Assembly: GCA_946491735.1 (NCBI GenBank)
Contig: CAMLYK010000004.1
Location: forward strand, 1 to 39,397
Direction of reading: 5' to 3'
DNA: 39,397 nucleotides
Source of the DNA: an uncultured Clostridia bacterium
GTDB taxonomy: Bacteria; Bacillota; Clostridia; Christensenellales; UBA1242
Shown one piece after another: positions 1 through 39,397 of the stretch; the stretch's first letter is position 1, and every line of letters begins with the position of its first letter. A program made the position numbers and the translations under genes. The notes below the pieces were generated by a model. That model was not told where the DNA came from. It searched no databases and saw only the letters and a list, made by a program, of their open reading frames with translations.

Positions 1-113
1 AAATTATAAAAATAACTGTAAAATTTAATAAAAAACTTGCTATTTTATTGAATTTTTTGAAAAAAATAAATTTTTATAAAATACTAAAATTTAAAAAATT
101 TTAATAAAAAAAT

Positions 114-788
114 ATGGATACAAAAGTTAAAGGAATAGTTATAAAAACTGGTGATTATAAAGAGGCGGACAAACTCGCTTCGATTTTTACATTGGAGCAG
201 GGCAAAATATTTGTCAAGTTTGTCGGAGTGAAAAAGGATAGAGCAAAACTAAAAGCTATTGCTCAACCATTTGTTTTCGCAGAATTCAATATATCAACAA
301 AAGGGAAGACAAACACTATCACGTCTGCAAATCTCATTGATGATTTTTCTTCGCTATTAAATAATTATAATAAAATGATGTGTGGCTATATAATTTTGGA
401 TATCATTAAATCCATTCTTCCTAGCGAGAAAGCTGAACCTGATTTATTTTTAATTCTGCTTGCTTGCTTAAAAAATATTGAACAAAAAGATGAATACATA
501 TATACGATTGATTTTATTTTGAAGTTTATAGAATTTTCTGGTATGGGTTTGAAATTTTACGATAGTCCAAAAATTTATCTAGATAAAACGACAGGCGATT
601 TTGAAACAAAAAGGGATATTAATTCTATTGAAATAGATAAAAGAGTATACACAATAATAAAAAATGTTTATGAAAACAATTATTCTTTTGAATATAATCA
701 AACGACAATCAAACAAGCATTAAGACTGATGCACAATATTTTGTTTACGAAATTTAATGAAGATATCAAATCATTTAATTTCATCTAA
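114..788 (+). CDS. recO: DNA repair protein RecO
   Basis: 224 aa; N-terminal 'KVKGIVIKTGDYKEADKLASIFTLEQGKIFVKFVGVKK' is the RecO OB-fold signature; lies in the recO...dnaG-rpoD neighbourhood known from Firmicutes. Confidence 0.88.
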   Translation: MDTKVKGIVIKTGDYKEADKLASIFTLEQGKIFVKFVGVKKDRAKLKAIAQPFVFAEFNISTKGKTNTITSANLIDDFSSLLNNYNKMMCGYIILDIIKSILPSEKAEPDLFLILLACLKNIEQKDEYIYTIDFILKFIEFSGMGLKFYDSPKIYLDKTTGDFETKRDINSIEIDKRVYTIIKNVYENNYSFEYNQTTIKQALRLMHNILFTKFNEDIKSFNFI

Positions 789-995
789 CATAAAGTTTTT
801 TATTTTAGATTAAAGCATGCTCATTGATCGTGCATAATTTAATATGAATATAAAAATATATAAGGAAAAATGTTTGTACATATATTGTAAAGCAGAATAA
901 AATTATTTGTATATAAATTTAAAATATGAGCAATTTTTAGTTGCTTTTTTTTGTTGTTTTATGTATCCTTAATATCGTAGTTTTAAGGAGATTAT

Positions 996-3638
996 ATGAA
1001 AAAATATGTTTATCTATTTAGTGAAGGTAATGCAAATATGCGTGAACTTCTAGGCGGCAAAGGTGCAAATCTAGCTGAAATGACAAGAATAGGACTTCCT
1101 GTTCCACAAGGTTTCACAATCTCTACTGAGGCATGCACTCAGTATTATGAAGATGGTCGTCAGATCAATCCATCAATTCAAAAAGAGATTATGGAAAACA
1201 TTGAAAAGATGGAGAAAATTACTGGCAAAAAATTTGGAGATAAAGAAAATCCATTGTTAGTGTCTGTTCGTTCTGGTGCACGTGCTTCTATGCCTGGAAT
1301 GATGGATACAATTTTGAATTTGGGACTTAATGAAGAAGTCGTTGAAACATTATCAAAGAAGAGTGGCAATCCGCGTTGGGCTTGGGACTGTTATCGTAGA
1401 TTCATACAGATGTTCAGTGACGTCGTAATGGAAGTGGGCAAAAAGTATTTTGAAAAACTTATTGACCAAATGAAAGAGAAAAAGGGCGTTGTGTATGATG
1501 TCGATTTGACAGCTGATGATTTGAAAGAATTGGCACGCGAATTCAAAGCTGAATACAAAAAACAGTTGGGTAAAGATTTCCCAACAGATCCAAAAGAACA
1601 ATTGTTTGAGGCTATCAAAGCAGTTTTCCGTTCATGGGACAATCCTCGTGCGAATATTTATCGTATGGATCATGATATACCTTATTCATGGGGTACAGCT
1701 GTCAATGTTCAGATGATGGCGTTTGGAAATATGGGAGACACTTCAGGAACAGGTGTTGCATTCACAAGAAATCCAGCGACTGGTGAAAAGGGCTTAATGG
1801 GTGAATTCTTGATCAATGCACAGGGTGAAGATGTTGTTGCTGGTGTGCGTACTCCAATGCCTATTGAGAAAATGGCAGAAGTTATGCCTGAAGTTTACAA
1901 TCAATTTAAAAAGATTTGTGATATTCTAGAAAATCATTATAGAGATATGCAAGACATGGAATTCACTATTGAAGATAAACATTTATATATGTTGCAGACT
2001 AGAAACGGTAAGCGTACAGCTGCCGCTGCTATCAAAATTGCTTGTGATTTGATAGATGAGGGAATGATCACAGAACAACAAGCCTTGATGCAGATTGATG
2101 CAAAATCACTTGATATGTTATTGCATCCTACATTTGATGCAAAAGCCCTTGCTGATGCAGATAAAAATAATGTTGTAGGAAAAGGTATAGCTGCATCTCC
2201 TGGCGCTGCAGCAGGTAAAATTGTGTTCACGGCAGAAGATGCTGTTGAATTGGGCAAGAAAAATGAAAAAGTTGTGCTAGTTCGTCTTGAGACCAGTCCA
2301 GAAGATATTGAAGGAATGAAATATGCACAAGGTATTTTGACAGTACGTGGTGGACAAACTTCACACGCAGCAGTTGTCGCTCGTGGTATGGGTACATGTT
2401 GTGTGTCTGGTTGTGGCGATATTAAAATGGATGAAGAAAATAAACAATTCACACTTGCAGGAAAAGTATTCCATGAAGGAGATGTATTAAGTTTGGACGG
2501 CTCTACTGGTAAAATCTATGATTGTTTGATCAAGACCGTTCCAGCTGATCCAAATAGTGGATATTTCGGTAGAATAATGAAATTGGCAGATAAATATAAA
2601 GCATTAGGAGTTAGAACAAATGCAGATACTCCACATGATGCTGAACGTGCTGCTGAATTGGGTGCACAGGGAATAGGATTGTGCCGAACAGAGCATATGT
2701 TCTTTGAACCAGATAGGATTGGCGCATTCCGTGAAATGATATGTGCTGATACGGTAGAAGAGAGAATCGAGGCATTGAATAAGATCGAACCTATGCAACA
2801 AAAAGACTTTGAAGGCTTAATGGAGGCGTTGAAAGGTCAACCTGTTACCATTCGTTTCTTGGATCCACCTTTGCATGAGTTTGTTCCAACATTAGAAGAA
2901 GATATTAAAGCACTTGCAAAGACACAAAACAAGACTGTTGCTCAGATCAAACAAATCATAAATGACTTGCACGAATTCAACCCTATGATGGGTCATCGTG
3001 GATGTCGACTAACTGTCACATATCCTGAGATTGCAGAAATGCAAACAAGAGCTGTAATCAAAGCGGCTATTAATGTTCAAAAAAGACATCCTGATTGGAA
3101 AGTTGAACCTGAAATCATGATCCCATTGGTTGGAGAAGTGAAAGAATTGGCATTTGTCAAGAAAATTGTTGTCAAAACTGCAGATGAAACTATTGCAAAA
3201 GCAAATGCAAAATTAAAATATGAAGTCGGCACAATGATTGAAATTCCAAGAGCTGCTTTGACTGCTGATGAAATAGCAAAAGAAGCTGAATTCTTCTGCT
3301 TTGGAACAAATGATTTGACTCAAATGACATTTGGATTTAGCCGTGACGATGCTGGTAAATTCTTGCCATCATATTATGCAAATAAGATTTATGAATCAGA
3401 TCCATTTGCTCGTCTAGACACTGTTGGAGTAGGCAAGTTGATGGAAATGGCAATCAAGCTTGGTAAATCAACTCGACCAGACTTGCATGCAGGTATATGT
3501 GGTGAACATGGTGGAGATCCTTCAAGTATTGAGTTCTGTCACAATATTGGACTTGACTATGTAAGTTGTTCACCTTTCCGCGTTCCAATCGCAAGGCTCG
3601 CAGCTGCTCAAGCGAACATTAAAAATCCAAGAAAATAA
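996..3638 (+). CDS. ppdK: Pyruvate, phosphate dikinase
   Basis: 880 aa; 'LLGGKGANLAEM', 'GGQTSHAAVVARGMGTCCVSG' phosphohistidine motif, 'GLCRTEHMFFE', C-terminal PEP-utilising domain; SD 'aaggag' before the ATG. Confidence 0.98.
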   Translation: MKKYVYLFSEGNANMRELLGGKGANLAEMTRIGLPVPQGFTISTEACTQYYEDGRQINPSIQKEIMENIEKMEKITGKKFGDKENPLLVSVRSGARASMPGMMDTILNLGLNEEVVETLSKKSGNPRWAWDCYRRFIQMFSDVVMEVGKKYFEKLIDQMKEKKGVVYDVDLTADDLKELAREFKAEYKKQLGKDFPTDPKEQLFEAIKAVFRSWDNPRANIYRMDHDIPYSWGTAVNVQMMAFGNMGDTSGTGVAFTRNPATGEKGLMGEFLINAQGEDVVAGVRTPMPIEKMAEVMPEVYNQFKKICDILENHYRDMQDMEFTIEDKHLYMLQTRNGKRTAAAAIKIACDLIDEGMITEQQALMQIDAKSLDMLLHPTFDAKALADADKNNVVGKGIAASPGAAAGKIVFTAEDAVELGKKNEKVVLVRLETSPEDIEGMKYAQGILTVRGGQTSHAAVVARGMGTCCVSGCGDIKMDEENKQFTLAGKVFHEGDVLSLDGSTGKIYDCLIKTVPADPNSGYFGRIMKLADKYKALGVRTNADTPHDAERAAELGAQGIGLCRTEHMFFEPDRIGAFREMICADTVEERIEALNKIEPMQQKDFEGLMEALKGQPVTIRFLDPPLHEFVPTLEEDIKALAKTQNKTVAQIKQIINDLHEFNPMMGHRGCRLTVTYPEIAEMQTRAVIKAAINVQKRHPDWKVEPEIMIPLVGEVKELAFVKKIVVKTADETIAKANAKLKYEVGTMIEIPRAALTADEIAKEAEFFCFGTNDLTQMTFGFSRDDAGKFLPSYYANKIYESDPFARLDTVGVGKLMEMAIKLGKSTRPDLHAGICGEHGGDPSSIEFCHNIGLDYVSCSPFRVPIARLAAAQANIKNPRK

Positions 3639-3824
3639 TTTAAATGTAATTTTGTTTGATAGATAAACATTTTCCAAGGCTAAACGAATGAATGGGTTGC
3701 CAAGATGTTATCATTAAAATTTTTACTAAACTGATTTTTACGATGTTTAATAGATAGATGTTTATAAAATTGTTATAGAAACAGCAATTGTATAAATGGA
3801 AATTAGTACAGAAAAAGGATATGT

Positions 3825-4220
3825 ATGAGTAGAATTGTAATTTCGGGAAGTATGCAATTTTTGAACGAAATGAAAAAATATAAAAGACTGATAGAGAAAA
3901 AAGGCTTTACAGTAATTCTACCCGAAGAAGATAATTGGGATAAAATAACACCTGAACAAATTAATAACTTTAAAAGAATTGTTTCTAAAAGATATTTTGA
4001 TATTATTGCAGACGCTAATACGACGGCATTGCTTGTTGTCAATTCTGATAAAAAAGGTGTAAAGAATTATATAGGAGCAAATACTTTTGCTGAAATTCCA
4101 ATAGCCTTTTATTTTGAGAAAAAAATATACTTATTAAATGACATCTATGGACCTTATTCTGATGAATTATTGGCTTGGAATGTTATACCATTAAAGGGAA
4201 ATTTGAATTTATTAAATTAA
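3825..4220 (+). CDS. Nucleoside 2-deoxyribosyltransferase-like small protein
   Basis: 131 aa; 'RIVISGSMQF' N-terminus, 'ANTTALLVVNSDKKGVKNYIGANTFAEIPIAFYFEKKIYLLN' resembles the deoxyribosyltransferase-like fold; function uncertain. Confidence 0.5.
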   Translation: MSRIVISGSMQFLNEMKKYKRLIEKKGFTVILPEEDNWDKITPEQINNFKRIVSKRYFDIIADANTTALLVVNSDKKGVKNYIGANTFAEIPIAFYFEKKIYLLNDIYGPYSDELLAWNVIPLKGNLNLLN

Positions 4221-4256
4221 ATTTTACATATTTGGTTAAGTTAGAATTGGTTTTTA

Positions 4257-4293
4257 CAAAACAAACAGACTATATAAAAGTCTGTTTGTTTTG
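4257..4293 (+). terminator. Rho-independent terminator
   Basis: Perfect 15-bp stem caaaacaaacagact / agtctgtttgttttg with 7-nt loop (atataaa), after the 3825-4220 CDS. Confidence 0.8.
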
Positions 4294-4513
4294 TTTAAAG
4301 CCTTGTAGAGAAGTAAGATTTAATTTATTTATCAAAAATATTTTTATGTAATTATATAAAAATTTAGGAAAATATAAAGTATTAGTTGTATTAAGTTATG
4401 AAGAGGGGTAGGTAGGAATTCCTACATTATTTATTTTTTTTAAAAATTAATTATTTAATATAAGGAAAGTTTTTTTATGTGGTGTATTAAGCAAGTAATT
4501 GGAGTATTTACTG

Positions 4514-6313
4514 ATGATAAATAGTAGTATCCCTTCCCAATTTATAGATGAAGTTAGAGCAAAAAATGATATTGTAGATATTGCTAGCAAATATATGACA
4601 CTCAGTCGTCGTGGAGGGAATTTTTGGGCATGTTGTCCATTTCATAATGAAAAGACACCTTCATTTTCAATTAAGCAAGATTGGCAGATTTATAAATGTT
4701 TTGGCTGTGGCGAAAGTGGGAATGTTTTTAATCTGATAATGAAACTGGAAAATGTTGATTTTCATACCGCTGTTGAGATGCTGGCGAAAAATGCTGGACT
4801 TGAAATGCCAAATGAAAAAGACAATATTGTGATGCAAAAACAGAAACGTCAGCGTGAACGTATATTTCAAGTTTTAAAAGCGACAACCGAATTTTATCAT
4901 GACAATTTGTCGAATTTTAAAGACTCTGAACAGAGAAAATATTTAGATAAACGAAAAATTTCTCCTGAAATGATAGAAAAATTTCAAATAGGAGCATCTT
5001 TCAATTTCAATGACCTACCGAAATATCTTCAGAAGCTTGGTTTTAGTGCAGAAGAAATGTTGTCGGCAGGAGTGGTTGGAAGAAATGAAAGGGGAAATCT
5101 TTATGATTTTTATGCTGAAAGATTGATTTTCCCAATGAGCAATGGCTTTGGCGACGTTGTAGCGTATTCAGGTAGAGCGGTAGACGACCGAACTGACCGA
5201 GCAAAATATAAAAATACTCCTCAAACATTAGTTTTTAATAAAAGTGAAATATTATATGGGTACAATTTTTTACGGGATTTAAAGAAAGAACATTTACTGG
5301 ACACTGTTATAATTGTTGAAGGGCATATAGACGTGATAGCTTGTCATCAAGCAGGCATTACCAACACTATTGGCAGTATGGGTACTGCATTAACTACACA
5401 ACATGCGAAGAGAATTAGGCAACTTGCAGATAATGTCATTTTATGCTTGGATGCAGATAAGGCAGGAAACAAAGCCACTTATAACGGTATTGATGAATTG
5501 AGAAAAATTGGTCTTAATGTCAAAGTCGTTAGACTGGATATCAATATAGCAAAGGACCCGGATGAATTTTTGAAAAAACGGACGAAAGACGATTTCATGG
5601 AACTATTAAACAAGGCTAAGGATTGTATAGATTTCGTATTGGAAGATAGTGCAAAGAAATATAACATGGACATCAATTCAGACAAAAATAGGTACATAAA
5701 TGAGTCTTTGAAATACATTAGCACACTTTCGACTCCATCCGAAGAAGATATATATTTACGCAAAGTTCAGCAAATCACCAAAGTCCCATTTGACGTATTA
5801 AAGAGAACTTTTGAAATGATTAGTGCTGATTCGGTCCGTCCAACAAATAAAGAACCAGAAGAAAAACAACATAATGAAACTGAGTCCAATAACTATATTT
5901 TGGAAAGTAAAATTATGCTATTGGCATCACTGTTACATAAAAAAATTAAAAATATTGATGAACTATCAGGACTTTTTGACTCAAATGATGAATTAAGTGC
6001 ATTATATGGGTTTTTAAAAGAAAAGATAGAGAAAAACGAAGATTATAATGTTTCAATGTTGTATGATAATTTTGACATTAAAGAAAATTCACCAATTGAT
6101 ATGGTAATTAATTATAAATTTCCAATTGATGAGGTTTATTCAAAATATTTAGCGGACACAATTAAACGTGTAAAACTATTTGAAATGGATAAGACCTTAT
6201 CTGATATCAGAGAAAAAATGCTCAGTAGTACAACTACTGAAGAGAGGTTAGATTATTTAAAAAAATATAAAGAATTACAGGATATGATTAATAAGGAGAA
6301 AACTAACAGGTGA
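4514..6313 (+). CDS. dnaG: DNA primase DnaG
   Basis: CHC2 zinc finger 'CCPFHNEKTPSFSIKQDWQIYKCFGCGESGN', Toprim 'VIIVEGHIDVIACHQAG'; the ORF track starts at TTG 4499 but ATG 4514 follows GGAG (4501-4504) at 9 nt. Confidence 0.97.
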   Translation: MINSSIPSQFIDEVRAKNDIVDIASKYMTLSRRGGNFWACCPFHNEKTPSFSIKQDWQIYKCFGCGESGNVFNLIMKLENVDFHTAVEMLAKNAGLEMPNEKDNIVMQKQKRQRERIFQVLKATTEFYHDNLSNFKDSEQRKYLDKRKISPEMIEKFQIGASFNFNDLPKYLQKLGFSAEEMLSAGVVGRNERGNLYDFYAERLIFPMSNGFGDVVAYSGRAVDDRTDRAKYKNTPQTLVFNKSEILYGYNFLRDLKKEHLLDTVIIVEGHIDVIACHQAGITNTIGSMGTALTTQHAKRIRQLADNVILCLDADKAGNKATYNGIDELRKIGLNVKVVRLDINIAKDPDEFLKKRTKDDFMELLNKAKDCIDFVLEDSAKKYNMDINSDKNRYINESLKYISTLSTPSEEDIYLRKVQQITKVPFDVLKRTFEMISADSVRPTNKEPEEKQHNETESNNYILESKIMLLASLLHKKIKNIDELSGLFDSNDELSALYGFLKEKIEKNEDYNVSMLYDNFDIKENSPIDMVINYKFPIDEVYSKYLADTIKRVKLFEMDKTLSDIREKMLSSTTTEERLDYLKKYKELQDMINKEKTNR

Positions 6314-6837
6314 TTAAAATTGATAGAACGGACAAACTGTATAAATATTTAGAAAATTTGGGAGCAACTGATATTGATAAAACATATGAAGAGTTGGCAA
6401 AAAATGGTAGGTATAAGCATGAAGACATTCAAAGATATTTTATGTCAAAGTTCCAACCAAGTTTGACTAACGAATGTGATGAAGAAGATTTAGAAAAAAT
6501 CTTAGATTATCATGTTGATTTAAAAAAAATAAAAAAATTATCAAACAATGAATTAAATTTGCTTTTAAAAATTTATGAAGAAAATAAAGACAAATTCATT
6601 GCAGAAAAAATAATCAATTCTAAGTTAAAAGAAGTCCTGTATTTATGTATTAATTATCACACTCTACATAAAGATATCGACATTCAAGATTTAGTACAAG
6701 TGGCAAATTTGGGTTTAATAGAGGCCCTTGATCATTATAATAGCAAATCAAAAATTAATTTTAATGATTATATACTTTATTGGATTAGGGAAAAAATTAT
6801 AGAAGAATTTGAGGAGAAAAAGAATGGTAAACGTTGA
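6310..6837 (+). CDS. Truncated sigma-70-like protein (regions 1.2 to 2.3 only)
   Basis: 175 aa; C-terminal half '[88 protein letters not shown]' is colinear with RpoD '[85 protein letters not shown]'; GTG start. Confidence 0.75.
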
Positions 6838-7918
6838 CGAGATAAAACAAAAGTTATTACATCAGATGAATGATCTTCATCAAAAATCAATTTCAGAAGA
6901 TAGATTGTGTAGTAAACTTATTGGAAAATATGAAGATATTAATGCAGATGAAGTTGAGCAAATCAAGCAATATTTGATTGATAACGGCATCACAATTACT
7001 GATAGAAGCGATGTGCAAATTGATGATAAGGAATTTGAAGATATTATCAGTCAAATCAATGTCAATGATTCTGTCAAACTTTATTTGAAAGAGATTGGAA
7101 ATATTCCACTATTGACTCCAGAAGAAGAACGCGAATTGAGCAGACAACTGATTGAAGAACATAGTGAATATGCTAGAAATAAGTTAAGAGAATCTAATTT
7201 GCGTTTGGTAGTAAGTATCGCTAAGAGATATCAAAACAAAATGCCGTTCCTAGATTTAATCCAAGAAGGGAATGTTGGACTTATGAAAGCGGTGGACAAG
7301 TTTGATTATACCAAAGGATACAAATTTTCTACCTACGGTACATGGTGGATTCGTCAAAGTATAACGCGTGCAATATCGGACCATGCAAGGCTTATTCGAA
7401 CTCCTGTTCATATGGTTGAAACTATGTTAAAGCACAGTAGAGCGGTGCGAGAATTATTGCAAGAGTTGGGCAGAGATCCTACAGTTGAAGAGATCGCTGA
7501 AAGATTGAATACCACTGTTGACAAGGTCATAGAAGTTCAACGAATTTCGCAAGACCCTATTTCATTGGAAAGTAAAATGGGCAGTGATGAGGATAGTAAA
7601 ATTGGGGATATTATTCCAGATGACAATGCTCTATCTCCACATGACATAACTATGCAAAATATGTTGAAAGAACAGTTGATGAGCGTGTTGGAAACTCTCA
7701 CTCCACGTGAACAAAAAGTTATCAGATTGCGTTATGGGCTAGATGATGCTCATCCTAGGACATTGGAAGAGGTTGGACGTGAATTTTCAGTGACTCGTGA
7801 ACGTATCAGACAGATTGAAGCAAAAGCATTGAGGAAATTGCGCCATCCATCAAAATTAAAACGTTTGCGTGATGATTTGTCCGATGATGAAGATCAGGGT
7901 ATGAAAGGGAGAAAATAG
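6824..7918 (+). CDS. rpoD: RNA polymerase primary sigma factor RpoD/SigA
   Basis: '[41 protein letters not shown]', '[30 protein letters not shown]'; ATG 6824 preceded by GAGGAG (6811-6816). Confidence 0.98.
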
Positions 7919-8617
7919 ATGAAGACAATTTTAGAGATACAAAGATTAGATAGACAAATCCGTGCTTTGTTGCGTGAAGTGGATAAATGTCCTGCCAGCA
8001 TTGATTTCAAAAATTATAAAAAACTTTTGCAAGAAGGTAGGGCAAGATTTGAACAACTTGAATCACAAGCAAATGAGATTATTAAAAACTACAATATAGT
8101 GTCAAATAAATATTCAAAATATAAAGGTAACAGCGAAATAATTCGTAAACGAAATGTGGAAAATATTAATTTGGACAATATATCTTCGCTTATAACAGAC
8201 GCTAATGGCTTAGTTGGAGAATTGAGTGAAGAGCACAGGAGAGTTGAAGATTTAGTAAGGAAATCAGAAGAAATAGTAAGAAAGAGTGCCGAACTTTCTA
8301 ATAGACTTACGGAAGCAAAAGCTCGCTCGGGTGCCATCAAAGCAAAAATTGAAGCAAAGAAACAAGAAGTCGCACCAAAGATTGCCGAATTAGAAAAAAA
8401 GATTCGCGAATTGGAACCTAAAGTTGAAGACAAAGAAAAATATGAAAAATACAAAGAAATGAAAGCAAATGGCATCTTCCCTGTGTATGTGCCATTAGAA
8501 GAGAATTTTTGTGGTGGTTGCAAAGTAGAATTACCTTTGAATTTTATTGAAAGATTGAAAACAAAGAAAATGTTGCCATGTGAACATTGTGGTAGAATTA
8601 TTATGCTAGACAAGTAA
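7919..8617 (+). CDS. Coiled-coil protein with C4 zinc ribbon (CT398/CdsZ-like family)
   Basis: Long coiled coil followed by 'CGGCKVELPLNFIERLKTKKMLPCEHCGRIIM'; starts directly after the rpoD stop. Confidence 0.85.
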   Translation: MKTILEIQRLDRQIRALLREVDKCPASIDFKNYKKLLQEGRARFEQLESQANEIIKNYNIVSNKYSKYKGNSEIIRKRNVENINLDNISSLITDANGLVGELSEEHRRVEDLVRKSEEIVRKSAELSNRLTEAKARSGAIKAKIEAKKQEVAPKIAELEKKIRELEPKVEDKEKYEKYKEMKANGIFPVYVPLEENFCGGCKVELPLNFIERLKTKKMLPCEHCGRIIMLDK

Positions 8618-8648
8618 TTATCTTAAATCACTTCTCATATATATTACT

Positions 8649-9728
8649 ATGAGAAGTGGAAATAAATTATGGTCCACTGTAGTGGACTATTTTTTAATAT
8701 TGAGCGCAATAATCGGTGTCGGATTTGCTTCCGGAAAAGAGATCTGCGTTTTCTTTTTTGACTACGAAGCAGGATCATTAATTGGTTTGATGGCGTTTGG
8801 CTTGCTCTACATATATTTATTTTTTATAATAGAGTATGTAAGGAAAAAATGTGAACTGAATAGTTATAGCGAATTTAATATGGCTATTTTTGGCAAACTT
8901 TGCAAATTGTCAGAGATTGTGATGCTCATAAATTTTGCAATAACTAGCGCTGGAATGCTCGCTGGGGCAGATTATCTGTTTCAAACATTTTTAGGGATAG
9001 GATACAAGATTCCATCCATAATATTGTCGGTTTTGACATTCTTACTTTTAATTGGAGGCATAAACAAAATAAAATTTGTAGCTAACTTGATAATACCCAT
9101 TATGATTGCCGTGATTGTGATCAATTCGATCGGGAATATAAATCCTGAAAATGTCAACATGAACATCAGTATGAAAAATGCATCAATGGCAATTTATTAT
9201 GGGCTTTTGTTTGGAGTAAACAATTTTGTAGCAGCATTGCCTGTACTATTTGAAACAAAATTGAAAACAAAGGGCAAAATGGCAGTAATTTTGAGTATTT
9301 GTCTGATAATATTGTTGAATATTTTAGTGTTCGCTAGCAATAATTTTGTTACTGACATGCCCATGTTTGAATTGAGCAAAAATGTGTCAGTTTGGTTTTA
9401 CTATATTTACTTTGCGACTCTTTTAATGGGATTGTTTTCCACTCTTATGATATGCAGTCATAATATGAAAAAAATAATATCAAAAGATAAAAAAACTTTC
9501 TTTATCCCATTAATAATAGTTTTATTCAATCTGTTGTTATCAAATGTGGGTTATGGCTTTATTGTCAAATATCTATATGTAGTTTCAGGAATATTTAGCG
9601 GTATTTATGTTGTATGTTTGATAATTTTGATCACCATAAAGTTGATTAAATTAAAAATAAAAAAAGAAAACACAAACGAAATTAAAAATAATCAAGAACA
9701 GAGTGATATAAATAATAAAAACAATTGA
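8649..9728 (+). CDS. YkvI-family multi-pass membrane protein
   Basis: 359 aa, about 10 TM segments; 'IIGVGFASGKEICVFF' is the YkvI family N-terminal signature. Confidence 0.78.
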   Translation: MRSGNKLWSTVVDYFLILSAIIGVGFASGKEICVFFFDYEAGSLIGLMAFGLLYIYLFFIIEYVRKKCELNSYSEFNMAIFGKLCKLSEIVMLINFAITSAGMLAGADYLFQTFLGIGYKIPSIILSVLTFLLLIGGINKIKFVANLIIPIMIAVIVINSIGNINPENVNMNISMKNASMAIYYGLLFGVNNFVAALPVLFETKLKTKGKMAVILSICLIILLNILVFASNNFVTDMPMFELSKNVSVWFYYIYFATLLMGLFSTLMICSHNMKKIISKDKKTFFIPLIIVLFNLLLSNVGYGFIVKYLYVVSGIFSGIYVVCLIILITIKLIKLKIKKENTNEIKNNQEQSDINNKNN

Positions 9729-9747
9729 AATAAAATATTTTAATGCT

Positions 9748-10293
9748 TCATTTATATATTTTTTCATAAAATTTCATATTATTTTTAATTTTTTCAATAT
9801 ATTTATCAGTTTCACTATATGGAATGTAAAAAAGAGTTTTCCCATCTTTAGAAAAATTTTCATCTCGTAACCAAACTCTTACACGGGTTTCGCCCGCATT
9901 ATATGCAGACAAAGCAGTATAAATATCTTCAAATTTATCAATCAAATATTTCAAATATCTGCAACCATATTCAATGTTTGTTTCTGCAGACAAAAGGTCA
10001 TTTTGATCTAGAGAATTATTTAGATTATAAAATTCGTTCATATACTGTGCAGTAGAAAGTTTGATTTGCATCAATCCGAGTGCATCTTTATTGGAAATTG
10101 CATTTTCTTTATATGAACTTTCCACATTTATCAAACTTGCCACAACATATGATGGTATTGAAAATTTATTTGCGTTTGAGATAATTATATTTTCGTATTT
10201 GATAGGATGTGTAATTGCTTGAAATGTTTTATAGGCAGATAATCCCAATGTGAATACAAAACACACAACTAATAGTATAGCCAGTTTCTTCAT
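9748..10293 (-). CDS. Lytic transglycosylase (SLT domain)
   Basis: Signal/TM N-terminus; 'VASLINVESSYKENAISNKDALGLMQI', 'NIEYGCRYLKYLIDKF', 'ALSAYNAGETRVRVWL' are SLT catalytic motifs. Confidence 0.93.
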   Translation of the reverse strand: MKKLAILLVVCFVFTLGLSAYKTFQAITHPIKYENIIISNANKFSIPSYVVASLINVESSYKENAISNKDALGLMQIKLSTAQYMNEFYNLNNSLDQNDLLSAETNIEYGCRYLKYLIDKFEDIYTALSAYNAGETRVRVWLRDENFSKDGKTLFYIPYSETDKYIEKIKNNMKFYEKIYK

Positions 10294-10310
10294 ATCTATA
10301 TTATACGCAA

Positions 10311-11489
10311 TTAAAATTCTTTATAATCTTTTGCAAACGAAATAATATTATCGCCATACTTTTCTTTTAAATAATCGATAGTAGAGCATAGGTTTTCATT
10401 TTTCGTGTTTGTAAAAAGGCTGAGTTGTAATTCGTCCGTTTTGTTTATTAAGTTGGTTGTACAAATTCTGAGAGCTCGAACTGGAGCAAATTTATCACCC
10501 GCGAGATGAGAAAAAATTTCATATGAAAAATTGAAAATATCTTGTTCATTGCTAAAATAGTGATCCATTGTATTTTGTGCAGATAGATAAGTGAAATCAG
10601 CAAATTTGATAGTTAAATGGATTGTTTTTGCTGAAAATTTGTGTGCGCGCAATCTTCTTGAGACTTTTGCGGATAAATCGTGCAAGAAATCTTTTATTTC
10701 TTCTATATTAGTCATATCTTTTGCAGCTGTGGCGCCATTTCCAACACTCTTAGTATCTTCATCTTTTGGAGTTATGAGTTTGTCGTCATCTATGCCACTA
10801 ACGGCATTGTGTAAATACAGCCCAACTATACCAAAATGGTAACGTAATAGTTTAGGATCTAATAAATATAAATCATAGAGCGTGTTGACATTCATCATTC
10901 GCAATTTTTTTGCCGTATGTTTGCCTATCATAATCATGTCGTCTATTTTTAATTTTTTTATAATCTCTATATAATTATTTTCATCAATTACGGTTAAGCC
11001 TCGTGGTTTTTTCATGTCGCTACCAAGTTTAGCAAGAGTTTTTCCCCAGGATATACCGATAGAAACAGACAGACCTAATTCATCATAGATTTGATCTTGA
11101 ATTTTTTTTGCCAATTCTTTGGGATTGCAATTAAAAAATTTTAGGCTATCCGTGACATCTAGCCAACATTCGTCAATCCCAAATGGTTCAATTAGATCTG
11201 TATATTGATAGTAAATTTTATGTGCTTTTTCGCTAAACTCTTGATATTTATCAAAGTGTGGGGCAACGGTGATTAAAGTGGGACATTTTTGTTTTGCTTC
11301 CCAGATGGCTTCGCCAGTTTTTACTCCATAGACTTTCGCTAAATAATTTTTGGCAAGGATTATTCCTGTGCGTTTATTTGGATCGCCTGCTACCGCTACT
11401 GCATAGTTTTTTAAACTGGGATTTAATAGACATTCCACTGAAGCATAAAAATTGTTCATATCAATATGAAATATTACGCGCTTTAACAT
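10311..11489 (-). CDS. dinB: DNA polymerase IV (Y family)
   Basis: 'IFHIDMNNFYASVE', 'EPFGIDECWLDVTDS', 'SVSIGISWGKTLAKLGSDMKKPRGLTVI'; SD GGAG upstream; LexA-type operator in the promoter. Confidence 0.96.
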   Translation of the reverse strand: MLKRVIFHIDMNNFYASVECLLNPSLKNYAVAVAGDPNKRTGIILAKNYLAKVYGVKTGEAIWEAKQKCPTLITVAPHFDKYQEFSEKAHKIYYQYTDLIEPFGIDECWLDVTDSLKFFNCNPKELAKKIQDQIYDELGLSVSIGISWGKTLAKLGSDMKKPRGLTVIDENNYIEIIKKLKIDDMIMIGKHTAKKLRMMNVNTLYDLYLLDPKLLRYHFGIVGLYLHNAVSGIDDDKLITPKDEDTKSVGNGATAAKDMTNIEEIKDFLHDLSAKVSRRLRAHKFSAKTIHLTIKFADFTYLSAQNTMDHYFSNEQDIFNFSYEIFSHLAGDKFAPVRALRICTTNLINKTDELQLSLFTNTKNENLCSTIDYLKEKYGDNIISFAKDYKEF

Positions 11490-11506
11490 ATTTCATCTCC
11501 AATTAT

Positions 11507-11535
11507 ATTATAGAACATATGTTCGATAAAATCAA
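11507..11535 (-). promoter_or_regulatory. dinB sigma-A promoter with embedded LexA (SOS) box
   Basis: Minus strand: TTGATT-17-TATAAT (-35 at 11530-11535, -10 at 11507-11512); the spacer contains the perfect palindrome GAACATATGTTC at 11513-11524, matching the Gram-positive GAAC-N4-GTTC SOS box. Confidence 0.9.
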
Positions 11536-11605
11536 GTAATTTTAAAAATAAATATAAAATTTTTATATAGCGATAGTTGATTGATTGAATTCATATATAT
11601 AAAAT

Positions 11606-11634
11606 TTGACGATTTCTATATTGTTTGTTATAAT
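11606..11634 (+). promoter_or_regulatory. engB promoter (sigma-A, extended -10)
   Basis: TTGACG-17-TATAAT with TGT immediately upstream of the -10. Confidence 0.82.
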
Positions 11635-11672
11635 AAAAACAATAATATTTAAGCTTCATAAAAAAGGAAAAT

Positions 11673-12254
11673 ATGAGATTTATTAATGCAAAATTCATTA
11701 AAAGTGCAGAAAAGAAGTCAGACTTTATAATAGATTCTCTTCCTCAAATAGCAATAGTAGGAAGAAGTAATGTAGGGAAAAGCAGTCTGATTAATTTGCT
11801 CACAAATAATAAAAAAATGGCTAAAACCAGTTCGACTCCGGGACGGACTAGATTAGTCAATTATTTTAATATAGATAATAAGATATATTTGGTAGATTTG
11901 CCCGGCTATGGCTTTGCAAAAGCAAGTAAAAATATAACAACAGCATGGGACAAGGTCATGAACGAATATTTTGTTGATAATGAGCAATTAAAATTGGTGA
12001 TGCTTTTATTAGATTGCAGGCACGAACCAACAAATCTTGACCAGCAGATGTTAGATTATCTTGCAGAAAACGAGATTCCAGCCGTTTTGGTGCTCACTAA
12101 AATAGATAAATTGAGCAAATCTGAATTGAACAAAAATATTGATAAAATTTCAAAAATCTTGAGATATAACAAAACTATGATAATTCCAACCAGTGCAGAA
12201 AAAAAGATTGGAGTAGAAAGAATTGAACAACTTCTTGATGAATATATCAAATAG
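11673..12254 (+). CDS. engB: Ribosome biogenesis GTPase EngB/YsxC
   Basis: 'IAIVGRSNVGKSSLINLLTNNKKMAKTSSTPGRTRLVNYF', 'LVDLPGYGFAKAS', 'LTKIDKLS'. Confidence 0.97.
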   Translation: MRFINAKFIKSAEKKSDFIIDSLPQIAIVGRSNVGKSSLINLLTNNKKMAKTSSTPGRTRLVNYFNIDNKIYLVDLPGYGFAKASKNITTAWDKVMNEYFVDNEQLKLVMLLLDCRHEPTNLDQQMLDYLAENEIPAVLVLTKIDKLSKSELNKNIDKISKILRYNKTMIIPTSAEKKIGVERIEQLLDEYIK

Positions 12255-12280
12255 CAATCAATATAAATTGAATATAAAAT

Positions 12281-12309
12281 AAAAACACATTAAATTTTAA
12301 TGTGTTTTT
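12281..12309. terminator. Bidirectional terminator between convergent genes
   Basis: aaaaacacattaa / ttaatgtgttttt hairpin, T-runs on both strands, between engB (+) and the 12332-12997 gene (-). Confidence 0.78.
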
Positions 12310-12331
12310 TTGTTTAACATGTTCAGTTATA

Positions 12332-12997
12332 TTATCTTGCATTTGTTGATTGAGGGGATACAGCAGTTGGGTAAAGTGGCAAGTCGAATACACCTGGGCA
12401 AACATCATTACCTGTAAATGGTGTGCAAGGTGGAATTGGGCAATATCCATAACTTGGTACAAGTACGTCAACAACTGCGACAACTTTTAAGATTGTAGTT
12501 ACACAACCAGAGATTGTAAACCCACCTGTAGTAGTGTTGTAAACGCCACTGGCTATAACAGCACTGCCAAATGCCACAACATCAATTGGAGTAAGGGCAG
12601 GCTGAGGAACATATAGTATGACGTCTTGAGTCATAGTGATAGTACCTTCTGCTGTGCCTGGTACATTGTTTTGATCTGTATATGTAACTGTTACAGGTAT
12701 ATTGATATTAGCTTGAACACGTGCAAAGTTTGGTCTATCATCAAATCTAGTAATTGTCAAATTGCTGACCGTTGCAGTACTTCCTACTGAGTTTCCACTG
12801 ACAAAAGTTAAAGGAGTGGTAGGACCAGCAGGGTTAAAGTTAGTCAATGTTAGAGAATAGTCTTCAAGCTGTACTTGCGACATACAAGCATCAAAAACTT
12901 TAGTAGCTTGGATACAAATACGTTCACAAAGTCCATTCATAACATTGTTCGTTTGACCAGGGAATATTCCGGGTCTAGAATCTGTATAAAAAGACAT
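12332..12997 (-). CDS. Conserved uncharacterised cysteine-containing protein (possible surface/spore structural protein)
   Basis: 221 aa, no obvious signal peptide; 'NGLCERICIQATKVFDACMSQ', 'GYCPIPPCTPF', 'DVCPGVFDLPLYP'; beta-rich Thr/Val core; strong SD (aggagg) before the ATG. Confidence 0.7.
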   Translation of the reverse strand: MSFYTDSRPGIFPGQTNNVMNGLCERICIQATKVFDACMSQVQLEDYSLTLTNFNPAGPTTPLTFVSGNSVGSTATVSNLTITRFDDRPNFARVQANINIPVTVTYTDQNNVPGTAEGTITMTQDVILYVPQPALTPIDVVAFGSAVIASGVYNTTTGGFTISGCVTTILKVVAVVDVLVPSYGYCPIPPCTPFTGNDVCPGVFDLPLYPTAVSPQSTNAR

Positions 12998-13264
12998 TTT
13001 TAACCTCCTATAATACTAATACATACTATTCTTTTTGAAATTAAATTGTGAATAGGTAATTTTTAATAAAAATCAAAAATTAAAAATAACGTAATTTATA
13101 TTAAAAAAAGAAAAATAGATATTATAATTTATGATCTATTGTTATAAATTGTTAGTAATGGTCGCTTTAAAAATTTATTTCATTTCAATTAAGCATGAAA
13201 ATATTTGTTAATAACTTATTTTTATTAAAAATTTATATTTATGACAGCAGATATTTTGTAGAAT

Positions 13265-13293
13265 TTGACAAATCATAATTTATTTGTTATTCT
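13265..13293 (+). promoter_or_regulatory. Sigma-A promoter for the CrtO-like gene
   Basis: TTGACA-17-TATTCT with TGT before the -10; ATG at 13305 lies 11 nt after the -10 and no SD is visible. Confidence 0.65.
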
Positions 13294-13304
13294 ACTATCG
13301 TTAT

Positions 13305-13889
13305 ATGAAATTATATATATTTATTATTTTAATAGGATGTATATTTACTACAATTTTGGCAGTCACTGTTGGAGTCAGAGTATTTTCTCTATCAGACGGC
13401 GTGATATTGTTTTCGATTCTTTTCTCACTTTTGTTCTTATTATTCGTAGATATAATAGTTGCTGTCATAGTTAGGATTCTACCAAAAAAGTGGGTCAATC
13501 CGTTCAATAAAATATACACTGTTCATAAATGGGAAAGTAAATTATATGTCAAGTTAGGTGTCAGGAAATGGAAAGATTTGATTCCCGAATCTGGCAAAAC
13601 ACTGACAGGATTTGACAAACGTCAAGTTGAAAATGTTAAAGATAACACGTATTTATTTAAATTCATGGAAGAAACTGTGTACGCAGAAGTCATGCATTTG
13701 ATAAGTGCAATTTTAAGTTTTTTTGTGGTGTTTATCAATTTGAAATTATGGCTGATCGTTGGCTTACCTTTAGCAATTGTAAATTTCATTTTGCAAATTC
13801 TTCCTGTCATGGTACAAAGATATAATAGACCAAAACTTATGATTGCATATAAACGTAATGAAAAATATAATCAAACGTCTGCAAATTAA
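13305..13889 (+). CDS. CrtO-like (glycosyl-4,4'-diaponeurosporenoate acyltransferase family) membrane protein
   Basis: Family-like central motif 'WESKLYVKLGVRKWKDLIPESGKTLTGFDKRQVENV' with N- and C-terminal TM segments; ORF extends upstream to TTG 13284 but ATG 13305 is more plausible. Confidence 0.65.
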   Translation: MKLYIFIILIGCIFTTILAVTVGVRVFSLSDGVILFSILFSLLFLLFVDIIVAVIVRILPKKWVNPFNKIYTVHKWESKLYVKLGVRKWKDLIPESGKTLTGFDKRQVENVKDNTYLFKFMEETVYAEVMHLISAILSFFVVFINLKLWLIVGLPLAIVNFILQILPVMVQRYNRPKLMIAYKRNEKYNQTSAN

Positions 13890-13892
13890 TAA

Positions 13893-13921
13893 TTGACGTT
13901 TTGAATTTGATATGCTAAAAT
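13893..13921 (+). promoter_or_regulatory. Sigma-A promoter directly abutting the metallophosphoesterase start codon
   Basis: TTGACG-17-TAAAAT, TGC before the -10; only 6 nt (caattt) separate the -10 from ATG 13928. Confidence 0.75.
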
Positions 13922-13927
13922 CAATTT

Positions 13928-14623
13928 ATGAATATTTATTCTATAAGTGATCTTCATCTAGATATTAACAATACCAAACCAATGGATATATTTGGTCCTG
14001 TTTGGCACAATTATTTAGACAAAATAATTGATAGTTGGAATTCACTTGTCAAAGATGATGACATTGTCGTTTTGGCAGGGGATTTTAGTTGGGCGATGAA
14101 ATTGGAAGAAGTCGAAAAAGATTTTGACTTCTTAAAAAATTTGAAGGGTACGAAAATATTGATCCGAGGCAATCATGATTATTGGTGGAGTAGTGTCAGT
14201 CGTGTCAGAGATAAATTGCCTCCAAATACGTACGCATTACAAAATGATGCGATAAAGATTGGCAAATTCATATTTTGCGGGAATCGCGGATGGCAAATTC
14301 CTGAAGGGAAATTTGATACTGAAGAAAACCGAAAATTATATTTAAGAGAGACAATTCGCTTGGAATTATCTATGAAAAGTGCGAAAAAACTACAAACTGA
14401 TAATGAAGAAATTGTTTTCATCACGCATTATCCACCTTTTAATAATAAAATCGAACCTTCTCCATATACAAAGATGTTGGAAGAGTATGGCGTTAGTTAT
14501 GTAATTTTTGGTCACCTTCATGGATATGTCAATCCTAAAATGCTGTATAACGAAATAAATGGCATCAAATACTTTCTTACTAGTTGTGATGCAGTAAAAA
14601 ATCAACTGATAAAAATTGTTTAG
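13928..14623 (+). CDS. Calcineurin-like metallophosphoesterase
   Basis: 'SISDLHLD', 'VVLAGDFSWAM', 'LIRGNHDYWW', 'FITHYPPF', 'VIFGHLHG'. Confidence 0.95.
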   Translation: MNIYSISDLHLDINNTKPMDIFGPVWHNYLDKIIDSWNSLVKDDDIVVLAGDFSWAMKLEEVEKDFDFLKNLKGTKILIRGNHDYWWSSVSRVRDKLPPNTYALQNDAIKIGKFIFCGNRGWQIPEGKFDTEENRKLYLRETIRLELSMKSAKKLQTDNEEIVFITHYPPFNNKIEPSPYTKMLEEYGVSYVIFGHLHGYVNPKMLYNEINGIKYFLTSCDAVKNQLIKIV

Positions 14624-14630
14624 GAGGAAA

Positions 14631-15560
14631 ATGGAATTTAATCACGTATCCGTTCTGAAAGATGAAAGTATCATCGGGTTAAACATAATACCGAATGGTG
14701 TTTATGTTGATTGCACATTGGGTGGTGGCGGTCATTCATTGGAGATAGCAAAAAGGTTAGAGAACGGAAAACTCATTTGTATTGACAAAGATGATGATGC
14801 TTTAAAATATGCTAAAGAAAAGTTAGGCGAATATTCAAAAAATATCATTTTTGTGAAAGGCAATTTTGTTGATATTGACAAAATTTTAGATGAATTAAAT
14901 ATAGACAAGGTCAATGGAATTTTGGTAGATCTTGGGGTAAGTAGTTATCAATTGGACACAAAAGCTCGCGGATTTAGTTTTAAACAAGATGCCAGATTGG
15001 ATATGAGAATGGATCAATCTCAAAAACTGGACGCCGAATATGTAATGAATAATTATTCTGAAAATGAGCTTAGTAGAATTTTGTATACTTATGGTGAAGA
15101 AAAAAATGCAAGACAGATAGCTCGAAAAATTGTTAAAATCAGAGAGAAAAAACCAATTGTTTCAACGTTTGAATTGCGTGATATCATTATATCAAGTTAT
15201 CCGCCAAAATTTCAAAACAAAGCAAGTTTGTGCAACAAAGCATTTCAAGCAATAAGAATCGAGGTCAATAACGAATTAAAGGATTTGGAAATTGCAATTG
15301 AAAAAATGTTGTCAAGATTAGAAAAATGTGGTAGAATATGTATAATAACTTTTCATCCACTGGAAGATAGAATAGTTAAATCTGCATTTAAATTGCATTC
15401 AACTGATTGTATTTGTCCTCCAAGGATACCAAAATGTATTTGTAATCATAAAGCGGATATTAGACTGATTACAAGACATCCAGTGGTCCCAAGCGAAAAT
15501 GAGATGGCTAATAATTCTCGCTCAGCAAGTGCAAAGTTGAGGATTGCAGAAAAATTGTAG
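14631..15560 (+). CDS. rsmH: 16S rRNA (cytosine1402-N4)-methyltransferase RsmH (MraW)
   Basis: 'VYVDCTLGGGGHSLEI', 'GILVDLGVSSYQLD', 'RGFSFKQDARLDMRM'; ATG 14631 preceded by aggagg. Confidence 0.97.
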   Translation: MEFNHVSVLKDESIIGLNIIPNGVYVDCTLGGGGHSLEIAKRLENGKLICIDKDDDALKYAKEKLGEYSKNIIFVKGNFVDIDKILDELNIDKVNGILVDLGVSSYQLDTKARGFSFKQDARLDMRMDQSQKLDAEYVMNNYSENELSRILYTYGEEKNARQIARKIVKIREKKPIVSTFELRDIIISSYPPKFQNKASLCNKAFQAIRIEVNNELKDLEIAIEKMLSRLEKCGRICIITFHPLEDRIVKSAFKLHSTDCICPPRIPKCICNHKADIRLITRHPVVPSENEMANNSRSASAKLRIAEKL

Positions 15561-15567
15561 GTGAAAT

Positions 15568-16098
15568 ATGGAATTGGAAACAGAAAAAGAAACATCTGCA
15601 AATACTGTGTTGGAAAACGAGTCTGCAGTTAAAAATGAAACAAGACTCGGCGATACATTACGCCTTGAAGATCTATTAAAAAGTGAAAATGAAGTAAAAC
15701 CTTTGCCCGAACTAAAAGGGCTAAAAAAGGTTGAGAACAATGCTTTAGAAGAAGACAAGACATTCAAAAGCAAAGAAGATGAAAAAAAGTCCATAGTTCG
15801 AAAACGTGTCAAACTGGTGACTGGCATATACATAAGCATTGTCGCTTTGTTGCTATGTTTTGTGGGTATTAATATTGCTACTCTCACAATGATGAATAGA
15901 GATATTAATAATAATGCCAACACTATTCAAAGTCAGTCACAGCAAGTTGATTTTTATGAAAATAGGACAGATCCAATCACTGATCCAACAGATAGCATAA
16001 CAGTATCTTTAAATCCACCACGTGATTATGAAGATGATGCGCAAGAATTGACATTTTTTGACAAGATGACAAATTTATTTAGAAATATATTTGGTTAA
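15568..16098 (+). CDS. Single-TM protein at the ftsL position; divergent FtsL candidate
   Basis: 176 aa; charged cytoplasmic N-terminus, one TM (LVTGIYISIVALLLCFVGINIATL), short extracytoplasmic segment; lies between rsmH and the PBP gene. Confidence 0.55.
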   Translation: MELETEKETSANTVLENESAVKNETRLGDTLRLEDLLKSENEVKPLPELKGLKKVENNALEEDKTFKSKEDEKKSIVRKRVKLVTGIYISIVALLLCFVGINIATLTMMNRDINNNANTIQSQSQQVDFYENRTDPITDPTDSITVSLNPPRDYEDDAQELTFFDKMTNLFRNIFG

Positions 16099-16120
16099 AA
16101 GGAAGAGAAATCTTCCTTTT
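16097..16120 (+). terminator. Rho-independent terminator
   Basis: aaaaggaaga-gaaa-tcttcctttt stem-loop followed by a T-rich tract; overlaps the stop codon of the FtsL-like CDS. Confidence 0.8.
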
Positions 16121-16331
16121 TATTTTTTATTAAATAAAAAACAAAATAAATTAAATAATATAGTAAAAAAATTATAATTTTTAAATAAATTAATAAAAAA
16201 TATACAAAATTAGTAATTTTTTTCTAAATTTTATATTTTTTTACATAATAAATATTTAATTGATTGTATTAAAAATTATATTTATTTATTTTTTATGTCT
16301 AAATCAAAAATAAATAAAATATATATATTTA

Positions 16332-18236
16332 ATGAAAAAATTTAAGACATTTTATAATATATATTCAATTCAAAAACGTTTTATAGCCACAATATTAATT
16401 ATTGTTATATTATTTTTTGCTTTGCTTGTAAGGGTGTTTTATTTGCAAATTATTGATGGCAAGAGATTGCAAGTTTTAGCGGCAGAAGAGTGGCTGCGTG
16501 ATTTGCCACTTTCAAGCAAGAGAGGTGAAATTTATGATAGCTCCGGAGTGAGTCTTGCAAGCACTATAACAACATATGACGTTTATGTGCGAGCAAGGAA
16601 TGTCACTGAACCTGCAAAATTAGCGAGTGAAATTAGCAATTTATTGCAAGTAGATTATGAAGTGGCGTATTCAAAGGTTACAAACAAAAGCCTTAGTGAA
16701 ATTTTGATAAAAATGCAAGTTGACGAAGATATCGCACTCAGTTTGACCGAATTTGATGGAGTATATTTATCTCAAAATGTAGCAAGAGTTTACCCATATT
16801 CCAATTTGTTTACTCAGGTTTTGGGATATTGTACTATTGACAATATTGGTCAGGCAGGATTGGAAGCATATTATGACAAATATCTAAAAGGTGTCGATGG
16901 CAAAAGTTTGACACAGACAAATGCTCAGGGAAAAGAAATTGAAAATTCATTGAGTTATTATATTCCCAGTGTGGACGGAGCGGATCTATATACCACTTTG
17001 GATGTTCAAATGCAGTCTATATTAGAAAGAGAATTGATGTCAGCATATATTGAGCACAATGCAAAAAGTGTCAGCGGAATCATTCTTGACAGTAAAACTG
17101 GGGGGATTTTAGCGATGAGTTGTCTGCCCGGTTTTGATCTTAACAATGTGCCAAGAGATGATATTTCCAAACTTCAAGAGATGAGCAAAAATTCCACTGT
17201 TGTAGATGTGTATGAGCCAGGAAGTACTTTTAAATTAATAACACTTGCTGCTGCCTTAAATGAGGGTTTGACAAATATTGATGAACAATTTTACTGCACA
17301 GGAAGGTGTACTGTAGATGGAGAGACTATCAAATGTTGGAAAACTGTTGGACATGGTAGTTTGACACTTCTTGATGCATTCAAAAATAGTTGCAACTGTG
17401 TTTTTGTTCAATTGGCGTTACGTTTAGGAGTGGATACTTATTATGATTATTTGTCTAGATTCGGTTTAGGAGAAAAGACGGGTATAGACATTTTTAGTGA
17501 ATCAAGTGGGATAATAATGAATAAAGACAGCGTACGTACCGTTGATCTGGCACGTATTGGGTTTGGGCATGCAATTGCGGTCACTCAGTTACAGATGGCT
17601 TGTGTTTATGCAAAAATTACTACTGGATACGATATAACACCACATATTTTATCAAGTATAAACAGTGAAAATGAGGTATTATATGAAGAAAAATACAACA
17701 AAACAAAAATAGATTTGTCAGACGAAACAATTAAGACAATCAATATGATGCTTGGCAATAATATAAATAGTGAAGGCAATTATACCTTTATATCCGGTTA
17801 TGATGTCGGAGGCAAGACTGGGACGGCACAAAAATACGATGAAAATGGACAAATTGCCACGGGTAAATATATCTCCAGTTTTATAGGCACATATCCTGCA
17901 ACCGATCCAGAGTATATAATAGTTATTTGCGTAAATGAGCCGAGCAATGGAGTGTATTACGGAGGAGTTGTCGCAAAACCAGTGGGAGAGAAAGTGTTGA
18001 AATCAATATTTGAAACAAAATCAATATCTCCTACAGATATCTCTCAATTGGATAATCAACCAAATATTGAAATGCCATATATTGTAGGAATGAGTTTGGC
18101 AGATGCCTGTTCAAGTTTAAAAAGATTAGGACTAGATGTTTTATTTGACGGAGAAGGAGAGATAGTTATTGAGCAATTGCCACCTGAAGGAACGCTTTTA
18201 TATTTAGGAGAAATAGTATATTTGATCACTAATTAA
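16332..18236 (+). CDS. Class B penicillin-binding protein (FtsI/SpoVD type) with C-terminal PASTA domain
   Basis: 'VDVYEPGSTFKLIT' (SxxK), 'SCN' motif in 'FKNSCNCVFVQL', 'GGKTGTAQK'; PASTA 'MPYIVGMSLADACSSLKRLGLDV'. Confidence 0.95.
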   Translation: MKKFKTFYNIYSIQKRFIATILIIVILFFALLVRVFYLQIIDGKRLQVLAAEEWLRDLPLSSKRGEIYDSSGVSLASTITTYDVYVRARNVTEPAKLASEISNLLQVDYEVAYSKVTNKSLSEILIKMQVDEDIALSLTEFDGVYLSQNVARVYPYSNLFTQVLGYCTIDNIGQAGLEAYYDKYLKGVDGKSLTQTNAQGKEIENSLSYYIPSVDGADLYTTLDVQMQSILERELMSAYIEHNAKSVSGIILDSKTGGILAMSCLPGFDLNNVPRDDISKLQEMSKNSTVVDVYEPGSTFKLITLAAALNEGLTNIDEQFYCTGRCTVDGETIKCWKTVGHGSLTLLDAFKNSCNCVFVQLALRLGVDTYYDYLSRFGLGEKTGIDIFSESSGIIMNKDSVRTVDLARIGFGHAIAVTQLQMACVYAKITTGYDITPHILSSINSENEVLYEEKYNKTKIDLSDETIKTINMMLGNNINSEGNYTFISGYDVGGKTGTAQKYDENGQIATGKYISSFIGTYPATDPEYIIVICVNEPSNGVYYGGVVAKPVGEKVLKSIFETKSISPTDISQLDNQPNIEMPYIVGMSLADACSSLKRLGLDVLFDGEGEIVIEQLPPEGTLLYLGEIVYLITN

Positions 18237-18311
18237 GTTTTTTTGTCTATTTTTGGTAGTTAGGTTAAATTAGTTTCAATTCGTGATAAATTACGTTGTA
18301 GAGGTAAAAAA

Positions 18312-19772
18312 ATGAAATTATATGATATTATTTCAAATTTAAAATTTATCGGTATAAAAAATTATCAAGAATTAGATATTGATGCTTTGACCTGTGACAG
18401 CAAAGAAAAAATAAACAATGGAATTTATTTTTGCATAAAAGGTTTGAACCGTGACGGGCATAATTTTGCAGCTGATGCAATCAACAATGGTGTGGTGTGT
18501 TTAGTGGTCGAAAAATTCATTGATTTGCCGGTCACACAAATTTTGGTAGAAAATTCAAGGGCTGCAATGTCGTATATAAGTTCAGTATTCTATGAAACGT
18601 ACAAATCAAAAATGAAATTTGTAGGGATAACTGGCACAAATGGTAAAACTACAACTACCTATTTAATTCGAGAAATTTTAACGAAACTTGGCAAATCAGT
18701 CGGATTAATTGGCACAGAAGGAATATATATCAATCATCTTTTACTTCCAGCTACACTCACTACGCCTGATCCCATATTTTTGCACAAATTAATAAAGGAT
18801 ATGGACAATAACGGTTGTGAATATTGCGTTATGGAAGTTAGCGCGCATGCAATAGCGTTGAATAAAATAGACAATATATATTATGATATAGTGGGACTTA
18901 CAAATATTACAAAAGATCACCTAGATTTCTTTATGAACATGGATAATTACATGAAATGCAAAGCTAGTTTATTTGACTATAAACATACTAAAATGGGTAT
19001 CATTAACACTGATGCAAAGTATGGAAAAGAAATAGCAAAAAATTCAAACATTGAAATACAGACAGTGGGCAAAGATGCCGACTTCAAACTAATAGAAACC
19101 AACAAAGCATTAACTGGAACAGACTTTAAATTTCAATATAGAGACAAGACTTTTTCAGCCCATACCAATCTAATAGGTGAGTATAATATTTCTAATATGA
19201 TGATGGCAATAAGTTGTTTGATCAATTTAGGGATAGACATAAAGGATATACTCAATACAATTAAAAATACAGAATTCATTGTACCTGGAAGATTTAACGT
19301 ATTATCAATTGATGCAAATTTTAACGTAATAATAGACTATGCACACACTCCTGACGGAATAAAAAATGTGTTGACTGCCATAAAGAATTTGCCAATCTCA
19401 CGCCTAATAACTGTATTTGGTTGCGGAGGGAATAGGGACAAAACAAAGCGTAAAGAAATGGGCGAGGTGGCGACAAACTTGAGTGATTTAGTGATAGTCA
19501 CTAGCGATAATCCACGTTTTGAAAATCCAGAATTAATAATTGACGATATAATGACTGGGATAAAAACAAATAATGTTTACCGAATTGAAAATAGAAAAAA
19601 CGCTATAGAATACGCTTTAAAGATAGCTAAGGATCATGATGTTGTGGCAATTCTTGGAAAAGGTGCAGAAAATTATCAAGACATCAATGGGGTAAAGATT
19701 CCTTACAGTGATTATGAAGTGGTAGATAATTATTTCAAAACTATTAAAAAAAGCGAAGTAAATTATGATTAG
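18312..19772 (+). CDS. murE: UDP-N-acetylmuramoyl-tripeptide synthetase MurE (DNPR motif suggests meso-DAP type)
   Basis: 'GITGTNGKTTTTYLIREIL', 'LTNITKDHLDFF', 'VIIDYAHTPDGIKNVL', 'VTSDNPRFENPE'. Confidence 0.96.
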   Translation: MKLYDIISNLKFIGIKNYQELDIDALTCDSKEKINNGIYFCIKGLNRDGHNFAADAINNGVVCLVVEKFIDLPVTQILVENSRAAMSYISSVFYETYKSKMKFVGITGTNGKTTTTYLIREILTKLGKSVGLIGTEGIYINHLLLPATLTTPDPIFLHKLIKDMDNNGCEYCVMEVSAHAIALNKIDNIYYDIVGLTNITKDHLDFFMNMDNYMKCKASLFDYKHTKMGIINTDAKYGKEIAKNSNIEIQTVGKDADFKLIETNKALTGTDFKFQYRDKTFSAHTNLIGEYNISNMMMAISCLINLGIDIKDILNTIKNTEFIVPGRFNVLSIDANFNVIIDYAHTPDGIKNVLTAIKNLPISRLITVFGCGGNRDKTKRKEMGEVATNLSDLVIVTSDNPRFENPELIIDDIMTGIKTNNVYRIENRKNAIEYALKIAKDHDVVAILGKGAENYQDINGVKIPYSDYEVVDNYFKTIKKSEVNYD

Positions 19773-20760
19773 ATTACTTTTAGCTTTTTTGTCTAGTTTT
19801 ATTTTGTCTTTGATATTAATGCCATTTATTATAAAATTTTTTAAAAAGAAAAGTGCCTCACAAACCATACTAGGATATGTAGAAAATCATAAAGACAAAA
19901 ATGGGACAACAACAATGGGTGGTGTAGTTTTTATCATTACTACACTATTATTGGCATTCGTATTTATTGAATATGACAACGTTTGGTTTATGTGTCTATT
20001 AGTTAGCATATTCTATGGCATACTTGGATTCATGGATGACTATATTAAAGTCAAACACAAGCAAAACTTAGGATTGAGAGCATACCAAAAGATAATTGGA
20101 CAGGCAGGAATTGCAATTATATTTTCCATTTTTATATATTTTTCGACTCAAGCTGGTAACATGTTCATACCATTTTCATTCAATTCCTTTGATATTAAAT
20201 ACTTCATTATTCCTGTTGTGATAATTGTCATGATTGCGTCTACTAACAGTGTAAATTTATTGGATGGATTGGACGGATTGGCTGGATCTGTCAGTTTTAT
20301 ATATTTAATATTTTTTACTATAATCACATCTACAATAGGTATTAATCTATATAATCAAGGTGAAACCTCTGCAATTATCAATAATATTGCCAATATAAAT
20401 GTTTTATCTATGCTTTTTATTGGTGCAATACTGGGATTTTTAATTTTCAACACAAGTAAAGCAAGTATTTTCATGGGAGATGTGGGTTCACTTTGTTTGG
20501 GTGGCTATATTGGTGCCAGTTCTTGCATATTAGGATTGGAATTAATATTGCCAATTTTGGGATTATGTTTTGTCATCACTGCTTTGTCAGTAATCTTGCA
20601 GGTGGCAGTTTTCAAATTGAAACGAAAGCGAATTTTCAAGATGGCTCCTATGCATCATCACTTGCAGCTATCAGGACTTTCTGAACCAAAAATTGTTGCA
20701 ATATATTCAAGTATTACATTGTCAATTGGGGTAATATGTATTATTTTCTACCTTTTGTAA
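19765..20760 (+). CDS. mraY: Phospho-N-acetylmuramoyl-pentapeptide-transferase
   Basis: Multi-TM; 'TTTMGGVVFI', 'FMDDYIKV', 'NSVNLLDGLDGLAG', 'FMGDVGSLCLGG', 'MAPMHHHLQLSGLSE'. Confidence 0.97.
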   Translation: MIRLLLAFLSSFILSLILMPFIIKFFKKKSASQTILGYVENHKDKNGTTTMGGVVFIITTLLLAFVFIEYDNVWFMCLLVSIFYGILGFMDDYIKVKHKQNLGLRAYQKIIGQAGIAIIFSIFIYFSTQAGNMFIPFSFNSFDIKYFIIPVVIIVMIASTNSVNLLDGLDGLAGSVSFIYLIFFTIITSTIGINLYNQGETSAIINNIANINVLSMLFIGAILGFLIFNTSKASIFMGDVGSLCLGGYIGASSCILGLELILPILGLCFVITALSVILQVAVFKLKRKRIFKMAPMHHHLQLSGLSEPKIVAIYSSITLSIGVICIIFYLL

Positions 20761-20799
20761 TATTTTGGATATAAAAAAATAATATTATATAGGTGGAAT

Positions 20800-22110
20800 A
20801 TGAAATTTAAACACAAAAACGTATTAGTATATGGAATGTCAATATCTGGAGAGTGGGTAAGTAAGTTGCTGTTGAAATTAAAGGCAAATGTTTTTTTATA
20901 CGATGATAATAAACAAAAATTAAAATGCAAAAATATAGAGAACTGTTATTTTGTACAAGAATTAAATGAAAATCTAATAATTCAATTTGATTTTATAATA
21001 GTTTCACCATCTATCGAAAAGGATAATAAACACTTATTATTTGCAAAAAAACAAAACATTAAGATTTATAGCGAATTGGAGTTTGCTAGCATGTTTTGTA
21101 GAAAACTCGTGGCAGTCACCGGCACTAATGGAAAGACTACGACGGTTGAACTTATTAGTGCAATGCTAAATAAAAAGCACAAAGCCGTTGCATGTGGCAA
21201 TATTGGATATCCACTATCTAGAGCTGTATTGGAGAAAAAGAATTATATTAAAGTGGTCGAAGTTAGCAGTTTCATGCTGGAAAATGCTGACACATTTTCT
21301 CCACACGTGGCAACAATTTTAAATATTGAACCCGATCATCTCATTAGGCATAAGACTATGGATGAATATACAAAATTGAAATATAGCATATTCAAAAACA
21401 TAAAGCCACATGATTACATAGTCATCAATTTGGATGGCAATATCCATCCTACATTAAATAGTTTTACCATTACATATTCGTTAAAATATTTGGCAGATGT
21501 GTATATTAGAAATGGTTATATTTATCTTCATCAAAATAGAATCATTGCAATAAATGAATTGAAATTGAAAGGCAAACATAATTTATATAACATAATGTGT
21601 GCAATTTGTTTTGCATACGTCTACAAAGTGTCTGTAAAGCAAATTAGGGAAGCTTTGCTCAATTTTAAAAGTGAAGCCTTTAGAATAGAAGAAATTGGGG
21701 TAGTAAATGGAATTCATTTTATAAATGATAGCAAATCGACAAACATATCTTCAACACTTGCATGTGTGGAGGCAGTTAAAGGTGCAATAATTCTACTCTT
21801 AGGTGGGTCAAACAAGGGACTAGATTATAAAAAACTTTTTTCAAAACTTCCAAAGCGAATAAAGCATATTGTTGTATTTGGTGAGATATCTAATGCATTG
21901 ATTGAAGCAAATGCTGAAAGTTTTGATATTAAAAAAGCGGATGATCTTGAAGCTGCTTTTCAAATTGCAATCAAATTGGCAAAGAAGAACGACTCTGTCG
22001 TGCTTTCTCCAGCGAGCGCTAGTTATGATCAATTTTCAAGTTTTGTAGAGCGTGGTAAATTATTTAATAAATTAGTGAGCGAATATGAAATTGTCACAAA
22101 AAAAGAATAG
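20800..22110 (+). CDS. murD: UDP-N-acetylmuramoylalanine--D-glutamate ligase
   Basis: 'VTGTNGKTTTVELISAML', 'EVSSFMLENADTFSPHVATILNIEPDHL', 'FINDSKSTN', 'LLGGSNKGLDY'. Confidence 0.95.
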   Translation: MKFKHKNVLVYGMSISGEWVSKLLLKLKANVFLYDDNKQKLKCKNIENCYFVQELNENLIIQFDFIIVSPSIEKDNKHLLFAKKQNIKIYSELEFASMFCRKLVAVTGTNGKTTTVELISAMLNKKHKAVACGNIGYPLSRAVLEKKNYIKVVEVSSFMLENADTFSPHVATILNIEPDHLIRHKTMDEYTKLKYSIFKNIKPHDYIVINLDGNIHPTLNSFTITYSLKYLADVYIRNGYIYLHQNRIIAINELKLKGKHNLYNIMCAICFAYVYKVSVKQIREALLNFKSEAFRIEEIGVVNGIHFINDSKSTNISSTLACVEAVKGAIILLLGGSNKGLDYKKLFSKLPKRIKHIVVFGEISNALIEANAESFDIKKADDLEAAFQIAIKLAKKNDSVVLSPASASYDQFSSFVERGKLFNKLVSEYEIVTKKE

Positions 22111-23206
22111 TTACATAATCTTAATATGCACGTTGGCTCTTGCGATTTTTGGTTGTATAATGGTGTATAGTGCAAGCAAATATTCAGCAAGCGTGAACTA
22201 TCAAGACGAGTTTTTTTATTTGAAAAAACAGATTATAGGTGTCGTTATTGGGTGCATTGGACTGGCAATCTGTAGTTTTATAAATAATAAAGTGTATAAA
22301 AAATTTTATTGGGTTTTTTATATAGTAGGACTAGTTTTTCTGATTCTTGTCTTTATTCCTGGACTGAGCAGAACTAGCTATGGTGCAACAAGATGGATAG
22401 GTATAGGAAGTTTTACCATTCAACCTAGTGAGATTGCTAAATTCTGTCTAGTTTTCTTTTTGGCGGGATATCTGTCTGATGGGGACAAACTATCAAAGGT
22501 AAAACATATTTTAATCACTCTAAGTTTAGGTGGAATTTATTGTGTATTGATTATGCTCGAACCAAACATGTCAATCACAATGTGTGTCGCTTTTACACTC
22601 ATATTTATGCTTTTCATAGGTGGTATGAGATTGAAAGTGTTCGGTATAATGGTTGTCCCAGCAATTTTATTGGTTGTTGTGTTGATTTTGGTTGAACCAT
22701 ATAGACTGAATAGAATTGTGGCATTTATAAATCCGTGGAGCAATCCGTTAGATGAGGGATATCAGTTGATTCAATCATTATACGCGATAGGAAGTGGCGG
22801 GCTGTGGGGAGTTGGACTGTTCAACAGTAGACAAGCCGAACTGTTTTTGCCATTCAGTGAATCCGACTTTATCTTTTCAATCATCGCAGAAGAATTGGGC
22901 TTGATTGGTTGTATCATAGTAGTGCTAGTATTTTTGATTTTGATAATCCATATTTTTAAAGTGGGAATGCGTGCGAATAATAAATTTTCTGCTTTCTTAT
23001 GTTTCGGTATAGGAGCGCTGATAAGCATTCAAGTTTTGCTAAACATTGCAGTGGTTACAGGGTCAATTCCACCGACAGGCTTGCCTTTGCCATTTATTAG
23101 TGCAGGAAGCACCTCCTTATTTGTTTTCATGTCTGCTATAGGGGTAGTGATCAATGTCGATAGACAGACGATAAAAGAAAAATATATCAATTTTAACTCA
23201 AATTAA
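22085..23206 (+). CDS. ftsW: SEDS-family peptidoglycan polymerase FtsW/SpoVE
   Basis: 'GATRWIGIGSFTIQPSEIAKFCLVFFLAGYLS', 'EPNMSITMC', 'AEELGLIGC', 'TGLPLPFISAGSTSLF'. Confidence 0.95.
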   Translation: MKLSQKKNSYIILICTLALAIFGCIMVYSASKYSASVNYQDEFFYLKKQIIGVVIGCIGLAICSFINNKVYKKFYWVFYIVGLVFLILVFIPGLSRTSYGATRWIGIGSFTIQPSEIAKFCLVFFLAGYLSDGDKLSKVKHILITLSLGGIYCVLIMLEPNMSITMCVAFTLIFMLFIGGMRLKVFGIMVVPAILLVVVLILVEPYRLNRIVAFINPWSNPLDEGYQLIQSLYAIGSGGLWGVGLFNSRQAELFLPFSESDFIFSIIAEELGLIGCIIVVLVFLILIIHIFKVGMRANNKFSAFLCFGIGALISIQVLLNIAVVTGSIPPTGLPLPFISAGSTSLFVFMSAIGVVINVDRQTIKEKYINFNSN

Positions 23207-23229
23207 ACTAAAATTTCATAAATATTATT

Positions 23230-24498
23230 ATGAGTTATAAAAAACGTGATAAGTTTGTAATAACAGGCGGAAAGAAATTGGATGGTGAACTAGATATACA
23301 GACTTCAAAAAATGCAACACTGCCAATAATGTCTGCGTGTTTACTATCAAAAGATGCGGTATGTATAAAATCTTGTCCAGACATCTTAGACGTTGAAAAC
23401 ATGATTAAAATATTAAAGAAATTGGGTGCTAAAGTCTATAGGGTTTTAGACGATTTAATAATTGATGGATCGCAGATAAAAGATGTGTGTATAGATTATA
23501 ATTTATGCAAAACAATGCGTTCGTCAATATTTTTATTAGGCTCGATTTTGGCAAGGTTTAAATCAATATGTATTACCATGCCAGGTGGGTGCAATATTGG
23601 CAAGCGTCCAATTGATATTCATATTGATGCGTTCAAACGACTTGGGGTAAAAGTGATTGAGATGAATGACTTTATATTTTTTAACGCATCAAAAGCCAAA
23701 GCGGGCAAAATACATTTGAAAATTCCAAGCGTTGGAGCCACAGAAAACATTGTCCAATTTGCTTCAATTTTGAAAGGGAAAACGGTCATATATAATGCTG
23801 CATGCGAACCTGAAGTAGTAGACTTGTGTAATTTCTTAATAAAGATGGGCGCTAATATTAAAGGAGCAGGAACGAAAAAAATCACTATAATCGGAGTTGA
23901 AAATTTAAAGGGTGTTGAGTATAGACCAATTCAGGATCGTATTGTATTGGGTACTTTATTAATAGCCACCGCAATATGTGGTGGTATTATACGATTGAAG
24001 GCGTCAAATATAAATCAAATTGAAAAATTAATTGAGATTTTATCGAGAATGGGTTGTCAAATAAATATAAAAAATGATATAATAACACTAGCAAGAGAAG
24101 GTCCACTAAAATCCATATCAACTGTATCCACTGGATATTATCCAGATTTTCCAACAGATCTTCAATCAATGCTTTTAGTTTTAAGTTGTGTCGTCGATGG
24201 GTCTACACAGATTAATGAAAGAATTTTTGAAAATCGCTTTTTGATTGTAAAAGAATTAAAAAAGATGGGTGCAAAGATTAAAATAGTTGATAAACATAAA
24301 GTGATAATTGATGGTGTAAAGACATTGACAGCGAGCAAATTAAAGGCTTTAGATTTGAGAGGTGGAGCAAGTCTGGTTTTGGCAGGCTTGGTGGCAAAAG
24401 GGACTACGATAATAGACAATGTTCATTTTATAGACAGAGGGTATTGTTATTTTGAAAAGATGCTAACTTCTCTTGGTGCAGATATCAAACGTATATGA
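23230..24498 (+). CDS. murA: UDP-N-acetylglucosamine 1-carboxyvinyltransferase
   Basis: 'KFVITGGKKLDGELDIQTSKNATLPIMSACLL', 'MPGGCNIGKRPIDIHIDAFKRLG', 'YYPDFPTDLQSML', 'DLRGGASLVLAGLVAKGTT'. Confidence 0.95.
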   Translation: MSYKKRDKFVITGGKKLDGELDIQTSKNATLPIMSACLLSKDAVCIKSCPDILDVENMIKILKKLGAKVYRVLDDLIIDGSQIKDVCIDYNLCKTMRSSIFLLGSILARFKSICITMPGGCNIGKRPIDIHIDAFKRLGVKVIEMNDFIFFNASKAKAGKIHLKIPSVGATENIVQFASILKGKTVIYNAACEPEVVDLCNFLIKMGANIKGAGTKKITIIGVENLKGVEYRPIQDRIVLGTLLIATAICGGIIRLKASNINQIEKLIEILSRMGCQINIKNDIITLAREGPLKSISTVSTGYYPDFPTDLQSMLLVLSCVVDGSTQINERIFENRFLIVKELKKMGAKIKIVDKHKVIIDGVKTLTASKLKALDLRGGASLVLAGLVAKGTTIIDNVHFIDRGYCYFEKMLTSLGADIKRI

Positions 24499-25370
24499 CC
24501 AAAAAGGCAAAGATCATTACTATTGCAATAGTTTTATCAATTTTGGCACTGATATTAATTTTATTCTGTGCTGTTTTTTGCCTGTACCGTCAAGATGTTG
24601 TGTTCATTGGAGAAAGGAATAATACAGTCAAAATTACAGACGAGCAAATTATTGAAACCGCAGGATTTAGGACTGGAAGATCAATATTTTCGTTAGATAA
24701 AGATAAAGCTATTGAAAACATTGAACAAACATATCCTTATTTGAAAGTTGTGCAAATCAATACGGTAAGTGCAATTAGAATTGAAATCAGAGTGCGTGAA
24801 AGATATGAAATGTATTATGCAGCTGATGAAATAAATCAAAATTATTACATTCTAGATGAAGAACTGAAAGTTTTACAAATTACAGATTTTGAACCGACGG
24901 GTATTACAAAGTTAGAAAGTTCACTTTTAGGAGATACAAATATCGACATCTTGGGAATCACTGGCAACACGGTCGTATCAGACTTTATAGCCAATACGCA
25001 TTTTAGATCATTGACTGACAATCTGTTTGTTGCAATGTACAATACTGTAATGATTGAAGAAGATGGCGTAGATAGATACGTAACACGTGATGATATTAAA
25101 ACATTGGTCACATATGTACAATTTGCTAGAGGATATACCTTGCAAGAAAGTTATGACAGAATTATCATAACTACATCAAGAGGATTCATAATTGATATAG
25201 GAAAACCTGATAGCAATCTTGAAAATAAAGTGAATATTTGTTTTAATGCAATTGATGCTTTGATTGAAAGAGGCGAGAGCGGTGGCACCATAAAAGTTAC
25301 CTATTTGGACAATGGGGAAGAAAGATACAATTTTATACGGGACGATCAAACTTCGTCTGACCTGATATAA
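24495..25370 (+). CDS. FtsQ/DivIB-type cell-division protein (POTRA)
   Basis: Single N-terminal TM followed by a POTRA-like segment 'IIETAGFRTGRSIFSLDKDKAIENIEQTYPYLKVVQINTVSAIRIEIRVRER'; between murA and ftsA; ATGA overlap with murA. Confidence 0.85.
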   Translation: MTKKAKIITIAIVLSILALILILFCAVFCLYRQDVVFIGERNNTVKITDEQIIETAGFRTGRSIFSLDKDKAIENIEQTYPYLKVVQINTVSAIRIEIRVRERYEMYYAADEINQNYYILDEELKVLQITDFEPTGITKLESSLLGDTNIDILGITGNTVVSDFIANTHFRSLTDNLFVAMYNTVMIEEDGVDRYVTRDDIKTLVTYVQFARGYTLQESYDRIIITTSRGFIIDIGKPDSNLENKVNICFNAIDALIERGESGGTIKVTYLDNGEERYNFIRDDQTSSDLI

Positions 25371-25396
25371 AAGTAGATGTTTGAAATTCTACTTTT
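25369..25396 (+). terminator. Rho-independent terminator after ftsQ
   Basis: aaaagtaga / tctactttt stem followed by attttttttg; overlaps the ftsQ stop codon. Confidence 0.75.
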
Positions 25397-25522
25397 ATTT
25401 TTTTGTAAATATATTTGCCATTAATAATGGGTATTTAAAAATGTAATGCTACAATATATTGTGGTATTATATAAATTTTCTTTAAAAGTATAAAATAAAT
25501 TATTATTTATATATTAAAATAT

Positions 25523-25551
25523 TTGACTATTGAAAAAGCTTTTTGTATAAT
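25523..25551 (+). promoter_or_regulatory. ftsA-ftsZ sigma-A promoter
   Basis: TTGACT-17-TATAAT; the spacer contains the palindrome AAAAAGCTTTTT (25533-25544). Confidence 0.85.
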
Positions 25552-25581
25552 TATTAAGAAAAATTTAATGGGGGATTGGGC

Positions 25582-26691
25582 GTGTTAAACAATTTAAAAT
25601 ACGTATTAGACATTGGTTCTTCCACATTGAGATTGTTAGCCGTGGCGAAATTTGCTGGTAAATCGAGAATAATAGCCGAGGAAAATATCTTATACGATGG
25701 CTATATGGACGGCGAATTTTTGTCGGAAGATGAACTAACTAATGTATTCTCTCAACTTATTGACAAAATGCAGTTGAAGATACGAAAATCTATTCGTTCT
25801 GTTGTGATTGGTGTGCCTAGCGAATTTTGCGTCTGCGTGTGCAAACGTATTTCTAGAAAATTTGTTGATTTACATAAAATATCTAATGCGGACTTGCTTG
25901 ATTTATACGAGAATAATGCAGATTTTGGAGATAGTGAAGAATATTCGGTCATCAATTATAGTCCAATGCAATTTACTCTGGATGATGATTTGAAGACCAT
26001 GTCACCAGTAGGCAAACGCTCAACTTCACTTGTGGTTGATGCTAGTTTCATATTGGCTAAGAAATCATTTTTGCAACTGATGAATGAAAAATTAAACCAT
26101 TTGGGCATTACAAACATTGATTTCATTTCTACAGCATTGGGTCAAGCTATGAATTGTGCAAAGGAAAACGAGGTCAATCAGCCTATAGCAATTGTTGATG
26201 TAGGACATATCAGTACGAGTGTCTGTGTGTATAAAGGAGAAGGATTGGCACTGCTTAGTTCGTTTTCTATGGGAGGCGGCCACATTTCTTCGGATATAAT
26301 GCAAGTGTTGGGAATGAGTTTTAAAGATGCAGAGTTGATCAAGCGAAAAGTTATTTTAACTATTGAATCTGAGAAGAATGAGAATTATGAAGTGGTATCA
26401 AAGGGCAGTCTTATAAAGGCTCCAATCAATATTACCAATCAAATTGTGAGAAGCAGAATTGAAATGATTGCAAAAATTATTGGAGATATTTTGAGTATAG
26501 ACAAAGTGTTTAATGGCATTGATGTTTACCTCACAGGAGATGGAATATCTAATTTCAAAGGCGTGAAAAATATATTGAAAGATATTACCGGGCTGAATAT
26601 CTATGAATATAAAAATCCGTTTGACAATTCGAAAGATAAATTCCAAACGTCAAAAACGGGCTTGGCATCGCTTGCTGAAATAATTGTGTAA
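25582..26691 (+). CDS. ftsA: FtsA-type cell-division ATPase lacking a C-terminal membrane-targeting helix
   Basis: Actin-like ATPase motifs 'YVLDIGSSTLRLL', 'PIAIVDVGHISTSVCVYKG', 'MGGGHISSDI', 'VYLTGDGISNFKG'; immediately upstream of ftsZ; GTG 25582 (TTG 25576 alternative). Confidence 0.88.
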   Translation: MLNNLKYVLDIGSSTLRLLAVAKFAGKSRIIAEENILYDGYMDGEFLSEDELTNVFSQLIDKMQLKIRKSIRSVVIGVPSEFCVCVCKRISRKFVDLHKISNADLLDLYENNADFGDSEEYSVINYSPMQFTLDDDLKTMSPVGKRSTSLVVDASFILAKKSFLQLMNEKLNHLGITNIDFISTALGQAMNCAKENEVNQPIAIVDVGHISTSVCVYKGEGLALLSSFSMGGGHISSDIMQVLGMSFKDAELIKRKVILTIESEKNENYEVVSKGSLIKAPINITNQIVRSRIEMIAKIIGDILSIDKVFNGIDVYLTGDGISNFKGVKNILKDITGLNIYEYKNPFDNSKDKFQTSKTGLASLAEIIV

Positions 26692-26702
26692 AGGAGTGAA
26701 AT

Positions 26703-27872
26703 ATGAACTTTAATGATACAATATGTGATATCAAAGTAGTCGGAGTTGGCGGTGGTGGCAACAACGCTATTAATCGTATGGTTGCAGCAGGCATTACAGG
26801 AGCGAAGTTTATTGCTGTCAACACAGACAAGCAGGATTTGATGATGTCTAATGCAGATGAAATCATTCAAATAGGCAAGGAGTTGACAAAAGGTCTAGGT
26901 GCGGGCGCAAATCCTGAAATAGGTAAAGCCGCTGCCGAAGAGAGCAAAGAAGATTTGATCAAGATGTTGCAGGGCACTAATTTGTTGTTTATCACCACAG
27001 GATTGGGAGGTGGCACAGGAAATGGCGCAGCACCTTACATAGCAAAACTAGCTCATGATATGGGGATTTTAACAATTGGCGTAGTGACCAAGCCATTTAA
27101 GTTTGAAGGCCCTAAAAGAGCAGCCAATGCAGAAAAGGGTATTCAAGAGATGAAACAATATGTTGATTCACTTGTAATCATTCCTAATGAAAAGTTGTAC
27201 ACAATTTTGAAAAAGGATGTTCCATTTGTTGATGCATTTAGATATGCTGATGATGTTTTGCGTCAAGCGATACAGGGAGTGAGCGATTTAATTGCAGTCC
27301 CAGGCTTGATCAATCTGGATTTTGCCGATGTTTCAACCATTATGAAAGGCAAGGGCATTGCACATATGGGTATTGGAAAAGGTAGAGGAGCAAACAAAAC
27401 GATTGAAGCAGTGCGTCAGGCTGTTACAAGTCAGTTGTTGGAAACAAGCATTGAAGGTGCCACTGGAATTCTTATCAACATTACAGGTGGCAGAGATTTG
27501 ACATTGTCTGAAGTGTATGAAGCAGTAGATTTGGTTCGTGATGTTGCAGACAAAGATTGTAATATCATTTTTGGAGCCAAAATCAATAATGAGTCGAGTG
27601 GAGAAACTGAGATAACAGTTATTGCGACAGGATTTGAAACCTATAACAACCCTCCATCACAAGAACCTGTGCCAGAATTTAAGGATAACAGTGCGGATTT
27701 CAAAGTCTTTACCTCGCAAAACGAAACCAAAGACGAAATTGAAGAAGAAATGTCAAGAGAAGAAGAAAAAAATGAAAGTACAGACACAGTCGAGGATATA
27801 TCTATAAATAGCAAGAAGCCAATAGTTGATGATGATACAATTCCGCCATTTTTAAGAAAATTACGAAGATAA
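26703..27872 (+). CDS. ftsZ: Cell division GTPase FtsZ
   Basis: 'VGVGGGGNNAINRM', 'GLGGGTGNGAAPYIA', C-terminal conserved peptide 'DDTIPPFLRKLRR'; SD aaggag. Confidence 0.98.
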   Translation: MNFNDTICDIKVVGVGGGGNNAINRMVAAGITGAKFIAVNTDKQDLMMSNADEIIQIGKELTKGLGAGANPEIGKAAAEESKEDLIKMLQGTNLLFITTGLGGGTGNGAAPYIAKLAHDMGILTIGVVTKPFKFEGPKRAANAEKGIQEMKQYVDSLVIIPNEKLYTILKKDVPFVDAFRYADDVLRQAIQGVSDLIAVPGLINLDFADVSTIMKGKGIAHMGIGKGRGANKTIEAVRQAVTSQLLETSIEGATGILINITGGRDLTLSEVYEAVDLVRDVADKDCNIIFGAKINNESSGETEITVIATGFETYNNPPSQEPVPEFKDNSADFKVFTSQNETKDEIEEEMSREEEKNESTDTVEDISINSKKPIVDDDTIPPFLRKLRR

Positions 27873-27873
27873 A

Positions 27874-27904
27874 AAACACACCCTGTAAATAGGGTGCGTT
27901 TTTG
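27874..27904 (+). terminator. Terminator after ftsZ
   Basis: aaaacacaccct-gtaaat-agggtgcgtttt hairpin (one mismatch) followed by a short T-run. Confidence 0.72.
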
Positions 27905-27925
27905 TCTATATTGAAATTTAATAAT

Positions 27926-28735
27926 TTAATCATAAAATTTATTCATCAATTTTTCAAACAGTGCCACAGCAAAATACATAAGTGATGCAAGTATGCAAAG
28001 AATCACAGTAGCAGTCATCACAAGGTTTAGATTAAACACCTGACCACCATAGATGAGTAAATATCCAAGTCCTGCCTTGCTGACTAAATATTCTCCCATT
28101 ATTGCACCTATCCAACTGAGTCCAACATTGATTTTCAATGTCGCCACAATATCTTTTAATGAATTTGGTAGTATTAGTTTGAAAAATATTTGGATTTTAT
28201 TAGCTCCTAGTGATTTTGCAAGTGCTATCAATTGTTTGTCACAACTTGTGAATGAATTTAATATATTCATAATTGTCACTATAATCACTATTAGAATACA
28301 CATAAATATAATTGCTTTGCTGCCTGCACCGAACCAGATTATTATTATCGGGCCGAGTGCTATTTTTGGTAAAGAATTTAATACGACTAAATAAGGTTCT
28401 AATACTTTTCGTAGAAAGTCACTATACCAAAGTATAAAAGCAATTACGAAACCAATACCGGTTGCAATAGCAAATCCTATCAAAGTTTCACTTAGTGTGA
28501 TGCGTGAATGATAAATAAGTTCGCCACTATTAAATAATTGAACTATGGTATCCACTATTTTTGACGGACTGGAAAAGAAGAAAGAACTTATTATTTCGTA
28601 TTTTGTAAGCACTTCCCATAAAACGAGGAAGAGTACAAGTATTGATATTTGTGTTAAATTTATTAGTATTTTTTTAGTTCTATATTTTCTTAGATAATCG
28701 TAATGAGATTTACTAAATTTCATCATTTTTTTCAT
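27926..28735 (-). CDS. ABC transporter permease (SsuC/TauC/ThiX class)
   Basis: BPD_transp_1-type EAA loop 'AKSLGANKIQIFFKLILPNSLKDIVATLKINVGLSWIGAIMGEYLVSKAGLGYLL'; start ATG 28735 overlaps the ATPase gene end. Confidence 0.9.
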   Translation of the reverse strand: MKKMMKFSKSHYDYLRKYRTKKILINLTQISILVLFLVLWEVLTKYEIISSFFFSSPSKIVDTIVQLFNSGELIYHSRITLSETLIGFAIATGIGFVIAFILWYSDFLRKVLEPYLVVLNSLPKIALGPIIIIWFGAGSKAIIFMCILIVIIVTIMNILNSFTSCDKQLIALAKSLGANKIQIFFKLILPNSLKDIVATLKINVGLSWIGAIMGEYLVSKAGLGYLLIYGGQVFNLNLVMTATVILCILASLMYFAVALFEKLMNKFYD

Positions 28736-29492
28736 TTTGTATTTCCTGCCATATTTGATCGAATAATATTTTAGCCTTATCCGTTTTCCTACGCTCAAAC
28801 GGCGACATATCACTTTTAAATCCCGTTTTGTGTATTGCTTTAATTTTTCCCGGTCTAGCAGATAAAACTATTATTCTATCCGACATGCTTATTGCTTCAT
28901 ATATATCGTGTGTGACCAGTATTGCAGTTTTCTTTTCAGATTTGATGATTTCGAATACGTGATCGCACAATTCCAAACGAGTTTGATAATCTAGCGCACT
29001 AAAAGGTTCATCCAATAGCAACAATTCTGGTCTTAGGCTAAGCGTTCTAATTAGGGCTACACGTTGGCGCATGCCCCCGCTTAATTCATTTGGGTGTTTT
29101 TTCAAAAAGTCTTTCAAGCCATATTTTTTTGCAAGAGAAAGGGCATATTCTTTACGCTCTTTATTTTTTTGTCCTTTAATTTCCAAGCCAAAATATATGT
29201 TTTTTTCAATTGTTCTCCAAGGTAGTAAATTATCACGTTGGAACATGTATCCGCATAAATCGTCTTTTGGATTTGGGGTCTTATTCAAAACTTTTATCTC
29301 TCCGCTAGTAGCTTTTAATAAGCCAGCAATAAGAGATAATATAGTTGTTTTTCCACATCCAGATGGTCCGACAATTGATACGAATTCTTGATTTTTTATT
29401 TGAAAATTTATATCTTCTAGCGCTTTTGTTTCAGATTTAATGCTCTGATAAATTAAATTTAAATTTTTGATATCTACTAAAATATCGTTCAT
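28713..29492 (-). CDS. ABC transporter ATP-binding protein (SsuB/TauB/ThiZ class)
   Basis: Walker A 'GPSGCGKTTIL', signature 'LSGGMRQRVALIRTL', Walker B 'LLLLDEPFSALD', H-loop 'VTHDIYEA'. Confidence 0.95.
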   Translation of the reverse strand: MNDILVDIKNLNLIYQSIKSETKALEDINFQIKNQEFVSIVGPSGCGKTTILSLIAGLLKATSGEIKVLNKTPNPKDDLCGYMFQRDNLLPWRTIEKNIYFGLEIKGQKNKERKEYALSLAKKYGLKDFLKKHPNELSGGMRQRVALIRTLSLRPELLLLDEPFSALDYQTRLELCDHVFEIIKSEKKTAILVTHDIYEAISMSDRIIVLSARPGKIKAIHKTGFKSDMSPFERRKTDKAKILFDQIWQEIQNEKNDEI

Positions 29493-29495
29493 TTA

Positions 29496-30512
29496 TTAGT
29501 TCATTACTTTTGTAGCAAACGAGGTGTTCACTGCATCGTTCCAGTCGACACGTGCTTTCAATTCGCCTGCATTTTCTATAATATCCAGCATATTATTCCA
29601 TGAAGATTCTTTTAGTACAAAGCTGTCAGCATATGCACCAATGCGGATATAATTCTTCACTGATGCCAAAATTAATTCGTCACTTGTTGTGCTGAAAGAT
29701 GGCTTCAATGAAGCTATTATTTGATCGTCATTTGCACTCATAAGGTGATCATAACCTCTTTTCAATGCACGCATGAATTTGTCTAATTTATCAGCATTAT
29801 TTTTCAAATAATTGTCTGTTGCAACAAAAGTGGTATAAGGAATATCGCTCACTTCGTCTCCTAAAGCAGCAACGATATAACCAGTGCCGTCAATTTCGCA
29901 TTGACTTGCTGTAGGATCAAACATAGTACAATAGTCTCCAGTTCCTGCGACGAACGATGATGCCGTTAGACTAAATGCAATGGATGTGTCGATAATCGTA
30001 TCTACATTTTCTCCTAATTCATCACCTGGTTTTAATCCCTTTTGTTCAAGAATATATTGTAATGTCATAGCAGGCATACCACCTTTTCTTCCGCCGATGA
30101 TATGTTTGCCTTTCAAATTTTCCCAACTGAAATTGTCACCTTCATCGGTTCTACCAACTAGGAATGAACCATCACAGGCAGTCAGTTGAGCAAAGATTAT
30201 AGGGGCATTGGTCATACCATTATTGCGGACATACACTACAGATTCAGGTCCCATTAGACCAATATCTGCACTGTTAGAAATCAGCGAACTCATTACGGTA
30301 TCACTTCCACCTGCATTCGTCAATTCGATTTCCAGCCCTTCGTCTTCAAAGTAGCCTTCATTGATTGCTACATAGAGCGGGGCATAGAATATAGAATGCG
30401 TCACTTCGCTGATACGAATTGTGTTATTTTCGTCATTCTTATTACCACAGCCAGTTAGCATGATAGAGAATATACCGACGAAAATTACTAATAAAATTGC
30501 TAATTTTTTCAT
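29496..30512 (-). CDS. ABC transporter substrate-binding lipoprotein (NMT1/SsuA-like)
   Basis: Lipobox 'SIMLTGC'; 'FYAPLYVAINEGYFEDEGLEIEL', 'SADIGLMGPESV'. Confidence 0.92.
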   Translation of the reverse strand: MKKLAILLVIFVGIFSIMLTGCGNKNDENNTIRISEVTHSIFYAPLYVAINEGYFEDEGLEIELTNAGGSDTVMSSLISNSADIGLMGPESVVYVRNNGMTNAPIIFAQLTACDGSFLVGRTDEGDNFSWENLKGKHIIGGRKGGMPAMTLQYILEQKGLKPGDELGENVDTIIDTSIAFSLTASSFVAGTGDYCTMFDPTASQCEIDGTGYIVAALGDEVSDIPYTTFVATDNYLKNNADKLDKFMRALKRGYDHLMSANDDQIIASLKPSFSTTSDELILASVKNYIRIGAYADSFVLKESSWNNMLDIIENAGELKARVDWNDAVNTSFATKVMN

Positions 30513-30672
30513 TCATTCTCCTTCTAGGAAGATTTATAGTGGTTTAATCCTTCCATAATTCATTGTATGAAATAATCATCATCTTGTTAAATTTGAGTTT
30601 GATAACAAAACGATAAAAGAGTTTTGATCGAATAAAAAAATCAGATTATATAAAATTTCTCATTAAAAATAG

Positions 30673-30701
30673 TTGAAAATAATAGTATTTTTTGCTAAAA
30701 T
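30673..30701 (+). promoter_or_regulatory. Sigma-A promoter (extended -10)
   Basis: TTGAAA-17-TAAAAT with TGC before the -10, upstream of the 30724 start. Confidence 0.65.
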
Positions 30702-30723
30702 AAAACATAAAGCAGAGGTTGTT

Positions 30724-31272
30724 ATGACTAGAAATGATATTTTTTATAAAATTTTGTTCGCTATATCTATAGCACTATTACCGATTGTTATATTTGCATA
30801 TTTATATTTGCCAGAATGGTCAGTCAGTCTTATAATTGCAGCCATTTTATTGTGTAAAATTTGGATTGAATTATTTAGAGATAAAACTAGCTTTCAACAT
30901 ATAATAATTGATTCTGTGGCAAGCATTTTAATTTTTACAACTTTATTAATTTTCTTTGCTGTGATTGATAAAATTAATTTAGCTCTTGCAATAGTTACAA
31001 TAGTTTTAATAGTTTTTGCTAATATTTATAAAATAGTTTTTTTCAAAAAATCTATGCCAGAGTTCATTGATGCGGTAGACTATTGCTATATGCTGTTTGA
31101 ATGCTTGACCTTGGTTGCTTTCACTTTCTTGATATATTATTCTTTAGTGACCAACATTGGTTTGGTTGCAATCATTTTGACCACCGGTGTTTCAGTTTGT
31201 TATAAAATATATTACACTTTCAAATATACTAAGGTTAATAATATCTTCAAAATTTTTAAACGTAAAAAATAA
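30724..31272 (+). CDS. Hypothetical multi-pass membrane protein
   Basis: About 6 hydrophobic segments; ATG 30724 follows an agagg SD-like site and the promoter at 30673-30701. Confidence 0.65.
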   Translation: MTRNDIFYKILFAISIALLPIVIFAYLYLPEWSVSLIIAAILLCKIWIELFRDKTSFQHIIIDSVASILIFTTLLIFFAVIDKINLALAIVTIVLIVFANIYKIVFFKKSMPEFIDAVDYCYMLFECLTLVAFTFLIYYSLVTNIGLVAIILTTGVSVCYKIYYTFKYTKVNNIFKIFKRKK

Positions 31273-31279
31273 TTCACTA

Positions 31280-31308
31280 TTGACAAATTGATCATTACGT
31301 GCTAGTAT
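31280..31308 (+). promoter_or_regulatory. Sigma-A promoter
   Basis: TTGACA-17-TAGTAT upstream of the 31335 start. Confidence 0.7.
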
Positions 31309-31334
31309 ATACACAAAGTATAGGAGATAAGAGT

Positions 31335-31592
31335 ATGAGTACAATTTTATCGTTCGTTAGTCCAATGGAATTTTTGTTAAGATATACGGTAATTACGGGT
31401 ATAATTTTAGCAATCATTGGTGTGTCAATTTGCTTTATGGCAAAGCGAATCACTATGGCAAAAAGAAAACAGGATGAGATTAGCAAAAGTGATAGATTCT
31501 ATATTGGACTTATCATTACTGGTTTATGCTTTATATTGATTGGAATGATCGTTATCGCTTTACCTATAGATGCGACATTCTACAACTATTAA
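31335..31592 (+). CDS. Small two-TM membrane protein
   Basis: 85 aa; SD taggaga before ATG 31335; two hydrophobic helices flanking 'KRITMAKRKQDEISKSDRF'. Confidence 0.65.
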   Translation: MSTILSFVSPMEFLLRYTVITGIILAIIGVSICFMAKRITMAKRKQDEISKSDRFYIGLIITGLCFILIGMIVIALPIDATFYNY

Positions 31593-31632
31593 TATTTTGT
31601 TGCTTTAATGATTTCATTAATACACATATTTT

Positions 31633-31660
31633 AAAATGCTTCATCGATGGAGCATTTTTT
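31633..31660 (+). terminator. Rho-independent terminator
   Basis: aaaatgcttc / ggagcatttt hairpin (one G-U) followed by a T-run. Confidence 0.78.
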
Positions 31661-31701
31661 TATTTATTTTGAATTAAAATAATCTTTTATTTGAAAATAA
31701 T

Positions 31702-31731
31702 TTGACATATTTTTACAAAATATGTTATAAA
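31702..31731 (+). promoter_or_regulatory. Promoter of paralogue A with inverted repeat in spacer
   Basis: TTGACA-18-TATAAA; inverted repeat CATATTTT-TAC-AAAATATG at 31706-31724. Confidence 0.72.
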
Positions 31732-31759
31732 CATAATAACAAATCAAAAGGAGTAAAAA

Positions 31760-32386
31760 ATGAAAAAGTTTTTATCAAAAATGCCAGTGATGATCGTGTT
31801 TTTGTCGCTAGCGGTAGTAGGACTATTATTTTATATTGTTATGCTTGCACGACCTGTCAGTTATGGAATGACTTATACTTGGAATCACATTGTGACAGAG
31901 GCTGATGCTTCTATATTTGGTGAAGTGGGTTCAGAAATTAATATGACTATCAAAATTAAAAATGATGAGAAAATGGAACAAACATTGTCATCCGAAAATA
32001 ACGGTGAGCCAGTTGAAGCTTGGATAGTTCGTAATGGAAACCAATTCATTATGATACCTGTGACAATGACGGAAGAAGAATATGATACTTTCGTAGAAGA
32101 ATTGAAAGCAGATGAAGCAGAATGGAATGCAATATGGGCAGGAGAAGGTGAAGGTATGCCTGTATTCAATGTGAATGCTTTCGGTATTAATGTTGATTTG
32201 AATGGAGTGAACATTGATATGACTTGCACGGGAGCAATAGTGTTTGCATCTGTGTTTGGTGCGGTTGAACTAATACTTATAACCTTTGCAATCCTATCTA
32301 CAATCTTTTATATAAAAGCTAGAAAGGATGGAACAGCAGAGGATTTATCTGATGTTGAACGAATAATTGACTCTCAATCTAACTAA
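31760..32386 (+). CDS. Uncharacterised two-TM membrane protein, paralogue A
   Basis: 208 aa; N-terminus MKKFLSKMPVMIV and C-terminal TM shared with the 32628-33236 protein; SD aaaggag. Confidence 0.8.
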   Translation: MKKFLSKMPVMIVFLSLAVVGLLFYIVMLARPVSYGMTYTWNHIVTEADASIFGEVGSEINMTIKIKNDEKMEQTLSSENNGEPVEAWIVRNGNQFIMIPVTMTEEEYDTFVEELKADEAEWNAIWAGEGEGMPVFNVNAFGINVDLNGVNIDMTCTGAIVFASVFGAVELILITFAILSTIFYIKARKDGTAEDLSDVERIIDSQSN

Positions 32387-32399
32387 ATTTAGTTAGATT
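32376..32399 (+). terminator. Rho-independent terminator overlapping the stop codon
   Basis: Perfect 24-nt palindrome aatctaactaaatttagttagatt followed by a T-run. Confidence 0.8.
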
Positions 32400-32568
32400 T
32401 TTTAATATTTCAAAATTAATATCAGAAATATTTATTTTTTCATATATATTATTGGTTTTAAATAATTTGTAAATTAATTTATAAAACATTAAAATTAATT
32501 ATTTAATATATATTTTCTATTATTTTTTTAAATATTTTTATTAATTATTTATTTTTTTAAAAAATTAT

Positions 32569-32598
32569 TTGACATATTTTTACAAAATATGATATAAA
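32569..32598 (+). promoter_or_regulatory. Promoter of paralogue B with identical inverted repeat
   Basis: TTGACA-18-TATAAA; CATATTTT-TAC-AAAATATG at 32573-32591. Confidence 0.72.
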
Positions 32599-32627
32599 CA
32601 TAATAATAAAAACAAAAAGAGTTGTTT

Positions 32628-33236
32628 ATGAAAAAGTTTTTATCAAAAATGCCAGTGATGATCGTATTATTATCACTAGCAGCAGTAGGGCTAGTATTCT
32701 ACATTGTAATGCTTGCTCGTCCGATCAGCTATGGGATGACTTATTCTTATACGCAGACAGTTGAGACTGAACAGGATGCAACTGAATCTGGACTGCCAAT
32801 TGGTTCAGAGGCTGGTATGTACATTAAATTTAATAGTGACTCAAGAGCAGTAGTTACCATGTCAGCAGGAGAAAATTCAATGACTACAGAGATGTGGGTC
32901 TTTCGCATTGGTAACAAGGTTGTAATACTTAATGCAGTTTCAGAAATGACTGAAGAAGAATATAATCAAGCAGTTGAAGCGATGAAAGCAGATGTAGATA
33001 CTTTCAATTCAAATGCGATAGATATCAATGCATTTAGAATGGCAAGTGATGATGGTAGTGAAAACATGACGTGTAATGGTGCAATCGTTTTTGCAGTCGT
33101 ATGGGCAGTTGTTGAAATAGCATTGATTGTATTTGCAGTATTGTCAACTTTATATTATGTTAAAGCGAAAAAGAATGTTTCAGATGACGCTGCAACTACT
33201 GCAGAAACCACTACAGACACTCAAGTTAGTGAATAA
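32628..33236 (+). CDS. Uncharacterised two-TM membrane protein, paralogue B
   Basis: ATG 32628; near-identical N-terminus (MKKFLSKMPVMIVLLSLAAVGLVFYIVMLARPISYGMTY) to the 31760-32386 product. Confidence 0.8.
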   Translation: MKKFLSKMPVMIVLLSLAAVGLVFYIVMLARPISYGMTYSYTQTVETEQDATESGLPIGSEAGMYIKFNSDSRAVVTMSAGENSMTTEMWVFRIGNKVVILNAVSEMTEEEYNQAVEAMKADVDTFNSNAIDINAFRMASDDGSENMTCNGAIVFAVVWAVVEIALIVFAVLSTLYYVKAKKNVSDDAATTAETTTDTQVSE

Positions 33237-33247
33237 AAATTTTGCTA

Positions 33248-33279
33248 AAAAAAATCTAACGTTATCGTTAGATTTTTTT
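33248..33279. terminator. Bidirectional terminator
   Basis: aaaaaaatctaacg-ttat-cgttagattttttt, A-run/T-run symmetric, between convergent genes. Confidence 0.82.
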
Positions 33280-33373
33280 ATTTCAAAATTACTATTAAGA
33301 ATCAATTATTTGCTATTATAGGCAATATATTGTTTGATCAAATAAGCGTTTATAGACAAATCAAATTGAGCAT

Positions 33374-33574
33374 TTAAAATGTAATAGAATCAAACACAGA
33401 GTTGGAAATAGGTTGAGTTGAACTAATCAATGGATCAACTATGCTACAAGGGCATAATCTATAGCAACAATTATTATTTACATTTCTGCAAACTGTATAG
33501 GCAGATAATGGAGTTGATAGGCTTGATACTCGAATACAATCACATCCTCCTATTCGATAGAAGAAATAAAACAT
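33374..33574 (-). CDS. Small cysteine-rich protein (66 aa, 7 Cys)
   Basis: Strong SD 'taggaggtaaatt' directly before the ATG on the minus strand; 'CDCIR...CRNVNNNCCYRLCPC'; terminator downstream. Confidence 0.65.
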   Translation of the reverse strand: MFYFFYRIGGCDCIRVSSLSTPLSAYTVCRNVNNNCCYRLCPCSIVDPLISSTQPISNSVFDSITF

Positions 33575-33721
33575 AATTTACCTCCTAAAACATAATATTA
33601 TATTAGTTGATTTTCTTGTGAAAAATATTAAATTGTGCGTTCAAAAATTTTTCTACCAAAATATGCTATTTTTTTTAAGAGTAAAATTAATCTTTCTGCA
33701 TATTATACAATAGAGGTTAAT

Positions 33722-34474
33722 ATGAGAGAAATTGCCCTTGCCACAAAGGTGAGGAACAAGGAAATAATTGATTTTTTGCACGCACAAATGCAATCAAAAA
33801 TTGATTTTTGTAAAACGATAATTACACGATACAATGATAATAATTTTAGTTATCTATTGTTTGCATGTGAAGATAAATTTATTGAACCTTGTGAGATGAT
33901 ATTGCGTGAAGTGATAATTGATTATATTGAGTCTATTTACAAGTTAAATTATTTGAAACAAAAGATAAAAAACCCTCTATCAAATTCATTGGCATTCAAT
34001 GCATACATTAAAGTTTTAGCATTGTTTGACAAGTCTACAGACGAAACCGCTCTGAAAAAGATACTGATATTTAATCAAACATTTTTCATAGATAGTTTTT
34101 TGGAATTTCGGCTCATTCCATTGAAAAAACACTGGAATAATTTGGCAGAACTCAGCAGCGATAATTTAATGATGTTCAATTCAGGTACATTCATTGACCT
34201 TATCAGATTTTTGATAAACACGATGGACAATTTGGTATACAAAGTAAAAGTAATTTGCGATGGCGAACGATTTAGTATCTATAATATGAAAAACAAAAAT
34301 GAAAAAATCAAAAAAATCGCAGAATGCAAAAATTCTATGGAACTTATTTCAAATGTATTGAATTCGTGTCCTAGTTATGTAGACATATATATCAATGGTA
34401 ATAATAGTTATGAAGCAGTCAGCTTTCTTAGCAATGTTTTTACTAATAGGCTGAAAATTTTTATGAAAAATTAA
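33722..34474 (+). CDS. YtxC-like putative sporulation protein
   Basis: Fold/length and position immediately upstream of T-box/thrS match the ytxC-thrS order of Bacillus; ATG 33722 follows agagg. Confidence 0.55.
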   Translation: MREIALATKVRNKEIIDFLHAQMQSKIDFCKTIITRYNDNNFSYLLFACEDKFIEPCEMILREVIIDYIESIYKLNYLKQKIKNPLSNSLAFNAYIKVLALFDKSTDETALKKILIFNQTFFIDSFLEFRLIPLKKHWNNLAELSSDNLMMFNSGTFIDLIRFLINTMDNLVYKVKVICDGERFSIYNMKNKNEKIKKIAECKNSMELISNVLNSCPSYVDIYINGNNSYEAVSFLSNVFTNRLKIFMKN

Positions 34475-34530
34475 TTTATTTGAAAAATATATTTCATTTT
34501 GTCAAAAATAGAGATTGTATTTAAATATGC

Positions 34531-34559
34531 TTGACTAATTTGAATTGATATGATAACAT
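34531..34559 (+). promoter_or_regulatory. Sigma-A promoter of the thrS T-box leader
   Basis: TTGACT-17-TAACAT about 20 nt before the T-box stem I. Confidence 0.7.
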
Positions 34560-34578
34560 AAAATTAACTAAATAGACT

Positions 34579-34775
34579 ATTGATCAGACAAGTAGTTCAT
34601 TGGTCAATTTTTACAGAGAGTGCCTGCCGGCTGAGATTGGCGCAAAACACCATTGAATGAAACCACTGATTAGGTCAATGCGAGTGAATTCTCGTGAAAT
34701 GAGAGGGTATTTTACCAATTTGGGTGGAACCGCGGTTGAACAATCGTCCCGAAGCGACTGCTTGGGATTTTTTTA
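34579..34775 (+). promoter_or_regulatory. T-box riboswitch (probable Thr specifier ACC) with terminator
   Basis: Stem I base attgatc (34579) / ggtcaat (34673); candidate specifier ACC at 34662-34664; T-box sequence TGGGTGGAACCGCGG at 34721-34735; terminator tcccgaagc-gact-gcttggga + T-run. Confidence 0.92.
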
Positions 34776-34791
34776 TTTTTAGGAGGAATTT

Positions 34792-36534
34792 ATGAAAGAT
34801 GAAAAACAAGACATGTATCGTCACAGCATGAGCCATGTATTAGCAAAGGCAATCAAGACTTTTTATCCTAATGCAAAATTAGCAATAGGTCCAGCCATTG
34901 ATAATGGTTTTTATTATGATTTTGACAATCTCAATATAACGCCAGAAGATTTTGACAAAATTGAAGAAAAGATGAAATCAATAATCGCCAACAATGAGGA
35001 TTTTACTAGAAAAGAGGTCAGCAAAACTGAAGCACTTGAGATGTTCGTTGACGAGCCATACAAAATTGAACTCATCAATGAATTGCCGTCTAATGAAAAG
35101 ATAACCGTATATTATACGGGCAATGATTTCTACGACCTATGCCGTGGTCCACATGTAGAGAATACAAAATTTTTGCGCGGATTTGCATTTAAAATCAATC
35201 GTGTGAGTGGCGCGTATTGGCGAGGAAGCGAAAAGAACAAAATGCTCACGCGTATTTACGTCTATGGATTTTTGAATAAGGATGATTTGAAAGAGTGTCT
35301 TCGCATAGAGGCTGAAGCGAAAGAGCGCGATCATAGAAAACTTGGAAAAGAATTGGGCATCTTCATGATGAGCGATTTGGTGGGTAAAGGCTTGCCTATG
35401 TGGCTTCCTAAAGGTTTTATTATAAGAAGAGAATTGTCTGATTATATCATTGACAAGGAAATTGCTTTGGGATATCAGCATGTCATGACACCTTCTCTTG
35501 GCAATGTCAACCTTTATAAGACGTCAGGGCATTGGGAACACTACAAAGATGATATGTTTCCAGTGATGGAGCGAGATGATGAAGCGTACGTTCTTCGACC
35601 AATGAATTGTCCGCATCATATGATGATATATAAAAATTTCATGCATTCTTATCGTGATTTGCCATTACGTTTGGCAGAAGTTGCCAATGATTTTAGATTT
35701 GAGGCCAGCGGTTCACTTTGCGGCATAGAACGCACACGTGCTTTCACTCAAAATGATTCACATATCTTCTGTCGTCCAGATCAAATTGAAGAAGAGATAG
35801 AAGGTGTCATCAAATTGATACTCGGCGTTTATAAAGATTTTGGATTCAAAGATTATTCATTTAGATTATCTTTAAGAGATAGAGAAAACGTTGAAAAATA
35901 TTTTGCCAATGATGAATTGTGGGAAAAGAGTGAAAATGCACTTCGTAATATTTTGAAAAAGAGCGGAGCTTCGTTCTATGAAGCAGTTGGAGAAGCTGCT
36001 TTCTACGGTCCCAAAATTGATGTTCAAGTGAAGACTGCTTTGGGGCATGAAGTTACATTATCTACGGTGCAATTAGACTATCAACTTCCAGAAAGATTTG
36101 AACTAGAATATATTGACGAAAATGACAAAAGAGTGCGTCCAGTGGTTATTCACAGAGCAATTTTAGGTTCACTTGATAGATTCATAGCTTTTATAATCGA
36201 GGAAACAAAGGGTGTTTTACCTGCATGGCTAAGCCCAGTGCAAGTCAAGATTTTGACTGTTAATGAACATAATGTTGACTATGCTAACAACATCGCTGAG
36301 AGATTGAAAAAGATAGGGATAAGAGTTGAAAACGACCTTTCAAATGAATCAGTTGGAAAAAAGATTCGTTCTGCAGTGATTGAAAAAGCTCCATTCATTT
36401 TAGTCCTTGGTGACAAAGAGATGAATGAAAAGACTGTGGCAGTGCGAAAGAGAGGAAGCAAGGATACTTCAAGCATGTCATATGAAGAATTTGAACAAGA
36501 GTTGACAAAAGCGATCAAAGATAAAACATTATAA
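34792..36534 (+). CDS. thrS: Threonyl-tRNA synthetase (no TGS domain)
   Basis: 'HSMSHVLAKAIKTFYP', 'FYDLCRGPHV' editing domain; 'MPLRLAEVANDFRFEASGSLCGIERTRAFTQND' class II core region, anticodon-binding C-terminus; preceded by a T-box. Confidence 0.96.
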   Translation: MKDEKQDMYRHSMSHVLAKAIKTFYPNAKLAIGPAIDNGFYYDFDNLNITPEDFDKIEEKMKSIIANNEDFTRKEVSKTEALEMFVDEPYKIELINELPSNEKITVYYTGNDFYDLCRGPHVENTKFLRGFAFKINRVSGAYWRGSEKNKMLTRIYVYGFLNKDDLKECLRIEAEAKERDHRKLGKELGIFMMSDLVGKGLPMWLPKGFIIRRELSDYIIDKEIALGYQHVMTPSLGNVNLYKTSGHWEHYKDDMFPVMERDDEAYVLRPMNCPHHMMIYKNFMHSYRDLPLRLAEVANDFRFEASGSLCGIERTRAFTQNDSHIFCRPDQIEEEIEGVIKLILGVYKDFGFKDYSFRLSLRDRENVEKYFANDELWEKSENALRNILKKSGASFYEAVGEAAFYGPKIDVQVKTALGHEVTLSTVQLDYQLPERFELEYIDENDKRVRPVVIHRAILGSLDRFIAFIIEETKGVLPAWLSPVQVKILTVNEHNVDYANNIAERLKKIGIRVENDLSNESVGKKIRSAVIEKAPFILVLGDKEMNEKTVAVRKRGSKDTSSMSYEEFEQELTKAIKDKTL

Positions 36535-36536
36535 TT

Positions 36537-36574
36537 AAAAAGAGCAAACAAATATTTCTTTGTTTGCTCTTTTT
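36537..36574 (+). terminator. Rho-independent terminator after thrS
   Basis: Perfect 16-bp stem aaaaagagcaaacaaa / tttgtttgctcttttt, 6-nt loop. Confidence 0.88.
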
Positions 36575-36719
36575 CTCAACAAAAAAGAGTTTTATGTTCA
36601 AAATTAAATGAAAAATTTGATAAATTTTTAAAAAATCTAATTTTTATTTGACTAGAAAATTTATAAATATTAAACTATCAATATTAGACATTTGTCTATT
36701 ATTTTTAAGGAGAATAATT

Positions 36720-37922
36720 GTGAACATATTTAAAAAATTATATTGTAGGACATTTCAAGTTGTATTTAGGATAGCAATTCCAATTTTACCTTATCGCGAA
36801 CCAAAAATTTTGCAAAACAATGAAGAAGTTGTCAGTGTTTTAATTGATAATAATGTGAAAAGTGTATTACTAGTCACGGATAAAGGACTTACAAATTTAG
36901 GCCTATATAAAGGATTGATAGAGACAGCAAATGAAAAAGGCATCAAAATATCAGTATATGATGAAACTGTTGCCAACCCAACCACTCAAAATGTGGATGA
37001 AGCATTAAAAGTATACAAAGATAATGCATGCACGGCTATCATTGCTTTTGGCGGAGGTTCTCCGATGGATTGTGCAAAAGCTACAGGAGCAAGAGTGGCA
37101 AGACCTAAAAAATCACTTGGCAAAATGAAAGGAATATTGAAAGTGAATAAAAAACTTTCACTTTTAATTGCTGTTCCAACGACGGCAGGGACGGGTAGTG
37201 AAACGACTCTTGCGGCGGTGATTACAGACAGTAAGACAAGGCACAAGTATGCGATAAACGATTTCCCACTCATTCCAAGATATGCAATGCTGGATCCAAA
37301 TCTAACAGTTGGATTGCCAAAATTTGTGACAGCGACAACAGGTATGGATGCGCTCACACATGCTATAGAAGCTTACATCGGTCGCAGTACGACTAAAGAT
37401 ACACGCAAAAATTCATTAGAGGCTGTCAAGTTAATTTTTAACAATCTATTAAAAGCATATGAGAATGGTGGTGATTTGGAAGCTAGAAAAAATATGCTTC
37501 ATGCTTCATATTGTGCAGGACTCGCTTTCACTAAATCGTATGTTGGATATGTGCACGCAGTTGCACATTCATTGGGTGGCAAATATAATGTTGCTCACGG
37601 TTTGGCAAATGCAATTATTTTACCATATGTTTTGAAAAAATACGGACGAAGCATATATAAAAAACTATGGGAAATGGGAGTGTATGCCGGACTTTTTGAT
37701 AATGATACATCGAAGGAAGCAGGCGCAAAAATATTTATAGAAAAAATTGAAGAGATAAATAGAGCAATGAATATAGGTACTTCAATTCCGGAGATAAAAG
37801 ATGAGGATATTCCATCTCTTGCTATAACTGCAGAAAAAGAAGCAAATCCGCTCTATCCAGTTCCGGTTTTATATACAGCAAAACAACTAGAAGATGTCTA
37901 TCGAGAGGTAAAAAATGGATAA
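36720..37922 (+). CDS. Iron-containing alcohol dehydrogenase
   Basis: 'AIIAFGGGSPMDCAKATGA', 'AVPTTAGTGSETT', 'GMDALTHAIEAYIG', 'VHAVAHSLGGKYNVAHGLANAIILP'; GTG 36720 preceded by aaggag. Confidence 0.93.
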   Translation: MNIFKKLYCRTFQVVFRIAIPILPYREPKILQNNEEVVSVLIDNNVKSVLLVTDKGLTNLGLYKGLIETANEKGIKISVYDETVANPTTQNVDEALKVYKDNACTAIIAFGGGSPMDCAKATGARVARPKKSLGKMKGILKVNKKLSLLIAVPTTAGTGSETTLAAVITDSKTRHKYAINDFPLIPRYAMLDPNLTVGLPKFVTATTGMDALTHAIEAYIGRSTTKDTRKNSLEAVKLIFNNLLKAYENGGDLEARKNMLHASYCAGLAFTKSYVGYVHAVAHSLGGKYNVAHGLANAIILPYVLKKYGRSIYKKLWEMGVYAGLFDNDTSKEAGAKIFIEKIEEINRAMNIGTSIPEIKDEDIPSLAITAEKEANPLYPVPVLYTAKQLEDVYREVKNG

Positions 37923-39291
37923 AGAAATAATATTAGAAAAAATTAAAAAACAGCGTGAATTTTTGGAAGAAAATTCAATGTTAAATTATAAAAATCGTGT
38001 AGAGGCATTGAAAAAATTATATAAAAATATCAAATTGATGACTCCTGAAATCAATGAGGCATTAAAAAAAGATCTAAACAAAGGCGAAGTCGAAACTTAT
38101 ATGGTTGAAATCGGGATGGTGCTTAATGAAATTAGTTATATGATCAAACATTGCAAAGAATTTTCAAAACCAAAAAGAGTTTCAACCCCACTTGCTCAGT
38201 TCCCATCCAGCAGTTACAAAGTTCCATGCGCGTATGGAATGGTGCTTATTATCAGTCCATGGAATTATCCATTTATGCTGGCGATTGAGCCATTAGTAGA
38301 TGCGATTTGCGCTGGCAATTCAGCAATCGTAAAACCTAGCGAGATTTCACCAAATGTCAGCAACGTGATAGAAAAATTAATTGAAAAAACATTTGATCCA
38401 GGTCATGTTACTACCGTTTTAGGTGGAGTGGAGGAGTGTACATTCCTGCTTGATCAAGATTTCGACTATATCTTCTATACTGGTAGTACGAGAGTAGGTG
38501 AAATCGTCATGAAAAAAGCGTCAGAACATTTCACTCCGGTGACGCTAGAGATGGGAGGGAAAAGCCCTTGCATAGTTGATGAAACTGCCAACATCCCACT
38601 CGCTGCAAGGCGTATTGTGTTTGGTAAATTTTTGAATTGTGGTCAGACTTGCGTCGCTCCTGATTATATCTACTGTGATGAAAAAGTGAAAGATAAATTG
38701 ATATACGAATTGAAACGACAAATCATATTGCAATATACGACCGATCCAATCAACAATTCAGAATATCCAAGAATGGTCAATCAGAAACAATATGATGCCA
38801 TGCGATCGTTTATTAATGATGACAACTTGATTTTTGGTGGCAAATGTTCGGATGAAAAATTGAAAATTGAACCTACAATTCTTAGTGCGACATTTGATGA
38901 TGAGGTTATGAAAGAAGAGATATTTGGACCTATCCTTCCTATTGTCACATTTAAGGATATTGATGAAGCAATCAAGAATGTAAATTCATTGAATAAACCA
39001 CTCGCATTTTACGTCTTTTCATCATCAAAAGAAAATCAAAATAAATTCATCAATCGTTGTCCATTTGGTGGTGGGTGCATCAATGATACGATCGTACATA
39101 TAGCAACACCAAACATGGGATTTGGAGGATTGAAGCAAAGCGGAATTGGGGCATATCATGGTAAAATTGGCTTTGATACATTCACTCATTACAAAAGTAT
39201 TTTGAATAAAAAGACATGGTTAGATTTGCCAATGAGGTATCAACCATTCAACAAATTTAAGGCATTCTTAATCAAGTTGTTTTTAAGATAA
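37915..39291 (+). CDS. Aldehyde dehydrogenase (ALDH3-like)
   Basis: 'ISPWNYPFMLAIEPLVDAICAGNSAIVKPSE', 'TLEMGGKSPCIVDETA', 'GKFLNCGQTCVAPDY', 'KEEIFGPILPIVTF'; overlaps the ADH stop by 8 nt. Confidence 0.93.
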   Translation: MDKEIILEKIKKQREFLEENSMLNYKNRVEALKKLYKNIKLMTPEINEALKKDLNKGEVETYMVEIGMVLNEISYMIKHCKEFSKPKRVSTPLAQFPSSSYKVPCAYGMVLIISPWNYPFMLAIEPLVDAICAGNSAIVKPSEISPNVSNVIEKLIEKTFDPGHVTTVLGGVEECTFLLDQDFDYIFYTGSTRVGEIVMKKASEHFTPVTLEMGGKSPCIVDETANIPLAARRIVFGKFLNCGQTCVAPDYIYCDEKVKDKLIYELKRQIILQYTTDPINNSEYPRMVNQKQYDAMRSFINDDNLIFGGKCSDEKLKIEPTILSATFDDEVMKEEIFGPILPIVTFKDIDEAIKNVNSLNKPLAFYVFSSSKENQNKFINRCPFGGGCINDTIVHIATPNMGFGGLKQSGIGAYHGKIGFDTFTHYKSILNKKTWLDLPMRYQPFNKFKAFLIKLFLR

Positions 39292-39397
39292 TCATTAAAA
39301 TATTTTAAAAATTGTAAAAAATACCTAAATTTTTACTGAATTCTAATAATTTTTTGTTAATTTTATTAAATTTTTTTAAACATAAACAATATTTTTA

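Follow-up and report, generated by a model that had tools for sequence, protein, structure and literature searches.

How do two adjacent genes come to encode small membrane proteins with nearly identical beginnings and strongly different outer domains, and what might such proteins be for? The question is raised by the genes P1 and P2 of an uncultured Clostridia bacterium, which lie in tandem on the plus strand where the preliminary description had placed them. The window, i.e., the whole stretch of DNA that was analysed, is the complete contig C4 (39,397 nucleotides) of genome G000 (883 kb), and the features of the pair are the following.

31702..31731, plus strand: putative promoter of P1, recognised by consensus match (TTGACA 31702-31707, TATAAA 31726-31731)
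31706-31724 and 32573-32591: inverted repeat CATATTTT-tac-AAAATATG inside the promoters of P1 and P2, respectively, found by repeat search
31760..32386, plus strand: P1, 208 aa (ORF, hydropathy and charge, AlphaFold2 model with pLDDT 76, family members in relatives), with a short basic N-terminus, TM1 at about 8-30, ectodomain at about 33-153, TM2 at about 157-187 and a short tail
32376..32406, plus strand: putative rho-independent terminator of P1, AATCTAACTAAATTTAGTTAGATTTTTTAA, its stem overlapping the stop codon, recognised by eye
32569..32598, plus strand: putative promoter of P2, recognised by consensus match (TTGACA 32569-32574, TATAAA 32593-32598)
32628..33236, plus strand: P2, 202 aa (ORF, AlphaFold2 model with pLDDT 74), with the same layout as P1
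33251..33280, plus strand: putative terminator of P2, AAATCTAACGTTATCGTTAGATTTTTTT, with a stem sequence identical to that of the P1 terminator, recognised by eye

The start of P2 is the ATG at 32628; the ORF tool begins it instead at a TTG at 32622. Terminator-like hairpins (AATCTAAC...GTTAGATT) followed by a T-run were seen by eye 3' of both genes, and neither was listed by the terminator scanner, which demands at least three G-C pairs. With TTGACA and a TATAA-type -10 box before each of them, P1 and P2 each appear to be a promoter-gene-terminator unit of their own, as had been proposed, and the MTEEEY and MTCxGAIVFA motifs pointed out earlier are found in both proteins alike. The two strong hydrophobic segments, the basic N-terminus and the acidic loop (net charge -17 in P1 and -13 in P2) indicate, by the positive-inside rule, an N-in/C-in topology with the ectodomain outside.

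The same inverted repeat is indeed present in both promoters, with four matches in the window (two sites on both strands) against 0.27 expected and none of 100 shuffles reaching four, and an 8-bp-arm repeat would arise by chance in a random promoter of the same composition with a probability of about 0.002. No further site with at most one mismatch was found elsewhere in the genome. Across the family, a perfect copy precedes only the two genes of G000 and the gene of G030; copy 2 of G005 has a near-perfect one, and in the remaining members the repeat is degraded or absent. The idea of a conserved operator was therefore dropped, as two sites in the genome that are not kept across the family do not make a regulon. 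In P1 and P2 the repeat is part of a homogenised tract of promoter and 5' coding sequence, and it is better read as a feature of a promoter that is probably shared by descent or local conversion.

P1 and P2, the sole family copies in their genome by a genome-wide count, are 50% identical overall (E 2e-47). The similarity is unevenly distributed, with identities of 0.90 in the N-terminal TM segment (N-TM), 0.36 in the ectodomain, 0.65 in TM2 and 0.19 in the tail, which bears out the earlier description of tandem paralogs with near-identical N-termini and diverged ectodomains and tails. The suggested comparison of dN/dS between termini and ectodomain gave a clear contrast at the protein level (0.046/0.79 in N-TM and 0.60/1.76 in the ectodomain, dS of TM2 being saturated) and none at synonymous sites, where differences are evenly high in the termini and the ectodomain (Fisher p = 0.69). 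An exception is the promoter with a roughly 13-codon 5' tract, which is about 96% identical. Since synonymous divergence is otherwise uniform, it is selection on the protein that keeps the N-termini nearly identical; the conserved N-TM thus results from selective constraint, with a contribution from the short homogenised tract at the 5' end. A recent duplication with gene conversion of the termini was rejected outside this tract by the synonymous-site test. Orthologs of P1 and P2 are present, in the same order, in the close relative G005. Their ectodomains share 63% and 59% identity with the corresponding ones of the window pair, compared with 36% between P1 and P2. Because G005 holds both orthologs in order, the duplication, or a joint acquisition of both genes, predates the split of G000 and G005, and the P1/P2 duplication is old.

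The proteins belong to an undescribed family, in line with the earlier suggestion. Searches of Pfam, NCBIfam, PHROGs and PADLOC returned no match above curated cut-offs, with weak scattered matches only; a profile search of PDB sequences revealed no relative; and no description of the family was found in literature searches. Within the GTDB family of G000, profile matches are scattered patchily over 46 of 309 genomes, a few of them weak and probably due to chance; in the genus they occur in 19 of 34 genomes. At the order level, weak matches (E 1e-5 to 1e-2) were discarded, as those that were read (an FtsQ/DivIB-like protein, a putative lipoprotein, an HTH protein and an SbcC-like ATPase) were apparently chance matches. 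The ectodomain is about 110-120 residues long in the family, is predicted to fold as a beta-meander with one helix, and was net negative in all 49 aligned sequences (median -14).

Genomes carry one to three copies, in tandem in G000, G005, G007, G013 and G021. In the genus, the usual site lies between a conserved gene pair for a 5-TM and a 2-TM protein, in some genomes with an RsmC-like methyltransferase gene, and a ytxC-like gene, after which comes thrS; the site is intact, and the family gene absent, in several well-assembled congeners. In other genera, the gene stands alone beside unrelated housekeeping genes in varied contexts. A separate TTGAC(A)-type promoter lies a short way upstream of nearly every member read in the genus, and no neighbour is constant across the family loci. 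A partner gene or operon was rejected, as the upstream 5-TM and 2-TM genes and a Cys-rich microprotein occur in congeners without the family, and so was a phage or plasmid origin, as no relatives were found in phages, plasmids and viral contigs. The microprotein (66 aa, MFYFFYRIGGCDCIRV..., minus strand, 33374-33574 of the window) has a good ribosome-binding site and adjoins the ytxC-like gene; it is present in 28 of 34 congeners, some of which lack the two-TM family, and is therefore a core gene and not a partner of P1 and P2. At the usual family site, G001 (locus L077, 325-1200) carries another membrane protein of 291 aa with a C-terminus that looks SHOCT-like by eye. The copy in G413 (locus L145, about 3000-3636 after orientation) has an in-frame TAG at a tryptophan position and is either a pseudogene or an assembly error.

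Whether divergence in place explains the variable ectodomain of the whole family was decided by comparisons between relatives. In one kind of case, the background is shared and the ectodomain is not. Copy 2 of G021 and copy 2 of G013 are 93-100% identical upstream, 83-100% in N-TM and 86-96% in TM2, and 23-76% identical in the ectodomain, with synonymous differences at 9 of 60 sites in the termini versus 48 of 70 in the ectodomain (Fisher p 7e-10); the same contrast separates the tandem copies 2 and 3 of G013 (p 3e-10). In G380 and G413, identity is 93-100% over several kb to each side and 71-85% along most of the ectodomain, where pS is 0.355 versus 0.083 in the flanking genes (p 3e-9). The lowest-identity window of the 930 covering 57 kb of alignable sequence in this pair, the one pair in which the genome-wide window rank was sampled, falls in the ectodomain. 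Between G025 and G028, the ectodomain is 61-69% identical between upstream promoter DNA at 100% and downstream ytxC at 99-100%. These two genomes are otherwise about 83% identical, and the 98-100% identity of the ytxC-like gene and of about 200 bp 5' of the family gene points to probable interspecies recombination outside the family gene as well.

In the other kind of case, the ectodomain or the gene is shared and the background is not. Ectodomain windows of G004, copy 1 of G005 and G025 are up to 97-99% identical at a regional mean of 78-80%, and none of the other windows, about 142-275 per pair, is equally similar. The 4.5 kb of upstream DNA rejects the grouping of these three genomes (AU p 0.0003); the ectodomain DNA supports it at 100/100 and rejects the background clade of G004, G025 and G028 (AU p 0.001). 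Islands of identity cover the family gene between G019 and G026 and among the g28 species G087, G144, G385 and G063, with gene dS mostly 0.02-0.23 and 0.57-1.8 in the neighbours. Pooled dN/dS, for pairs not all of which are independent, is 0.52 in the ectodomain, 0.16 in N-TM and 0.09 in the neighbours, i.e., below 1 throughout. Homologous recombination thus exchanges the segment that codes for the ectodomain, and in some clades the entire gene, with the TM ends and promoter retained, and in relatives the ectodomain changes largely by interspecies recombinational replacement, besides divergence in place. Duplication followed by ectodomain divergence, as first proposed, consequently describes the P1/P2 pair and not the family. 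All data are MAGs with one genome per species; assembly chimerism is an unlikely cause of the mosaics in the family as a whole, because a divergence of several percent persists in the exchanged segments, which come from many independent MAGs, although single cases may be chimeric. The cases were found by examining this family alone, so that "hot spot" is a local statement, and the gene may be one of several recombination hot spots, because interspecies recombination touches other segments too.

We hypothesize that the family consists of membrane-anchored recognition, exclusion or immunity proteins whose ectodomain is swapped between species at conserved anchors, and we put the chance that this whole explanation is right at about one half. 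Through recombination, a species can keep the locus and change the ectodomain, and tandem copies make room for two or three ectodomain types per cell. The conserved ends would serve only as an anchor, and the ectodomain would recognise a diverse extracytoplasmic partner near the membrane. Swaps would be favoured because this partner varies, most simply as a phage DNA-entry factor, a membrane-acting bacteriocin or a competitor's toxin, and the protein would act as an exclusion or immunity factor against phages, bacteriocins or rivals. We prefer this role because the genes are accessory and stand-alone, form short tandem arrays and trade the outer domain alone. Neither inspection of neighbours nor the LXG search nor searches of phages, plasmids and viral contigs revealed a toxin, bacteriocin or phage partner; toxin-like neighbours were not recognised by eye at the family loci. 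The even synonymous divergence of P1 and P2, the exchange of other segments in these genomes, the pooled dN/dS below 1 and the non-significant structural matches also count against the explanation. Immunity to LXG/type VII toxins was rejected, as LXG (PF04740), the toxin class searched, is encoded in none of the 34 congeners. For phage superinfection exclusion by a moron, no relatives turned up in phages, plasmids or viral contigs, and the gene contexts are housekeeping genes. We tentatively suggest, as a narrower claim that is rather less than an even bet, that reduced-genome Clostridia draw membrane-tethered recognition ectodomains from a common interspecies pool and gain new specificities of immunity or exclusion by swapping them between conserved membrane anchors, with neither a toxin nor a mobile element linked to the genes.

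Quorum receptors of the Agr and ComP type have a variable membrane or extracellular part that is exchangeable. The P1/P2 family likewise combines a conserved part with a variable, recombining recognition part; unlike these receptors, it is a single small protein without a kinase or a linked pheromone gene. Phage superinfection-exclusion proteins and orphan immunity proteins of bacteriocins and polymorphic toxins (PMC3482391 for immunity) resemble the family in being small, membrane-anchored, stand-alone proteins with their own promoter, and in being accessory, fast-evolving and arranged in variable tandem arrays; the family differs from them in that searches revealed neither a prophage context nor a toxin neighbour nor a sequence match.

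Another explanation is that the ectodomain is a calycin- or lipocalin-like sensor or carrier that binds a small amphipathic molecule, e.g., a bile acid or lipid, and that alleles are traded with the local chemistry. The AlphaFold2 models of P1 and P2, built with nine sequences as input, place a beta-meander and one or two helices between TM1 and TM2, the conserved EEEY segment being helical. The best Foldseek matches to the PDB were FABP, the periplasmic domain of ToxS, LolA and lipocalins for P1 (best E 0.011), and ToxS ranked first for P2, with E values of 0.01 or worse throughout and poor rmsd. As for an eight-stranded lipocalin-like barrel, the models show a meander of seven to eight strands plus a helix, with E 0.02-0.04 to ToxS. 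The calycin superfamily (lipocalin/FABP) gave no Pfam or PDB-sequence match above cut-off and no significant Foldseek match, so that a calycin-like fold is a lead only. Lipocalin-like periplasmic co-components of the VtrC/ToxS type, known from enteric Proteobacteria, evolve fast (PMC9214523), and P1 and P2 share with them the membrane anchor, the rapid evolution and the small beta-rich extracytoplasmic domain. However, they have two TMs instead of one, come from Clostridia and lack a cytoplasmic output domain; the membrane-bound winged-helix transcription factor gene adjacent in such systems is absent in the window and the other loci read, and neighbour contexts are not conserved beyond the genus. 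We consider a sensor or carrier function unlikely, if still worth keeping in mind.

It could also be that a non-essential gene in promiscuously recombining genomes is exchanged as a neutral by-product, its ends acting as homology arms without selection for specificities. Further exchanged patches nearby and the in-frame stop in G413 fit this, and ComEC, present in 32 of 34 congeners, makes DNA uptake possible, which is compatible with the explanation and not evidence of competence. However, the extreme window of the sampled regions falls in the ectodomain, in several clades and in opposite directions, and its dN/dS is about five times that of the neighbours, which makes a neutral origin quite unlikely. 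Antigenic variation driven by host immunity would account for the variable ectodomain, the recombination and the raised dN/dS, but a domain of about 115 residues tethered to the membrane at both ends would, in a presumed Gram-positive cell, sit beneath the wall with little exposure, and the few copies (one to three), the absence of silent cassettes and the apparent expression of both genes render it very improbable. The slimmest chance is left for simple tandem duplication with divergence in place, which stands for P1 and P2 only, with their uniform, saturated synonymous divergence and constrained N-TM, and is insufficient for the family, in whose mosaics synonymous divergence jumps at the ectodomain borders.

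If the recognition and exclusion reading is true, uncultured Clostridia with genomes of about 1 Mb harbour an undescribed recognition or defence gene family, whose specificity domain is carried from one species to another by homologous recombination at loci that stay the same. Neither domain libraries nor searches based on mobile elements or partner genes can detect genes of this kind, and their signature, a window of extreme identity or divergence in an ectodomain between conserved TM segments, could be scanned for in other lineages. Elsewhere in the window, the minus strand at 12332-12997 encodes a 221-aa Cys-containing protein with a spore-coat-type likeness.
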